A DNA stretch of 57,595 nucleotides. It comes from Pseudobdellovibrio sp. GTDB taxonomy: Bacteria; Bdellovibrionota; Bdellovibrionia; Bdellovibrionales; Bdellovibrionaceae. Below the pieces are notes generated by a model. That model was not told the DNA's origin. It saw only the letters and a list, made by a program, of their open reading frames with translations, and did no database searches. This document shows, in pieces, positions 1 through 57,595 of the stretch (position 1 is the first letter of the stretch; every line of letters begins with the position of its first letter). Made by a program: the position numbers and the translations under genes. Location of the stretch: the NCBI GenBank assembly GCA_023701385.1, contig JAMPXC010000018.1, positions 1 to 57,595 on the forward strand. The letters run 5' to 3'.

Positions 1-2
1 AT

Positions 3-386
3 ATTTTACACCGAGAACTAAAAGAACTGATTGCGATCAACGAACAAAAGCCAAAACGTGAAAACTGAAAAAAGATTTTTAAAAATGAAAAAGGAAATCC
101 GATTTGTCATGATAACTTTTTTGATCGGCAGTTTTTAAAAGATTTAAAGAAATGGGGCGGACGTTCTGTACGGTTTCATGATTTGCGCCACACGGCTGCA
201 ACCTTGATGATCGCAAACGGAATCGACCTTAAAACAGTTAAGGAAATTTGCGGACACGCAGACATTGCGACCACGATGAACTATGTTCATATGATCGCTG
301 GAAGCGTAAATAAAGTCGCAAAAACTTTTTCTGTGACCCCTGAAAATGTCGCAAATGTGATTCCATTAAAAGTCGTAAACGATTAA
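3..386 (+). pseudogene. Tyrosine recombinase (phage/island integrase), C-terminal remnant with in-frame TGA
   Basis: The frame that ends at 386 encodes the C-terminal catalytic half of a tyrosine recombinase: the HDLRH box (177-191), the GH pair (252-257) and the nucleophile Tyr in MNYVH (282-284). Translating the same frame upstream gives plausible integrase sequence (FHDLRH is preceded by KDLKKWGGRSVR and CHDNFFDRQF), but a TGA at 66-68 interrupts it. The frame stays open from base 3 to 65, so this looks like a nonsense mutation rather than a short gene. The first catalytic Arg and the N-terminal DNA-binding domain would lie before the window. A TTG at 183 cannot be a functional start because it sits inside the active-site box. 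The gene points at the 3' end of tRNA-fMet 120 bases away, as expected for an element integrated at a tRNA. Confidence 0.85.
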
Positions 387-420
387 GAAGTTCGGTGAAT
401 TTCTGCCGTGTTCGAAAGTT

Positions 421-441
421 GGTGGACTATCGGTGGACTAT
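421..441. repeat. Tandem 10/11-base direct repeat between integrase remnant and tRNA-fMet
   Basis: GGTGGACTAT occurs at 421-430 and again at 432-441, one base apart (period 11, one helical turn). It lies between the end of the integrase remnant and the tRNA 3' end. Short phased direct repeats in this place resemble the arm-type binding sites of tyrosine integrases. That role is an inference. Confidence 0.6.
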
Positions 442-509
442 TTTCAGAGAAAATTTCTTCAAAAGTTTTTTAGTATTGTTTGTAAGTGATTGATTTCGCT
501 AGGAAAAAA

Positions 510-586
<77 letters not shown>

Positions 587-691
587 ACTGACTGATGTAG
601 GGTCAAGATAAGTGGCTAAGCTCTTAAAGTCACGCATTAGTTTTAAATAAAACTGCCTAATTAACTGTCTGTGTAACAATATAATCTGGAT

Positions 692-1129
692 TTAGTGGTA
701 ATAAACCCAAAGAGGGCCAATCAGTAGGAACTGAAGATCCTGAAAGAACGAAGGTTTTTTGCCCTCAACGTGATGCCCATAAAACTGACCGATCCACGCC
801 ACAACAAATATCGTAATATTTAGTGTCAGCAGTGGAGCGCCCCTATTTTGTAAAAGCATTAATAAAGAAGACGCGATCGCAAATGTTAACAACATCAAAG
901 CAAACGGGCGAAGCCCTAAGCGCGCATAAAAAACTAACGCTAGAATCATCGCGATGTGCGACCAATTAATAGAGGTCACATTCGGAAATAAAAATCCTTT
1001 AGGGATGCACCACAACAATCCCACAACACTAAATAGAATTGCCGGAACGCAGATCAGATGAATCGCACGATTAATTTTGTTCTGATGAGTTTCGCCGTAG
1101 GCCAAAAGCCAATCGTTTAATGTTCTCAT
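692..1129 (-). CDS. Mpo1-like / DUF962 family small membrane protein
   Basis: This 145-residue protein has about four hydrophobic segments. The N-terminal NDWLLAYGETHQNKINRAIH and the late GQFYGHHVEGKKPSF match the His-containing pattern of the DUF962/Mpo1 family; yeast Mpo1 is an Fe-dependent dioxygenase acting on 2-hydroxy long-chain fatty acids. The conserved histidines (H15, H24 and the GHH motif) are the presumed metal ligands. Bacterial members are mostly uncharacterised, so a fatty-acid oxidation role is family-based inference. The gene stands alone, with a TATAAT box ending 7 bases before ATG and no Shine-Dalgarno. Confidence 0.8.
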   Translation of the reverse strand: MRTLNDWLLAYGETHQNKINRAIHLICVPAILFSVVGLLWCIPKGFLFPNVTSINWSHIAMILALVFYARLGLRPFALMLLTFAIASSLLMLLQNRGAPLLTLNITIFVVAWIGQFYGHHVEGKKPSFFQDLQFLLIGPLWVYYH

Positions 1130-1136
1130 GTTTATA

Positions 1137-1142
1137 ATTATA
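1137..1142 (-). promoter_or_regulatory. -10 box (TATAAT) of a probable leaderless transcript for the Mpo1-like gene
   Basis: On the minus strand a perfect TATAAT ends 7 bases before the ATG at 1129, so transcription should begin at or within a base or two of the start codon. No good -35 hexamer is visible. There is no purine-rich Shine-Dalgarno between the box and the ATG. Confidence 0.55.
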
Positions 1143-1293
1143 CACCATATCAGTTAGTTTATCGAACCCTTTCTGGGTCTAAACACGGGAACTAGCCGCA
1201 GCATTTTAATTTCAGCTCAAAAATAACGGTGTTTGGATTTGGAACAGAACTTGTACTTGGGTTTATGCAGTTTCGTTAACAAGGAGAACACCA

Positions 1294-1482
1294 ATGAAAG
1301 AAAATGCTAATCCAAATCAAAATCAAAGCCCTAACCAGTCACAACAAGGTGGCTCACAACCCAACAAACAAAACCAAAGTTCAAGCACTGGTTCAACTAC
1401 AGGCTCATCTACCTCTTCGTCTCGTGAATCAAATTTCAATCAGGGACAAACAGGCGGCCAACAACAAAGAACTAATAAATAA
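1294..1482 (+). CDS. Q/N/S-rich disordered micro-protein (62 aa)
   Basis: A strong Shine-Dalgarno (AAGGAG, from 1281) precedes ATG at 1294 at good spacing, and a clear terminator follows at 1562-1594, so this short frame is probably expressed. The protein is almost entirely Gln, Asn, Ser, Gly and Thr with a few charged residues. It has no hydrophobic segment or signal peptide and is predicted to be disordered. An overlapping +2 frame (1304-1501) has no ribosome site of its own and was not called. No family was recognised. Such compositions occur in stress-related hydrophilic proteins, but no function is claimed. Confidence 0.6.
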   Translation: MKENANPNQNQSPNQSQQGGSQPNKQNQSSSTGSTTGSSTSSSRESNFNQGQTGGQQQRTNK

Positions 1483-1561
1483 GTTTTACTTGCAAAAGTA
1501 AAAGACAGACACACACATACATCCGAATCAACTCGTTGCCCTGAAAAAGTAACGAATTGGA

Positions 1562-1594
1562 AGAGTCTCATCGCAAGATGAGGCTCTTTTTTTT
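1562..1594 (+). terminator. Rho-independent terminator after the Q/N/S-rich gene
   Basis: An 11-bp stem (AGAGTCTCATC with GATGAGGCTCT, one T-G wobble) closes a GCAA tetraloop at 1573-1576 and is followed by seven T residues at 1588-1594. It ends 18 bases before the next gene. Confidence 0.9.
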
Positions 1595-1612
1595 GAAAAG
1601 GATAAAAAAACT

Positions 1613-2017
1613 ATGGAGCAACACACAACAACAAAACTTCCCAGCGATATGATCCGTGCGGGTACTGGCGAAATGCAATGTGTTACCGATGCGATAAAAA
1701 AATTAGAAGCAAAAGGTTATACGCATAATCTGACATTAGCTTACGATCATTTTAAAACCGAAGACGGAAAAATTAAACTTTACCCAAAAGATATTTTCTT
1801 CGATGAAGTGATGCGTTTTGAAAATACGTCTGACCCAGATGATCAATCGATTCTTTACGCTATTTCATCACTGACTGATGATGTAAAAGGAATTTACGTT
1901 GAATCTTATGGCCTGTATCACGAAGAAATTTCGCCATTAATGATTAAGCGAATGCAATATTGTCATGCGCTAAGACAAAATTCCCCACATCAAAGTGGCA
2001 CTGGCCTTGCTCTGTAA
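1613..2017 (+). CDS. Small conserved protein of the family often labelled phosphoribosylpyrophosphate synthetase-like
   Basis: The 134 residues contain the pattern YTHNLTLAYDHF...EVMRFE...DPDDQSILYAISS...GIYVESYGLY. I recall it from a family of about 110 residues that is often misannotated as PRPP synthetase. It lacks the PRPP-binding loop of real PRPP synthetases, so no enzymatic role is claimed. The N-terminal 20 residues and the polar C-terminus are extra. AAGGAT provides a ribosome site. It lies 24 bases upstream of the hemerythrin-domain gene on the same strand, probably in one transcript, within a small cluster of stress-type proteins. Confidence 0.75.
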   Translation: MEQHTTTKLPSDMIRAGTGEMQCVTDAIKKLEAKGYTHNLTLAYDHFKTEDGKIKLYPKDIFFDEVMRFENTSDPDDQSILYAISSLTDDVKGIYVESYGLYHEEISPLMIKRMQYCHALRQNSPHQSGTGLAL

Positions 2018-2041
2018 TTGATAATTACAAGAGGAGTTTTA

Positions 2042-2773
2042 ATGAAAAAAGCTAAACGTTCGACTCGTTCATCGGGTGCTTCAGAATCACGTTCTAAATC
2101 AAAATCTTCAAATTATCGTACAACCGGCAGATCACGTTCCCATGAACATGATGCTGATCATATGATTTATGATGAAGAGTACGAAGATTTTCGTCCGACA
2201 AAAAGTTTAAGTCGCAGTTCACGTCGACAAAGCAGTAATGCTCAAACTTCAAAAGACGATATCGTAAAATTGATTTTACTTGATCATACTCCGCTGAAAC
2301 GTTTAATTGCGATTCTTAAAGACTCAGAATTAACTATTAGAACCCGCAGAAGAGCTTTTGACCAATTTGCTCCGCTATTACTCGTACATGCGCATGCCGA
2401 ACAAGAAAGTTTTTATACTTTTTTAAAAGATGAAAACCGTGAGCTGCGTGTTCATGGTTTAGAGGGCGATGTCGAACACGCTCTAGCTGAATATATGATT
2501 GATGAAGTCAAAATGGCCGAAGATGCCGGTGTTTGGTCAGCCCGGGCAAAAGTGTTAGCTGAGCTTGTTGAACATCATATTGAAGAAGAGGAGTCAGAGA
2601 TTATTCCTGATTTTAAAAAAGAGGTCGATATTGAAGATCGCATATTGATCGGCAAACAATATTTAGACTTAAAAGATCACTTCCGCCGTGAAGAAAGTTT
2701 AACTGAAGACGAAGTGGATGCGATTCAAGAAGAGCGAAACCGCGATTATCGCCCTTCAAACCTAATGCAGTAA
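2042..2773 (+). CDS. Hemerythrin HHE-domain protein with Ser/Arg-rich N-terminus
   Basis: The start is placed at ATG 2042 (243 aa) because AGAGGAG lies just upstream; an in-frame TTG at 2018 has no such signal. The first 70 residues are basic, Ser/Arg/Lys-rich and likely disordered. The rest is a four-helix hemerythrin-like HHE domain with the usual ligand pattern: LLDHTPLK, HAHAEQESF, DVEHALAEY and VEHHIEEEE. The family binds a di-iron centre and senses or buffers O2, NO or oxidants. There is no signal peptide or membrane segment, so it is probably cytoplasmic. The basic tail could bind nucleic acid, but that is speculation. Confidence 0.85.
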   Translation: MKKAKRSTRSSGASESRSKSKSSNYRTTGRSRSHEHDADHMIYDEEYEDFRPTKSLSRSSRRQSSNAQTSKDDIVKLILLDHTPLKRLIAILKDSELTIRTRRRAFDQFAPLLLVHAHAEQESFYTFLKDENRELRVHGLEGDVEHALAEYMIDEVKMAEDAGVWSARAKVLAELVEHHIEEEESEIIPDFKKEVDIEDRILIGKQYLDLKDHFRREESLTEDEVDAIQEERNRDYRPSNLMQ

Positions 2774-2774
2774 C

Positions 2775-2803
2775 TTGAAATTACGCGCGTTTTTGGCTAT
2801 AAG
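2775..2803 (+). promoter_or_regulatory. Sigma-70-type promoter giving a leaderless tonB-like mRNA
   Basis: TTGAAA (2775-2780), a 17-base spacer and TATAAG (2798-2803) end 7 bases before the ATG at 2811. The expected transcription start coincides with the start codon, and there is no Shine-Dalgarno. The -35 box starts two bases after the upstream stop codon. Confidence 0.7.
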
Positions 2804-2810
2804 TTAGATT

Positions 2811-3377
2811 ATGTCGAAATCGCGCAAATTTCTATACTTAACAGTTTCCGGAGGCTTTCATATGCTTGCCGCAGCTATAGTGATGTTTTTAGCGCAACCA
2901 ACAGGACAGGTTTACGAAAATATTGAAGTGACTTCTTACGTAACTCCGATCACTAAACCCAACGAAAGTAAAATCGAAAAACCAAAATATCAAAAAATAA
3001 ACGAAATTGCCGATCAGTCTAAAGAATTATCCAACGAAACGAAAACACCAATCGGTGGAACAAGCCACGAAGACATCGCCGAAGAATTAGCAGCCGATGG
3101 CGCAATCACATCACCAGCGGTGCTACTTACAAAAACAAAAGCCAACCGCACCGAAGCCGCAAGACAAGCTGACTTTTCAGGAATCTCTCAAGTTGAATTA
3201 GTCGTTGGATCAGATGGCGCCGTTAAAAATGCGAAACTAAGAAATTCACTTCCATACGGCTTAGACGATGTCGCTTTAAGAATCGCCCGTGAATCAAAAT
3301 TTAGACCCGCGATGATTAACAATAAACCTGTCGCAAGCGCTATTTTATTCAAAGTAAGATTTGAATCAGAGAAGTAA
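2811..3377 (+). CDS. TonB-family protein (energy transducer C-terminal domain)
   Basis: The 188-residue protein has an N-terminal membrane anchor (residues 8-28), a polar, Lys/Pro-rich periplasmic linker, and a C-terminal TonB fold: VELVVGSDGAVKNAKLRNSL, GLDDVALRIARESKFRPA and a final beta strand ASAILFKVRF. TonB couples the proton-motive force, through ExbB/ExbD, to outer-membrane receptors. No exbB, exbD or receptor gene is in the window, and the linker is shorter than in E. coli TonB, so it may be a TonB-like protein with another partner. It ends directly against the convergent trhO stop codon. Confidence 0.85.
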   Translation: MSKSRKFLYLTVSGGFHMLAAAIVMFLAQPTGQVYENIEVTSYVTPITKPNESKIEKPKYQKINEIADQSKELSNETKTPIGGTSHEDIAEELAADGAITSPAVLLTKTKANRTEAARQADFSGISQVELVVGSDGAVKNAKLRNSLPYGLDDVALRIARESKFRPAMINNKPVASAILFKVRFESEK

Positions 3378-4322
3378 CTAATCGTTTTCAGTCTCGTAAG
3401 GCTGCACTTGGCGTGGAGCTTTACGATCTGGATGAAGTTTGTAGTGATACGCACAGTCTTTAGAACAAGTGTCTTTTTTCCACTCGATTTTTGCACAGTC
3501 TTCGCAGATATGGTCATGCGTATCACAGCGTTTACAATCAATCGGTGTGTTACCTGGTTGGCCGCAGTGAGGGCATAAAGTGTACTTATTTGTCGGTTTT
3601 AAATCTTGGTCAACAGCTACTCGGTGATCGAACACGAAACATTCACCTTCGTATTGATCGTTCGGGTATTCTTTTAAGTAATTTAAAATACCACCATCTA
3701 GTTGGTATACGTTTGAATAACCTTTTTCAGTTAATTCTAAAATTCCTTTTTCGCAGCGGATTCCGCCCGTGCAAAAGATAAGAACTTTTTGATCTTTAGA
3801 AATATTTTGTGAATCCATGTAAGCTGGAAATTCAGTGAACTTCTCAGTTTTAGGGTTTAAGGCACCTTTAAAAGTACCGATTTTATATTCGTACCAGTTG
3901 CGTGTATCAATGATAATCGGTTTTTCGTTCTTCATCACTTCGTTCCACTGCCCTGGTGTTAAGTGACGATTAATTCCTTCAGGTGGAACAAGATCTGGAG
4001 TTCCCAGTGTTACGATTTCTGGTCTGATTTTTACCACGAAACGGCGAAACGGTGATTTGTCAGATAATGAATCTTTAAAATTTAATTCTGTTAATCCAAA
4101 GTGAACTAATAAATCTTTTTTGAAATTTTCTAAATTCTCTTTTGATTTAGCAGAAACTGTCGAGTTAAAGCCCTCAGTAGCTAAAATAATTAAACCTTTG
4201 ATTTGATGTTTTTCAGCCAAAGAATTAAACCAAGTTTTTGTGCCTTCAACATCAGCGATTGGTAAAAATTTGTAGAATGTAGTGATGAAGTATTGGTTGG
4301 CATTTGCCGCATTAATAGACAT
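3378..4322 (-). CDS. trhO: tRNA uridine(34) hydroxylase / rhodanese-domain protein TrhO (YceA family)
   Basis: The 314-residue protein has the TrhO layout: an N-terminal acylphosphatase-like domain (FYKFLPIADVEGTKTWF... to about 95), a rhodanese domain (about 125-220) with the catalytic loop FCTGGIRCEKG, and a Cys-rich C-terminus (CPHCGQPGNTPIDCKRC, ICEDC, CSKDC) that probably binds zinc. Family members make 5-hydroxyuridine at the tRNA wobble position in an O2-dependent reaction. AAAGGGG precedes the ATG. It converges on the tonB-like gene with no gap and is divergent from prfC. Confidence 0.93.
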   Translation of the reverse strand: MSINAANANQYFITTFYKFLPIADVEGTKTWFNSLAEKHQIKGLIILATEGFNSTVSAKSKENLENFKKDLLVHFGLTELNFKDSLSDKSPFRRFVVKIRPEIVTLGTPDLVPPEGINRHLTPGQWNEVMKNEKPIIIDTRNWYEYKIGTFKGALNPKTEKFTEFPAYMDSQNISKDQKVLIFCTGGIRCEKGILELTEKGYSNVYQLDGGILNYLKEYPNDQYEGECFVFDHRVAVDQDLKPTNKYTLCPHCGQPGNTPIDCKRCDTHDHICEDCAKIEWKKDTCSKDCAYHYKLHPDRKAPRQVQPYETEND

Positions 4323-4433
4323 GTTGACCCCTTTCAGTTGTCAGACGGTGGCTCCAAACCACCATGAGTTGATTTTAGGTCATTAAAATCAGACTTTTAC
4401 TTCTAAAGCATGGGGCGATAAGGGTCAATTTAT

Positions 4434-4462
4434 TTGAATCAACCCTAAAAAATGTCTATAAC
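4434..4462 (+). promoter_or_regulatory. Sigma-70-type promoter giving a leaderless prfC mRNA
   Basis: TTGAAT (4434-4439), a 17-base spacer and TATAAC (4457-4462) lie 9 bases before the ATG at 4472, so the predicted 5' leader is 0-3 bases. The sequence between the box and the ATG (TACACGGTT) has no Shine-Dalgarno. The start codon is well supported by alignment with other RF3 N-termini. Confidence 0.7.
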
Positions 4463-4471
4463 TACACGGTT

Positions 4472-6073
4472 ATGTCATTATCAACTCAAGACCAAAAAGA
4501 GATCCTGCGTCGCCGCACGTTCGCCATTATTTCCCATCCAGATGCGGGTAAAACCACGCTGACAGAAAAACTTTTGTACCACGGGGGAGTTATTCACGAA
4601 GCCGGCGAGGTAAAAGGTAAGTCTGGAACTAAAGCTGCAACATCGGATTGGATGGAGTTAGAAAAACAAAAAGGTATTTCTATTACGTCTTCGGTTATGA
4701 CTTTTGATTACAATCAATTGCGTATCAACTTATTAGATACTCCGGGCCATAAAGACTTCTCTGAAGATACATACCGCGTTTTAATGGCGGTTGAATCTGC
4801 TTGTATGTTAATCGACGTGGCCAAAGGGGTCGAAGATCGTACTAAAAAACTTTACGATGTTTGTCGCCTTCGCGATATTCCGATTTTTACTTTCGTTAAC
4901 AAGTTAGACCGTGAAGGTAAAGATCCGCTTACACTAATCGATGAAATCGAAAGAACGCTAAACATGCAATGTTACCCAGTGACTTGGCCATTAGGTATCG
5001 GCCAACGTTTTAAAGGGATTTACAATCGCTTAAACAAAAAAGTTTATTTCTACGATCAGCGCCGTGAAGGTGATGAATTCACTGAACACGACTTCTCTGG
5101 CCCGCAAGATCCGATCTTAGATAAATATTTAGACGCTGAAACAGCAGCGCAAGTGCGTGATGAGTTAGAGTTAATCGAATCAGCGCTTCCGCCATTTGAT
5201 GTGAATGAGTTTTTGTCGGGAAAAATCTCGCCGGTCACTTTCGGGTCTGCTAAGCAAAATTTCGGTGTTGATACATTCTTAAATTTCTTTACTGAATTTG
5301 CACCAGGTCCAAAAGCGCGCCCGTCAAAAGCGGGTAGTGAAGTTGATCCGTTATCAGAAAACTTCTCAGGCTTTGTATTTAAAATTCAAGCCAACATGGA
5401 TAAACGCCACCGTGACCGTATTGCCTTCGTTCGTATCTGTTCAGGTAAATTCGAGCGCGGTATGAAAGTAGGACATTCGCGTTTAACCAAAGAATTACGT
5501 TTATCATACTCATCGCAATTTGTAGCGGCTGATAAAGAAACCGTCGAAGTCGCCTACGCAGGTGACATCGTCGGCGTCGGTGATACCGGAAACTTCGCGA
5601 TCGGCGATAGTATTTCATCAAACGGTAAAGTTAAATTTGAAGATATCCCGAAATTTGCTCCAGAATTATTTGCTAAGCTTCAAGTAAAAGACGCTTTAAA
5701 GCGTACAAAACTTCAAGAGGCCTTAGTTCATTTATCTGAAGAGGGTGCGATTCAGTTATTCGTAGATCCTTTTATCGGGGCGCAAGAATACATCATCGGA
5801 GCGGTCGGCGAACTTCAATTCGAAGTTCTAGTTCACCGTTTACAAGATGAATACAACTTAGAAGCTAAACTTAACCGTTTACCTTTCACTGTAGCACGCT
5901 GGCCAAGATCGGCTGATGGAAAACCAGTCGGCCAGTTAAAAGGTAACTTCACGTTATTTAAGGATATGATTGATCAACCCGTACTACTTCTTAACCAAGA
6001 GTGGGATTTAAACTGGGCTAAAAAAGAAAACCCAGAAGTGGACTTCGCTACGTCAATTTCGAGAGCTAGATAG
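4472..6073 (+). CDS. prfC: Peptide chain release factor 3
   Basis: This is a 533-residue translational GTPase of normal RF3 length. The G1 loop HPDAGKTT is near residue 22, G3 DTPGHKDFSEDTYR follows, and G4 NKLD comes next; FSEDTYR is typical of RF3 rather than EF-G. RF3 uses GTP to remove RF1/RF2 from the ribosome after termination. It begins the same-strand run prfC-ABC ATPase-ABC permease-ffh, with 1 base to the next gene. Confidence 0.97.
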   Translation: MSLSTQDQKEILRRRTFAIISHPDAGKTTLTEKLLYHGGVIHEAGEVKGKSGTKAATSDWMELEKQKGISITSSVMTFDYNQLRINLLDTPGHKDFSEDTYRVLMAVESACMLIDVAKGVEDRTKKLYDVCRLRDIPIFTFVNKLDREGKDPLTLIDEIERTLNMQCYPVTWPLGIGQRFKGIYNRLNKKVYFYDQRREGDEFTEHDFSGPQDPILDKYLDAETAAQVRDELELIESALPPFDVNEFLSGKISPVTFGSAKQNFGVDTFLNFFTEFAPGPKARPSKAGSEVDPLSENFSGFVFKIQANMDKRHRDRIAFVRICSGKFERGMKVGHSRLTKELRLSYSSQFVAADKETVEVAYAGDIVGVGDTGNFAIGDSISSNGKVKFEDIPKFAPELFAKLQVKDALKRTKLQEALVHLSEEGAIQLFVDPFIGAQEYIIGAVGELQFEVLVHRLQDEYNLEAKLNRLPFTVARWPRSADGKPVGQLKGNFTLFKDMIDQPVLLLNQEWDLNWAKKENPEVDFATSISRAR

Positions 6074-6074
6074 A

Positions 6075-6971
6075 ATGAACGCATTAGAAGTTTCAAATCT
6101 AAAAAAGACTTACGAAGATCCCAAAGATCCTTCGAAGTCGACGCATGCTTTAAAAGGCATTAGCTTCGAAATTCGTCCTGGCGAAATTTTTGGGCTTCTT
6201 GGTCCAAACGGCGCCGGTAAGACCACGCTAATTTCAACAATCACTACATTAGAAAAACCAAGTTCTGGTGATGTGCGTGTGTTTGGCATCGGCGTTCAAG
6301 AAAACTCAAAATTAGTAAAACAATATGTGGGTACCGTTCACCAAGAAGTTATCAACACGGGTTACTTCGATATTATCGAAATTTTAAAATTCCAATCCGG
6401 TTACTACGGTTTAAATAAAAATATCGACCGTATTAATTTTCTTGTCGACCGTTTAGGTTTAAAGCCGCACGCCCACAAAAAAGTAAAACAATTATCAGGA
6501 GGTATGAAACGCCGTTTGATGATCGCTAAGGCTTTAGTGCATTCACCAAAATTACTTTTATTAGATGAACCAACAGCCGGCGTTGACGTTGAATTACGTG
6601 AATCGCTGTGGAGGTTCGTGCGTGAGTTGCAACGTGATGGCATGTCGATTTTACTGACAACACATTATTTAGAAGAAGCTGAACAGCTTTGCCACCGCAT
6701 TGCGATCATCAACAAGGGCGAATTAAACTTCTTAGGAGATCCAAAAGAAGTGATTCAAAAATATTCGACTAAAAAATTAAACATCAAATTAACAAACGGC
6801 GATTCAAAAGTAATTTTCTCAAGTGCGGCTGATTCGTTAAATACGATCTTAGCGCAACATAAGATTTCTATGGCTGATGTGGCTGATATTCAAATGACCG
6901 AGGGAAAATTGGAAGAAGCATTTACGAAAGTGGTCAGCGCCGAAGGTGCTGCGAATGGAGTAGTCAGATAA
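6075..6971 (+). CDS. ABC-2 type exporter, ATP-binding subunit (YadG-like)
   Basis: The 298-residue ATPase has Walker A GPNGAGKT, the signature LSGGMKRRL, Walker B LLLLDEPTAGVD and the switch His in LLTTHYLEEAEQ. The last 80 residues form the regulatory extension usual in drug/polysaccharide-type ABC-2 ATPases. It starts one base after prfC and its stop overlaps the start of the permease (TAATG), so the two are translationally coupled. The substrate cannot be told from sequence; YadG/YadH, NodI/NodJ and daunorubicin-type exporters are the nearest families. Confidence 0.93.
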   Translation: MNALEVSNLKKTYEDPKDPSKSTHALKGISFEIRPGEIFGLLGPNGAGKTTLISTITTLEKPSSGDVRVFGIGVQENSKLVKQYVGTVHQEVINTGYFDIIEILKFQSGYYGLNKNIDRINFLVDRLGLKPHAHKKVKQLSGGMKRRLMIAKALVHSPKLLLLDEPTAGVDVELRESLWRFVRELQRDGMSILLTTHYLEEAEQLCHRIAIINKGELNFLGDPKEVIQKYSTKKLNIKLTNGDSKVIFSSAADSLNTILAQHKISMADVADIQMTEGKLEEAFTKVVSAEGAANGVVR

Positions 6972-7774
6972 TGCAAGCACCAATGACTAAAATCAATCCG
7001 TGGATTCCATTTATGACTCTGATTCATAGAGAAGTTAAGCGCTTTATGAAGGTGATCATTCAAACGATCGTGAGCCCGATTATCAGTTCGTCATTATATT
7101 TATTAATCTTTGGTGTATCGTTAGGTTCACAAGTAAGTCTAAAATCAGGAATTCCGTATATTACGTTTTTAATTCCCGGTTTAATGATTATGGGTTTAAT
7201 TAATAACTCATTTCAAAACTCGTCATCATCAATCGTTACCTCAAAATTTTCAGGCGATTTAGAAGATATCCGCGTAGCTCCAATTTCGAATAACCAAATC
7301 ATTTGGGCTATGGGTATCGGTGGAATTATCCGCGGTACAAGTGTGGCGTTAATTACAGGTCTTGTGGGTCTTACTTTTCACTATTTTATGACGGGTGAAT
7401 TAATTCCTCTAAAGCATCCATTTTTATTCGTCTTATTTTTAGTATTAAATGGTTTGATCTTTTCGTTCTGCGGAATTTTCGTAGCTTTCTTAGCCAGAAC
7501 CTTTGATCAATTAAGTGCATTTTCGACATTTATTCTTATCCCGCTAACGTATTTAGGCGGGGTATTTATGTCGATTGAAGGCTTACATCCATTTTGGCAA
7601 AAAGCTTGTCACTTAAATCCGGTATTTTATTTAATTAATGGTTTTAGATATTCAATGTTAGGCCAAAGCGATGTGGAACTAATGACCACAATTGCGGTCA
7701 GTTTCTTAGCGTTAGCGGTAACTTACTCTATGGCCATGTATTCTTTAGTAAAAGGGTCTTTTGCTAGGTGGTAG
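6971..7774 (+). CDS. ABC-2 type exporter, permease subunit (YadH-like)
   Basis: The 267-residue polytopic protein has six hydrophobic segments. The ABC-2 permease features are visible: an N-terminal amphipathic HREVKRFMKV helix, FLIPGLMIMGLINN, a conserved DLEDIRVAPIS cytoplasmic loop and ILIPLTYLGGVF. It pairs with the overlapping ATPase to form a homodimeric exporter. A second Met at codon 5 is an alternative start. It ends one base before the ffh start. Confidence 0.92.
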   Translation: MQAPMTKINPWIPFMTLIHREVKRFMKVIIQTIVSPIISSSLYLLIFGVSLGSQVSLKSGIPYITFLIPGLMIMGLINNSFQNSSSSIVTSKFSGDLEDIRVAPISNNQIIWAMGIGGIIRGTSVALITGLVGLTFHYFMTGELIPLKHPFLFVLFLVLNGLIFSFCGIFVAFLARTFDQLSAFSTFILIPLTYLGGVFMSIEGLHPFWQKACHLNPVFYLINGFRYSMLGQSDVELMTTIAVSFLALAVTYSMAMYSLVKGSFARW

Positions 7775-7775
7775 T

Positions 7776-9152
7776 ATGATTTTTGAAGGTTTATCAGATA
7801 AAATTTTAAATTCAGTTAAAAAACTAAAAGGTCAAAACAAGATCTCTGAATCAAATATCGAAGAGGCGATCAAAGAGATTCGCTTAAGCTTATTAGAAGC
7901 TGACGTGCATTTTAAAGTGGTCAAAAATTTTATCGACCGCGTAAAAGCTAAAGCTTTGGGAACAGAAGTTTTAACAAATGTTAATCCAGGTCAAATGTTT
8001 ACGAAAATCGTTCACGACGAATTAGTGCAAACATTAGGTGGCGAAAAAGTTGATCTTAACGTTCGCGAAAAATTATCAGTGATTATGATGGTTGGCCTTC
8101 AAGGGGCCGGTAAAACAACATCGACTGCAAAACTTGGTTTATACATCCGTCAAAAACTAGGTAAAAAAGTAGGTTTTGTTCCTGTGGATGTTTACCGTCC
8201 AGCGGCCATCGATCAATTGCAAACTCTAGCAAAGCAGAATAATTTCTCGTGTTATCCGTCAAAAGTAGGCGATAAGCCCGTTGATATTTTAACAAATGCC
8301 ATCAAGTGGGCTCAGGCCGAAATGATCGATGTCTTATTAGTCGATACAGCAGGTCGTTTACAAATTGATGAAGAGCTAATGAATGAGTTAGCTGATTTAA
8401 GAAAAGTTGTAACTCCGACTGAAATTTTATTAGTTGCTGATGCGATGTTAGGTCAGCAATCGGTGAACGTGGCTGAAACATTCCACCAAAAATTAAATCT
8501 TACGGGCTTAGTTTTAACAAAAGTTGACGGGGATGCCAGAGGTGGTGCGGCTTTATCAATCCGCGAAGTAACAGGTATTCCAATTAAGTTCTTAGGTTTA
8601 GGCGAAAAAGTTTCAGCGCTTGAAGTATTCCATCCAGATCGTCTTGCGGGACGAATCTTAGATATGGGTGACGTGCTATCATTAGTCGAAAAAGCACAAG
8701 ACGTGATTGATGCGAAAGAAGCTGAACGTTCTGCGAAACGCATGATGAACAATGAATTCACGCTAGAAGACTTTTTAGCGCAGATTCACCAGCTTAAAAA
8801 ACTGGGTGGCTTCGAGAGTATGTTGAAATTTCTTCCTGGTATGGGCGAGATCTCTAAACAGATGAAGAACATGACCCCGCCAGATAACGAAATTAAAAAA
8901 ATCGAAGCGATCATCAGTTCAATGACCATTCAGGAGCGTAATGACCACAGAGTCCTTAATGGCTCAAGGCGTCAAAGAATTGCTGCTGGTTCGGGCACGC
9001 AGGTTTCTGACGTGAATAAGCTAGTTAAGCAGTTCGAAGAAGCTAAGAAAATGATGAGTGGTATGATGAAAATGGGCCTTGGCGGTAAGGGTAAAGGTAA
9101 AGGCAATCCATTCGGTGGCTTCGGAGGCAAGGGTTCGGGCTTTCCGTTCTAA
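7776..9152 (+). CDS. ffh: Signal recognition particle protein Ffh
   Basis: The start is set at ATG 7776 (458 aa, MIFEGLSDKI), which matches Ffh N-termini; the in-frame start 15 bases earlier overlaps the permease. The N domain occupies about 1-95, the GTPase follows with GLQGAGKTTSTAK (106-119), DTAGR and TKVDGDARGG, and the Met-rich M domain runs from about 300 (GFESMLKFLPGMG, GSRRQRIAAGSGT). The tail is Gly/Lys/Phe-rich. Ffh with 4.5S RNA targets nascent membrane and secreted proteins to FtsY. Its position just upstream of rpsP is common. Confidence 0.98.
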   Translation: MIFEGLSDKILNSVKKLKGQNKISESNIEEAIKEIRLSLLEADVHFKVVKNFIDRVKAKALGTEVLTNVNPGQMFTKIVHDELVQTLGGEKVDLNVREKLSVIMMVGLQGAGKTTSTAKLGLYIRQKLGKKVGFVPVDVYRPAAIDQLQTLAKQNNFSCYPSKVGDKPVDILTNAIKWAQAEMIDVLLVDTAGRLQIDEELMNELADLRKVVTPTEILLVADAMLGQQSVNVAETFHQKLNLTGLVLTKVDGDARGGAALSIREVTGIPIKFLGLGEKVSALEVFHPDRLAGRILDMGDVLSLVEKAQDVIDAKEAERSAKRMMNNEFTLEDFLAQIHQLKKLGGFESMLKFLPGMGEISKQMKNMTPPDNEIKKIEAIISSMTIQERNDHRVLNGSRRQRIAAGSGTQVSDVNKLVKQFEEAKKMMSGMMKMGLGGKGKGKGNPFGGFGGKGSGFPF

Positions 9153-9251
9153 AAATCATTAAAAGTGATTGATCTTGCGCAATATAAGATATAAAAACTT
9201 AGTCTTTGAGAAAGCTAAAGGCTTTATTTTTCACTATAAGAGGTATTTCAA

Positions 9252-9557
9252 ATGGTAGTTATTCGTCTAGCTCGCGTTGGTGCTAAGCATGATCCTAAAT
9301 ACAGAATCACTGTTGCTGATTCTCGCCGTTATGTAACTGGCAAATTTATCGAAGTATTAGGAACATACATCCCAACTCCTAAAGGTAAGCAAACTAAAGT
9401 TGTTTTAAACACAACTAAAGCTCAAGAGTGGTTAGCTAAAGGTGCACAACCTTCAGAAACTGTAAGACACGTATTAAAATTAGGTGGTGTTACTTTACCA
9501 GCTCGTAAAAAATCTCCATCTAAGACTAAAAACAAGAACGCTAAAAAAGAAGCGTAA
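9252..9557 (+). CDS. rpsP: 30S ribosomal protein S16
   Basis: The 101-residue protein matches bS16: IRLARVGAKHDPKYRITVAD, FIEVLGTYIPTPKG and GAQPSETVRHVLKLGG. A basic C-terminal tail follows (SPSKTKNKNAKKEA). AAGAGGT lies upstream of ATG. The 99-base gap after ffh is AT-rich with TATAAG/TATAAA boxes (9183-9195) that may form a promoter. It heads the classical rpsP-KH-rimM-trmD-rplS group. Confidence 0.97.
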   Translation: MVVIRLARVGAKHDPKYRITVADSRRYVTGKFIEVLGTYIPTPKGKQTKVVLNTTKAQEWLAKGAQPSETVRHVLKLGGVTLPARKKSPSKTKNKNAKKEA

Positions 9558-9674
9558 TTGAAACAATAATATAGAGTAGATCTCCTAATGAGGCGTTTGC
9601 GGTAAAAATCCTGTAAAATTGCTTGAGGTCTGCTGAATATTTTGTCAAACTTGGATTAGGTTTCGGGGGGAACA

Positions 9675-9914
9675 ATGGATAATCTAAAAGAACTTGTTGA
9701 GCATATGGCGAAATCATTAGTTGATAAGCCAGAGAATGTTGAAGTTGATGAGATTCCAGGACAACAAACGACTCTTCTAGCGCTTAAAGTTGATAAAGAA
9801 GACCTTGGAAAAGTAATCGGTAAACAAGGTAAAACAGCTGCCGCAATGAGAACAATCATCCGCGCTGCTGGTACTAAGTTAAATAAACGTTATCATTTAG
9901 ATATCGTAGAATAA
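9675..9914 (+). CDS. khpA: KH-domain RNA-binding protein KhpA (YlqC family)
   Basis: A 79-residue single KH domain with the GxxG RNA-binding loop in LGKVIGKQGKTAAAMR, normal in length for KhpA. GGGGGGA precedes ATG. Members form a complex with KhpB/Jag and bind sRNAs and mRNAs; no khpB is in the window. It lies between rpsP and rimM, the family's standard place, but a strong terminator directly downstream may separate it from rimM. Confidence 0.93.
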   Translation: MDNLKELVEHMAKSLVDKPENVEVDEIPGQQTTLLALKVDKEDLGKVIGKQGKTAAAMRTIIRAAGTKLNKRYHLDIVE

Positions 9915-9937
9915 CGAAAACTAAAAAATCGAACTTC

Positions 9938-9969
9938 AAAAAAGGAGTCTTACAAAAGACTCCTTTTTT
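9938..9969 (+). terminator. Strong terminator between khpA and rimM
   Basis: A 14-bp perfect stem (AAAAAAGGAGTCTT with AAGACTCCTTTTTT) closes an ACAA loop at 9952-9955, and the U-tract is part of the right arm. The symmetrical A and T runs would let it work in both directions. Confidence 0.9.
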
Positions 9970-10020
9970 GTTTTTGGCTCCTGCCAAAAAACCCTTCGCT
10001 CCGCTACAGGGGCTAGCGCG

Positions 10021-10045
10021 CAAAAATACCATCCTGGTATTTTTG
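10021..10045. repeat. Second inverted repeat before rimM
   Basis: CAAAAATACCA and TGGTATTTTTG form an 11-bp stem around TCC. It lies 28 bases before the rimM start and after the first terminator. It may be a second terminator, or an attenuator-like structure in the rimM leader. Confidence 0.6.
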
Positions 10046-10073
10046 TATTTCAAATGTTACAAGGCACAACGTA

Positions 10074-10589
10074 ATGGCTAATCAAGATATGCGACTTATT
10101 GGAAAGATCAAAGACGCTCACGGTTTACGTGGCGATGTCTTTATCATTTTCTTTTCTAAAGATTACTCTTACGTAGATTTAATTGATGAATTGTATGTTG
10201 AAGATACAGCTTACGAGGTGATTAAAGCCGCCGAACATAAAGACGGTCTTAAAGTTCAATTAAAAGGTGTAACTGATCGCAATCAATCTGAAGCGTTAAT
10301 CGGAAAGCAGATTTATTTACCGAGTAATTTCTTCTTTGAACAAGACGAAGAAGAAGGAATGTTCTTAGCCGAAATCGAAAATTTTAAAGTGATCGATAAA
10401 ATCTTAGGTGAAATCGGAACTATCACGGGTTTTTCTTCGAATGTGGCGCAAGATTTATTAATCGTAACAACGGCTTCAAAAAAGCAGGTTGAAATTCCTT
10501 TTGTGGATCAATTCGTCGTTGAAATTGATCACGATAACAAAATTCTTCAGATGGATTTACCTGAAGGTTTACTTGATATTAACGATTAG
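10074..10589 (+). CDS. rimM: Ribosome maturation factor RimM
   Basis: The 171-residue protein shows the RimM N-domain (IGKIKDAHGLRGDVFI) and a C-terminal PRC-barrel (LGEIGTITGFSSNVAQDLLIV, VEIPFVDQFV). RimM binds S19 and helps 30S head assembly. AAGG supplies a weak ribosome site. It is followed by trmD after 9 bases. The double hairpin upstream implies that rimM-trmD may have its own promoter or depend on read-through. Confidence 0.95.
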   Translation: MANQDMRLIGKIKDAHGLRGDVFIIFFSKDYSYVDLIDELYVEDTAYEVIKAAEHKDGLKVQLKGVTDRNQSEALIGKQIYLPSNFFFEQDEEEGMFLAEIENFKVIDKILGEIGTITGFSSNVAQDLLIVTTASKKQVEIPFVDQFVVEIDHDNKILQMDLPEGLLDIND

Positions 10590-10598
10590 GCCAAACCC

Positions 10599-11423
10599 AT
10601 GAAGTTTACGTATTTAACTCTTTTTCCAGAGCTTATTCAAAACTACTTAAGTGATGCGCTTTTAAAAAAAGCTGAAGACAAAAAGTTATTACAATTTAAT
10701 GTCGTAAACCTTCGTAAATATTCAGATAATAAATATAACTCAGTCGATGATACGGCTTACGGCGGTGGTGATGGTATGCTTCTTCGCCCTGATATCGCAG
10801 ATGCCTGTTTTAATGATTTATATAAATCTCCAGAATATAAACCTGAAACGACTTTACGAATTTATCTTTCTCCGCAAGGTGAAAAACTAGATCAAGCCAT
10901 GTTACATAAGTTTTTAAAGTATAATCACTTGGTTTTATTAAGCGGCCGTTACGGCGGAATTGATCAGCGAATCATTAACCACCACATTGATAAGGAAGTC
11001 TCATTAGGTGACTTCGTCCTAAGTGGGGGAGAGCTAGCTTCGCTTGCGCTGACAGAAAGTTTATCACGCTTTATTCCAGGGGTACTTGGCCACAGTCAGT
11101 CAGTTATCGCCGACTCATTTCACAATGGTTTATTAGAGGCGCCGCAATTTACAAAACCTGCTACGTGGGGCGCTGAAAAAGTTCCTGATGTTTTACTTTC
11201 TGGCCACCACGAAAAAATTGCTTCTTGGAAACACCACATGGGAATTTTAATCACGTGGAAAAAACGCCGTGATTTATTTTTATTAACCCAAAAAGAATTA
11301 GTCGGTACGACGTTAAAAAATCATCTTAAATTTATAAGCGAATTAACCAATGAAGAAATCGAATCCTCAGGTTTAACTCGCGAAGATGTCGCCCACCACA
11401 TGAATGAGGTTAAAAGTTTATGA
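10599..11423 (+). CDS. trmD: tRNA (guanine(37)-N1)-methyltransferase TrmD
   Basis: This SPOUT methyltransferase of 274 residues is slightly longer than usual (about 240-255). It has the knot motifs LSGRYGGIDQR and SLGDFVLSGGE plus AYGGGDGMLLRPD near the start. It methylates G37 of tRNAs reading CNN codons and prevents +1 frameshifting. Its TGA stop overlaps the start of the next methyltransferase (4 bases), so the two are coupled. Confidence 0.97.
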   Translation: MKFTYLTLFPELIQNYLSDALLKKAEDKKLLQFNVVNLRKYSDNKYNSVDDTAYGGGDGMLLRPDIADACFNDLYKSPEYKPETTLRIYLSPQGEKLDQAMLHKFLKYNHLVLLSGRYGGIDQRIINHHIDKEVSLGDFVLSGGELASLALTESLSRFIPGVLGHSQSVIADSFHNGLLEAPQFTKPATWGAEKVPDVLLSGHHEKIASWKHHMGILITWKKRRDLFLLTQKELVGTTLKNHLKFISELTNEEIESSGLTREDVAHHMNEVKSL

Positions 11424-11992
11424 AACGTAAAGCACCTTTAGCTGTAGCCTTACTTCATTATCCGATTGTTGATCGCCAAGGTGATATTTGCGCGACCAAC
11501 ATCACAAATTTTGATATTCACGATATCGCTAGAAGCTGCCGTGTGTACGGAGTTGAACGCTATTACTTGGTTCATCCGATGCAGGAACAACAGATGTTTG
11601 TTGGCCGAGTTTTAGACCACTGGAGAACCGGCGAAGGGTCTAGAATGAACCCGATGAGAAAAACGGCTCTAACTGATGTTAGAACAGCCAGTAACGTCGA
11701 AGAGGCCTTGGCCGATTGGGGTCACCCTAACGCTCGAATTGTGTCGACCCATGCCCGTAACCTTCCAGGGCAGGAAAAATTCACCTTTGAGCGCTTTAAA
11801 AACGTTCTGGAGAACGACGAGGACCCATATCTGCTTGTTTTTGGCACAGGTTTCGGTTTAACCCAGGATTTTATGAGAAATTGTTACGCGGTCTTGGACC
11901 CGATCAAGGGTGATTCTAAGGACGATTATAGACATCTTTGTGTTAGGGCAGCCGTAAGTATCTGTCTTGACCGACTACTCGGGTCATGGTAA
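11420..11992 (+). CDS. Second SPOUT-type RNA methyltransferase (PF09936-like)
   Basis: The 190-residue protein has the features of the SAM-dependent RNA methyltransferase family found next to trmD in delta-proteobacteria and some thermophiles: LLHYPIVDRQGDICATNITN at the start, ARSCRVYGVERYYLVHP, and a knot-like LLVFGTGFGLTQDF. Its target is not established to my knowledge. It starts inside the trmD stop (ATGA overlap), so it is co-translated with TrmD, which suggests a related tRNA or rRNA target. It precedes rplS by 58 bases. Confidence 0.85.
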   Translation: MKRKAPLAVALLHYPIVDRQGDICATNITNFDIHDIARSCRVYGVERYYLVHPMQEQQMFVGRVLDHWRTGEGSRMNPMRKTALTDVRTASNVEEALADWGHPNARIVSTHARNLPGQEKFTFERFKNVLENDEDPYLLVFGTGFGLTQDFMRNCYAVLDPIKGDSKDDYRHLCVRAAVSICLDRLLGSW

Positions 11993-12050
11993 CACATATT
12001 CTCTTTTCGATAAGAATTGGACCATAGGTCCAAATAAGTAAGGACTATTT

Positions 12051-12497
12051 ATGGCAAAAGCAGCAGCAAAAAAAGCGACTTCTAAAAAAGTAAAAAAAGC
12101 AGCTCCAGCAAAAGGCGCTGAGACTAATTTCGTTAAGCGCGTTACGGCAAAATCAGCTAAAAGAAATGCTAAAATCGCAACTTTCCAACCTGGTGATACG
12201 GTTAACGTTTACGTTAAAGTTATCGAAGGTGAAAAAGAGCGCGTTCAGTTATACAAAGGCGTAGTTACAAAAATCCAAGGTCACACTCACCAAACTTTTA
12301 CAGTTCGTAAAATTTCTGCAGGTGTTGGCGTTGAAAGAACTTTCCCGTTCAACTCTCCAGCTATCGAATCAGTTGAGTTAGTTGCTCACGGTAAAGTACG
12401 TCGCGCTAAACTTTACTACTTACGTGACTTAGACGGTAAAGCAGCTCGTATCGAGTCTGAATTAGCATCTACTTCATCTGATGAAGCAAAAGCTTAG
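12051..12497 (+). CDS. rplS: 50S ribosomal protein L19 with Lys/Ala-rich N-terminal extension
   Basis: The core (from about residue 38: [57 protein letters not shown]) is a standard bL19. At 148 residues it exceeds the usual 115 or so because of about 35 extra residues at the N-terminus made largely of Ala, Lys and Thr, resembling histone-H1-like tails. TAAGGA supports the ATG at 12051. The last 17 bases overlap the start of rnhB. Confidence 0.96.
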
Positions 12498-13113
12498 TTT
12501 CAACGTTAAGCAATTAAAAGATCTTCCGCTTCCCTTTATCGGTATCGATGAAGTAGGACGCGGATGCCTCGCCGGCCCTGTGTGTGCCGGCGTTGTCATT
12601 TTAAATGACAAACTTCCTGTTAAACACTTCGTGGATTCAAAAACAATATCTGAAGAAAAACGTGAAGCTATTGCTGCCGAAATCCGTGAGTATCATCACT
12701 GGTCAATCGGTTGGGCTTCAGTTGAAGAAATCGATGAAATCAATATTCGCCAAGCCACTTTCTTAGCGATGACTCGCGCCCTTCGTGGTTTAGAGATCAA
12801 GCTTGAAGGTAAAATTAATGTTAAAGGCGGAACTCTTCTTATCGATGGCCGCGACCGTATTGCGGATTTAAAAGAGTACAAACAGCTTCCAATTATTAAA
12901 GGGGATCAGCACATGCGTTGCATCTCTGCAGCTTCAATCGTGGCCAAAGTTGCCCGTGACCAGCTAATGGCAGAGCTTGCAAAGGATTTCCCCCAATATG
13001 GATTTGAAAAACACAAAGGCTACGCGACCGAAACACATCGCCAAGCCATCGAAATCGCAAAACCATGCGTTCACCACCGAAAAACCTTCGGCGGCGTTAA
13101 AGAACACCTCTAA
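12481..13113 (+). CDS. rnhB: Ribonuclease HII
   Basis: The 210-residue enzyme carries the catalytic [14 protein letters not shown] motif, a central Asp (LLIDGRDRI) and the late SIVAKVARD motif. RNase HII removes RNA from RNA-DNA hybrids and single ribonucleotides from DNA. The ATG lies inside the end of rplS in another frame, giving coupling. Its 3' end is overlapped by yraN for at least 116 bases. Confidence 0.96.
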
Positions 13114-13456
13114 AACAACAAGTAAATTTCACGAGCGGGGACTCCTCGCCGAAAATCATGTTAGACAGTTTTTTCTTTCGCGCGGGTGGAGTATTTCATC
13201 TGAACGCACGAAGTTTGATGGAGTTGAAGTTGATATCATCGTTGAAAAAGAAAAACGGCGGGTGCTGTTAGAAGTAAAATACTTAGATGATTCTTGGCGT
13301 GTGTTTGAACGGGTAGGCACGAAGCAAATTCAAAGGCTTAAGTATGTTCTGCTTGGAATGCGCAGACGTGAACGCCACTTAAAGGTCGAAGGTTACATCG
13401 TCTTTGTTTTAAGGGACGGAAAGCTACAATTTATCTCACTCGATGAAACGATCTAA
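12998..13456 (+). CDS. yraN: UPF0102 / YraN-family endonuclease-like protein
   Basis: The family core runs from about 13130: GLLAENHVRQFF, then the restriction-endonuclease-like EVDIIVEKEKRRVLLEVKY, where D, E and K correspond to the PD-(D/E)XK site. The domain normally begins near the protein start, but no ATG, GTG or TTG exists in this frame between the rnhB stop and the domain. The nearest starts are ATG 12998 and TTG 12977, both inside rnhB. This gives about 45 extra basic residues. Either the long overlap is real or a rarer start codon is used. YraN function is poorly known; a role in recombination or DNA uptake has been suggested for homologues. Confidence 0.85.
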   Translation: MDLKNTKATRPKHIAKPSKSQNHAFTTEKPSAALKNTSKTTSKFHERGLLAENHVRQFFLSRGWSISSERTKFDGVEVDIIVEKEKRRVLLEVKYLDDSWRVFERVGTKQIQRLKYVLLGMRRRERHLKVEGYIVFVLRDGKLQFISLDETI

Positions 13457-13479
13457 CAGCGGCTTCATGGCGATCTGCC

Positions 13480-13500
13480 CCGTTCCGGAGCGGTCGTTTT
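13480..13500 (+). terminator. Weak terminator-like hairpin after yraN
   Basis: CCGTT and AGCGG pair around CCGG, followed after TC and G by TTTT. The stem and U-run are short, so this is a tentative end for the translation block. Confidence 0.35.
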
Positions 13501-13592
13501 AGAAAACATAAAAAACATGAGTCGACTAAATGCAACATAACTGGTGCAAATATTCTAATTGGGTATGGTTTTGATAAAGGGGAATGTTCACT

Positions 13593-15020
13593 ATGAAAAG
13601 CGTGTTTTCGAAAGCCGTGTCGTTATTGGTATTTACCTTATTTGCTTCATCACTTGCTCAGGCTTGGCCTGGCTTAATCAAAACTCCAGAAGAAGAATTA
13701 ACAGCCTTTCTTCGTGATACTAAAAAAACCAACACTGATGCCGTCATCATCTACAAAGACGGAAAAGTCATTTATGAATTTTACGATCGTGAATATACAC
13801 CTAAAACAAAACATCTTTCATGGTCGACGGCTAAAACCATGTCAGGAATTTTAATTGGTATCGCCGAAGGTGAAGGTCTTCTTTCGATCAATGATCCGGT
13901 TAAAAAATATCTTCCAACTTTTCAAAACAATGCCCGTATCATAGATGTTTTAGGAATGGCTTCAGGAATCAAATATAAAGAAGCTTTTGAAGGGCTTCCG
14001 TTAAATTTAGATTTAACAAATATGCTTTACCTCGAAGGTCAAGCAAAAGGCTACGTGGATTACATGTTAAGAAATCCGCTATCGCCAACGGGTAGTCCTG
14101 GTGAATATTTCAATTATTCAAGTGGTGATACAAATATTTTGTTAGGTGTTTTAGAAAAAGCGATCAACAATAAAAAAGTTTACGACAGATACCCTTTTGA
14201 AAAATTATTTAAGCCGTTGGGTATTACCGCCACTTTCGAACAGGATATGGCCGGTACTTTTGTTGGTTCTGCTTATATCTATATGTCAGCGCCTGATTTT
14301 TTAAAAATGGGTCTGCTTGTTAAAAATAAAGGTGTATGGAATGGTAAACAGATTATTCCTTTAAGATATATTGAATTATTGAACCGCGTAGCTGATGGAG
14401 TTCAGAAAAAAGTCCAAGAAGGAAATCCAGAAAACAAGGCTTACTCTTCACAAGCGATTACCAACCTACCGATCGAAGGGCGTAACCAGCCATCGGCGTA
14501 TGATGATTTACCTCTAGATTCTGTAATTATGTACGGCTTTCAAGGGCAAATCGTGGCTTCAAGCCCATCACAAGATCTAGTGATGGTAAAACTTTCGATG
14601 GATGCTAAAGACATGGATCGTTTAGCCTTTTATGCGGCAACGAAAAAATTTATCTTAGCAAAAGGTTATAAATACGAAACAGTCGGCGATTCAAAAACTG
14701 CTGAAGAGAAAAAGCAGACTGTAAAAAACTGGTCTGAACAACCACCAGATGACGCCAACAGCGGCCCAGTGGCTAGTTTTCCGCACTTAATGCGCGCTTT
14801 TTCTGCTAAAGAATATTGTTCATGCCGTTTCGTGATTGGCCGCAGTGAGGAAGCTTGTAAAGACGATCTTAACGCTATTTTAAAGGTCTTACCTGAACTT
14901 AAAATTAATGCCGCAGATGGAACAGTCACAGCGCAAATCATTGGTGGTTTGTTCGGGCAAAAAGCGATCGCTAAGTATCGCGGAACAGATTACGGCTGCA
15001 CTTTAATTCAAAGCGAATAG
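13593..15020 (+). CDS. Secreted serine hydrolase, class C beta-lactamase/transpeptidase-like
   Basis: The start at 13593 (475 aa) is preferred over 13584 because the GGGGA ribosome site is then well spaced. A signal peptide ends near AQA-WP. The catalytic fold shows SWSTAKTM (SxxK nucleophile and Lys), YSSGDTN (the YxN-like motif, with Gly-Asp in place of plain Asn) and a late GFQGQIV in the KTG position. This resembles the 6-aminohexanoate-dimer hydrolase/EstB group. A C-terminal region of about 100 residues with three Cys (EYCSCRF, EEACKDD, YGCTL) is outside the usual domain. The substrate is unknown; periplasmic peptide or ester hydrolysis is plausible. Confidence 0.85.
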   Translation: MKSVFSKAVSLLVFTLFASSLAQAWPGLIKTPEEELTAFLRDTKKTNTDAVIIYKDGKVIYEFYDREYTPKTKHLSWSTAKTMSGILIGIAEGEGLLSINDPVKKYLPTFQNNARIIDVLGMASGIKYKEAFEGLPLNLDLTNMLYLEGQAKGYVDYMLRNPLSPTGSPGEYFNYSSGDTNILLGVLEKAINNKKVYDRYPFEKLFKPLGITATFEQDMAGTFVGSAYIYMSAPDFLKMGLLVKNKGVWNGKQIIPLRYIELLNRVADGVQKKVQEGNPENKAYSSQAITNLPIEGRNQPSAYDDLPLDSVIMYGFQGQIVASSPSQDLVMVKLSMDAKDMDRLAFYAATKKFILAKGYKYETVGDSKTAEEKKQTVKNWSEQPPDDANSGPVASFPHLMRAFSAKEYCSCRFVIGRSEEACKDDLNAILKVLPELKINAADGTVTAQIIGGLFGQKAIAKYRGTDYGCTLIQSE

Positions 15021-15041
15021 CCGTAAGTTTTTTAGAATCAA

Positions 15042-17459
15042 TTATTTAATCTTTAACTCATCCGGCGGAATAATCTTAGGTGGTTTTCCGTCGAACGAGA
15101 AATCAAAGCGCACACGCCATTCGGCTTCAAGACCCACTTGTTGCTCACGGTAAAAGTTAATACCCCAACATTCACCCGGTGGTTTTAGTTGTGTAATTAA
15201 CGAAAATTTTTTCAAACGTGAATCACTGTTACGATCTTCGCTGGTATCAACGATAAATCCAGATAAGACGTTAATATACTTAGTTACAAACCCCAGAGCT
15301 AAAACCAGGTCGTCAACGCGTGGGCCTTCAGCGCGGTTAGAGTTGTAACCAATTTTAAAGTACTGTTGTAAATCATTTAAATAAGAAAGTGCCGTTGTCG
15401 AATTTGTCGCCGATAGATAAGGGTAGTAGCTGAACTGATTCTCAAGGGTAAATTCACCTAAGTACATATTCAGTGTACCTGATAAGTCTGATAATGGCTG
15501 GTTTGTTTGACTGTATGGATTATTGATTTGGTACAGGTCGTAAGATTGTGCCAGACGGAAATCTAAAATATTTTTATAAGACTTATCTGATTGGCGCTTT
15601 CTGATTACACGATTTAAGAACGTCAGTGTAATTAAATGACGGTCGTAAATACGGTCGTGGTAGTCGTATTGCACGCCATACGGCGTGTTTAAATCAGTGT
15701 CGGCTAAATTGTTTTTCGATGAAAAAGCATATTCACCATTCGGGATATTGCCGAAAAACGGGTGGGCTTTTTGCTCAACAAACGGAATATACGTATATGA
15801 AAGTTCAGGAATTAATTCGTGTTTATATTTAAGATCAGGGTCTTCTGATTCGTAAACACGGTACAAACGGCTTCGCGAATTAATATCAAGCTGCGTGTAT
15901 TGGCGAACATTGTAGCGATCTGTACCTTCTGGAAAGAAATAGTGGGCTTCGTTATAAGAAAGTTCTGGAGAAACGTTTAAAAAATCAACCGGTGTAAATG
16001 TCTGAGTTAAAAAAGAAGCTTTGTAAAATATACGCTGACCAGTTCGTAAGAAATCTGTGCCCTGGTTAAAAGTACCATCGTATGAGGGTGAACAACCGGC
16101 TACATTGTTGTGATCGCAAGCGGGGTCATTGGCAACGTTAGACACATATTTTTGGTCGCCAGCTACGCTGATGTCATCCCATTTTCTTTTTCTGTAAAAC
16201 GCATCGTACTGGGCGTTGAATTTAAAATAGAAAGGGCTCTCAGCAATTTGTGTTGTGGTAAAATCTAATTTTAGTTCTGGTAAAATGTGAACAGCCGATG
16301 TGTTTGACTGAAGCGGGTTGCTTTCTAAAAGGTGCTTGTAATAGATAGAATCAAGTTGTGCTAAGGAGTGATTAGATCGCGCCGAAATATTAAGGCGATT
16401 TTCTAAGCCACCTTCAGCATAGGTTTTAAATTCTTCGTAAAAATCTTTCGGGTATTGCAGATCGCTGATCTGGTTTAACTTAACACGCGCATGGGCTACG
16501 TCATTGATTTCTTGTTGGGCGTAACCTTGAACAGCCCAGCGTTTAAATGTATCGCCTTCGGCCATTAGACCGTTTTCAACAAGATCTTTAGGAATTACTG
16601 AATCATTAAAGTGGGCAAAATTAATTTGGCCACCACTGAAGTCACTAATGGCATAACGGTATTCGATCAGTTCTTTTAAGCCACCCAATTCGTAGTTTTT
16701 TAAAGTGAAGGTTAAATCTTGTGAGCGCGACATGGCCCAGAAAAAACTTTCAGAAAAGAAAAGACCGCGGTTACGGATATAACCAAATTCCGGAGTTAAA
16801 AAACCTGACTGACGTTCATTCTTAAGTGGTAGAACTAAGTAGGGTAGCCAAAAAATAGGAACATTACTGACTTTTAAGAATGTATTTTTTAAAAACGCAT
16901 AACCACCAAGCTCAGCACGAATTTGACTGCCTTCAAAGCTCCAAGTCGAAGGGCAGTTTGTACAAGTTGTGTAATCCGCATCGGCTACGAAGAACGTATT
17001 TGGCCCACGTTGTTCGATGAGCTTTCCTTTGAAAGTAATGTTGTTTGATTGCACATAGCCGTTGGTGATTAACGCTTGGCTTGAGTAGTAATCAAGAGCT
17101 ATTTCGTCACCACCGATGTTGTATTCGATCGTTTGAATACTTACGTGACCACGAAAATACGCGTGTTTTTTCTTTAAATTTATTTCAACGAAATCAGCAC
17201 TGAAATGTTGGTTTTGATAAATGATCTGCACGTTTCCAGAAATTTGAACTATCCCTTTTTCTAAGTCGCGGTACAAATTTTCTGCGGTAATTGTAAAACC
17301 AGAAATTTTAGATGTGGTCAAAGCCCCTGAAGAAAGTTTTTCTGAGGGGGACGGTACAACCGCTGTGGCTGTTTGCGACGTCGGTCCTGTTTGAGCAAGC
17401 GCGTTGTTGGCACAAAATAAGATGGTTAATAAAAGTAGTCTAATCCAAGTGTAAATCAC
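15042..17459 (-). CDS. lptD: LPS-assembly outer-membrane protein LptD
   Basis: The 805-residue protein has a signal peptide (to about residue 23), an N-terminal OstA/LptA-like jellyroll (about 45-170: NLYRDLEKGIVQISGNVQIIY, ADFVEINLKKKHAYFRGHVS) and a large C-terminal beta-barrel (FLTPEFGYIRNRGLFFSESFFWAM). LptD inserts LPS into the outer leaflet with LptE. Cys pairs are present (CTNCPS, ACDHNNVAGCS), and disulphide linkage is typical of the family. The start is GTG, with a promoter 8 bases upstream and no ribosome site. It is not linked to surA or lptE here. Confidence 0.95.
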   Translation of the reverse strand: MIYTWIRLLLLTILFCANNALAQTGPTSQTATAVVPSPSEKLSSGALTTSKISGFTITAENLYRDLEKGIVQISGNVQIIYQNQHFSADFVEINLKKKHAYFRGHVSIQTIEYNIGGDEIALDYYSSQALITNGYVQSNNITFKGKLIEQRGPNTFFVADADYTTCTNCPSTWSFEGSQIRAELGGYAFLKNTFLKVSNVPIFWLPYLVLPLKNERQSGFLTPEFGYIRNRGLFFSESFFWAMSRSQDLTFTLKNYELGGLKELIEYRYAISDFSGGQINFAHFNDSVIPKDLVENGLMAEGDTFKRWAVQGYAQQEINDVAHARVKLNQISDLQYPKDFYEEFKTYAEGGLENRLNISARSNHSLAQLDSIYYKHLLESNPLQSNTSAVHILPELKLDFTTTQIAESPFYFKFNAQYDAFYRKRKWDDISVAGDQKYVSNVANDPACDHNNVAGCSPSYDGTFNQGTDFLRTGQRIFYKASFLTQTFTPVDFLNVSPELSYNEAHYFFPEGTDRYNVRQYTQLDINSRSRLYRVYESEDPDLKYKHELIPELSYTYIPFVEQKAHPFFGNIPNGEYAFSSKNNLADTDLNTPYGVQYDYHDRIYDRHLITLTFLNRVIRKRQSDKSYKNILDFRLAQSYDLYQINNPYSQTNQPLSDLSGTLNMYLGEFTLENQFSYYPYLSATNSTTALSYLNDLQQYFKIGYNSNRAEGPRVDDLVLALGFVTKYINVLSGFIVDTSEDRNSDSRLKKFSLITQLKPPGECWGINFYREQQVGLEAEWRVRFDFSFDGKPPKIIPPDELKIK

Positions 17460-17467
17460 TGAATAAA

Positions 17468-17496
17468 AGTCTAAAAAGAGAAAAATAATTTGTCAC
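17468..17496 (-). promoter_or_regulatory. Promoter giving a leaderless lptD mRNA
   Basis: On the minus strand GTGACA (17491-17496), 17 bases and TAGACT (17468-17473) end 8 bases before the GTG start at 17459. The predicted 5' end therefore falls at or beside the start codon. Confidence 0.6.
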
Positions 17497-17559
17497 TTCA
17501 AGACTGAGGTCTATTCACTATTTTTGTGTAATTTCGATAAGCCTTGTAGGCGGGTGAAT

Positions 17560-17892
17560 ATGCAAGCAAAGTTCTATGAAGTTGGCCAAGTTACAGTTGT
17601 TGAAATTAAAGGCCGTATCGAGCCAGATCAAAATAAACCATTTAGAGACGTGTGCGAGAGAAAATTAAAGGGCCGTAAGGTCGTTTTCTGCCTTGAAGGC
17701 CTATCATTCACAGCGTCAGCCAATATTACCACATTTTTTGAGTCTATTAATGTTATTCCTGAGGCAAAAGTCGTTGGCCTTCAGCATGATTTCTATCGCT
17801 TATTAGAGCTTAAAGGAATCAATATGAAGACCTATACGACTTTGTCTGATGCTATTAGATCTGATGATCTTTTAGATTTAAAGAAAGATTAG
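17560..17892 (+). CDS. STAS-like (anti-sigma-factor antagonist fold) protein
   Basis: With the ATG at 17560 the protein has 110 residues and begins AKFYEVGQVTVVEIKGRIEP, the first two strands of a STAS domain. FCLEGLSFTASANITTFFE sits where the phospho-acceptor Ser/Thr loop of SpoIIAA-type proteins lies, so S or T in SFTASAN could be the switch residue. This is inference from layout. No anti-sigma kinase is adjacent. It is divergent from lptD, and its 3' end overlaps the convergent coiled-coil gene by 38 bases. Confidence 0.65.
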   Translation: MQAKFYEVGQVTVVEIKGRIEPDQNKPFRDVCERKLKGRKVVFCLEGLSFTASANITTFFESINVIPEAKVVGLQHDFYRLLELKGINMKTYTTLSDAIRSDDLLDLKKD

Positions 17893-18898
17893 AATTTAAT
17901 TTTTCAAGCATTTTAAGTCTTAAAGTTAAATCTTCTACTTCTGTGATTTTATGACTTAATTGTTTTCTTGTAGCGTCAAGCAATTCAGTTTGGCGCTCCA
18001 TCTCAGCCTTCGTCACATTCATTTGATTTTTATGGTTCGATTCTGACAATTGGCTTTCAGTCAATTGACGTTGTAAATCGTTTTCTTTCAAACGTAAGGC
18101 GTTAACAGTTTGAATATGTTCGTCTTGTACGCGTTTGTACTTCACAAGTTCATTTTCAACGAAGTGTTTCGTTTCAACTTGCTTTTTCAGACGAAGATTT
18201 TCGTTGTTTGCATCTAGAGTTCTTTGCTGCTGCTCAACGATTTCTTTAGATAAAAAGTGAATTTGTTCTTCATAGCTTTGGATTAACGATTTTTTCTCGT
18301 TAGCGTAGCGCTGAGAGTTTGTTTCAATCGTTGCTTCTAAAGTTCTGATGTTAGTTTCTAACTGCGTTTGATAGCTTTCAGCTTGAGTGATTAGCTTAGT
18401 TTTTTGCTCGTTTTCAGCAGTTAAAGTAGCGATTTGCTCTTTTAAATTTTCAACAAATGGCTTAATGATATTTTTAACTTTTTCATGAAACTTTGAAAGA
18501 CGGCTTAAATCCGTTTTTTGCGTTTCAATAAGCTTTTCTGCGATTTCGATTTTAAGCGCTTGCTTGTCGATCTTTGCAGACATACTGTCGTGGTCTTCTT
18601 GTAATTCTTTGTTTTTTTCTACAAGAACTGAATTGTGTTCCGCATACATTTTATTTTCAAAAAAGAACGCGTTTTTTTCCTGAATTAATTTTTGATTCTC
18701 AGTCTCATAAAGTAATAATTTGCGGTAACTTACTTTGATTTTACTTTGAAGTTCTTCAATTTGCTGAGTGAGGTCTTCTAAAACCTGAGATTGACCAAGA
18801 GATCTCGGTGTCACATCCTGTGATCGAGTGGCTTGAGTCGTGCGGCCGGCTGAGGTATCACCTTGAACCATTTCCAAATGCTTAAGCTCAAAATCCAT
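17855..18898 (-). CDS. Long coiled-coil protein, cytoplasmic, unknown function
   Basis: From about residue 38 the 347-residue protein is almost continuous alpha-helical heptad sequence rich in Glu, Gln, Lys and Leu (VLEDLTQQIEELQSKIKVS, LRLKMLEKLNSNLSLNL). There is no signal peptide or membrane segment. The first 35 residues are polar. AGGAGG gives a strong ribosome site. Such proteins act as scaffolds or cytoskeletal or polar-localisation factors, but no family was recognised. It ends inside the convergent STAS-like gene. Confidence 0.85.
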   Translation of the reverse strand: MDFELKHLEMVQGDTSAGRTTQATRSQDVTPRSLGQSQVLEDLTQQIEELQSKIKVSYRKLLLYETENQKLIQEKNAFFFENKMYAEHNSVLVEKNKELQEDHDSMSAKIDKQALKIEIAEKLIETQKTDLSRLSKFHEKVKNIIKPFVENLKEQIATLTAENEQKTKLITQAESYQTQLETNIRTLEATIETNSQRYANEKKSLIQSYEEQIHFLSKEIVEQQQRTLDANNENLRLKKQVETKHFVENELVKYKRVQDEHIQTVNALRLKENDLQRQLTESQLSESNHKNQMNVTKAEMERQTELLDATRKQLSHKITEVEDLTLRLKMLEKLNSNLSLNLKDHQI

Positions 18899-18940
18899 AA
18901 CTTCCTCCTGAAGTTTTCACTATAATTGTCGCATAACCAG

Positions 18941-18987
18941 ACTAGACCTGAAATAGGGGCAAGCCTTAAAACCCTAAAACTAGACCT
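18941..18987. repeat. Direct repeats ACTAGACCT in a divergent intergenic region
   Basis: ACTAGACCT occurs at 18941-18949 and 18979-18987, 38 bases apart. The flanks are also similar (GAAATAGGG and AAATCGGG). The region lies between the coiled-coil gene and the divergent membrane-protein gene, and a minus-strand TATAGT lies nearby. They may be binding sites for a regulator. Confidence 0.5.
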
Positions 18988-19039
18988 AAATCGGGTGATT
19001 TGACTGCAGTTTTTTTGCTCAAATGCCGATAAATCAGCT

Positions 19040-19588
19040 ATGGGTGCATTGTCATATAAAGACCGACGAGGAGCGAGTGACCTGGATATCAGTGATCTAG
19101 GGGCGCCGGATACCGTTCGCTATAACGTTTTAACGTTTGTGGCGAATGAAGAGTATGACCGCGCTATCACTTACTTAAAAGATTTCTTAGATCGTGATTC
19201 TGATTACCCAAACTTTAAAGACAGAGTTGATCGTTATATTAATCACGCGATTGATTTGATTTTTGCCATTCGTACGAAAAGAAATTTTCCAGGAATGAGC
19301 CTTCTTACAAAATCAAAACAAAATGAATTACGTGAAAGATACCGTGACCATTTTCAAGAGTTAAAATCGGTCATGAGAAAAGTAGAAACCTGTCAGGAAG
19401 AATTACGTCTTTCGGATATTAAATCAACAACAGTGCTTGTGAAATCATTATGGTTTTCAATTGTTGTGGTTGTGATTTCTGCCGTTGTGATCGAGATCGT
19501 TCAAGGACTTGGCGAGACATTTTTCGTCGTGTTTGACGATTATCTTAACAAAGCCCTTGAGTACGTTTTTCAATTTTTAAATATTTAA
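19040..19588 (+). CDS. C-terminally membrane-anchored helical protein, unknown function
   Basis: The 182 residues begin with a polar segment, then a helical soluble region (YNVLTFVANEEYDRAITYLK to about 130) with a TPR-like look, then a single strongly hydrophobic segment (about 137-155, WFSIVVVVISAVVIEIV) and a short amphipathic tail. This suggests an inner-membrane protein with a cytoplasmic N-terminal domain. No family was recognised. There is no Shine-Dalgarno; GATAAA ends 6 bases before the ATG. It faces the divergent coiled-coil gene. Confidence 0.7.
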   Translation: MGALSYKDRRGASDLDISDLGAPDTVRYNVLTFVANEEYDRAITYLKDFLDRDSDYPNFKDRVDRYINHAIDLIFAIRTKRNFPGMSLLTKSKQNELRERYRDHFQELKSVMRKVETCQEELRLSDIKSTTVLVKSLWFSIVVVVISAVVIEIVQGLGETFFVVFDDYLNKALEYVFQFLNI

Positions 19589-19593
19589 GTCAA

Positions 19594-20754
19594 TTACTTA
19601 AGGCTGTTGATCGCGCCACGTAGAACGTCGATATATTGGCCGTATTCAAGTTTTTTACCATTTACAAAGATCGAAGGTGTACCTGTGATTTTTGCTAATT
19701 CGCCTTCGTCAGTTGATTTTTTGATGATATCGTACGTTTCAGCTGAAGTGGCACACGTTTTTAATTGTGCGCCGTCAACGCCAAGCTCTTTACTCATTTG
19801 TTCTAAGTGAGACGATAGATCTGAATCATGCATCATTGCATCTTGGTGATCGAAGATCCAGTAGTGAATATCCCAACCTTTTTGGAATAGTTTTTCGCCA
19901 CATATAGCCCAGCCAGCTAATTCACAACGTGAACCATCGCCTTTAGAAGGAATGTGCGGGTTGCAAGCGCCATCTAGAGGGTATGGTTTAAAAACCATTT
20001 TTACGTTTTTGTTGCTTGCTAAGAAATTTTTAATTGTTCCAGCAGCCACTTTGCAGTGCGGGCATTTAAAATCAGCAAATTCAGTCAAAATTGGAGCTGA
20101 AGCTTCGCTGCTGCCTTTGATAAGGCCTAAACCATTATCAAAATTAACCACGGGTGATTGTTGCCAGTGATAAACTTTTTCAGGAACGATTTTTTCCATT
20201 TGTGATAAGCCAAAGTTGTCGCGAACAGAGCCAGAAATAAACCAAGCTAAAACAGGTACAGCTACTAAAGTGCCAAGAATATTTTTCTCACCAGCGATGG
20301 CCGCGAAATCAAATTTGCTGTCTGAATATAGCGACCAAGTTAAGAACAGGATAATAAATGATAAAACATAGGCCGCGATACAGAATGGGCAGAAAGCTTT
20401 AAGTTGAACGATTGAGATAATTAATAAAAATAATGAAAAAACTGCCGAAACTGCTGTTAAACCTTTAACGATTGTTTTATAGCCATCACTTTCCTCAAAC
20501 CATCCTAATTTGGCGAAAAGAAAAATGCCTAACATAATAATTGAATAACTTAAGCCAAGTACTGCGATTGGAATCGTGAAAATTTCAGCGTAAGTGCTCA
20601 TCGCTGCAATATCACAATTAATTTTTTCGTTGATAGAGCAGATTGAGTCTCCGCCCATACCAAGTTTTACCATATAGTGATGGTAAGATAGGTATCCAAA
20701 AACACCGATTGAAGCCAAGAAACTTAATAACAAAAAGTTCAGTTTTTTACTCAT
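19594..20754 (-). CDS. VKOR-DsbA-like fusion: membrane thiol oxidase plus thioredoxin-fold domain
   Basis: The start at 20754 (386 aa) follows AGGAA and is preferred over an upstream in-frame start. Residues 1-155 are a four/five-helix VKOR domain with the loop cysteines CSINEKINCD and the quinone-reactive CPFC motif. Residues about 200-386 are a periplasmic DsbA/DsbG-like thioredoxin domain with FADFKCPHCK and the cis-Pro region TGTPSIFVNG. VKOR replaces DsbB in many bacteria; here it is fused to its partner, so one chain should make disulphides and pass electrons to quinone. LptD, a disulphide-containing protein, is encoded nearby but not linked. Confidence 0.92.
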   Translation of the reverse strand: MSKKLNFLLLSFLASIGVFGYLSYHHYMVKLGMGGDSICSINEKINCDIAAMSTYAEIFTIPIAVLGLSYSIIMLGIFLFAKLGWFEESDGYKTIVKGLTAVSAVFSLFLLIISIVQLKAFCPFCIAAYVLSFIILFLTWSLYSDSKFDFAAIAGEKNILGTLVAVPVLAWFISGSVRDNFGLSQMEKIVPEKVYHWQQSPVVNFDNGLGLIKGSSEASAPILTEFADFKCPHCKVAAGTIKNFLASNKNVKMVFKPYPLDGACNPHIPSKGDGSRCELAGWAICGEKLFQKGWDIHYWIFDHQDAMMHDSDLSSHLEQMSKELGVDGAQLKTCATSAETYDIIKKSTDEGELAKITGTPSIFVNGKKLEYGQYIDVLRGAINSLK

Positions 20755-20846
20755 ATTTTGTATTCCTAAAATTAAATCTGTAACCAAATGTTATTTTTTG
20801 ACGATTAAAGGTTGAAATCAAGCAATCATTTATTAACATAGTGCAA

Positions 20847-20889
20847 TGACTTTGGTTATGAGTGAAGTGACTTTGGTTATGGAGTAAAG
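20847..20889 (+). repeat. Two-and-a-half-copy tandem repeat containing a tiny in-frame leader ORF
   Basis: The units TGACTTTGGTTATG... at 20847-20867 and 20868-20889 are 21 and 22 bases; a third, shortened copy (CGACTATG) contains the ATG of the next gene. The repeat encodes a 13-codon frame, ATG 20846 to TAA 20885-20887, reading MTLVMSEVTLVME, which ends 7 bases before the ChaN-like gene. Confidence 0.7.
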
Positions 20890-20894
20890 CGACT

Positions 20895-22475
20895 ATGATT
20901 AAAGTTAAGTATGATTACTACATGAGAATTCGCAGTAAGGTTGAAGACTTAGTAGGCTTTCGTACGCGCTCTATCCAAAAATACCAGCAAGATTACGAGC
21001 AAGAGCTGAACCGTTCCCCTTGGGAAGTGGGCCGTAAACAAGAACTATTTAAACAAATGGATAAAAGCCAAATCGTCTATATCGGCGATTTTCACGCGCA
21101 GGCTCAATCAACGCGTGCGGTTCTTCGTATCGCGCGTAAGCTTGGCGCTCAAAATGTGTGCTTAGGGTTAGAGTGTTTTTTCACAGAACACCAAAAGGTT
21201 ATTAACACTTATCTTCAAGGTCACCTAAGCGAGCGCGAATTCTTAAAAAAAATTGAATGGAAAAAAACTTGGGGTTTTCCTTGGGAATTCACACGCCCTT
21301 TAATGAAGTGGGCGAGTCAAAACAAAGTTCCTATTATTGCGTTAAATGCCGGTGGCAATAAAAAATTTGCCGATCAGGATAAAGCCACAGCTCTTACGAT
21401 CACTGAAGCTTTAAAAGCTCATCCAGATCGTAAAATGTTAGTGCAGTATGGGGATTTTCATTTAGCCACAAAACATCTTCCTTCAGAAGTAAAAAAGCTA
21501 AATCGCAAAATTTCAGATGTGGTGTTGTTGCAAAGTCCAGAAAATTTGTATTTCAAAGTTCTAAAAAAAGGTAAAGACCCCTCAACGATTGATTTTATTA
21601 AGTTATCAACAAATCGTTGGGCCTTAATGTCGGTAGTGCCGTGGGTAAAATGGCAGGATTATTTATTATACTTAGAAACAGGCCACGATAAAAAAGTAAA
21701 AGTTGAAGATTACGACTTAACTGACCACGTTTCACAAGCCGTACAAGTTTTAAATAACATCTTAAACATCACAATTAAAGTTGATGATTTAGAAGTGTAT
21801 TCGGTAAACGACGAAGTTTTGTTTAGTAAAATTCAAAAGCTACCAACCGTTGAACGTGCCTATTATAAAGAAATGCTTCTGTCAGGCCAATCATTCTACT
21901 GCCCAGAACAGCAGATGGGCTTTGTGGCACGGGCTTCGTTAAATCAAATCTCAAAAGTAGCAGCGCTTTTTGTGTTGTATAAATTAGGTGTTTATAAAAA
22001 ATCGTTAGTCGACGGCAAAAAAGATTTCTTAAAAAACGTATGGGTAGAAATGCTTACGTATTTTTTAACGAAGATCATTAATCCAAAAAAGAAAACCGAC
22101 ACGTTCGATGATATTCGGCAAGCTTTAAGGTCAGAGCAATTTTCGGACAAGGGTAAAGAAGCTTTAGTCTTATCCTTAGAGCAAAAATTAAACGAAGTGC
22201 GCTTTGCCACATTCCAAGATCTATCGTTTGTTCAGAAGAAAAACAGCGTCAGCCGCAACAAAAAAAGCTACGCCACAGCAGCACAAATCTTAGGTGGAAT
22301 CATGGGCGAAAAAGTTTATACCGCCTTCCAAAAAAAGATTTTAAAATTACCACAACACAAACAGTTGCTAGTTAAAGATTTGCAAGGCAAACACTTCACG
22401 CAAGCGTACTACGAGGCGGTCGAAATTATCGACTCATGGCCATCATCATTTAAATCTAAATTCGACAAATTTTAG
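20895..22475 (+). CDS. ChaN-like (heme-binding-uptake, PF04187-type) protein with a long unknown C-terminus
   Basis: Residues about 50-235 match the ChaN/Tiki-like fold: IVYIGDFHAQAQSTRAVLRI, LGLECFFTEHQ, WGFPWEFTRPLMKWA and VQYGDFHLATKHLP. The paired GDFH motifs carry the putative metal/haem-ligand histidines. The remaining 290 residues have no family I know. Unlike E. coli ChaN it has no lipoprotein or secretion signal; it begins with a polar, basic helix, so it may be cytoplasmic. GGAG 10 bases upstream is a possible ribosome site. It converges on the HU gene. Confidence 0.8.
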   Translation: MIKVKYDYYMRIRSKVEDLVGFRTRSIQKYQQDYEQELNRSPWEVGRKQELFKQMDKSQIVYIGDFHAQAQSTRAVLRIARKLGAQNVCLGLECFFTEHQKVINTYLQGHLSEREFLKKIEWKKTWGFPWEFTRPLMKWASQNKVPIIALNAGGNKKFADQDKATALTITEALKAHPDRKMLVQYGDFHLATKHLPSEVKKLNRKISDVVLLQSPENLYFKVLKKGKDPSTIDFIKLSTNRWALMSVVPWVKWQDYLLYLETGHDKKVKVEDYDLTDHVSQAVQVLNNILNITIKVDDLEVYSVNDEVLFSKIQKLPTVERAYYKEMLLSGQSFYCPEQQMGFVARASLNQISKVAALFVLYKLGVYKKSLVDGKKDFLKNVWVEMLTYFLTKIINPKKKTDTFDDIRQALRSEQFSDKGKEALVLSLEQKLNEVRFATFQDLSFVQKKNSVSRNKKSYATAAQILGGIMGEKVYTAFQKKILKLPQHKQLLVKDLQGKHFTQAYYEAVEIIDSWPSSFKSKFDKF

Positions 22476-22478
22476 AAA

Positions 22479-22763
22479 TTATTTTTTCTTTTTATCGACT
22501 AATTGTTTAAACTCTTTTCCGGGCTTGAAGCGGGGAATAGAGCATTCAGGAATTTTGTGAGTTTCGCCTGTTTTTGGGTTGCGGCCAGTCTTAGCTTTGC
22601 GCGCTTGGATTTGGAATGAGCCAAAGCCAACGATTTTTACTTCTTCGCCCTTAGACACGGTCTTCTGGATAACTTCTAATGTCGTGTTGATCATTGTCTC
22701 AACTTGAGACTTTGAAAGTTTAGTTTTATCCGAAACTGCCGTAACTAACTCAGCTTTATTCAT
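22479..22763 (-). CDS. hup: HU-family DNA-binding protein
   Basis: The 94-residue protein has the full HU/IHF signature: MNKAELVTAVSDKTKLSKSQ, VKIVGFGSFQIQARKAKTGR and NPKTGETHKIPECSIPRFKPG. The usual RNP in the arm tip is present as GRNPKTGE. GGGGA precedes the ATG. HU compacts DNA and helps replication and recombination. It stands alone, convergent with the ChaN-like gene. Confidence 0.96.
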   Translation of the reverse strand: MNKAELVTAVSDKTKLSKSQVETMINTTLEVIQKTVSKGEEVKIVGFGSFQIQARKAKTGRNPKTGETHKIPECSIPRFKPGKEFKQLVDKKKK

Positions 22764-22887
22764 CTATTCCCCAATAACATAAAAAACGAACCCTGAAGCT
22801 AATAAGATCGCGGTTTTCAGTCATCTTTTTCTGCATAACATTACGGATTTTCTTAACTTTAGTCTAAGGATTGCCGAAATGTGAGAC

Positions 22888-23496
22888 ATGAGCAGAAGTT
22901 ACCAGTATCTATTTTTGAGCTTATTTTTACTTTTTGGCCTGTCGTCATTTTATATTTGCTTTGACATTTATATGGAAGGCTCAGAATTCGATAAAAAACG
23001 CATTCAGTTTCTGTCGCAAGCTCTGGAGCAAAAAAAGCTAGAAATTCAATTAGTTAAACTTGAAAGCTCGCAAAGTTCTGGAAGCAGAAATATCGCTTCA
23101 GTTGATGGTGATGTTCAAAAAGCGTTATCTAAGATGAAACATAAAGAAGTGGATCTTTCTGAGTTCTATTTTTTACGAATCAGTGAATTAAAACAAAAAA
23201 AGAAATACGCAGAAGCCTTAGGAATGGTCGAAAAAATCAAAAAGACCACGGCCAATGATGATCATTTAGCGCGTGCAGATTATGAATCGATCGCCCTTCA
23301 GTGTGGTAACTTTAAAATCAGCGAATCTTGCATAGATACTTTAGATAATATGGTTCTTCAGTACCCACAATCTTATTGGACAGGGCGTGGCCTTCAGTGG
23401 TTATCAAAATCTTATTCAGCACTTAATCGCAAAGAAGATGCGTACAAAATCAATGGAATTATTAAATCTGATTTCAGCGGCTTAAAGGTAGAATAA
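22888..23496 (+). CDS. Membrane-anchored TPR-like protein, unknown function
   Basis: The 202-residue protein has one N-terminal hydrophobic anchor (residues 6-27) and a likely periplasmic helical domain. KYAEALGMVEKIKKTTAND, NFKISESCIDTLDNMVLQYP and WLSKSYSALNRKEDAYKI read like TPR repeats. There is one Cys pair (LQCGNF, ESCID). It is followed after 2 bases by a secreted protein and then pyk, so the first two form a pair. Confidence 0.7.
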   Translation: MSRSYQYLFLSLFLLFGLSSFYICFDIYMEGSEFDKKRIQFLSQALEQKKLEIQLVKLESSQSSGSRNIASVDGDVQKALSKMKHKEVDLSEFYFLRISELKQKKKYAEALGMVEKIKKTTANDDHLARADYESIALQCGNFKISESCIDTLDNMVLQYPQSYWTGRGLQWLSKSYSALNRKEDAYKINGIIKSDFSGLKVE

Positions 23497-23498
23497 TT

Positions 23499-24209
23499 AT
23501 GAAAAAAATCGCGCTGTCTTTAGTGATGTTAGTATCGTTAACGGCCTATGCCGGTGATCATGGAGAATCTCATGAAGAAAAACACGACGATCATAAAGCT
23601 GTAAGCTTTAAAGACGATCAGATCGTTAGTCAGCCATCAGATTGTCTGACTAAACAAACTTTACCGTGCACCTTTAAATCGATCACACGTCACAAATCAG
23701 TTATTGGTAAAACTGAATTTGTCTTTTTAAAAAATGCGGTGGTGAAGGTTTTAGATTTCGCAAAGCTTAATCTGGAGCCGGTTGTGGGTGGTTTTATTAT
23801 CACAGCCTCTAAGTTACCTATCAGTGTAAAAGGGGTGGCGCTAACGAAGTTCCCATCGTACGCAGACATTACTAAAGACCAGGTTGAAGTGATTGATGGT
23901 AAGGATTTTTATGCCTATAAATTCACTGATGATGAGCCTGAAAGATATCTTTTAGACCGCGAACCATTTATTAAAAAGCTTTCGGGCTTTTACAACAATA
24001 TCCAATCATTAAAGGCTGAATACAAAAACATTTCGCCCATTTACAACAAAAGCTTCAAGCAAGATGTGGTTCTTCATAAGAAGATTTTGACTCGTCGAAT
24101 TGCTTCGGTTGAAGAAGAGAAAAAACAAGAAGCCGAGCGTATGAAGCGCATTCGTGAAGAGCAGCGTAAAAACAAAGAAACTTTTTTTAAAAGGACTTTC
24201 GTTCAATAA
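23499..24209 (+). CDS. Secreted protein with His/Asp-rich N-terminus, unknown function
   Basis: The signal peptide MKKIALSLVMLVSLTAYAG is followed by an acidic, His-rich stretch (DHGESHEEKHDDHK) that could bind metal. One Cys pair, DCLTKQTLPC, is in the mature part, and the C-terminus is a charged helix. It lies 2 bases after the membrane-anchored gene and is likely co-translated with it, suggesting a shared periplasmic role. No family was recognised. Confidence 0.75.
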   Translation: MKKIALSLVMLVSLTAYAGDHGESHEEKHDDHKAVSFKDDQIVSQPSDCLTKQTLPCTFKSITRHKSVIGKTEFVFLKNAVVKVLDFAKLNLEPVVGGFIITASKLPISVKGVALTKFPSYADITKDQVEVIDGKDFYAYKFTDDEPERYLLDREPFIKKLSGFYNNIQSLKAEYKNISPIYNKSFKQDVVLHKKILTRRIASVEEEKKQEAERMKRIREEQRKNKETFFKRTFVQ

Positions 24210-24220
24210 CTCGCTATTCT
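24192..24220 (+). promoter_or_regulatory. Possible leaderless promoter for pyk
   Basis: AGGACT (24192-24197), 17 bases and TATTCT (24215-24220) end 6 bases before the ATG at 24227. The -35 match is only 3 of 6, and the region overlaps the end of the previous gene. There is no Shine-Dalgarno, so this is the best explanation for the start. Confidence 0.4.
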
Positions 24221-24226
24221 GGTTCA

Positions 24227-25711
24227 ATGTTAGCACATCGTAGAGCAAAAATCGTAGCCACAATCGGACCAGCCACTCAAGACCCAGAAAATATCAGTAA
24301 GGCCATTCGCGCCGGAATGAATGTCGCAAGACTTAATTTCAGCCATGGTACACATGAAGATCATTTGAAAGTGATTCATGCTGTTCGTGAAAAATCAAAA
24401 GAACTTAATGCGCCAGTTACAATCTTGCAAGATCTTCAAGGCCCAAAAGTTCGCGTAGGTCTTTTTGAAAAAGGTTCGATCAACTTGAGTCCAAACCAAG
24501 TTGTCAACGTAACGATTGAAGATGTGTTAGGTAAAGAAGGTTTAATTCCTAGTGATTTTAAAGAGCTTTGTAAAGCGGCTAAACCAGGTAATAGAATTTT
24601 AATCGATGACGGCCTTATCGAACTTGAAGTTTTAAAAGTGGGCGAAAAAGCTTTAGAAGCCAAAGTCATCTACGGTGGAATTTTAAAAAACCGTAAAGGG
24701 ATGAATCTTCCTGGTGTTATGCTTCCCGTTGAGGCGATGACTGAAAAAGATCTTAAAGATTTAGATTTCGGTTTAAAAAATGGTGTTGATTACATTGCTT
24801 TAAGTTTCGTGCGTTTTGGTAAAGATATTCGTCAATTACGTGAAATTATTGATTCTCATAAGTCTCCGGCTCGCATTGTGGCTAAAATTGAAATGTTAGA
24901 AGCACTTGAAAATCTAGAAGAGATCGTGCGTTTATCTGATGTCGTGATGGTCGCCCGTGGTGACTTAGCTGTTGAGGTCGGTCAAAGCCGTTTACCAAGC
25001 TCGCAAAAAAGAATTATTTCTTTATGTAATAAATTAGGAAAGCCCGTAATCACAGCCACACAAATGCTTGATTCAATGGTTGAAAATCCGCGCCCAACGC
25101 GTGCCGAAATCACAGACGTTGCTAATGCCGTGTTAGATGGAACAGATGCTTTAATGCTTTCAGCTGAATCAGCGAGTGGAAAATACCCATTTAAAGCGAT
25201 TCGTACGATGCACGAAATTATTCTTGAAGTAGAAAAATCTGAAGAAAACTACTACAAGCTTTCTTTAGAGAATGAATTGTTATCAACACCGGCGGCCATT
25301 GCAGCAAGTTCGGCGCTTTCAGCTTTAAAATTAAACGCGTCGGCGATTGTGTGCTTAACAACTTCAGGAAAAACAGCACAGATTATTTCAACGTTCCGTC
25401 CAAAAGCGCAAATCATTGCGATCACTACAGATGTTGAAGTGTTAAACCGTTTAGAAATTCTTTGGGGTTTGCAAACGTTAACTCTACAACCGTACGGTTC
25501 TTTAAGAGATATTATTTCTCAAGTAGAACAACTGTTGATTGAAAATGGCTTAGGTAAGACGGGTGATAAGATTATTTTTACTTTAGGTCAGCCGATTGCT
25601 GAAAAAGGTAAAACAAATTCGTTGCACGTACACACACTTGGTGGCGAAGAATTTAAAAAGGCAGCTGATTCACAGCTGCCTCTAAGATTTGCCTCAGTTA
25701 AAGAGATTTAG
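24227..25711 (+). CDS. pyk: Pyruvate kinase
   Basis: The 494-residue enzyme begins RAKIVATIGPATQDPENI and has NFSHGTHEDH, QDLQGPKVRVG, the catalytic-Lys/Mg site AKIEMLEALENL, VMVARGDLAVEVG, TATQMLDSM, and the C-terminal regulatory domain. It converts PEP and ADP to pyruvate and ATP, the last step of glycolysis. The length fits type I/II bacterial enzymes. It converges on the DUF4360 gene. Confidence 0.97.
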   Translation: MLAHRRAKIVATIGPATQDPENISKAIRAGMNVARLNFSHGTHEDHLKVIHAVREKSKELNAPVTILQDLQGPKVRVGLFEKGSINLSPNQVVNVTIEDVLGKEGLIPSDFKELCKAAKPGNRILIDDGLIELEVLKVGEKALEAKVIYGGILKNRKGMNLPGVMLPVEAMTEKDLKDLDFGLKNGVDYIALSFVRFGKDIRQLREIIDSHKSPARIVAKIEMLEALENLEEIVRLSDVVMVARGDLAVEVGQSRLPSSQKRIISLCNKLGKPVITATQMLDSMVENPRPTRAEITDVANAVLDGTDALMLSAESASGKYPFKAIRTMHEIILEVEKSEENYYKLSLENELLSTPAAIAASSALSALKLNASAIVCLTTSGKTAQIISTFRPKAQIIAITTDVEVLNRLEILWGLQTLTLQPYGSLRDIISQVEQLLIENGLGKTGDKIIFTLGQPIAEKGKTNSLHVHTLGGEEFKKAADSQLPLRFASVKEI

Positions 25712-25728
25712 GCACCTTTAGGATAAGG

Positions 25729-25745
25729 TTCGCCGATGAGGCGAA
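25729..25745. terminator. Hairpin between pyk and the convergent DUF4360 gene
   Basis: TTCGCC (25729-25734) and GGCGAA (25740-25745) form a 6-bp stem around GATGA. No U-run follows on either strand, so termination is uncertain. Confidence 0.35.
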
Positions 25746-25751
25746 TCAAAA

Positions 25752-26411
25752 CTAGCCGCAACGTCTCCATTTAAATTTTAATCTTTGACCAAAGGCCGCG
25801 TCTGTTGAATCGATCACCAGACGAGCTCTTGGTTTTAAGAATTTTATTAAGCTTTTAACACCAATTTGTGATTTGATTTTTACGCGAATATTTTGACCAC
25901 CAGCTAAACAAGCTACAGCGCCACCGATTTTACCGATATTACCGAAACTTCCTAAAATACCAGGAGCTTGGTTTTTTACAGAAACTACGTAGTTCTGATT
26001 AATTGGCCCTTTAAATAATTTTTGTTCAAAACCAAAAGCTTTTCCGCCTTCGATTTCTGCTTTGATAAATTGGTAACCTACCGCACCTGCATTCGTTACT
26101 TCAACGAAACCACGGTAATCAACTTGATCAAAATCAAAAGCCCAACCGTGTGGAACGTTAATATCTACGATGATAGAACAATTTTTTTCATCGTTTGAAT
26201 CACCTGGATTCACAGTGCCTTTACCTAATTCTACAGAGAAACGATCATAAAGTACGCTTAAGTAATTTAAGTCTGAAGTGATAATGGCATTTGCAGAACC
26301 TGCATCGCAACCTGATCCGTCGATGCGTACACCAGTTACAGCAGCTGAAGGTGGCAGCTGAGCAAAAGCTTTGAGTGATAATAGCAATAATCCAATAAGA
26401 ACTGTTTTCAT
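25752..26411 (-). CDS. Secreted DUF4360-type protein
   Basis: The signal peptide (KTVLIGLLLLSLKAFA) and the mature features VRIDGSGCDAGSANAIITSD, FSVELGKG, NCSIIVDINVPHGWAFDFDQ, VDYRGFVEV and C-terminal WRRCG match DUF4360, a family of small secreted Cys-containing proteins common in Bdellovibrionota, cyanobacteria and fungi. Four Cys residues could make two disulphides. Function is unknown. A GGAGA ribosome site is present, and the gene stands alone. Confidence 0.85.
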   Translation of the reverse strand: MKTVLIGLLLLSLKAFAQLPPSAAVTGVRIDGSGCDAGSANAIITSDLNYLSVLYDRFSVELGKGTVNPGDSNDEKNCSIIVDINVPHGWAFDFDQVDYRGFVEVTNAGAVGYQFIKAEIEGGKAFGFEQKLFKGPINQNYVVSVKNQAPGILGSFGNIGKIGGAVACLAGGQNIRVKIKSQIGVKSLIKFLKPRARLVIDSTDAAFGQRLKFKWRRCG

Positions 26412-26495
26412 TTTGTTTTAGTCTCCGTTAGTGGTTCGGTATCGACTAAAGCAAGTGTAAGGCCAAGTTTAGAATGTCAGAGTGGCCCTAGTAGT

Positions 26496-26523
26496 AAAAG
26501 CGCAAGAATTGTTCATTTGCGCT
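26496..26523 (-). terminator. Terminator of the thiolase/CoA-transferase operon
   Basis: On the minus strand AGCGCAA and TTGCGCT form a 7-bp stem around an 11-base loop (26506-26516), with TTTT following. It lies 38 bases after the small membrane gene and so closes the operon. Confidence 0.6.
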
Positions 26524-26561
26524 GAGTTTCGTGAAATTTCTTCTCGAGTTTTAATTCTAGA

Positions 26562-26774
26562 TTACGCCCAGAACATATAGGCTAATCCACACAGGGCAAC
26601 GCCAATACCCCAGTCAGCAGCAGGCGATGAAGTTACATAAGTGTAACCCATCATCGCAAGCCCAATGAGCATTAAACGCACCTCTGCGCGGCTTCGGCCT
26701 TGTTTAAAAAGCCAAAAGCCGATCACACTAAATACAAAGGAGGCAAACATAGAAGAGATAGAAATCTCTCCCAT
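26562..26774 (-). CDS. Small two-helix membrane protein in the ketone-body operon
   Basis: The 70-residue protein has two or three hydrophobic segments (SMFASFVFSVIGFWLF and the C-terminal half). It starts one base after the scoB stop and is followed by a terminator, so it is the last gene of the thiolase-CoA-transferase operon. No family was recognised. No transport role can be inferred beyond its context. Confidence 0.75.
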   Translation of the reverse strand: MGEISISSMFASFVFSVIGFWLFKQGRSRAEVRLMLIGLAMMGYTYVTSSPAADWGIGVALCGLAYMFWA

Positions 26775-26775
26775 A

Positions 26776-27432
26776 TTAAAACTTCATTGGTTTGCAGTCA
26801 GGAGCGATTGTCATTTTACCTTCAGTCGCTTTTACCACAGCTTCAGCTGTTAAATCAGGCGCGTATTCACGTAAGACAAAACCATTATCTGTTACGTCGA
26901 TTACGCCGTAATCAGAAACGATTTTTTTGATACATTTTACACCTGTTAACGGCAGAGTGCATTTCGTGCGAAGCTTTGAATTACCTTCTTTATCGACGTG
27001 TTGCATAGCCACGATCACGTTTTTTGCACCAGCCACTAAATCCATAGCGCCGCCCATACCTTTAACCATTTTACCAGGAACCATCCAGTTAGCGATTGAT
27101 CCTTGTTCGTCAACTTCCATTGCACCTAATACAGTTAAGTCAATGTGACCACCGCGAATCATCGCAAATGAATCTGCACTAGAAAAGAAACTAGCGCCTT
27201 TAAGAGCTGTTACAGTTTGTTTTCCGGCATTAATAAGGTCTGCATCTTCAGTACCTTCCATCGGAAATGGTCCCATGCCTAGAAGTCCATTTTCGCTCTG
27301 AAACATAACAGTTTTAGATGCGGGAATGTAATTCACAACTAGAGTGGGAATACCGATACCAAGATTAACAGTGTAGCCATCTTGAACTTCTTGAGAAATA
27401 CGTTGAGCAATTTGTTCTTTATTTAAGGGCAT
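26776..27432 (-). CDS. scoB: 3-oxoacid CoA-transferase, subunit B
   Basis: This is the 218-residue beta subunit. The catalytic Glu lies in FQSENGLLGMGPFP (the SENG motif), and GGHIDLTVLGAMEVD and VPGKMVKGMGGAMDLV are typical. With subunit A it transfers CoA from succinyl-CoA to acetoacetate (SCOT) or acts on related acids. It lies 4 bases after subunit A and 1 base before the small membrane gene. Confidence 0.95.
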   Translation of the reverse strand: MPLNKEQIAQRISQEVQDGYTVNLGIGIPTLVVNYIPASKTVMFQSENGLLGMGPFPMEGTEDADLINAGKQTVTALKGASFFSSADSFAMIRGGHIDLTVLGAMEVDEQGSIANWMVPGKMVKGMGGAMDLVAGAKNVIVAMQHVDKEGNSKLRTKCTLPLTGVKCIKKIVSDYGVIDVTDNGFVLREYAPDLTAEAVVKATEGKMTIAPDCKPMKF

Positions 27433-27436
27433 CGTC

Positions 27437-28135
27437 TTATCCTTTTCTTACAGTACGTTGTTCGATGCGTTTTTGTAAGTTAGTGCTTTTGAAAATTCTT
27501 TGCACGTAAACGCCAGGTGTGTGGATTTGATCTGGATCAAGTTCGCCCACTTCAACTAATTCTTCAACTTCAGCTACTGTAATTTTTCCAGCAGTTGCAA
27601 TCATCGGATTAAAGTTACGAGCTGTTTTTCTGAAAACTAAGTTTCCGAATTTGTCGCCTTTCCAAGCTTTAACAAATGCGAAATCACCAACGATACCTTT
27701 TTCTAAAACGAAATCACGGCCTTCAAATTGACGAACTTCTTTGCCTTCAGCGATTTTAGTGCCTACACCCGTCGGCGTGTAGAACGCAGGAATTCCGGCA
27801 CCTCCGGCGCGCAGGCGTTCAGCTAATGTGCCTTGCGGGCAAAATTCTAATTCTAATTCGCCAGACATGAATTGTTTTTCAAACGTAGCGTTTTCACCTA
27901 CGTAAGAAGACATCATTTTTTTAATTTGGCGAGTTTGTAATAATAAACCTAAACCGAAATCATCAACGCCTGCGTTGTTACTTACGCAAGTTAAACCTTT
28001 AACGCCTGAATCGCGTAAAGCTTCGATACAATTTTCAGGAATACCGCAAAGCCCAAAGCCACCAACTAACATTGTCATGTTGTCAGCAACTCCTTTTAAA
28101 GCTTCTTTAGCGTTAGCGTAAACTTTAGAAGACAT
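27437..28135 (-). CDS. scoA: 3-oxoacid CoA-transferase, subunit A
   Basis: The start is placed at ATG 28135 (233 aa), which matches subunit A N-termini ([15 protein letters not shown]); the in-frame start upstream would run into the thiolase. The glycine-rich [11 protein letters not shown] and [17 protein letters not shown] motifs are diagnostic, and [16 protein letters not shown] follows. It lies one base downstream of the thiolase stop and just before subunit B. Confidence 0.95.
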
Positions 28136-28136
28136 C

Positions 28137-29312
28137 TTAGATTTTCTCCACGATAACAGAAACAGCTTCACCGCCACCAATACAAAGTGTAGCTAAACCA
28201 CGTTTAGCATTACGTGTGTGAAGACCGTGTACAAGTGTAGTGAAAATACGGGCGCCTGATCCACCGATTGGGTGACCAATCGCAATCGCGCCACCGTGCA
28301 CGTTGATTTTTTCCATTGGAATTTCTAAAGATTTTTGGGCAGCCATTGTTACGTTTGCAAACGCTTCGTTGATTTCGAAAAGATCGATGTCATTTACGTT
28401 TAATGAAGCCAGTTGTAACGATGTTTTAATCGCGCCAACTGGAGCTGTTGTAAAGTACTTAGGATCTTGAGCAAATGTCGCTTGAGAAACGATGGCAGCA
28501 AGTGGTTTTAAACCACGGCGTTTAGCTTCTGATTCAGTCATTAAAACAACAGCGGCAGCACCGTCATTGATTTTTGAAGCGTTAGCGGCAGTGATAGTTC
28601 CATCTTTTTCAAAAGCTGGTTTCAAACCTGGCATTTTATCAAACATAGCTTTTGTGGGTTCTTCATCGATGTTAACAGTCACGTTACCTTTTTTACCTTC
28701 GATAACTACATCAGCGATTTCATTTTTGAAATGGCCTGCAGCAGTAGCGGCTTGGGCTTTTTTGTAAGAATCGATAGCGAAGGCATCTTGCGCTTCACGA
28801 GAGAAAGAAAATTCGCGAGAACAAATTTCAGCAGCATTTCCCATGTGGAAGTTATTGTATGGATCCCATAGACCGTCTTTGATCATTGAATCGACCATAG
28901 AAACTGCGCCCATACGGTAACCGTTACGAGAGTTTTCTAATAAGTGCGGAGCTAGTGACATATTTTCTTGTCCACCGGCAACAGCTACTGTCGCGTGACC
29001 TAAACGTAAAGAATCTGCAGCAAGCATAACGGCTTTTAAACCAGATCCACAAACTTTGTTGATTGTCATACAAACAGCTGAATTAGTGATACCAGCATAG
29101 ATCGCTGCTTGGCGCGCTGGAGCTTGGCCAACACCCGCCGTTAAAACTTCACCCATGATAACTTCATCGATATCAGTGGCTTTAACGTTCGCTTTTTCTA
29201 AAGCAGATTTAATAGCGATAGCACCTAAACGGGGAGCAGCTAATGTAGATAGTTGACCTTGAAAACTTCCAACTGGAGTTCTTTGGGCTGACACAATTAC
29301 GATTTTTTCCAT
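28137..29312 (-). CDS. Acetyl-CoA acetyltransferase (thiolase)
   Basis: The 391-residue enzyme has the thiolase triad: the nucleophile Cys in [13 protein letters not shown], the His in [16 protein letters not shown] and the second Cys in [11 protein letters not shown]. It makes acetoacetyl-CoA from two acetyl-CoA, or the reverse. Together with SCOT it forms a ketone-body or short-chain beta-oxidation module. AAGGAAA precedes ATG. It is the first gene of a four-gene operon. Confidence 0.95.
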
Positions 29313-29478
29313 ACATTATTTCCTTGCGGGCTTGGCCCGACATTCCTTTGTTAAATTTTAAATTCAAGTAAAAGCACTATATTCTAACACGACACTGAAA
29401 AAAAATTAAAATAAAACCCGTTGACAGTTTTTGGTATATGTCGCAACGCTATTTTGTATATCTCATCAGGAGTTTTCG

Positions 29479-30321
29479 GTGGCTAAATCAATAGTTAAGA
29501 AGATTGCGTCTAAAATTAAAGCAAAAGTAGCGGTTAAGCCCGTTGCTAAGGCAAAACCTGCAGCTAAAACTGTGGTAAAAGCTAAAGTTCAGGCAAAAGT
29601 AGCAGTTAAACCTGCTGCTAAGCCCGCACCTAAAGCTAAAGTTGTTCTTAAAAAAGAGGCTAAACCAGCCGTTAAGAAAACAGAAGCTCCTAAAAAAGTT
29701 GAAGCTAAAGCGGTTGTGGCTGAGAGCGTTAAACCACCTAAGGCTGACGCCAAGCTTAAAACTAAATCGAAAAAAGCTGAGAAGAAATCAACTGAAGATG
29801 ATGACGATTTCTCGTTTGATGATAATTTCGGCGATTCTGAAATCTCTGACTACGAAGACGATTTAAAAGACGTTGAAGAGCAAGACGAAGAAGAAAACTT
29901 AGATTTAACGGATGACGAAGAGGAAGAGCAAAAAGATGAAGAAATTTATCTAACTGATTCTGAAGGCCGTCGTTTATGTCGCGTACGTGATTGCGACCAA
30001 GTAGCTAGCGTTGAAGGTTACTGCCGTTACCATTACTTATTACTTTGGAAAAAAATCCAAATCAGAAAATCTATCTTACAAGATGGTAAGTTAGAAAAAT
30101 ACGTAGAAGATTTAACTTCACGTTACCCAGATAAATTCTTAGAGATGATTAAAAAAGATCTTAAATCTGAAAAAGAATTCTTATCGGCGATTCAAGAACT
30201 TGAAATCGACGAATCAGCACTGAACGAAATCGACGGAAACGACGAGGAAACACAAAGCTTCGCTGACGAAATCCGTGGTATCGGAGAAGCTCCGAGTATG
30301 GATGAAGACGGCGATTACTAG
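29479..30321 (+). CDS. Lys/Ala/Pro-rich protein with acidic centre and C-terminal Cys/His knuckle
   Basis: The GTG at 29479 is chosen because CAGGAG lies just upstream; an in-frame start 48 bases earlier has no ribosome site. The protein (280 aa) has three parts. Residues 1-95 are histone-H1-like repeats of Lys, Ala, Val and Pro. About 95-155 are extremely acidic. The C-terminal domain contains CRVRDCDQVASVEGYCRYHY, a C-x4-C-x9-C-x3-H cluster likely to bind zinc, followed by helices. A TTGACA -35 box lies at 29421-29426 without a good -10. Cytoplasmic nucleic-acid or ribosome binding is plausible; no family was recognised. Confidence 0.8.
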   Translation: MAKSIVKKIASKIKAKVAVKPVAKAKPAAKTVVKAKVQAKVAVKPAAKPAPKAKVVLKKEAKPAVKKTEAPKKVEAKAVVAESVKPPKADAKLKTKSKKAEKKSTEDDDDFSFDDNFGDSEISDYEDDLKDVEEQDEEENLDLTDDEEEEQKDEEIYLTDSEGRRLCRVRDCDQVASVEGYCRYHYLLLWKKIQIRKSILQDGKLEKYVEDLTSRYPDKFLEMIKKDLKSEKEFLSAIQELEIDESALNEIDGNDEETQSFADEIRGIGEAPSMDEDGDY

Positions 30322-30339
30322 TTCGAAAGACTGAAGGTG

Positions 30340-30371
30340 AAAAAAGGAAGCTTATAAGCTTCCTTTTTTTT
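30340..30371. terminator. Bidirectional terminator palindrome
   Basis: AAAAAAGGAAGCTT (30340-30353) and AAGCTTCCTTTTTT (30356-30369) are perfectly complementary around AT, with more T residues following. A-runs on one side and T-runs on the other let it end both the Lys-rich gene and the convergent cNMP-binding gene. Confidence 0.88.
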
Positions 30372-30424
30372 TGCTCTTGTTTTGGTTTTACACTTTTTAA
30401 CTCTGTAAACCCAAAACAAGAGCA
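30372..30424. repeat. 21-bp near-perfect inverted repeat next to the terminator
   Basis: TGCTCTTGTTTTGGTTTTAC plus A (30372-30392) is matched by its complement at 30404-30424 with one mismatch, leaving an 11-base loop. It is longer than a terminator needs, has no U-run, and abuts the terminator palindrome. A mobile-element trace or an RNA-processing hairpin are options. Confidence 0.75.
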
Positions 30425-30438
30425 TTTAGATTTTAAAA

Positions 30439-30789
30439 TTATTTCTTCGTTAACTGTTCCGTCGTTTTACGTAAGTTATCAGACAAGGTACGCATCACGA
30501 TTTTTACCCAGGCTGGTAATTTTTCTAACTGATCTAATAAATTTACATAAGGTAAAACAACTACTGCTGAATCTTGATTAGCTTTGATTGTTGCTGATCT
30601 TGGTTTTAAATCGAAAAGTGCCATTTCACCAATAAGTTGGCCTTCTTTGGCTTCGCTGACTTTAACATCTTTGCCGTCGATTTTTTTGATAATGTCGAAA
30701 GCCCCTTTTTTTACAACGTACATGTTGTCGGGGATTTCTCCCTCGTAAAATAGAATGGTGTCTTTAGGAATATCTCTAACTTCAGCCAT
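30439..30789 (-). CDS. Single-domain cyclic-nucleotide-binding (cNMP) protein
   Basis: The 116 residues are one CAP-type cNMP domain: KDTILFYEGEIPDNMYVVKKG, the phosphate-binding-cassette-like LIGEMALFDLKPRSATIKA (Glu and Arg retained) and a C-terminal helix. No DNA-binding domain follows, so it must act as a stand-alone cAMP/cGMP sensor or partner subunit. It starts 25 bases after the 196-aa gene, on the same strand, with no obvious ribosome site. Confidence 0.9.
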   Translation of the reverse strand: MAEVRDIPKDTILFYEGEIPDNMYVVKKGAFDIIKKIDGKDVKVSEAKEGQLIGEMALFDLKPRSATIKANQDSAVVVLPYVNLLDQLEKLPAWVKIVMRTLSDNLRKTTEQLTKK

Positions 30790-30814
30790 GAGTTAATCGT
30801 GACTGATTTTTTAG

Positions 30815-31405
30815 TTAGTGTAAATCATCCTTTTTCTTTTTTTTGAACATTTGCGGTTCGCTTGAAAGATTCTCTGCAAATTCATCAAATTCTTCTTCAG
30901 TTGCATCTAATACGTCTTCAGATTTTTCATCTTCAGCGTTTTTTAAAACACCGTCGTCATCAGCTAGACCTAAGAGCTTGTTAGCTTCAGCTTCAAGGTC
31001 TGGGTTTTCTGTTGAATGTTGAACCCAAACTTTTTTGCCTTCAAAAGTTGATTCGGTCCATGTGTACGGAAGTTCAATGTCTTGATCGTTTTCAAAGTAT
31101 TCAGCCACAAGAGATGCAAGCGCATCAACGGCCACAGAAATCGTTTCAAAAATCTTATTTTCGTCATTAGCAGGATTAGGGGGAAGATCTACCGAAGCCT
31201 CAAAGTTAAAGTGCTTAAGTTCGCCTTTTGAGTGTAGCCCAATGCGAAGCGTTATTTCTTTTTGGTAAATACGGCCATCGACCGACAGACTCATGGTTTT
31301 TCCCAGCTGTTTTTCGAAATTTTGCACAAAAACTGATCTAATTTGTTCGCTAAACTCCGGTGGGAAAGCGGTCCATTTTTGGCTGACTTTATAACGTGGG
31401 TTCAT
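30815..31405 (-). CDS. Conserved-looking hypothetical protein with acidic C-terminus
   Basis: The 196-residue protein starts with an alpha/beta region (YKVSQKWTAFPPEFSEQIRS... VDLPPNPAND...) of about 120 residues. It ends in a strongly acidic, probably disordered tail (ATEEEFDEFAEN) closed by KKKKKDD. There is no signal peptide or membrane segment. It is probably co-transcribed with the cNMP-binding gene and divergent from miaB. No family was recognised. Confidence 0.75.
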   Translation of the reverse strand: MNPRYKVSQKWTAFPPEFSEQIRSVFVQNFEKQLGKTMSLSVDGRIYQKEITLRIGLHSKGELKHFNFEASVDLPPNPANDENKIFETISVAVDALASLVAEYFENDQDIELPYTWTESTFEGKKVWVQHSTENPDLEAEANKLLGLADDDGVLKNAEDEKSEDVLDATEEEFDEFAENLSSEPQMFKKKKKDDLH

Positions 31406-31557
31406 GCACTAATCCTATTCTTGTAAACAAGCTCTTTTATTCACGGTTGGTGATCATAAGTTGACTGTTACAGAGGGGTTTTTTATATCTCTTGGTCTCA
31501 CGTTTCACAACCAGAATAATATATGTTTTGGCTACGCCAAAAAAGGATGAGCTCGCA

Positions 31558-32967
31558 ATGACGGATGTCAATGTCACGACAGAAGAAAATTTTCTAAATA
31601 TTCCAAAAAACTACTTAAACAACGATGTAGGTTTAGGCCGTGGCGTTTATATTTCTACTTACGGCTGCCAAATGAACGTGAACGATACTGAGCGTATGCA
31701 CTCGTTATTAGAGATGGCAAACTTCACGCCAGTTCAAACTCCAGAAGAAGCTTCGTTAATTATCATTAACGCCTGTTCAGTCCGTGAAAAGCCAGTTCAT
31801 AAAGTTTATTCAGAAGTGGGAACTTTTAAAAAATTAAAAGAGAAAAACCCAGGCTTAAAAATCGGCGTTGGCGGATGCGTTGGCCAACAGGAAAAAGAAA
31901 ACTTAATTAAAAATCAACCGTTAATCGATTTCGTATTCGGTACAGACAATATCGACAATCTTCCAAACTTAGTATCTCAGGTTTTTGAATCAGGTACGAA
32001 AGCAGTTAATGCAAAATTCGAACACCGTGCGCCTTACCACGTTGAAACTTTAGTGCGTAACCCGGGCGTATCGACATTCGTAAATATCACTAAAGGGTGT
32101 GATAATTTCTGTACATTCTGTATCGTGCCGTACACGCGTGGTCGCGAGAAATCTCGTCCGTTATCACACATTCTGTTAGACGTACGTACATTAATTCAAC
32201 GTGGTGTAAAAGAAGTGACTCTTCTTGGTCAGAACGTAAATTCGTATAAATCTGAAGATGGTCATGACTTTGCTGACTTACTTAAAAAAGTCGCTTTAGA
32301 AACTGGTATCGAGCGTATCCGTTACACGACGTCGCACCCTAAAGATTTTAATGAAAAGTTAATGCACGTGATGGCAGATCACCAAGATAAGATCTGTGAA
32401 TACGTTCATCTTCCGTTCCAAGCGGGCAGCACTAAAATTTTAGAGCGCATGAACCGTAATTACACGCGTGAAGAATACATTGCTAAAATCAACCAGATGA
32501 AAAAAATCATCCCGAACTTAGTGTTATCGACTGACATCATTGTAGGCTTCCCTGGTGAAACTGAAGAAGATTTCAATGACACAGTAAGAATGGTTGAGGA
32601 AGTGGGCTTTGAAACTATTTTTGCTTTCATGTATTCACCGCGTCCGTTCACAAAAGCGGCTAAGTTTGAAGACCAAGTGGCTGAAGAAGTTAAAAACCGC
32701 CGCTTAAATTATTTATTCGATGTTCATGATAAATTAGCTTTTGAATTAGTGGCTAAATACAAAGACCAAACTTTAAACGTGCTTGTTGAATCAGTTAACG
32801 AACAAGGTAAAGCTTTCGGACGCAGCACGCAGAATAAGTCAGTTTACTTCTTAGGTTCTAAAGACCTCATCGGCAAAACTGTTCCGGTTCGCATTATGAC
32901 GGCAACACCTAACGTATTCCGTGGAGAACTTGTCGGCGCAGTCGCAGCAGGTCTACAGGTTCAGTAA
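31558..32967 (+). CDS. miaB: tRNA-2-methylthio-N6-dimethylallyladenosine synthase MiaB
   Basis: The start at ATG 31558 (469 aa) follows AAGGATGAG; the frame extends 66 bases upstream without a ribosome site. The N-terminal Fe-S domain has ISTYGCQMNVNDTERM, NACSVREK and GGCVGQ. The radical-SAM core has GCDNFCTFCIVPYTRGRE, and a C-terminal TRAM domain follows. MiaB adds the methylthio group to i6A37 of tRNAs. Its stop overlaps the next gene start (TAATG). Confidence 0.96.
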   Translation: MTDVNVTTEENFLNIPKNYLNNDVGLGRGVYISTYGCQMNVNDTERMHSLLEMANFTPVQTPEEASLIIINACSVREKPVHKVYSEVGTFKKLKEKNPGLKIGVGGCVGQQEKENLIKNQPLIDFVFGTDNIDNLPNLVSQVFESGTKAVNAKFEHRAPYHVETLVRNPGVSTFVNITKGCDNFCTFCIVPYTRGREKSRPLSHILLDVRTLIQRGVKEVTLLGQNVNSYKSEDGHDFADLLKKVALETGIERIRYTTSHPKDFNEKLMHVMADHQDKICEYVHLPFQAGSTKILERMNRNYTREEYIAKINQMKKIIPNLVLSTDIIVGFPGETEEDFNDTVRMVEEVGFETIFAFMYSPRPFTKAAKFEDQVAEEVKNRRLNYLFDVHDKLAFELVAKYKDQTLNVLVESVNEQGKAFGRSTQNKSVYFLGSKDLIGKTVPVRIMTATPNVFRGELVGAVAAGLQVQ

Positions 32968-33518
32968 TGGTTGTTGATCACCAGCTTAAGGCAGACTTTT
33001 TATTTAACGCTCAACAAGACGAAAAATTTAATTTCGACGATGATGATTTAGTTGAGCTTAAACCTTATGGTTTAAGTTTAAATAATGACAACTCTCGTCC
33101 GTTTTTAATTTTAAAAGACGCTTTGGGTGAACACACTCTTCCAGTGGCTGTTACGCAAATCGAAGCGGGAGTCGCTTTATCACAATCAAGCCCTACACAA
33201 ATTGCAACTTCGCCACATACGTTTTTAGATAAGTTGTTAGCAAGTCTTGATATTAAGATTGATCGTTGTGTGTTTATCGAAATTACCGGTAATCACCAAT
33301 ACGTTCGTATTTTTATGACGGGGCATCCTCGTTACCAAAGCATTAAAGTTCGTGCTGATGAGGCGATGAGCCTTTGTCTACATTTAAAAGTTCCATTCTT
33401 TGCGACAAAAAGTTTTATTCAAAAATCAAAAGTGATGTCGACAACTTCTATGGACGAAACAGCTCACATTGTTATGCAGCAGCGTAATGTAGCCGTTAAG
33501 AAGGAGTTACTTCACTAA
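32967..33518 (+). CDS. DUF151 / bifunctional-nuclease (BFN) family protein
   Basis: The 183-residue protein carries the BFN-domain pattern: RPFLILKDALGEHTLPVAVT, EAGVALSQ, TFLDKLLASLDIKIDRCVF and SIKVRADEAMSLCLHLKVPF (the conserved R-x-DEA, usually R-PSDA). DUF151 proteins have been described as nucleases in plants and are common next to miaB in bacteria, where their role is unclear. It overlaps miaB and the downstream carbonic-anhydrase-like gene by one base each, so three proteins are tightly coupled. Confidence 0.85.
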   Translation: MVVDHQLKADFLFNAQQDEKFNFDDDDLVELKPYGLSLNNDNSRPFLILKDALGEHTLPVAVTQIEAGVALSQSSPTQIATSPHTFLDKLLASLDIKIDRCVFIEITGNHQYVRIFMTGHPRYQSIKVRADEAMSLCLHLKVPFFATKSFIQKSKVMSTTSMDETAHIVMQQRNVAVKKELLH

Positions 33519-34021
33519 TGATTATCGAAGCTCGTGGTAAAAAACCTATTCTTGGTGAAAATGTATTTGTCGCTGATAACGCCCGTATTATCGGTGATGT
33601 GGTTGTCGGTAATCGTGCCTCTATCTGGTATAACGTAACTATTCGCGGTGACGTGATGCCAATCTCAATTGGCACTGAAACTAATATTCAAGATGGCTCG
33701 GTTTTACACGGCACCTATGGTAAGTACTCTTGTAAGATTGATGATCGTGTGACGATCGGCCACAGCGTTATTCTTCACGGTTGCACAATCGGTCGTAAAT
33801 GTTTAATCGGTATGGGTTCTATCGTTATGGATGGAGCTGAAATCGGCGAACATTCAGTGGTCGGTGCTGGAAGCTTAGTGACTGAAGGTAAAAAGTTTGA
33901 ACCCTATTCTTTAATTATGGGTCGCCCGGCGGTATTTAAACGTAAACTGACTGAAGAGGAAATTAAGTTTTTAGATCAGTCGGCAGATAATTATCTTCTT
34001 TATAAAACTTGGTACGAATAA
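33518..34021 (+). CDS. Gamma-carbonic-anhydrase-like left-handed beta-helix protein
   Basis: The 167-residue protein consists of hexapeptide repeats (IIGDVVVGNRASIWYNVTIR, IGTETNIQDGSVLHGT, VTIGHSVILHGCTIGRKCLI) with three candidate zinc His residues (in VLHG, IGH and ILHG), as in the gamma-CA / YrdA / PaaY family. Whether it is an active carbonic anhydrase cannot be told from sequence. AAGGAG precedes the ATG. It closes the miaB operon and converges on the LysR gene. Confidence 0.93.
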   Translation: MIIEARGKKPILGENVFVADNARIIGDVVVGNRASIWYNVTIRGDVMPISIGTETNIQDGSVLHGTYGKYSCKIDDRVTIGHSVILHGCTIGRKCLIGMGSIVMDGAEIGEHSVVGAGSLVTEGKKFEPYSLIMGRPAVFKRKLTEEEIKFLDQSADNYLLYKTWYE

Positions 34022-34042
34022 TTCGTACCTTAAAGTTTTAAA

Positions 34043-34921
34043 CTATTTCTCTACAATTTTTTTAATTTCAGTTAAGACAAACTGTTTTAGTTTTGATCGA
34101 TAAGAACTTTTTCTTTCAACTAAATGCAACGATAAGAAGTGTTCACCTTCGCCAATTGATTTTAGTAGCCCATTTTTAAGTTCAGATTGAGTTAAAAAAT
34201 GCGGAAGTACTGTAACACCCAAACCATTTAACACCATATCTTTTCTGGCGATAGAGCTGCTTGAAATCGCTGTGATCTGGGCGTTTTTGTGAAGCTGTTT
34301 GTATTTGTCAAAAAGCGGAAGTTTAAACGTTTCAATCTTTCCTTGCTCGCGTGAAGCGATAAAAGATTCTAAAACACTTTTATTTTTTGCCTGCTCTTTT
34401 GAAATCACAAACACAAAGGGGATTTGGGCGAGTTTTGTTTTTTCAAGATCCGGTGTTAATTCTGGAACATTAAAAAATAAGCCAAATTCAATTTTTCCTT
34501 CAGTGATTTGATCTAACAGAAAATGGGCGGGCCCTGCGTGATGAATTGGGCGAATTTGTGGGTATTGTTTTTTGATCTGTGCAAGCAGTGGCCCTAAGAT
34601 ATCAGGAGAAAGTGAATCTGATGTGGCAAAGCATAAATCTCCTGATGTTTGCTCTTGATAATCCTTAGCATAGGCAGTGATTTGATCTGTGTGCTGAAAA
34701 ATTTTTTGCGCTATGTGATAAACTTGGCGCCCTTGTGCTGTCAGGATGATTTGTTTTTTCTGCCTTTCTAAAAGCTTAAATCCTAATTGTTCTTCTAAAA
34801 GTTTTACGGCGCGGCTTATCACTGGCTGTTGTACGTGTAAAACGTCAGCTGCTTTTGTGAAGCCGTTTTCGTGCGTAACATAATAGAAGTATTTGAGGTA
34901 ATTCAGATCAAGATTTTGCAT
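34043..34921 (-). CDS. LysR-family transcriptional regulator
   Basis: The ATG at 34921 (292 aa) is preferred over an upstream TTG. The N-terminal winged helix-turn-helix is clear (LNYLKYFYYVTHENGFTKAA, QQPVISRAVKLLEEQLGFKL). A periplasmic-binding-protein-like effector domain follows from about 90 (GDLCFATSDSLSPDILGPLL). The NhaR/OxyR-like subgroup is possible; the effector and targets are unknown. It has no divergent partner close enough to be its obvious target. A promoter lies 11 bases upstream. Confidence 0.92.
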   Translation of the reverse strand: MQNLDLNYLKYFYYVTHENGFTKAADVLHVQQPVISRAVKLLEEQLGFKLLERQKKQIILTAQGRQVYHIAQKIFQHTDQITAYAKDYQEQTSGDLCFATSDSLSPDILGPLLAQIKKQYPQIRPIHHAGPAHFLLDQITEGKIEFGLFFNVPELTPDLEKTKLAQIPFVFVISKEQAKNKSVLESFIASREQGKIETFKLPLFDKYKQLHKNAQITAISSSSIARKDMVLNGLGVTVLPHFLTQSELKNGLLKSIGEGEHFLSLHLVERKSSYRSKLKQFVLTEIKKIVEK

Positions 34922-34932
34922 ACACAATATGT

Positions 34933-34961
34933 ATCATAAACATATAAACAATCAATTTGAA
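34933..34961 (-). promoter_or_regulatory. Promoter of the LysR gene
   Basis: On the minus strand TTCAAA (34956-34961), 17 bases and TATGAT (34933-34938) stand 11 bases before the ATG. The predicted leader is about 4 bases. The nearby ATACATATTGTGTAT is a near-palindrome that could serve LysR autoregulation. Confidence 0.5.
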
Positions 34962-35125
34962 ATATGGGTAAAAATGACCTACTGAAAGCTTACAGCTAAA
35001 ATAAGATTTCATGGTGTTAGCTCTCAGTTCTATAGTCTAGGGTTCGGGATAAATACCATGATGTCTTTGGTCAAAAAGACTACAATTTTTGAGACGTGTT
35101 TATTCATGACAGCAGAGGAGATTTT

Positions 35126-36589
35126 ATGTCGAATAAAGATTTAATGATGGCATTAACGTTTGATGATATTTTACTGGTGCCGCAATACTCTGAAGTTGTA
35201 CCTACAGAAGTTATTCCAAAATCATATTTTGCCAAAGACATTTATTTAAATGCACCGGTGATTTCAGCCGCGATGGATACAGTGACTGAGCACCGAATCG
35301 CCCGCATCATGGCGCAAAACGGCGGTCTTGGCATCATCCACAAAAATATGTCGATCGAAGATCAGGCCTTTCAAGTTGAAAAAGTTAAAAAATACGAGTC
35401 AGGTATGATTCAAGATCCCATCACACTTTCTCCAGATCACTATGTGAATGAAGCCCTTCAAGTTATGGCGAAGTATTCGATCTCTGGTGTGCCAATTACA
35501 TCTCAAGGTAAATTAGTAGGTATTCTTACAAACCGCGATTTGCGTTTTGAAACAAATGTAAATCAACCTATTAAAAATATTATGACTAAAGAAAATTTAG
35601 TGACCGCACCTGTGGGCACGACGTTAGAAGAAGCGAAAAAAATCTTACAAAAACACCGCATTGAAAAATTGCCTGTCGTTGATAAAGAGGGGCAGTTAAA
35701 GGGTTTAATCACAATTAAAGATATTGAAAAATCAAAAGCCTTCCCACAAGCCACAAAAGATACTCATGGTCGTTTAGTGACGGGGGCTGCCGTTGGTGTA
35801 GGACCGGGGAGCACCGATCGTGTTGATGCGCTCATTGCCAATAAAGTTGATGTACTTTGTGTAGATACAGCTCACGGTCATTCTAAAAATGTAATTGAAA
35901 TGGTTAAATACGTTCGTAGCAAATACAAAGACGTAGTTCTTGTTGCGGGTAATGTTGTTACAGAGGAAGCGACAAAAGCTTTAATCGAGCACGGTGCTGA
36001 TATCGTAAAAGTCGGTGTGGGCCCAGGTTCAATCTGTACAACACGTGTGGTAGCGGGCGTTGGTATGCCGCAAATTTCTGCGGTGATGAAATGTGCTGCG
36101 GTAGCTAAAAAATTAGGAAAAACAATTATCGCTGATGGCGGTATTAAATACTCTGGCGATGTCACTAAAGCTTTAGCATTAGGTGCAAACTCAGTGATGA
36201 TCGGTAATCTTTTAGCGGGTGCTGAAGAATCACCGGGTGAAACAGTGTTATACCAAGGCCGTACGTACAAAGTTTACCGCGGCATGGGTTCATTAGGTGC
36301 GATGGCACAAGGTTCGAAAGATCGTTACGGTCAAATGGATACAGCCGAAGAAGATAAGCTAGTACCAGAAGGTATCGAAGGAAAAGTTCCTTACAAAGGA
36401 AGTGCAAGTGGAATCATTCATCAACTAGTTGGTGGATTAAAATCAGGTATGGGGTACTTAGGTGCCAGAAATATTGAAGAGCTTCAGGCTAAAGCGCAGT
36501 TTGTGCAAATCACAAGCTCAGGCTTAAGAGAATCTCATGTTCATGATGTCAGTATTACTAAAGAAGCTCCGAATTACAGAATGGAATAG
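35126..36589 (+). CDS. guaB: Inosine-5'-monophosphate dehydrogenase
   Basis: ATG 35126 (487 aa) follows GAGGAG; the frame extends 30 bases further up without support. It shows [15 protein letters not shown], two CBS domains (about 95-205), the catalytic-Cys loop [17 protein letters not shown] and [10 protein letters not shown] near the active-site flap. It oxidises IMP to XMP, the first step to GMP. It is followed after 9 bases by guaA. The 198-base gap upstream holds no gene; no purine riboswitch was recognised. Confidence 0.97.
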
Positions 36590-36598
36590 TTTTAAATT

Positions 36599-38137
36599 AT
36601 GTTACAGCACTCAAAAGTATTAATTTTAGATTTTGGTTCACAAGTGACAATGCTAATCGCCCGTCGTTTACGTGAGCTCGGGTTTTACAGTGAAATTAAA
36701 AGTTACAAAACAGATATCACAGAGATCAGAAATTTTAAACCTGATGCAATTATCTTAAGTGGTGGTCCGTTTTCAGTTTACGAAAAAGAATCTCCAACAA
36801 AAGATGTCAAAGAAGTTTTAGAAGTAGCTCCAGTACTTGGCATTTGTTACGGCATGCAACTTTTAGCACACCAAATGGGTGGCGCTGTTGAATCAGCGAA
36901 ACATCGTGAATACGGCCACAAACCCGTAGAATGGAAAAAAGCATTTAACAATATTCCAAACAAAGTAAACGTGTGGATGAGCCACGGTGACGTGGTTACA
37001 AAAATTCCAACGGGTGCACAATTACTTTGTACAACAGAAGATCATATCGCCGGATTTTATTCAGACAGATACTGGGCTTTACAATATCATCCCGAAGTTT
37101 CTCATTCAGAATACGGTAAAGAAGTTCTTCAGGCATTTTTAGAAACATTCAAAGTTAAAGCTGACTGGAATGCAAAATCACTCGTCAGTGAATGTACCGA
37201 TATGGTTTTAAAAACTGTAGGGCCTACAGATCACGTATTATGTGCTCTATCAGGTGGTGTTGATTCAAGTGTAGTAGCTACACTTTTAACAAAAGTGTTA
37301 GGCGCTGAGCGTGTTCATTGCGTGTTTATTAACAACGGTTTACTTCGTTTAAATGAGTTTGAAAACGTTTTAGCGATGTATAAAAAAATTGGTTTAAATG
37401 TTCACGGCGTTGATAAAGAAAAAGAATTTTTAACAGCGTTAGCTGGCCTTACTGATCCCGAGAAAAAACGTAAAGCCATTGGTAAAACATTTATCGATGT
37501 ATTTGATCAAGTGATTGGTGATGAATTAAAACATGCTGGTGGTAAAATTAAATTTTTAGCGCAAGGAACACTTTATCCTGACGTGATTGAATCTGTTTCA
37601 AGCGTTGGTGGCAGTGTCACAATTAAATCGCATCACAACGTGGGTGGTTTGCCAGAAAAAATGAATCTTAAGCTTGTAGAGCCGGTTCGTTATTTATTTA
37701 AGGACGAAGTTCGTAAGCTGGGTTCTGAATTGGGCCTTCCACAAGAAATGATCGGTCGTCATCCATTCCCAGGCCCGGGTCTTAGTATCCGTGTGATCGG
37801 TGAAGTGACGAAAGAAAAATTAGAAGTCCTTAAAAAAGCCGACGATGTTTATATCTCAGCTTTACGCCGTGAAGGTTTTTACGATCAGATCTGGCAAGCG
37901 TTCTGTGTAATCTTACCTGTGCAAACTGTCGGTGTGATGGGTGATGGTCGTACGTATGATTCGGTTCTTGCATTAAGAGCAGTCACTTCAATTGATGGAA
38001 TGACTGCCGACTGGTTTGATTTTCCTTCAAGCTTTCTTAAAAAAGTTTCGAATGAAATCACAAATAAAGTTAAAGGCATTAACCGCGTGGTTTACGATGT
38101 TACATCAAAACCACCGGCTACGATTGAGTGGGAATAG
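36599..38137 (+). CDS. guaA: GMP synthase (glutamine-hydrolysing)
   Basis: The 512-residue protein has the class I amidotransferase domain (GICYGMQLLAHQ with the nucleophile Cys; YHPEVSHSEYG) and the ATP-pyrophosphatase domain (CALSGGVDSSVVATLL), plus the C-terminal dimerisation region (RPFPGPG-type RHPFPGPGLSIRVIGE). It converts XMP to GMP. It forms an operon with guaB and converges with cysK, with 3 bases between. Confidence 0.97.
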   Translation: MLQHSKVLILDFGSQVTMLIARRLRELGFYSEIKSYKTDITEIRNFKPDAIILSGGPFSVYEKESPTKDVKEVLEVAPVLGICYGMQLLAHQMGGAVESAKHREYGHKPVEWKKAFNNIPNKVNVWMSHGDVVTKIPTGAQLLCTTEDHIAGFYSDRYWALQYHPEVSHSEYGKEVLQAFLETFKVKADWNAKSLVSECTDMVLKTVGPTDHVLCALSGGVDSSVVATLLTKVLGAERVHCVFINNGLLRLNEFENVLAMYKKIGLNVHGVDKEKEFLTALAGLTDPEKKRKAIGKTFIDVFDQVIGDELKHAGGKIKFLAQGTLYPDVIESVSSVGGSVTIKSHHNVGGLPEKMNLKLVEPVRYLFKDEVRKLGSELGLPQEMIGRHPFPGPGLSIRVIGEVTKEKLEVLKKADDVYISALRREGFYDQIWQAFCVILPVQTVGVMGDGRTYDSVLALRAVTSIDGMTADWFDFPSSFLKKVSNEITNKVKGINRVVYDVTSKPPATIEWE

Positions 38138-38140
38138 AGG

Positions 38141-39145
38141 CTATACGCCCTCTTGTACTGGTACTTTCTTTAAATAGTCTTCGTTCACAGTCGATGTCAC
38201 TAACGCTTGCGCCTGCGAGCGTTCAGGATCAGCTAATAACGTTGATAAATATCTTTCAGAATAACTTGGAACGATCACCACGATATTTTTACCTTTGTTC
38301 TCGTCTAAAGCCGCAAGTTTTAATCCGATAGCAATGGCTGCGCCAGAGCTGATTCCCACAGGAATACCTTCGCTCTTAATCACTTTTTTAGCCATAGCTA
38401 AAGATTCTTCGCTTGAAACTTGTTCGATCTGATCAATGGCTTTGGTATTTAAAACTGGTGGAATAAATCCAGCACCTAAACCTTGAATTTTATGTGGCGA
38501 AGGTTTTCCACCGCTTAACACGGGGCTTTCTGTGGGCTCAACAGCCACCATTTTAACGTTCGGATTTTTCTGTTTTAAAACTTTACTTACACCTGTGATT
38601 GTTCCACCGGTACCAACACCAGAAACTACGATATCAACTTTTCCTTCAGTGTCGTTCCAGATTTCAAGCGCTGTGGTTTTTTCGTGAATAGATGGGTTGT
38701 CAGGATTTTCAAACTGGCGGGGGATAAAATATTTTTTATCGTTATCAGCCATCTCTAGCGCTTTAGCAATCGCGCCGCGCATACCTAATGGCCCTGGAGT
38801 TAAAATTAATTCTGCGCCTAAAAGTAAAAGCAAAGTTCTTCTTTCTTGCGACATCGTATCAGGCATAATGATTGTCAGTGGGTAACCTTTCGCAGCGCAA
38901 ACAAACGCTAAGGCGATGCCCGTATTTCCACTCGTAGGTTCAAGAACAGTCATTCCTTGTTTAAGTTTTCCAGAGGCTTCGGCCCCTTCGATCATGTTAA
39001 GGCCGATACGATCTTTGACTGATCCTAATGGATTAAAGAATTCTAGTTTCAATAATAGCTCAGCTTTTAAGCCCTGATTCAGGCGCTGAAGCTTAACAAG
39101 TGGCGTGTTTCCGACGGTTTTAGTAATATCTGAATAAATTTTCAT
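38141..39145 (-). CDS. cysK: Cysteine synthase (O-acetylserine sulfhydrylase)
   Basis: The 334-residue PLP enzyme carries the Schiff-base Lys in NPLGSVKDRIG, the substrate loop EPTSGNTGIALAF and the phosphate-binding GVGTGGTITGV. CysK is usually 305-325 residues; the extra is a short C-terminal tail (TSTVNEDYLKKVPVQEGV). It makes cysteine from O-acetylserine and sulfide. GGAG precedes ATG. Confidence 0.94.
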   Translation of the reverse strand: MKIYSDITKTVGNTPLVKLQRLNQGLKAELLLKLEFFNPLGSVKDRIGLNMIEGAEASGKLKQGMTVLEPTSGNTGIALAFVCAAKGYPLTIIMPDTMSQERRTLLLLLGAELILTPGPLGMRGAIAKALEMADNDKKYFIPRQFENPDNPSIHEKTTALEIWNDTEGKVDIVVSGVGTGGTITGVSKVLKQKNPNVKMVAVEPTESPVLSGGKPSPHKIQGLGAGFIPPVLNTKAIDQIEQVSSEESLAMAKKVIKSEGIPVGISSGAAIAIGLKLAALDENKGKNIVVIVPSYSERYLSTLLADPERSQAQALVTSTVNEDYLKKVPVQEGV

Positions 39146-39264
39146 AAGTTCTCCAAACTTTACGTAAAAAATGCTGCTTTAATAATCTAAAACAGAGCTC
39201 GATTTGCTGCAAATAGTGCTAAAACTTTAATCGATATTATACACTGCATAAGGCGTCGGAAGTT

Positions 39265-39293
39265 TTGAAACATAACTCTCGAGACGGTAAATT
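39265..39293 (+). promoter_or_regulatory. Promoter giving a leaderless dnaE mRNA
   Basis: TTGAAA (39265-39270), 17 bases and TAAATT (39288-39293) end 6 bases before the ATG at 39300. The AGGG next to the ATG is too close to act as a Shine-Dalgarno. Confidence 0.55.
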
Positions 39294-39299
39294 TAGGGT

Positions 39300-42200
39300 A
39301 TGTCATTTTCGCACTTACACGTCCACTCAGAATACTCTCTTTTAGAGGCCTCGTGCCGAGTTAAAGCTATCGCTAAAAAGGCGGCTGAATACCAACAGCC
39401 TTCGGTAGCTTTAACTGATTATGGAAATATGTTCGGCGCGATTGAGTTTTACTTTGCTTGTAAAGACAAAGATGTAAAACCGATTTTAGGTTTAGAAGCT
39501 TTTATGGCGCCGGGTTCGCGTTTAGAAAAAAAACAAGACCCCAATGCCAAATATTCTGAAATTGCTTTAGGACCACAACGTTTAGTTTTCTTAGCGCAAA
39601 ATTTAGAAGGTTACCAAAATCTTTGTAAGTTATCTTCTGTCGGTTACCAAGAAGGTTTCTACTGGAAACCGCGTATCGATTACGACATCTTAAAAGATTA
39701 CTCGCAAAATTTAATCTGCTTAAGCGGAACTTCACGCGGTGAAGTTATTGGAACTCTTTTAAAAGAAGGTCCAGAAGCTGCTTTAGCTAAAATTCGAAAA
39801 TTAAAAGAAATTTTTGATGATCGTTTTTACTTAGAGTTATCTCGTACACTTCCGCAGGGTAGTGATGCGCAGAAGATGATTAATAATTTTATTATCGAAG
39901 CGTCTAAAATTTGTAGCGTTCCGATTGTGGCGTCTAATGATGTTCACTATCTAACTCAAGACGATCAGATTGCCCAAGAGGTTTTAGTTTGTATCGGTTC
40001 GAATAAAACTTTAGCCGATGAGTCTCGTTATAAACTGGGGAGCTCTGAATTTTATTTTAAATCAACCGACAGCATGACAAAGCTTTACTCTGATTTACCA
40101 GAAGCGCTTTCTAACACGCAGATTATTTCAGATCGTTGTAATGTTAAATTTAAACTTAAAGATGATAACGGAAAAGCGATTTATCACTTACCAAGCTTTC
40201 CGACAGCGGAAGGTCGTACGGTTAAAGAAGAGATCGCTTATCACGCCACTGAAGGTTTAAAAGTTCGTTTTGAAGAATTAAAAAATGTCGGCACAGAAGT
40301 GCCTGATGAGAAAAAGCCTGAATATTATAAGCGCTTAGAGTACGAACTATCGATTATCGATCGCATGGGCTTTAACGGTTACTTCTTAATCGTTCAAGAT
40401 TTCATTAACTGGGCGAAAGATCGCGATATTCCAGTAGGCCCTGGTCGTGGATCGGGTGCTGGCTCCCTCGTTGCGTACAGTTTACGTATTACCGATTTGG
40501 ATCCGATTCCAAATTTTCTACTTTTCGAGCGTTTCTTAAATCCAGAACGTATCTCGATGCCCGATTTTGATATCGATTTCTGTCAAGATCGTCGTCAGGA
40601 AGTGATTCAGTACGTAACTGAAAAGTACGGCTGGGAATCAGTTTCTCAGATCATCACCTACGGTAAATTACAAACTCGTGCGGCGCTAAAAGACGTGGGC
40701 CGTGTATTAGGTATGACCTTCGCTGAAGTGGATGTCGTATCAAAATTAATTCCTGATAAATTAGGTATTACTTTAACGGATTCATTAGCGGCAGAGCCCC
40801 GTATTCGTGAAAATATGGAGATGAACCCAACAGTGCAAACTCTTGTTGAACTTGCGCTTAAAGTTGAAGGTTTAGTTCGTCATGCCGGAATTCACGCGGC
40901 CGGTGTAATTATCGCCGATGGAAGTTTAGTAAAACATGCACCGATGTATAAGGGTGCTGATGACGAAAACGTTGTTCAGTACGACATGAAGCATGCCGAG
41001 AAAATCGGATTAATTAAATTCGACTTCTTAGGTTTAAAAACTTTAACTCATATTCATCATGCTCTAAAACTGGTTAAACAAAATCGCGGGATTGAAGTTT
41101 TAGAAAAAAATATCCCGATGACAGATCCTAAAATCTACGAACTATTATCACGCGGTGATACAGCCGGGGTATTCCAGTTCGAGGGTGAGGGGATTACCGA
41201 CGCCACAAGAAAAATTAAGCCAACAAGCTTTGCCGATATTACAGCGATTACATCGTTATATCGTCCGGGCCCGATGGCGAATATTCCTGAGTTTACAAAA
41301 CGTAAACACGGTGAAGCTCCTGTTGAATATCTTTTACCTGATACAAAACAAGTCTTGGAAGAAACCTACGGTATCATGGTTTACCAAGAGCAAGTTATGG
41401 GTATCGCCTCAATTATTGCCGGATACTCTCTCGGTGAAGCCGATATGCTTCGTCGTGCGATGGGTAAAAAGATCAAAGAAGAAATGGATAGACACCGCGA
41501 ACGCTTCATGAAAGGGGCGTTAGAGCGTGGCCATGATAAAGAAAAATCGAATGAACTTTTTGATTTAATGTACAAATTCGCCGATTACGGTTTCAATAAA
41601 TCGCATGCCGCAGCTTACTCGGTAATCACAGCGCAAACAGCGTGGGTAAAACATCATTATCCAGCAGAATTCTTCGCAGCCTTATTATCAACCGAGGTCG
41701 GTGATACTGATAAAGTAGTTAAGTACGTAAAAGATGCGCAAAAACGCGGGTTAGTTGTAAAAGCTCCGCATGTGAATTTCTCTGATTATTTATTCTCGGT
41801 AAAAGGTGAAGAAATTTACTTCGGTCTTGGTGGTATTAAAGGTGTTGGTCAAGCAGCCGTTGATGCGATTATTGAAGCGCGTGAACGTCAGCCAGACAAA
41901 AAATTTGCAAGCCTTGATGATTTCTTTGAAAACGTTGATTTACGCCGTGTGAATAAAAAAGTGATCGAGTGTATGACAAAAGCCGGAGCCTTTGATGGCT
42001 TTGGTGTGCACCGTGCACAGTTATTTACAGGTTATACAAAATTTCTAGATTACGCTGTCGGCGCACAAAAAGATAAAGACGTGGGGCAAGTAAGTCTTTT
42101 TGATTTGGGTGGAGAAAAACAAGCGATCAAGCTTGATGACACAAAACCTTGGTCACGCACGCAGTCTTTATCGTATGAAAAAGAAGTTTTAGGTTTCTAT

Positions 42201-42848
42201 CTTTCAGATCACCCGTTACGTGGTTTTGAAAAATTAGCCAAAGTGTGGACGACATGTGAAATCGTTGATCTTCCTAAGCACGATTTATCGCCTGAAGAAA
42301 AAGCGGCGCAAGCAGCTAAAACTGAAAGTGGTAAATGGAATCGTTTTCAAAAAGATACGAAAAAACGTGTTATCGTGGCAGGGTTAATTATTGAAAACCG
42401 CGAGATGATCACAAAAAAAGGAACGCGTATGGCGTTTGCTAAGGTTGAAGATTTAACCGGTACAGCCGAACTTGTGATTTTTCCGGATACATTTGCAAAA
42501 TGTGGTCATTTTTTAAAAGATGAAAGACCATTGCTTATCGGTGGTGGTTTAGAAGTTGAAGAAGGCTCTGCTAAAATTATCGTTGATAATATTGCTCCGT
42601 TTGATGAGATCATGAAAAAAACTAAACGAGTTTCGTTTAGATTAGACAAGCTTGAAACTTCAGATTTTGAAAAGTTAGACACTTTACTGGATACTTTTCA
42701 GGGTGAAACTAGCGTTCGCCTAGTCTTAAGTCTTAACGAAAAGACTGTAGAAATGCAGCCAGAAGCACCTAAGCGTATTCAAATCTCAGATGCGTTTTTT
42801 GAAGAAGTTCATCAGGTTTTTGGTCGCACAGACTTTATCGAAATCTAA
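39300..42848 (+). CDS. dnaE: DNA polymerase III alpha subunit
   Basis: The 1182-residue protein has an N-terminal PHP domain (FSHLHVHSEYSLLEASC), the polymerase active site MPDFDIDFCQDRR, GVFQFEGEGI, LYRPGPMANIPEF, YQEQVMGIA and NKSHAAAYSVITAQTAWVKH, then HhH and an OB-fold (about 1000-1090). This is the replicative DnaE1 layout and length. Dual Asp catalysis is intact. The gene is followed after 23 bases by a lipoprotein gene and lipB on the same strand. Confidence 0.98.
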   Translation: MSFSHLHVHSEYSLLEASCRVKAIAKKAAEYQQPSVALTDYGNMFGAIEFYFACKDKDVKPILGLEAFMAPGSRLEKKQDPNAKYSEIALGPQRLVFLAQNLEGYQNLCKLSSVGYQEGFYWKPRIDYDILKDYSQNLICLSGTSRGEVIGTLLKEGPEAALAKIRKLKEIFDDRFYLELSRTLPQGSDAQKMINNFIIEASKICSVPIVASNDVHYLTQDDQIAQEVLVCIGSNKTLADESRYKLGSSEFYFKSTDSMTKLYSDLPEALSNTQIISDRCNVKFKLKDDNGKAIYHLPSFPTAEGRTVKEEIAYHATEGLKVRFEELKNVGTEVPDEKKPEYYKRLEYELSIIDRMGFNGYFLIVQDFINWAKDRDIPVGPGRGSGAGSLVAYSLRITDLDPIPNFLLFERFLNPERISMPDFDIDFCQDRRQEVIQYVTEKYGWESVSQIITYGKLQTRAALKDVGRVLGMTFAEVDVVSKLIPDKLGITLTDSLAAEPRIRENMEMNPTVQTLVELALKVEGLVRHAGIHAAGVIIADGSLVKHAPMYKGADDENVVQYDMKHAEKIGLIKFDFLGLKTLTHIHHALKLVKQNRGIEVLEKNIPMTDPKIYELLSRGDTAGVFQFEGEGITDATRKIKPTSFADITAITSLYRPGPMANIPEFTKRKHGEAPVEYLLPDTKQVLEETYGIMVYQEQVMGIASIIAGYSLGEADMLRRAMGKKIKEEMDRHRERFMKGALERGHDKEKSNELFDLMYKFADYGFNKSHAAAYSVITAQTAWVKHHYPAEFFAALLSTEVGDTDKVVKYVKDAQKRGLVVKAPHVNFSDYLFSVKGEEIYFGLGGIKGVGQAAVDAIIEARERQPDKKFASLDDFFENVDLRRVNKKVIECMTKAGAFDGFGVHRAQLFTGYTKFLDYAVGAQKDKDVGQVSLFDLGGEKQAIKLDDTKPWSRTQSLSYEKEVLGFYLSDHPLRGFEKLAKVWTTCEIVDLPKHDLSPEEKAAQAAKTESGKWNRFQKDTKKRVIVAGLIIENREMITKKGTRMAFAKVEDLTGTAELVIFPDTFAKCGHFLKDERPLLIGGGLEVEEGSAKIIVDNIAPFDEIMKKTKRVSFRLDKLETSDFEKLDTLLDTFQGETSVRLVLSLNEKTVEMQPEAPKRIQISDAFFEEVHQVFGRTDFIEI

Positions 42849-42871
42849 TTTTGGGGTAAGATTTAAGGACT

Positions 42872-43846
42872 ATGAAAAAATCAGCTTTATCATTAGTTAC
42901 TACCTTAAATTTACTAGTTTTTTTGATCTCGGGTTGTGCGGCTTTTGCGCCAATGGCTGAAGAAACGAAGGCTAACGAACCTGTAGCTATTCGTCGAAAA
43001 ATTAAAGACGTCGATTATCGTTCAAATTCAGACGATAAAGAGATGAAAAAGCGTTTAGTGGTTTTACCTTTCTTAGATAAAGACAGCCTTAAACGCCCAG
43101 AAACGGCCCGTAAAAATGCGCGCGAAGCTTTTATTAATGATCTTAACTTAAGCGAAAAATTTATCGTGATGGATTCGGATCAATTAACTGTGAATCCTGA
43201 AAATTATATTAAAAATGATGAATACGATTTAAAACGTTTAGCGCAAGATTCGCAAAAATCAGGAATCACCTCAATCGTCGAAGGTCAAATTATTGATGTG
43301 CGCTTTAAAAAAAGAGCTGATCAAATTGGTTTAGTTCGTAATCTTGAAGCTACTTACGAAGTTGTTGTGCGTTTAAGAATTCAAAGTGTACAAACAGGAC
43401 AAGAGATGTTTCACACTGTTAAAACAGTAACTTTAGAAGATAAAAACACACGCGTTGCAGAGCGCACTTCTGAAGATCAAGTGTTTTTAAAAAATCCTGA
43501 GTTAGTTGAAATTTTAATTAAAGATGCTTTTCTAGATTTCTCGCAACAAATTCAAGAAGCCATGGATCAAGTGACTTGGGAAGGCCGTATTGCGGCGATC
43601 CGCGGTGATAAAGTTTACTTAAACGTTGGCAGAATCTCTGGCGTACAAGTGGGCGATCTTTTAAAAGTTGTTGAAGATTCCAGCGAAATTTATGATCCGG
43701 AAGTGGGTTATAATTTAGGTAAAGTTCAAGGTCGTACAAAAGGCACTTTAGAAATCATTAGTTATTTTGGTAACGATGGTGCAGTTGCGATTGTGCATTC
43801 GGGTGCAGGATTTAAAGAAAGCGATCGTGTCGAGGTTTATCAGTAG
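42872..43846 (+). CDS. Lipoprotein with FlgT-like C-terminal domain
   Basis: The 324-residue protein has a type II signal peptide with lipobox ISGC (Cys22). Residues about 60-235 (KRLVVLPFLDKDSLKRPETA, SGITSIVEGQIIDVRF) resemble the CsgG/FlgT middle fold used in outer-membrane assemblies. The C-terminal GKVYLNVGRISGVQVGDLLKV-like stretch (with LNVGRISGVQVGD) is typical of FlgT C-terminal domains. FlgT belongs to the flagellar H ring of Vibrio, but no flagellar gene is nearby. AAGGA gives a ribosome site. Its stop overlaps lipB's GTG. Confidence 0.75.
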   Translation: MKKSALSLVTTLNLLVFLISGCAAFAPMAEETKANEPVAIRRKIKDVDYRSNSDDKEMKKRLVVLPFLDKDSLKRPETARKNAREAFINDLNLSEKFIVMDSDQLTVNPENYIKNDEYDLKRLAQDSQKSGITSIVEGQIIDVRFKKRADQIGLVRNLEATYEVVVRLRIQSVQTGQEMFHTVKTVTLEDKNTRVAERTSEDQVFLKNPELVEILIKDAFLDFSQQIQEAMDQVTWEGRIAAIRGDKVYLNVGRISGVQVGDLLKVVEDSSEIYDPEVGYNLGKVQGRTKGTLEIISYFGNDGAVAIVHSGAGFKESDRVEVYQ

Positions 43847-44499
43847 TGTCTGATGGTGTTGAGTCTCAGTATTTAGGTTTAATCGACTTTGATAAGGCCT
43901 TAGAGCTTCAACATCAATATCACGCCAAAGTATCCGCTGATAAAAAAGCATACATTCTTGGTTTAGAGCATCCGTTAGTGATGACTCTTGGGCTTCGCGC
44001 TCACAAGCTTGATGTTAATAGTTTTTGTTCAAAGCCATGGACAGCTCCGGTTTTTAAAATTTCGCGCGGAGGCCTGGCTACAATTCACAACCCAGGGCAG
44101 TTGGTGATTTATCCGATCGTCGATTTAAAATATCACGACCTATCGGTAAAACAATTTGTTCAAGTTCTATTTGAAGCTACACAAAAAACATTACATGAGC
44201 TTGGGGTTGAATCCACATTTGATCTGTGTGATCAGCCTGGTGTGTACACTTCAAAAGGTAAAATTGCTTTCTGCGGTTTACAGATTAAAAATGGTATTAC
44301 GCTGCACGGGTTAAGTATTAACGTGCAAAATGATATTTTAGTTTTTAGTGATATTGAATCATGCGGAGTTACCGCTCCTCAGATTGACTCGGTTAAAGCT
44401 CAAGGTGTGGCTTATTCGCCACGCGCTTTTTTTGAGCTATGGTTAAAGCATTTTAATCTTGAAGCAGGCCATAGCCTGTCTAATGCTTCCTGCGAATAA
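43846..44499 (+). CDS. lipB: Octanoyl-[ACP]:protein N-octanoyltransferase LipB
   Basis: The 217-residue protein starts with GTG overlapping the previous stop (TAGTG). It shows ISRGGLATIHNPGQLVIYPI, GKIAFCGLQIKNG (catalytic Lys), LHGLSINVQNDILVF and ESCGVTAPQ (catalytic Cys). It transfers octanoyl groups to lipoyl domains; lipA is not in the window. Confidence 0.95.
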   Translation: MSDGVESQYLGLIDFDKALELQHQYHAKVSADKKAYILGLEHPLVMTLGLRAHKLDVNSFCSKPWTAPVFKISRGGLATIHNPGQLVIYPIVDLKYHDLSVKQFVQVLFEATQKTLHELGVESTFDLCDQPGVYTSKGKIAFCGLQIKNGITLHGLSINVQNDILVFSDIESCGVTAPQIDSVKAQGVAYSPRAFFELWLKHFNLEAGHSLSNASCE

Positions 44500-44603
44500 C
44501 ACATTAAATAAATTTTAGGTCTTTTTAATTGGCTCTAAATCGTTTTCTTGTAGCATATAGCTAGATACAGCCGTGTCGTAGACACGCGAAAAGGAGAACG
44601 ACC

Positions 44604-45023
44604 GTGTTAAAAAAATTAGTATATACAGCTGCAGTGACGACAACTTTATTGGCTCAAGCTACATTTGCTGATGATTACGCTGAAGCAAAGGGTCGTTATA
44701 AAGGCGACAAAGTGGTTGTAATCGATCTAGGGGACGAATCGAAATCTGTATCACGTCGTGATTTAGAAAAGCGTCTTTACCGCTTAGAAAAAGCTGTGCG
44801 CCAATTACAAGAGCGCGTATTTGATTTAGAAGTCGAAAACGGTGAACTTAAAGATGATAAAGTGAAGAAAGTGACCTGTTATATCAAAACGAACAGCAAA
44901 GGCGTTTTCAGCTCAACACAAAAATCTCAGACTCAAGCCAGAGCTGAAGCTATGCAGAAATGCAGTGAAGTGATTAAGTTCGGTTTTGAATGTGAAGAAG
45001 ATAAAGTGAAGTGCGGAGAATAA
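44604..45023 (+). CDS. Small secreted coiled-coil protein, unknown function
   Basis: The start is GTG 44604 after AAAGGAGAA (strong). A signal peptide ends near TFA-DD. The mature 117 residues contain a short coiled coil (LEKRLYRLEKAVRQLQERVF) and a C-terminal domain with four Cys (TCYIKTN, QKCSEV, FECEED, VKCGE), so two disulphides are likely. It stands alone and converges on the ABC ATPase gene. No family was recognised. Confidence 0.8.
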   Translation: MLKKLVYTAAVTTTLLAQATFADDYAEAKGRYKGDKVVVIDLGDESKSVSRRDLEKRLYRLEKAVRQLQERVFDLEVENGELKDDKVKKVTCYIKTNSKGVFSSTQKSQTQARAEAMQKCSEVIKFGFECEEDKVKCGE

Positions 45024-45025
45024 GT

Positions 45026-45040
45026 CGGGATCTGATCCCG
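45026..45040. terminator. Small hairpin between convergent genes
   Basis: CGGGATC and GATCCCG are complementary around one T; the realistic stem is CGGGA/TCCCG. It lies between the secreted coiled-coil gene and the ABC ATPase gene, and there is no U-run. It may mark their shared 3' boundary. Confidence 0.35.
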
Positions 45041-45044
45041 TGAA

Positions 45045-45779
45045 CTACTCTCCCGATTTAATAAAATCAGCGACAAATTCGGACACTGGATTTTTTTGAA
45101 TTTCAGCCGGTGTTCCTATTTGTTCGATTTTTCCGTGATTCATAACAACGACTTTATCACTTATCTGAAAAGCTTCTTTTTGATCGTGAGTCACATAGAC
45201 CATAGTTAATTTAAGATCTTGTTGAATTTTACGAATATCTTTGCGCATTTTTTCGCGAAGCTTGGCATCTAAGTTTGAAAGCGGTTCATCCAATAAAAGA
45301 ATTCTAGGACGCATCACAAGGCCGCGGGCTAAAGCCACACGTTGTTGTTGGCCACCTGATAATTCGTGCGATTTACGGTTTTCTAGGCCTGCTAGTTCAA
45401 CAGTTTTAAGAATACCTTCTACGTCTGATTTAATTTGGTCTTTCGCGATTTTTTTTAATTTTAACGGATAAGCCACATTATCAAAAACATTCATATGCGG
45501 CCATACGGCGTAAGATTGAAAAACCATTCCGACATTTCTTTTTTCAGGTAACATAAAACTTTTATTTTTAGGATCTGATACGATATCAGAATCAAAATAA
45601 ATTTTACCGTGAGAATTTTCTTCTAAGCCTGCGATCATTCGCAAAGTCGTGGTTTTACCACATCCAGATGGTCCTAAGAAGCTTACGAATTCACCGTTTT
45701 CGATAGTTAAATTAATATCTTTAACAGCCCAATTCGTTAAGTATTGTTTGCCGACATTTTCAAAAATAACTTTACTCAT
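45045..45779 (-). CDS. ABC importer ATPase (FbpC/PotA-like, lacking the C-terminal TOBE domain)
   Basis: The 244-residue ATPase has Walker A GPSGCGKTT, Q-loop MVFQSYAVWPH, signature LSGGQQQRVALARGL and Walker B ILLLDEPLSNLDAKLR. FbpC/PotA proteins are usually about 350 residues with a TOBE regulatory domain; this one stops after the nucleotide-binding domain (EFVADFIKSGE). It overlaps the permease gene by 4 bases and is the last gene of the operon. Confidence 0.93.
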   Translation of the reverse strand: MSKVIFENVGKQYLTNWAVKDINLTIENGEFVSFLGPSGCGKTTTLRMIAGLEENSHGKIYFDSDIVSDPKNKSFMLPEKRNVGMVFQSYAVWPHMNVFDNVAYPLKLKKIAKDQIKSDVEGILKTVELAGLENRKSHELSGGQQQRVALARGLVMRPRILLLDEPLSNLDAKLREKMRKDIRKIQQDLKLTMVYVTHDQKEAFQISDKVVVMNHGKIEQIGTPAEIQKNPVSEFVADFIKSGE

Positions 45780-47404
45780 AGACCATACCGTCCTTTTGAG
45801 AGAACTTTTAAACTAAAATTAAGAAGTAAAATAAACACAACAACGATCACCGATAAGACCGAAGCTCCGCCGCCGCCCATATCTGAGTATTCTTGCAGAG
45901 AGAAAATTAACGTACCGATTGTTTCAAGGCCCGGGCCTGTAAGTAAAATCGTCATCGTAAGTTCGCTTAACACCGGCATAAACACTAAAAACATCGAGGC
46001 AATTAGCGCCGTTTTAAGAAGTGGCATGTAGATTGTGTACATGATGGTCCACCAACTAGCTCCAGAAATGCGAGCCGCTTCTTCTAAAGACGGGTGAATT
46101 TGTTGGTAGCCATCGCCCACGGTCTTAATACTTAAGCTCATATATTTTACGATATAAGCTAATAGAATTAAAAATAGAGTGTTGTAAAGAGATGGCCCAA
46201 CACCAAAGAAGCCTTGGCTAAATGACAAAATAAAAGCTAAGGCTAAAACTGTTCCCGGAGTTGAAAACGGAAGACTAGCAATAACGCTTGCGAAGTTTTT
46301 ACCCCACCAGTGTGTGCGGTACATGAAGTAATTAAAGATAAAAGCAAACGCTGTGCAGATGATGGCTGCGCCAAAACCTAACATTAACGATTGACGAAGA
46401 GCGCGTGCGGTTTCTTCAGTTTGAAATAACACGCGTTCAAAGTTGTTCAATGTTAAACCAGATAAGCTCCATGAACCTTGCACAGCGCTTAAAGCTGATA
46501 ATAAAACTCCTGAGAGCGGTAAAATAAAAATAATGAAAAGTAAAATCGCTAAAATAATCGTAACTGGAATTTTCCAGGCATTTAGTGGCACTAATGACGG
46601 GCGCGCCGTTTTTCCACCCACGGTGTAGTTCTTACTCGCGCTAAAAAATAACTGTGTGCCGTAAAGTAAAACGAGTGTTGTAATTCCTAAAATCACAGAG
46701 ACCGCAATACTCATTTGTAGACCACTGGCTGTACCCATACGTTGATACGTATAAATCTGTGTCGTCATTAAATAGATACGCGCAGGACCACCCACTAAAG
46801 CTGGTACACCAAAGCTTGCAGCTGTAGCTAAAAACGAAAGTAAAAAACCGCTTAAGATCGCAGGACGAAGAAGCGGTAAGGCAATATCAATAAAGACACG
46901 TAAGCCGCTGGCTCCAGAAAGCCTGGCCGCTTCTTCTAATGAAGAATCCATCGAGTCTAAAACCGTGAGTGCGGTTAACAAAACAAAAGTAAAAAGAAAG
47001 CTTGTCTCAACCCAGATAAGGCCGGTGTAAGAATAAATATTTAAATTAAGGCCTAGCCACTGGTTTAAAACACCACTTGTTGGATTAGCCAAAATAATCC
47101 AGCCTATCGCACCTACAAAAGGAGGAATAGCGTAGGGTAAACAAAAGCCTGAACGAAAAAACTTTTTAAAGGGAAGGTCGGTGCGGGTTAATAACCAAGC
47201 TAAAGGTAATCCTAAAGCTAGACATAAAACGCCTACCGCAAAAGAAACGATTAAAGTGTTTTTAACAGCTTTAATCGTATTTTCATTTGTTAATACTGAC
47301 TGAAAATCAGCAAGCTTTGGAATTAGATAAAGGTAAACCTGCGGGCTTAAAAAAAGCGCCGCAAGTAAAACTAAACAAATTCCGTAAACTATTTTTTTAA
47401 TCAC
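45776..47404 (-). CDS. ABC importer fused permease (FbpB/AfuB-like, two-domain)
   Basis: The 542-residue polytopic protein has about 12 hydrophobic segments in two tandem permease domains. Both EAA loops are visible: LEEAARLSGASGLRVFIDIA near 155 and LEEAARISGASWWTIMYTIY near 445. A fused permease is the hallmark of the Fe3+/spermidine-type FbpB family, which also contains the hexose-phosphate transporter AfuABC and 2-aminoethylphosphonate systems. It lies 2 bases after the binding-protein gene. Confidence 0.94.
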   Translation of the reverse strand: MIKKIVYGICLVLLAALFLSPQVYLYLIPKLADFQSVLTNENTIKAVKNTLIVSFAVGVLCLALGLPLAWLLTRTDLPFKKFFRSGFCLPYAIPPFVGAIGWIILANPTSGVLNQWLGLNLNIYSYTGLIWVETSFLFTFVLLTALTVLDSMDSSLEEAARLSGASGLRVFIDIALPLLRPAILSGFLLSFLATAASFGVPALVGGPARIYLMTTQIYTYQRMGTASGLQMSIAVSVILGITTLVLLYGTQLFFSASKNYTVGGKTARPSLVPLNAWKIPVTIILAILLFIIFILPLSGVLLSALSAVQGSWSLSGLTLNNFERVLFQTEETARALRQSLMLGFGAAIICTAFAFIFNYFMYRTHWWGKNFASVIASLPFSTPGTVLALAFILSFSQGFFGVGPSLYNTLFLILLAYIVKYMSLSIKTVGDGYQQIHPSLEEAARISGASWWTIMYTIYMPLLKTALIASMFLVFMPVLSELTMTILLTGPGLETIGTLIFSLQEYSDMGGGGASVLSVIVVVFILLLNFSLKVLSKGRYGL

Positions 47405-47406
47405 AA

Positions 47407-48399
47407 TTAGAAAATGATCTTAGCAAATTTATCTTTGATTTCATCGCGAGTTTTCATAGTCTCAGCAATAAATTCACGTGTCCAAGGAAGAGCTGTTTTT
47501 TCAATTTCAGCAAAAGTAGGGGCACCTACTGGAGCTGCGTTACCAGCGACAGATGGGTACATAAAAGATCTTGCCATAGCTGCCTGACCTTCAGGACCAA
47601 ACATCCAATCAACAATCTTTTTAGTTTTTTCTTGGTCGCCATCTTTTTTAACGATCGCTAAAACATTTGATTGAATCACAGCGCCATCAGTAGGAATTAC
47701 CCATTTAATACGGGCGTCAGTAGAAGTTAAACGTAAAATGTTTTCTAAAAGCACAACGCCTACCGGACGTTCTTTAGATTGTAGACGACGAACCACGCCA
47801 GAGTTTCCGCCTTCAGAAATCACGTTATTTTTACGTAATTGAGAAAAATAATCCCAACCGTATTTTTTCGCTAAGAAGGCTACCGTTGTAAAGTTTGTAC
47901 CGGAAGCTAAGGGGCTACCTGTTGATACTTTATCTTTCCATTTAGCTTCGCTTAATTCTTTAAAAGATTTAGGAGCATCTTTTTCGGCTACAGCTTCAGT
48001 GTTGTAAGCGATTACCATTACCGGAAAGCTTAATGTTGTATAAAAGCTATCTGGGTGTTTAAAAAAATCTTCAACTTTTTCAGAATTAGCTGGTTTATAA
48101 GCCACTAACTTTTGTTGGCTGGCCATATCTTCATACCAGAAACGATCAGAAGAAATTAAAATGTCAGCTTGAATTTTTCCAGAAAGATTTTCTGCTTGAA
48201 CTTTAGCAGCTACTTCTTCAGAACCCGCTTGGTAAAACTGCACATCAACGTCCGGAAATGCCGTAGCTAGTTTTGGCTGAATGTCAGCGATAGTGTCTTT
48301 GTAAAGTGATGTGTAAATCCATACTTTAGTTTTTTCTTCTTTCTTCGTGCACGAAAAAGGAAGTAAGGCCATTACGGCTAGTAACATAATTCTTTTCAT
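47407..48399 (-). CDS. ABC importer substrate-binding lipoprotein (FbpA/AfuA-like)
   Basis: The 330-residue protein has a short signal with lipobox LPFSC (Cys17), so it is anchored in a membrane. The fold is a class II periplasmic binding protein (KVWIYTSLYKDTIADIQPKL, ISSDRFWYEDMA, VMVIAYNTEA, VGVVLLENILRL). Iron binders of this family use two adjacent Tyr near the C-terminus. Here the C-terminal region (SFMYPSVAGNAAPVGAP) shows only a single Tyr, so ferric iron seems less likely. Phosphorylated organic ligands are an alternative, supported by the glpQ neighbour 2 bases upstream. Confidence 0.88.
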   Translation of the reverse strand: MKRIMLLAVMALLPFSCTKKEEKTKVWIYTSLYKDTIADIQPKLATAFPDVDVQFYQAGSEEVAAKVQAENLSGKIQADILISSDRFWYEDMASQQKLVAYKPANSEKVEDFFKHPDSFYTTLSFPVMVIAYNTEAVAEKDAPKSFKELSEAKWKDKVSTGSPLASGTNFTTVAFLAKKYGWDYFSQLRKNNVISEGGNSGVVRRLQSKERPVGVVLLENILRLTSTDARIKWVIPTDGAVIQSNVLAIVKKDGDQEKTKKIVDWMFGPEGQAAMARSFMYPSVAGNAAPVGAPTFAEIEKTALPWTREFIAETMKTRDEIKDKFAKIIF

Positions 48400-48401
48400 G
48401 G

Positions 48402-49451
48402 TTATCTCTTTTCTTTTTGAGTTTGTTCTTTTACATAAGCATCGCGAGCGGCTACGGCGTCAGCTGCGAAATCCGAAAACACACCATCTACACCTAAAGC
48501 AAAAAAATCTAGGTATTCAGCTTTCGGGTCTTTGTTGTATTCTTTAAGTAAATATTTTTCTTCACTTCTAAATGTGTACGGATGAACAAGTAAACCAACA
48601 GCGTGCGCAGTTTTGACTAATTCTGTCGGCGGAAGTTTCTTTCCATCTTTTTCCGGAATAATATAACGTTTGTATGGTCCGATACCATCAGCTGTTTTTT
48701 TGATATCTTTTAGATTTTCCATTTTACTGACCATCTCAAGGTAAGTGCGTTTATCGCCCGAAGCCTGAAAGTCTGCGGGCACTAATTCCGGATCATCGAT
48801 CAAATACACTAATTTGTTTTTAGTTAAGCCCTTTAACTTTTTAAGATTAGTTAATTCAAAAGACTGAATAAATACCGCAGAAGATTTTTTATTCAGGCCA
48901 GCAGCTTTTAATTCTTTAGCTAAAGGCTCTTCTAAAGATAATTTAATACTTTGAAAATAAGTCGGGTGTTTTGTCTCTGGGTATAAACCAATTGTGCGCT
49001 TTAATTTTTTACCTTGGCTTTGTGCTAACTCGATAACTTCTTTGAAAGTTGGAATTTCAAACTGACCATCATAAGAATGATCACGAAAAGCCAGACGTTC
49101 TTTAGCACGTAAAGTTTTAATCTCTTTTAACGTGAAATCTTCAGTGAACCAACCAGTGACTGATTTACCATCGATTGTTTTAGTTGTCTTGCGATCTGGA
49201 AACTTTGTCGCCACATCTGTTGTTTCAGAAATTTCATTTTCATGACGGGCAATTAAAATGCCGTCTTTCGTGCTTACTAGATCGGGTTCAATATAATCAG
49301 CCCCCATGTCGATCGCTAGCTGGTAAGAAGCTAAAGTGTGTTCAGGGCGGTAACCGCAAGCCCCACGATGGCCTAACACTAAAGGTTTTTGTAAAGCTGA
49401 AGCCATCAGCGAAGAAAACACGATGAAGCACGTAATGAATAATTTCAACAT
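48402..49451 (-). CDS. glpQ: Periplasmic glycerophosphodiester phosphodiesterase (GlpQ type)
   Basis: The 349-residue enzyme has a signal peptide (to about residue 20) and the GDPD site: LGHRGACGYRPEHT (His28, Arg29), DYIEPDLVSTKD (Glu55, Asp57) and ARHE (His70). The insert WFTEDFTLKEIKTLRAKER and overall length mark the periplasmic GlpQ type rather than cytoplasmic UgpQ. It hydrolyses deacylated phospholipids to sn-glycerol-3-phosphate and an alcohol. It sits between patatin (23 bases) and the binding protein (2 bases). Confidence 0.95.
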   Translation of the reverse strand: MLKLFITCFIVFSSLMASALQKPLVLGHRGACGYRPEHTLASYQLAIDMGADYIEPDLVSTKDGILIARHENEISETTDVATKFPDRKTTKTIDGKSVTGWFTEDFTLKEIKTLRAKERLAFRDHSYDGQFEIPTFKEVIELAQSQGKKLKRTIGLYPETKHPTYFQSIKLSLEEPLAKELKAAGLNKKSSAVFIQSFELTNLKKLKGLTKNKLVYLIDDPELVPADFQASGDKRTYLEMVSKMENLKDIKKTADGIGPYKRYIIPEKDGKKLPPTELVKTAHAVGLLVHPYTFRSEEKYLLKEYNKDPKAEYLDFFALGVDGVFSDFAADAVAARDAYVKEQTQKEKR

Positions 49452-49474
49452 GATCCAATTGAATTTCGAAGCAA

Positions 49475-50257
49475 TTACAGAGTCAAATTATTATTGTGTT
49501 TGGAATTTTCACTGTGCGCCATAGCTGGAAGTAACGCTAAGTTTTCAACAGGCGTTTCAAGCCAAACTTTTGACTGACGATAAGACTCAGCGATGATTTC
49601 TCCACCCACGTGAAGACGGTCCGGGCCTGAACGGGGAATATCTTTTAATTCAAATTGCAGAAGTTTAGAGAAGTGTTTTCTGTTCACACGTGGGGATTCA
49701 AAGCCGTTTGTCGTTCCTAAGTTGTGAGCGAGCACAAATTCACCGCGATCAACACCTGATAAGCCCATTTTATCAGCGACTCCGCCATCTAAGTAAACAC
49801 GCTTATCAATGCGCACCGGGTGAAATAACCCAGGTACCGCACAAGAAGCGCGCGCAGCCTTAGCTACCGAGCCACATTGTAAAGTTTTAGTCTTTAGTGC
49901 AAAGATATCAAAAGCTGAAATTTGTAGCGGAATTTTTAACGAAGTAAAATCCGGAGCCATAAACTGCTCAAATAAGCGTTCCATTTTATACCCTCGAACT
50001 AAGCCAAAACCAAAAGCCACGTCCCAGAAATCAGATTTTTTAATCGCGGTAAATTCTTTCGCCATTTCGGAAGCGGTTAAGCCACTGGCTGTGCAAGCTG
50101 CAACTAAGGCCCCAGCGCTACTTCCAACAACCATGCGCGGTTTTAGATTTTTTTCTTCTAAAGCTTTAATAAAACCCGTGTGTGCAAAAAATCCGAAAAA
50201 TCCAGAGCTTAAAGATAACGTAAATGGTGTTGAATGAAGTAGATCAGCCTTAATCAT
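49475..50257 (-). CDS. Patatin-like phospholipase
   Basis: The 260-residue protein has the patatin dyad: the nucleophile Ser in VVGSSAGALVAAC (GxSxG) and the Asp in YLDGGVADKMG (DGG). The oxyanion strand LSSGFFGFFAHTGFIKAL has G-F in place of the usual GGGxRG, an unusual variant. No signal peptide is visible. Family members are acyl hydrolases of phospholipids. It is first in a tight patatin-glpQ-ABC run, downstream of the kinase/regulator pair. Confidence 0.9.
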   Translation of the reverse strand: MIKADLLHSTPFTLSLSSGFFGFFAHTGFIKALEEKNLKPRMVVGSSAGALVAACTASGLTASEMAKEFTAIKKSDFWDVAFGFGLVRGYKMERLFEQFMAPDFTSLKIPLQISAFDIFALKTKTLQCGSVAKAARASCAVPGLFHPVRIDKRVYLDGGVADKMGLSGVDRGEFVLAHNLGTTNGFESPRVNRKHFSKLLQFELKDIPRSGPDRLHVGGEIIAESYRQSKVWLETPVENLALLPAMAHSENSKHNNNLTL

Positions 50258-50260
50258 ATG

Positions 50261-50278
50261 CGTGATAGAATCGTGATA
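50261..50278 (-). promoter_or_regulatory. Phased direct repeat TATCACG upstream of patatin (candidate operator)
   Basis: On the minus strand TATCACG occurs twice (50272-50278 and 50261-50267) with an 11-base period, on one face of the helix. A perfect TTGACA -35 box overlaps the end of the regulator gene (plus-strand TGTCAA near 50291), and a poor -10 (GATTCT) falls 17 bases on, within this region. A regulator site controlling the patatin-glpQ-ABC operon is a reasonable inference. Confidence 0.45.
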
Positions 50279-50291
50279 CAGGGCTTATTTG

Positions 50292-50654
50292 TCAATCGCA
50301 GTGTTTTCTCACAACCGATAACAGTTCACCGAAGTTAACAGGTTTTCTGATTGATTCCACACCGGCTTCTTGCGATTTGCTGTGAATCTCAGTGTCTGCC
50401 GAAAAATAAGCGACTGGGATATTGGCCAGCTTTTCGTTTTCAGTGCGTACTTTTAAAAATTCGTGGCCGTTCATATTTGGCATCATTAAATCTAAAATAA
50501 TAAGACCAGGTGCCTGAGTCATATTGTTAATAGCTTGAAGACCTTCAAGGCCATCAGATGCTGAAGTTACTGAATAACCTTCGTCTTCTAAAATATCAGC
50601 TAACGTTAGGCGAATATCGACATCGTCATCCATAATCATCACTGATTTTTTCAT
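50292..50654 (-). CDS. Single-domain (CheY-like) response regulator
   Basis: The 120 residues form one receiver domain: acidic pocket D9-D11, phospho-acceptor Asp55 in LIILDLMMPN, switch Ser85 (YFSADT) and Lys104 (IRKPVN). No output domain is present, so it acts by protein-protein contact. The gene starts in a 4-base overlap with the kinase gene (ATGA), which makes a cognate pair likely. The patatin gene starts 34 bases downstream. Confidence 0.94.
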   Translation of the reverse strand: MKKSVMIMDDDVDIRLTLADILEDEGYSVTSASDGLEGLQAINNMTQAPGLIILDLMMPNMNGHEFLKVRTENEKLANIPVAYFSADTEIHSKSQEAGVESIRKPVNFGELLSVVRKHCD

Positions 50655-52246
50655 GCTTGGCCTTTCGGTACTAAAGGAAGTTTAACGGTAAAAACAGAAC
50701 CGACCCCCACGTCACTTGAGACAGTGATTGTTCCGTGGTGAGCGTCGATAATTTGTCGAGTGATATAAAGACCTAAACCTAAGCCACTGATGTCAGCCTG
50801 GGCGTTAGCGCGTTCAAATTTTTCAAAAATCAGAGGTAAACTTTCAGCATCAATGCCTTTACCTTTATCTTTAAAAGAAATAACCGCAAAATTTTCTTGT
50901 TGGGTTAAAGTAATTTCAACGGGTTTTTTATTTCCGTATTTCAAAGAGTTTGTCAGTAAATTCACAAGCACTTGATCAATACGTAATTGGTCAAAGACCC
51001 CAATCACACGTTGTGTTTCAAGAAACTGAACAGACGAACCTGAAATAGAAATTTCTGATTTAAATCTTTCTAAGATTTCATTGAGCAATTCGTTAAGGCT
51101 GCAATCTTCATAGTTTAAAGTCAATTTTCCTGAATTAATGCGTGAAACATCTAGTAAGTTATCAACTAAGCTTGTAAGACGAGTTAAAGACCGTTCTGTT
51201 GTATCAGCCATGCGTTTTAAGCGATCTTCAGTTAGACCGCCTAACGTTTTTTTATGAATATGTGAAATCAATGATTGAATTTGTAATTTAAGCGGTGTCA
51301 TCGGAGTGCGCAGTTCGTGTGAAGCAATGCTTAAGAATTCATCGCGCGTTTGTACGGCGATTCGCAATTGTTCATTGGCTTTTCTTAAAGCTAATGTTCG
51401 TTCTTCGACACGCTTTTCAAGGTTTGTGTAAGACATTTTTAAAAGGTCTTCGGCACGTTTACGATCAGTGATATCACGGGTAACCTTAGAAAAGCCCACG
51501 ATTTTTCCATGCTTTTCGCGAATGGCCGTAATTAAAACACTGGCCCAGAATCTGGTTCCGTCTTTACGTAAGAGCCAGCTTTCTTCTTCGTAACGGCCAG
51601 TCTCCATGGCTTCTTTTAATTCGTACTCGCATTTTCCCATCTGAATATCTTGTTCGGTAAAAAAAATAGAATAATATTTTCCGATAATTTCTGAAGCTTC
51701 GTAGCCTTTAATACGTCGGGCTCCTTCGTTCCAGCTTGTTACGCAGCCGTTTATATCAAGCATAATCATGGCGTAATCCTTCACGCCTTCAAACATTAAT
51801 CTAGCTCGGCGTTCACTTTCGCGTAAACGCTCTTCGGTTTTTTTTCGCTCGGTTAAATCACGAGTAACTTTAGAAAAACCAAGATGGTGGCCATTCAAAT
51901 CAAACAGGGGATTTAGAACAGTATTCGCCCAGAATGTTGTGCCGTCTTTACGGATACGCCAACCTTCTTCTTCGTAACGGCCAAACTCTAAGGCCGTTTT
52001 AAGTTCGTATTCAGGATGTTTTTTTTCTAAATCCGGTGCGGTGTAGAATTGCGAAAAATGTTTTCCAATAATTTCACTGCTTTTGTATCCCTGAATACGT
52101 TCAGCACCTGTGTTCCAACTCTGAATGATGCCATTAGAATTCATAAAAAAGATCGCGTAATCTTTTACAGAATCTACCAGAAGCTTAAATTTCACGTCGT
52201 TAACATCGTGCGTTCCCGACGACGTTGTAGGTGGGATATCAGCCAT
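50651..52246 (-). CDS. Soluble PAS-PAS hybrid-free sensor histidine kinase
   Basis: The 531-residue kinase lacks membrane segments. It has two PAS/PAC domains (about 20-135 and 148-265), a coiled linker (NLEKRVEERTLALRKA), HisKA with His310 in FLSIASHELRTPMTP, and a HATPase with VNLLTNSLKYG, DKGKGID and GLGLGLYI. The two PAS domains are recent-looking duplicates (both VKDYA, SEIIGK, GRYEEE, FSKVTRD). The signal is unknown; haem, flavin or small-ligand sensing in the cytoplasm is possible. There is no ribosome site, and a -10 box lies 7 bases before the ATG. Confidence 0.95.
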   Translation of the reverse strand: MADIPPTTSSGTHDVNDVKFKLLVDSVKDYAIFFMNSNGIIQSWNTGAERIQGYKSSEIIGKHFSQFYTAPDLEKKHPEYELKTALEFGRYEEEGWRIRKDGTTFWANTVLNPLFDLNGHHLGFSKVTRDLTERKKTEERLRESERRARLMFEGVKDYAMIMLDINGCVTSWNEGARRIKGYEASEIIGKYYSIFFTEQDIQMGKCEYELKEAMETGRYEEESWLLRKDGTRFWASVLITAIREKHGKIVGFSKVTRDITDRKRAEDLLKMSYTNLEKRVEERTLALRKANEQLRIAVQTRDEFLSIASHELRTPMTPLKLQIQSLISHIHKKTLGGLTEDRLKRMADTTERSLTRLTSLVDNLLDVSRINSGKLTLNYEDCSLNELLNEILERFKSEISISGSSVQFLETQRVIGVFDQLRIDQVLVNLLTNSLKYGNKKPVEITLTQQENFAVISFKDKGKGIDAESLPLIFEKFERANAQADISGLGLGLYITRQIIDAHHGTITVSSDVGVGSVFTVKLPLVPKGQA

Positions 52247-52253
52247 GCTTCTA

Positions 52254-52283
52254 ACTATAAAAGGGTGATGAATATATCAACAA
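52254..52283 (-). promoter_or_regulatory. Promoter giving a leaderless kinase mRNA
   Basis: On the minus strand TATAGT (52254-52259) ends 7 bases before the ATG at 52246. Upstream are TTGATA (52275-52280, spacer 15) and TTGTTG (52278-52283, spacer 18). No Shine-Dalgarno lies between the -10 and the ATG. Confidence 0.5.
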
Positions 52284-52579
52284 AAGCTGTTGAATTTATT
52301 AAGAGCGGGGATTTTTTACCCAGTAATTCTACGGATATAGGCATAAGCCTAAATATTGGGCATATTTCGGTCTTTTCTAGTAAAAACAATTGTTTTTGAC
52401 CTAACATATCTTTAAATGCGACAGCGAATACGTGTTGGGAAAATTTCAAACGTGAAACTGAAACACAAATGCAAGAGCGTGAATATCAATACCAAATCTT
52501 AGATAAGAAATTTTCTAAGCTTACAGATCTTGCTAAAGCCTATACCCAAGAAAGTTCAAAAGATGAGTTAGTCAGCTGA
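52268..52579 (+). pseudogene. Possible decayed gene with internal TGA, unknown family
   Basis: This frame begins ATG 52268 after an AAAAGGG-like site, reads 43 codons (NISTKAVEFIKSGDFLPS...), meets TGA at 52397-52399, then stays open to a TGA at 52577-52579. The second part (CWENFKRETETQMQEREYQ... LAKAYTQESSKDELVS) has a normal charged, helical composition. One lost codon would restore a 103-residue protein. It could equally be chance sequence; there is no recognised family. It fills the 344-base gap between the kinase and the hydrolase remnant. Confidence 0.35.
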
Positions 52580-52590
52580 TACGGTAAACC

Positions 52591-52984
52591 GTGCAGGTTA
52601 TCCCAGCAAAAGTGGCAAACTACTATAAAAAAGAACACTGGGTCTGGTGGAGCCAGCAAGAAATTGCCCGTGCGGAGAAGTGTTTTTCTAAAATTCATCT
52701 TATCGGCTTTTCAACAGGTGCCACTCTTTTTCATGATTATGTATCAACTCACCCCGAAGATAAAAAAGTTCAATCAGTGGTTTTAATTTCTTCGTTTTTT
52801 CAGAATAAAACGATTTTCGACTGGTTTTTAAAAATCACGTGTGCTTCGTAAAAATTTTGAAGATTTAGAGCTAATTACATACCGCAGGCCAGGCCATATT
52901 CCGCACCAAGTGATGTTACACGAAGTCAGCCAAGTGGCTGATCAAGTTCACGAATTAGTGATGGATTTTATTGAACGACATTAA
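52591..52984 (+). pseudogene. Alpha/beta-hydrolase remnant, truncated and frameshifted
   Basis: Frame 52591-52851 holds the middle of an alpha/beta hydrolase: SKIHLIGFSTGATLFHDYVS (nucleophile elbow GFSTG), HPEDKKV and VVLISSFFQ. It begins after a stop, without the N-terminal oxyanion strand. After a frame change near 52840 the other frame continues to 52984 with RKNFEDLELITYRRPGHIPH and VADQVHELVMDFIERH, a typical hydrolase C-terminus. The acid-residue region between is missing, so a deletion plus frameshift is likely. Confidence 0.75.
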
Positions 52985-53005
52985 ACAAAAGATTTTTGAA
53001 AAAAA

Positions 53006-53081
53006 TGGTGCAGCCTACAGAACTCGAATCTGTGACCTCTTCCATGTCAAGGAAGCGCGCTACCAACTACGCTAAGGCTGC
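53006..53081 (-). tRNA. tRNA-Val (GAC anticodon)
   Basis: A 76-base cloverleaf on the minus strand with encoded CCA. The acceptor stem GCAGCCT pairs with AGGCTGC. The anticodon stem CTTCC/GGAAG frames the loop TTGACAT, giving GAC (Val). The T arm has GATTCGAGTTC-type sequence. Debris of a hydrolase gene lies directly at its 3' side. Confidence 0.95.
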
Positions 53082-53095
53082 ATAAAACTGAATAA

Positions 53096-53854
53096 ATGCC
53101 TGTAAATAATAACCTTTTTTGGAGTAGGGTCAAGTCCCAGCTTGCGCTTATGCCGATCTTGGGAGTATCACCTAACCCTATGCTTTCATTTGAGTTTTTA
53201 CCTGCGATCTTAACTGGCCTTACTGTGGCCGTCCTTCATGCTTCATTACCAACGCACTGGCTTCCGTTTGTGCTGGCATCACGCACTCAAAAATGGAGCT
53301 ATAAAAAAACATTCTCGATTTTAATGATCGCAGGCCTTGGCCATGTCTTAACAACAACTCTTTTAGGCGCTTTAGTTGTGTGGTTTGGTGTTAAAATTTC
53401 TGAACAAGCTTCACAGATTTTTATCTTTGTTGCGGCCGGAGCTGTTTTCTTATTCGGTGCTTACAATATTATTCAGCACTTTCGTGGGCATAAACATTCG
53501 CACTGCGATGATACTCATCCGCACCACCACGATTATAAAAAAACAGCCAGCGATGGCTGGGCTATCTTAAGCCTGTTATCGCTATTAACATTTTCTCCTT
53601 GTGAATCTTTTTTACCAGTGTACGTGTCAGCTTGGCCGCTTGGGTGGACAGGATTTGCCGTTTTATCTTTGGTGCTAGGTGTAGGAACACTTCTTGCGAT
53701 GACAATCTTTATGACGCTTATGTTTTTCGGCGCAGCTAAAGTTAAACTTCATTGGTTAGAGAATAACGAAAAATTAATATTTGGAATTATGTTACTTTTC
53801 TTGTCTTTAATGGTTTATGTGGTTGAAGTTTTAATGCCGCACACGCATGGTTAA
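53096..53854 (+). CDS. Polytopic membrane protein with His-rich loop (possible metal transporter)
   Basis: The protein has about six hydrophobic segments and a central cytosolic or periplasmic loop rich in His (HFRGHKHSHCDDTHPHHHDY). The first helix carries HASLPTHW, and a later one SPCESFLPVY. The layout resembles NicO/RcnA-, UreH- or SafE-type families that move Ni, Co or other metals, but no family is certain. The frame starts at ATG 53096. ATG 53180 is an alternative: TTGCGC-N18-TATCAC ends 8 bases before it and the fold begins there. arfB follows 3 bases later. Confidence 0.75.
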   Translation: MPVNNNLFWSRVKSQLALMPILGVSPNPMLSFEFLPAILTGLTVAVLHASLPTHWLPFVLASRTQKWSYKKTFSILMIAGLGHVLTTTLLGALVVWFGVKISEQASQIFIFVAAGAVFLFGAYNIIQHFRGHKHSHCDDTHPHHHDYKKTASDGWAILSLLSLLTFSPCESFLPVYVSAWPLGWTGFAVLSLVLGVGTLLAMTIFMTLMFFGAAKVKLHWLENNEKLIFGIMLLFLSLMVYVVEVLMPHTHG

Positions 53855-53857
53855 TGT

Positions 53858-54262
53858 ATGGCCCAAATCGCGCTTGAAACTATTTTAGATGCCGTTGAGT
53901 TCTCAGTAACTCGTTCGTCAGGTGCGGGCGGTCAGCATGTGAATAAAACCAACTCTGCGGTGATTGCTAGCCTGGATTTGCTTAAATTAAAAATCGCCGA
54001 CGATAAAAAATCACTTCTCTTTAAGAACTTAGCTCATCGTTTGGCGCAAGGTCATATTTTGTCAGTTCGCTGTGAAGATCAGCGTGATCAAAAATCAAAT
54101 AAAGATAAAGCTATCGATAACTTAGCGTTTATTTTAGAAAAAGCGCTTTATGTTCCTAAAAAGCGTGTAAAGACAAAACCGACGAAATCATCGGTTAAAA
54201 GACGTCTAGAATCTAAGTCGCAAAAATCTGATATTAAAAAATTACGCCGCGAAAAATTCTAG
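53858..54262 (+). CDS. arfB: Alternative ribosome-rescue factor ArfB
   Basis: The 134-residue protein has the catalytic GGQ in SSGAGGQHVNKTNSAV and a long basic C-terminal tail (KKRVKTKPTKSSVKRRLESK) that enters the empty mRNA channel. Its length fits ArfB (YaeJ), not RF1/RF2. It hydrolyses peptidyl-tRNA on stalled ribosomes. It sits 3 bases after the membrane protein and converges on the aldehyde dehydrogenase. prfC is also in the window. Confidence 0.95.
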   Translation: MAQIALETILDAVEFSVTRSSGAGGQHVNKTNSAVIASLDLLKLKIADDKKSLLFKNLAHRLAQGHILSVRCEDQRDQKSNKDKAIDNLAFILEKALYVPKKRVKTKPTKSSVKRRLESKSQKSDIKKLRREKF

Positions 54263-54271
54263 TTTTTACAG

Positions 54272-55588
54272 CTAAATTTTTTCCATTAATTTCTTTTTAA
54301 AATCTGTGTACGGCGGAAAAACAAAACGCATCGTTTTAGATAAAAATTTTTGCTCAATTACCGCACGCTTATGTGAAAACTCTAAAAAACCATGGTGGCC
54401 ATGGTAAGTGCCAATGCCGCTCGTGCGGATGCCACCAAATGGTAAATTGTGGTTCGCTAAATGGATGATCACGTTGTTAATCGCAACCCCGCCAGATTGA
54501 GTTTTGTTTAATATATCTTGGATATTTTTTTGCGAGTTAGAGAAAATATAAAGTGCTAATGGGTATGGGTTTAACGCCATGACTTTATAAATCTCATCAA
54601 GATGATCAAAAGCAATCACTGGCGCCACTGGGCCAAAGATTTCTTGCTTCATGATGTCTGAATTTAAATCCGGTGAATCAATTAATTCACAGCGCGTTTC
54701 GTGGTAGTTATCGCTATTACCTGAAAGTTTTGCCACGCGGTTTTGATGAGCTGAATTCACAAAGCCTGTTGGTGTTTCAGTGTTGGCTTTTTCTAGCTTT
54801 TTAAAAGTTTCGATAAACTGATCTTTTTTAGATCTGTGAATTAAAATGTAATCTGGGGCGACACAAGTTTGTCCGCGGTTTAAAAATTTACCCCAGTAAA
54901 CTTTTTCTGCTGCATCTTCGATATCCGCTGTTTCATCGATGATCGTTGGTGATTTGCCACCAAGTTCAAGAGTGTAAGGAATAAGCTTTTTAGCACAGGC
55001 TTCGGCAATAATGCGGCCCACAGGCGTGGACCCAGTGAAAAACACGTGGTCAAAGTCGTAAGTTAAAAGCTCTTCAGTTTTTTCTTTTCCGCCAAGTTCG
55101 CAGATAACTTCATCAGGCGAGAAAACTTCATTCACCATTTGATGAATCAAACGGCTTGTGTTTTCTGTTAATTCACTGGGTTTAATCGCTACCGTATTTC
55201 CCGCAGCTAAGGCTGGAATAAGCGGATTAATAGCTAATTGAAACGGGTAGTTCCAAGGAGAAATAATTAACACCGCCCCTTTAGGCTCGTAATGAATTGT
55301 GCTGGTATGGCCAAAAAGAGCTGGCGGTGTAGGAACGCGCTCAGGTTTAGCCCAAGCTTTTGCGTTTTTGATAAAATGTTTAAGTTCAGTTTTTACTACG
55401 CTGATTTCAGAAGTCTGAGTTTCAAACTCAGATTTTTGAAAATCCAATAGAAGTGCCTTCTTAATTTCTTTTTCGTTTTTTTCGATCCAAGCCAGTAGTT
55501 TTTTTAAATTATCTATACGGTGTGAACTGTTCAAAGATTTATTATGTAACGCTCTAGATTTAAGATCTGAAAATTTTTTAGCTAACAT
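54272..55588 (-). CDS. Aldehyde dehydrogenase (fatty-aldehyde class 3-like)
   Basis: The 438-residue enzyme is the short ALDH3-type, with PWNYPFQLAINPLIPALAAG, FFTGSTPVGRII, TLELGGKSPTI (general-base Glu), RGQTCVAPDYIL (catalytic Cys) and EIFGPVAPV. ALDH3-type enzymes oxidise fatty or aromatic aldehydes with NAD(P)+. The C-terminal hydrophobic helix seen in membrane-bound forms is not obvious. AAAGGA precedes ATG. Confidence 0.94.
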   Translation of the reverse strand: MLAKKFSDLKSRALHNKSLNSSHRIDNLKKLLAWIEKNEKEIKKALLLDFQKSEFETQTSEISVVKTELKHFIKNAKAWAKPERVPTPPALFGHTSTIHYEPKGAVLIISPWNYPFQLAINPLIPALAAGNTVAIKPSELTENTSRLIHQMVNEVFSPDEVICELGGKEKTEELLTYDFDHVFFTGSTPVGRIIAEACAKKLIPYTLELGGKSPTIIDETADIEDAAEKVYWGKFLNRGQTCVAPDYILIHRSKKDQFIETFKKLEKANTETPTGFVNSAHQNRVAKLSGNSDNYHETRCELIDSPDLNSDIMKQEIFGPVAPVIAFDHLDEIYKVMALNPYPLALYIFSNSQKNIQDILNKTQSGGVAINNVIIHLANHNLPFGGIRTSGIGTYHGHHGFLEFSHKRAVIEQKFLSKTMRFVFPPYTDFKKKLMEKI

Positions 55589-55636
55589 GGCAATCCTTTG
55601 CTGCTTGGTAGTAATGTTAAGTATTTAGCTTAACAA

Positions 55637-56410
55637 TTAGGGAAGCTTTTCGAAATCATATAAATTTTTATCAAGTAGGTGGCTAGGTTTTACGTTTTGT
55701 AATGCAGTAATAAAACTAGCACTTAAATTAGGAATTTCTTTTTCTAATTCAGAAATTAAGTTTTTCATTTTTTTACGTTTCATGCCTTCTTGTGAACCGC
55801 AAAGATTGCATGGAATTACCGGAAAACCCCAGTCGGTCGCTAATTGAATTAGATCGCTTTCAGCTACATACATCATCGGGCGAATCACGATATTGCGGCC
55901 ATCGTCAGAACGAAGTTTTGCAGGCATTGTAGACACATTACCTGTGTAGAACATATTTAACATTGTTGTTTCGATCAAATCTGTTCTGTGGTGACCTAGT
56001 GCCATTTTTGAATATTTGTTTTCAAAAGCATAATCATACAAAATCGCACGGCGCATTTTTGAGCATAACGAACAGTAAACACCAGTTGTGACTTTTTCCT
56101 TCACAACTGAGTAAGTGTCTTTTTCGATCATGTGAAATTCAATGCCTTCAGATTCAAGCCAGTTTTTGAAGTTCATCACATCAAAGCCCGGTTGTTTTTG
56201 ATCTAAGATCACAGAGGCAATTGTAAATTTAATTTCAGCGCGCTTTCTGATTTCTTCTAATAAAATAGTTAAGATCGAAGAATCTTTTCCGCCAGATACA
56301 CAAATCATCACTTTATCGCCGTGAGCAATCATATTGTAATCGCTAAGAGCCTGCGTGATTTGTTTTCTGATTTTCACAGCTAACGGGTGGTCGCGGTTAA
56401 CGGGTTTCAT
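55637..56410 (-). CDS. ttcA: tRNA 2-thiocytidine(32) synthetase TtcA
   Basis: The 257-residue PP-loop ATPase has ICVSGGKDSSIL, the CxxC pair TGVYCSLCSKMRR and a second, IPCNLCGSQEGMKR, which is the TtcA Fe-S pattern. LGHHRTDLIETTMLNMFYTG fits as well. It thiolates C32 of tRNAs. Its start overlaps the MscS stop by 4 bases, so the two are coupled. Confidence 0.95.
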   Translation of the reverse strand: MKPVNRDHPLAVKIRKQITQALSDYNMIAHGDKVMICVSGGKDSSILTILLEEIRKRAEIKFTIASVILDQKQPGFDVMNFKNWLESEGIEFHMIEKDTYSVVKEKVTTGVYCSLCSKMRRAILYDYAFENKYSKMALGHHRTDLIETTMLNMFYTGNVSTMPAKLRSDDGRNIVIRPMMYVAESDLIQLATDWGFPVIPCNLCGSQEGMKRKKMKNLISELEKEIPNLSASFITALQNVKPSHLLDKNLYDFEKLP

Positions 56411-57450
56411 GTTTTCACCTCGTCAGTTTTTTTCATTTCAAATATTTGATGAGCTAGTTTGAAGCCGTTTTGTGTAAGAATATCTAAACAGAAGCTATAA
56501 ACTTTATCGCCCACAAGATATTGTCTGCCGTAAGAGTCAATAAAGTAGACAACCTTAAGTTCAATCCAGTGTTCACTCACATCAGAAATATAAGCCATAG
56601 GAGATGGAATGGCGCGAATGTCAGCGATTTGCGAAACGGCTCTTTCTAAAAGATCTTTGGCAGCGTAAGCGTTTTGCGTGTGTGAAATGCGAAACACTTG
56701 TCTGCGTACGATCGGAGTGCCTGCAGGAGAATAATTAGAAACCTGTGATGAGGCCATGACTTTGTTTGGCAGCGTGATGATTTCATCTGACCAACCAACT
56801 AAAACTGTAGCTCTCCAGGTGAGTTCTTTAACTTGGCCTACGATTTTATTAGAACCATTTTGAATTTCGAGCCAGTCGCCAAGTTCAAAAGCTTTATCAA
56901 TTTGTAATGAAATTCCGGCAAATAAATTTCCTAGGGTGTCTTGAAGCGCAAGACCCAGAATTACAGATAAGGCCGCAGAGGTTGCGAGTAATGGGGCGAC
57001 CTGAACGTTAAATAGGTGCGACACTGACCAAATACTGATCGACACGAACAGAATCAGTGAAAAAATATTCACTAAAAGAAGTGGTACACCCACAGTCATT
57101 GAGCCTAAAAATAAATACATCAACACATTCAGGCGGCAAACGCGAACGAATAAAACAACGCCGGCGATGTAGGTCATTGTGGCTACATAGGGGGTTAACT
57201 TTTTAACTAAAACAGACGCTTCGATTTGCTCACGCAACAGCAAATAGACAACAAATAAAAACGTTAAAACAAAAAACTGGCGGTTGATTGTTTTAAGATG
57301 ATTTTGAATACTTTGATGACGGGCATTTGAAGCGCGTTTTAAGAATGATTTGTAGAACAAAAATGTTCCTAAACACATGATTCCAAGAACCACATATAAT
57401 TCAACATCTAAGAGATTGTATAATGAAGCGGGAAAAGTCGATGTAGGCAT
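56407..57450 (-). CDS. MscS-family mechanosensitive channel
   Basis: The 347-residue protein has five or so membrane segments, then the conserved pore helix (LLATSAALSVILGLALQDTLGNLFAG) and the beta domain (ELGDWLEIQNGSNKIVGQVK, LPNKVMASSQVSNYSPAGTP). It lets solutes out under membrane tension. The C-terminal domain extends to the overlap with ttcA. A TATAAA box ends 6 bases before ATG, with no ribosome site. Confidence 0.93.
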   Translation of the reverse strand: MPTSTFPASLYNLLDVELYVVLGIMCLGTFLFYKSFLKRASNARHQSIQNHLKTINRQFFVLTFLFVVYLLLREQIEASVLVKKLTPYVATMTYIAGVVLFVRVCRLNVLMYLFLGSMTVGVPLLLVNIFSLILFVSISIWSVSHLFNVQVAPLLATSAALSVILGLALQDTLGNLFAGISLQIDKAFELGDWLEIQNGSNKIVGQVKELTWRATVLVGWSDEIITLPNKVMASSQVSNYSPAGTPIVRRQVFRISHTQNAYAAKDLLERAVSQIADIRAIPSPMAYISDVSEHWIELKVVYFIDSYGRQYLVGDKVYSFCLDILTQNGFKLAHQIFEMKKTDEVKT

Positions 57451-57456
57451 AGTATT

Positions 57457-57462
57457 TTTATA
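57457..57462 (-). promoter_or_regulatory. -10 box of a probable leaderless mscS transcript
   Basis: On the minus strand TATAAA (57457-57462) ends 6 bases before the ATG at 57450. There is no convincing -35 box and no Shine-Dalgarno. Confidence 0.45.
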
Positions 57463-57539
57463 GCCTAAATGGTTCGCATAAACTAGACCTTTTATATATT
57501 CTGGTATTCAAAAATTAACTTACTGTTTATGCTATAGGC

Positions 57540-57595
57540 ATGAATAATACACCGGAAGCATCTTTGAAGAAACCTCTCGGCGTTTACGCCATGGC
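57540..57595 (+). CDS. Start of a gene cut by the window edge, unknown
   Basis: From ATG 57540 the frame reads NNTPEASLKKPLGVYAM and is open to the end of the window. TATGCT (57528-57533) ends 6 bases before the ATG, with no ribosome site, as in the other candidate leaderless genes. It is divergent from mscS. Eighteen residues are too few to assign a family. Confidence 0.5.
   Translation, partial: MNNTPEASLKKPLGVYAM

Follow-up and report, generated by a model that had tools for sequence, protein, structure and literature searches.

An unnamed single-copy protein family with a putative zinc knuckle found across the phylum Bdellovibrionota

The closest described counterparts of the protein studied here are accessory knuckles in phage proteins of HNH and Endonuclease VII type (phrog_5351, phrog_1271 and an open reading frame on the viral contig L282). 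They have the same ligand spacing and likewise carry an Arg after the third Cys, a Tyr after the His and a Trp four residues on. In the viral-contig protein (L282, 2815-3750; 311 residues), an Endonuclease VII domain (Pfam E 7.6e-18) is preceded by a tandem pair of C-x4-C-x9-C-x2-H knuckles, the second of which can be aligned with the family along 28 residues at an identity of 46% (hhalign probability 94.7). HNH endonuclease models of the PHROG collection match 8 and 4 of 35 family members at E ≤ 0.01, the best value being 7.6e-5. The nuclease domain, however, belongs to the phage proteins. No HNH domain is present in the Bdellovibrionota protein, and the possibility of a whole HNH nuclease was rejected, with no nuclease family over the Pfam cut-off in the protein or in its 68 and 35 relatives. 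Conversely, nothing in the phage proteins corresponds to the helices behind the knuckle, to the tails or to the single-copy presence throughout a phylum that characterise the Bdellovibrionota protein. Judged from these alignments, the knuckle is a small shared module found in phage-type nucleases, and its helical continuation is not shared. A preliminary description of this DNA had held that its reading depended on the C-terminal region matching no characterised family; the knuckle alone does find such a match, and the helical part does not. Because it is common to phage-type nucleases, the knuckle also provides the best, if indirect, evidence that this module contacts nucleic acid.

Other known systems resemble single parts of the protein. 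The WRKY19-type zinc finger (PF24906) aligns with the knuckle region over 22 of 24 positions, but the scores of 12.2 and 16 bits stay below the cut-off of 27, and Zf_WRKY19 was not accepted. The H1-like bacterial proteins Hc1 and AlgP have a Lys/Ala/Pro-rich basic tail in common with it, whereas in the Bdellovibrionota protein this tail is located at the N-terminus, varies and is almost lost in some lineages. Family membership is not supported either, since linker histone, Hc1 and HC2 are not among the Pfam matches of the whole protein at E ≤ 1. The H1-likeness proposed in the preliminary description is therefore one of tail composition only; the protein may still act in an H1-like manner through its tail.

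The same phylum harbours the Bdellovibrio histone HBb (Bd0055), and an HBb-like histone of 65 aa is encoded by a separate gene of the same genome (L278:1471-1668). According to an excerpt of PMC11390915, ZZ-finger histones also couple a zinc module to helices. The ligand pattern there differs from C-x4-C-x9-C-x2-H. In addition, the HBb-like protein of the same genome has no profile similarity to the family (hhalign with family alignment A3, probability 0.2), so that, at the level of sequence profiles, a histone fold of HBb type was discarded. The C-terminus shares an acidic tail and an aromatic end with the C-terminal tip of SSB. That tip carries Pro-Phe, whereas the Bdellovibrionota protein ends with D-G-D-Y, without Pro-Phe, and Pfam found no OB-fold family in it.

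The window, i.e. the whole stretch of 57,595 nucleotides analysed here, contains the gene in an unbroken reading frame of 280 codons with GTG as the first. Its features are collected in Table 1. Relatives within the genus have the same start position, and their proteins open with MAKK or MAKS.

Table 1. Features of the gene and its downstream neighbourhood, in positions of the window
Feature	Position	Strand	Basis or remark
Ribosome-binding site, AGGAG	29468..29472	+	6 nt 5' of GTG; sequence
Coding sequence, 280 aa, GTG start	29479..30321	+	Start agrees with genus relatives; one copy in own genome
Basic tail, residues 1-104, Lys/Ala/Pro/Val-rich, net +28	29479..29790	+	Composition
Acidic stretch, residues 105-154, net -27	29791..29940	+	Mostly a Bdellovibrionia feature
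Predicted beta-hairpin into knuckle, residues 155-169	29941..29985	+	AlphaFold models
Knuckle C167-x4-C172-x9-C182-x2-H185, putative zinc ligands	29977..30033	+	Conservation across relatives
Predicted helices 175-201, 205-213, 218-229, 231-240 (residues 175-240)	30001..30198	+	AlphaFold, mean pLDDT 75, pTM 0.46
Acidic C-terminal tail, aromatic last residue, residues 247-280	30217..30318	+	Composition and relatives
Terminator-like hairpin, 14 pairs, then T run	30339..30370	+	Directly 3' of gene
Convergent gene, 196 aa, often accompanying	30815..31405	-	Neighbourhood counts
MiaB-like radical SAM methylthiotransferase	31492..32967	+	Pfam UPF0004, Radical_SAM, TRAM

Residues of opposite charge are strongly segregated along the protein. 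The basic tail includes 34 K/R, 6 D/E and 24 A (net +28, pI 10.6) and is followed by the acidic stretch with 29 D/E and 2 K/R (net -27), while the core (residues 155-246) has a net charge of -2 and pI 5.5, and residues 247-280 of -11. The acidic middle noted in the preliminary description is confirmed as the most acidic among 54 open reading frames of the window, whose most acidic 40-residue stretch is in this gene (-21; second -14). The N-terminus, described as basic and repetitive, is certainly basic; its repetitiveness is compositional, as Tandem Repeats Finder detected no array in the tail. Among the same 54 open reading frames, its basic stretch (+13) is exceeded solely by that of a frame with an RF-1 domain (+14) and equalled by that of ribosomal protein L19. 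The latter (12051-12497, + strand) is extended at its N-terminus by a Lys/Ala-rich segment similar to the tail of the studied gene, so such tails alone are no signature of DNA binding in Pseudobdellovibrio sp. A scan for sigma-70 promoters gave one weak match, a number below the mean in shuffled sequences, and none that is clear, and the Rfam scan of positions 28000-34000 returned no family.

Searches for a known family support the statement of the preliminary description that no named one applies. Pfam and NCBIfam scans of the protein gave nothing over cut-off, and the PHROG scan, in a collection without curated cut-offs, had a best E of 0.0029 and led to no family assignment. Pfam matches were weak and scattered when relatives (68 and 35) were scanned singly. 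Hints of Bromo_TP, Cas9_C_2, BET and DUF5763 among them were taken as chance; the Bromo_TP matches, which speak against discarding the histone-fold profile, are weak (15 of the 68 relatives, with E values down to 0.0056) and are regarded as chance hits for helices. Regulators of the CarD_CdnL type were also dismissed, the CarD/CdnL domain not being among Pfam matches at E ≤ 1. Sequence profile searches of the PDB ended at best E values of 0.68 and 0.08, with unrelated enzymes and dystrophin, and the literature searches listed no paper naming this gene.

The AlphaFold model of the 92-residue core, built from 77 sequences (mean pLDDT 75, pTM 0.46), consists of a beta-hairpin and four helices, of which one is long, with the third Cys and the His on it, and three are shorter. 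The zinc-knuckle-like module plus helical part perceived in the preliminary description is supported. The model of a longer construct was poorer (mean pLDDT 62, pTM 0.37). Neither model (mean pLDDT 62 and 75) matched PDB chains at E ≤ 0.001, nor did the core model match BFVD viral models at the same threshold, and fold comparison by VIA-align reached best Z values of 3.8 and 2.3. At such model confidence, a missing fold match does not indicate a new fold.

To follow the distribution of the core, which is present once in the own genome, genomes of the class and of the phylum were searched. At class level it was found in 132 of 143 genomes, including all 105 of good quality, and at phylum level, with an alignment of 48 sequences as a query, 331 of 368 genomes contained it (230 of the 234 good-quality ones). 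A matching genome of the phylum almost always has a single core match. Retention of the core even in genomes of only 1.2-1.5 Mb, together with its wide distribution, suggests a housekeeping role. Genomes without a match are mostly of lower completeness; G207, G274 and G366 are rated good and still have no clear match, and no copy was found in the 1.6-Mb genome G207. Copies in the most divergent family, f29, retain the knuckle and little else. Homology of these weak matches is supported by G364 and G367, where a short knuckle protein adjoins a MiaB-like gene. Genome G364 (locus L274) also has a second short knuckle protein, in an open frame of 93 residues.

In a scan of genome contigs, the best 80 of 218 relatives have mostly Bdellovibrio or Bdellovibrionota-type titles, with a few others (Streptomyces griseus MAG, Proteobacteria, Deltaproteobacteria, bacterium). 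Among the matches listed, identity is 90% in Bdellovibrio sp. qaytius and 76% in B. bacteriovorus strain kdesi. The contig titled as a Streptomyces griseus MAG (CALQIT020000047.1) has the gene at 77% identity, and its title looks wrong. When relatives were sought around the most divergent genome, all matches lay within the phylum. Plasmid and phage records did not match the core. On viral contigs, family alignment A1 matched none of 41 candidate stretches and A3 one of 32, in the knuckle only. Origin from a mobile element was rejected on these grounds.

Taking into account all evidence, we consider it about an even chance (probability roughly 0.5) that the gene encodes a phylum-wide, single-copy, housekeeping nucleic-acid-binding zinc protein of Bdellovibrionota, with the RNA side slightly favoured. 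Observation covers the distribution, the copy number, the conservation of ligand residues, the tail statistics, the shared knuckle and the lack of known families; zinc binding, nucleic-acid binding, partner docking and the RNA side are inferred.

Conservation is concentrated in the knuckle. The preliminary description gave its spacing as C-x4-C-x9-C-x3-H; this has to be corrected to C-x4-C-x9-C-x2-H (C167, C172, C182, H185), which is exact in all 211 loci with a match. Over 70 class-level loci, no variation is seen at the three Cys, the His, Gly163 or Arg183; both sets contain repeated genomes. Tyr186 and Trp190, just behind the knuckle, are near-invariant. In 35 sequences from the whole phylum, the three Cys, the Arg and the His are invariant, and one Tyr, one Trp and one Leu nearly so. 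Conservation of the Cys and His residues is far beyond chance. Constancy of these residues in homologues, on which the preliminary description had relied, extends to all three Cys; the His is replaced by Asp in 2 of 40 later loci (L237 and L252), both fetched members of family f22. This Asp is still a possible zinc ligand.

Tails are, in contrast, variable. Counted from the first Met of the open frame, 9 to 417 residues precede the knuckle across the phylum, and several proteins of families f14-f16 are barely longer than the core. Tail statistics were compiled on 156 distinct proteins, 117 from Bdellovibrionia and 39 others, with the two Asp-bearing loci left out. Of these, 112 and 26, respectively, have a basic stretch, and 87 and 7 an acidic stretch N-terminal of the knuckle. 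Variation of tails while the core stays the same marks the core as the part kept by selection, and charge segregation as an elaboration of lineages. Accordingly, the charge-segregated design stressed in the preliminary description is not what is essentially conserved. Autoinhibition through the acidic middle, proposed there as well, would be at most a lineage add-on, because this segment is mostly confined to Bdellovibrionia.

Variability of tails also bears on an alternative in which the protein buffers polyphosphate or metal, its lysine tail binding polyphosphate as in H1-like AlgP and its knuckle storing zinc. An excerpt of PMC9239181 ties AlgP, an H1-like protein, to polyphosphate granules and gives a precedent; tail-less lineages nevertheless keep the core, no AlgP-type family is among the Pfam matches, and we regard this function as very improbable.

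The acidic-aromatic C-terminus is a feature added to the preliminary description, as is the near-universal single-copy presence of the gene in the whole phylum. Defined as at least three acidic residues in the last eight plus a final F, Y or W, such a tip ends 99 of 117 distinct Bdellovibrionia proteins, 13 of 39 others and 2 of 1488 neighbouring control open reading frames; the counts come from related sequences and not from independent events, yet the contrast is still large. This tip and the near-neutral, well conserved helical core would fit an adaptor of a protein machine, such as RNA polymerase or a replication/repair factor, in which the helical core and the SSB-like acidic-aromatic tail do the work and the knuckle is only structural. 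We find this explanation unlikely, as the tip occurs in just a third of proteins from other families (13/39) and has no Pro-Phe known from SSB, and as f29, with its helical part lost or diverged, keeps precisely the knuckle.

For the preferred reading, that of a housekeeping nucleic-acid-binding zinc protein, we propose that function resides in the conserved core, where a putative zinc knuckle of C3H type (once C3D) is joined to a short helical domain. Contact with nucleic acid would most likely be made by the knuckle, which is of the accessory type in phage HNH and Endonuclease VII proteins, and docking of a protein partner would most likely fall to the helices together with the acidic C-terminal tip and its final Phe or Tyr. 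Through the N-terminal Lys/Ala-rich tail, the protein would gain a loose electrostatic hold on RNA or DNA. The acidic middle of the Bdellovibrionia proteins may compete with nucleic acid for the basic tail and in this way tune it. RNA or the ribosome is narrowly favoured over the chromosome as a probable target. Families f13 and f14 weaken the proposal, since their proteins have neither the aromatic tip nor the long tail and the ribosomal gene rplC is 0.7-3.3 kb off.

Genomic neighbours were inspected with regard to the target. Of 78 distinct Bdellovibrionia loci with more than 4.5 kb of downstream flank, 59 have the MiaB-like gene downstream on the same strand. It also occurs in loci of families f15-f17 and f29 and is the very next gene in the f17 locus, where it overlaps by a few bases, in one f16 locus out of two and in one of the f29 loci; TIGR01574 identified MiaB in 5 of 8 genomes. 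In f13 and f14, rplC lies downstream in 4 loci, and in f28 the gene follows rpoA-rplQ in 4 loci, with a pseudouridine-synthase-like gene after it and a RimO-like gene in 3 of the 4. Labels outside the window (L3, rpoA, L17, RluB, RimO, guaA, guaB, S20 and L32) were assigned by eye or from short motifs, except that PF00297 identified the L3 gene of the own genome. The remaining families show neither a MiaB-type link nor a neighbourhood of ribosomal genes. On the other side, a thiolase gene is located upstream on the opposite strand in 95 of 102 Bdellovibrionia loci, a count in which L131 and L133 are without the centre gene. A co-directional upstream gene in 69 of 102 loci is missing from the window, where the divergent thiolase gene sits next upstream. 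The neighbours lean towards translation; a retained old chromosomal block with guaB and guaA is an equally simple explanation. Linkage with the MiaB-like gene may be nothing but such a block, because the gene has its own terminator and most other families are without the link.

Codon usage was compared with 26 genes of the ribosomal-protein cluster of the own genome (ribosomal proteins plus EF-G and RpoA, with labels given by eye). The index of the gene is 0.643, ranking sixth among the 54 open reading frames of the window; it reaches 0.707 in the core, against a mean of 0.698 in the reference genes, and 0.528 in the tail, all values being drawn from one genome. The protein thus shares with ribosomal proteins near-universal single-copy presence and, in one genome, codon usage. 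A basic folded core is not found: the net charge of -2 and pI of 5.5 are unusual for a ribosomal protein and count against this assignment. Still, a more specific version of the preferred reading can be put forward tentatively, namely an essential ribosome or RNA-metabolism component that defines the phylum, in which a C3H knuckle of phage-nuclease type, together with its helical partner, was fixed early as a permanent element of the gene-expression machinery. Charged tails, differing in length between lineages, would have been added later.

The main competitor on the DNA side is a nucleoid-associated protein, whose Lys/Ala tail would coat DNA in H1-like fashion, with the knuckle making local DNA contact and acidic stretches limiting aggregation. 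Acidic tails limit aggregation in HMG-type proteins. The composition of residues 1-104 and the occurrence of the knuckle in viral DNA endonucleases are compatible with such a role, and so is the extreme compactness of attack-phase Bdellovibrio nucleoids, as described in an excerpt of PMC10627809. Considering that the own genome already has an HBb-like histone, that several families are nearly without a basic tail, and that translation genes are among neighbours in several families, we hold this role to be possible but doubtful.

For the housekeeping protein preferred here, the combination of a highly conserved core (230 of 234 good genomes) and no family name in Pfam, NCBIfam or PHROG points to missing basic biology of predatory bacteria. 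On the basis of sequence comparisons, the family can be described as an unnamed, phylum-wide, single-copy zinc-knuckle family, zinc being putative. It is a candidate marker gene of Bdellovibrionota for metagenomes and an example of a phage-type knuckle serving as a cellular module. As far as excerpts of the two reports indicate, saturating Tn-seq (PMC6561027) and nucleoid proteomics (PMC10627809) of B. bacteriovorus have been published, and these data should bear on essentiality and nucleoid location, respectively.

The convergent gene located between the studied gene and the MiaB-like gene occurs together with the former in 77 of 102 loci and in 19 of 40 and, searched with one query sequence, is present in 210 of 357 genomes of the phylum. 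Its 196-aa product, without a Pfam or NCBIfam match, is acidic towards the end and includes a short Lys run.
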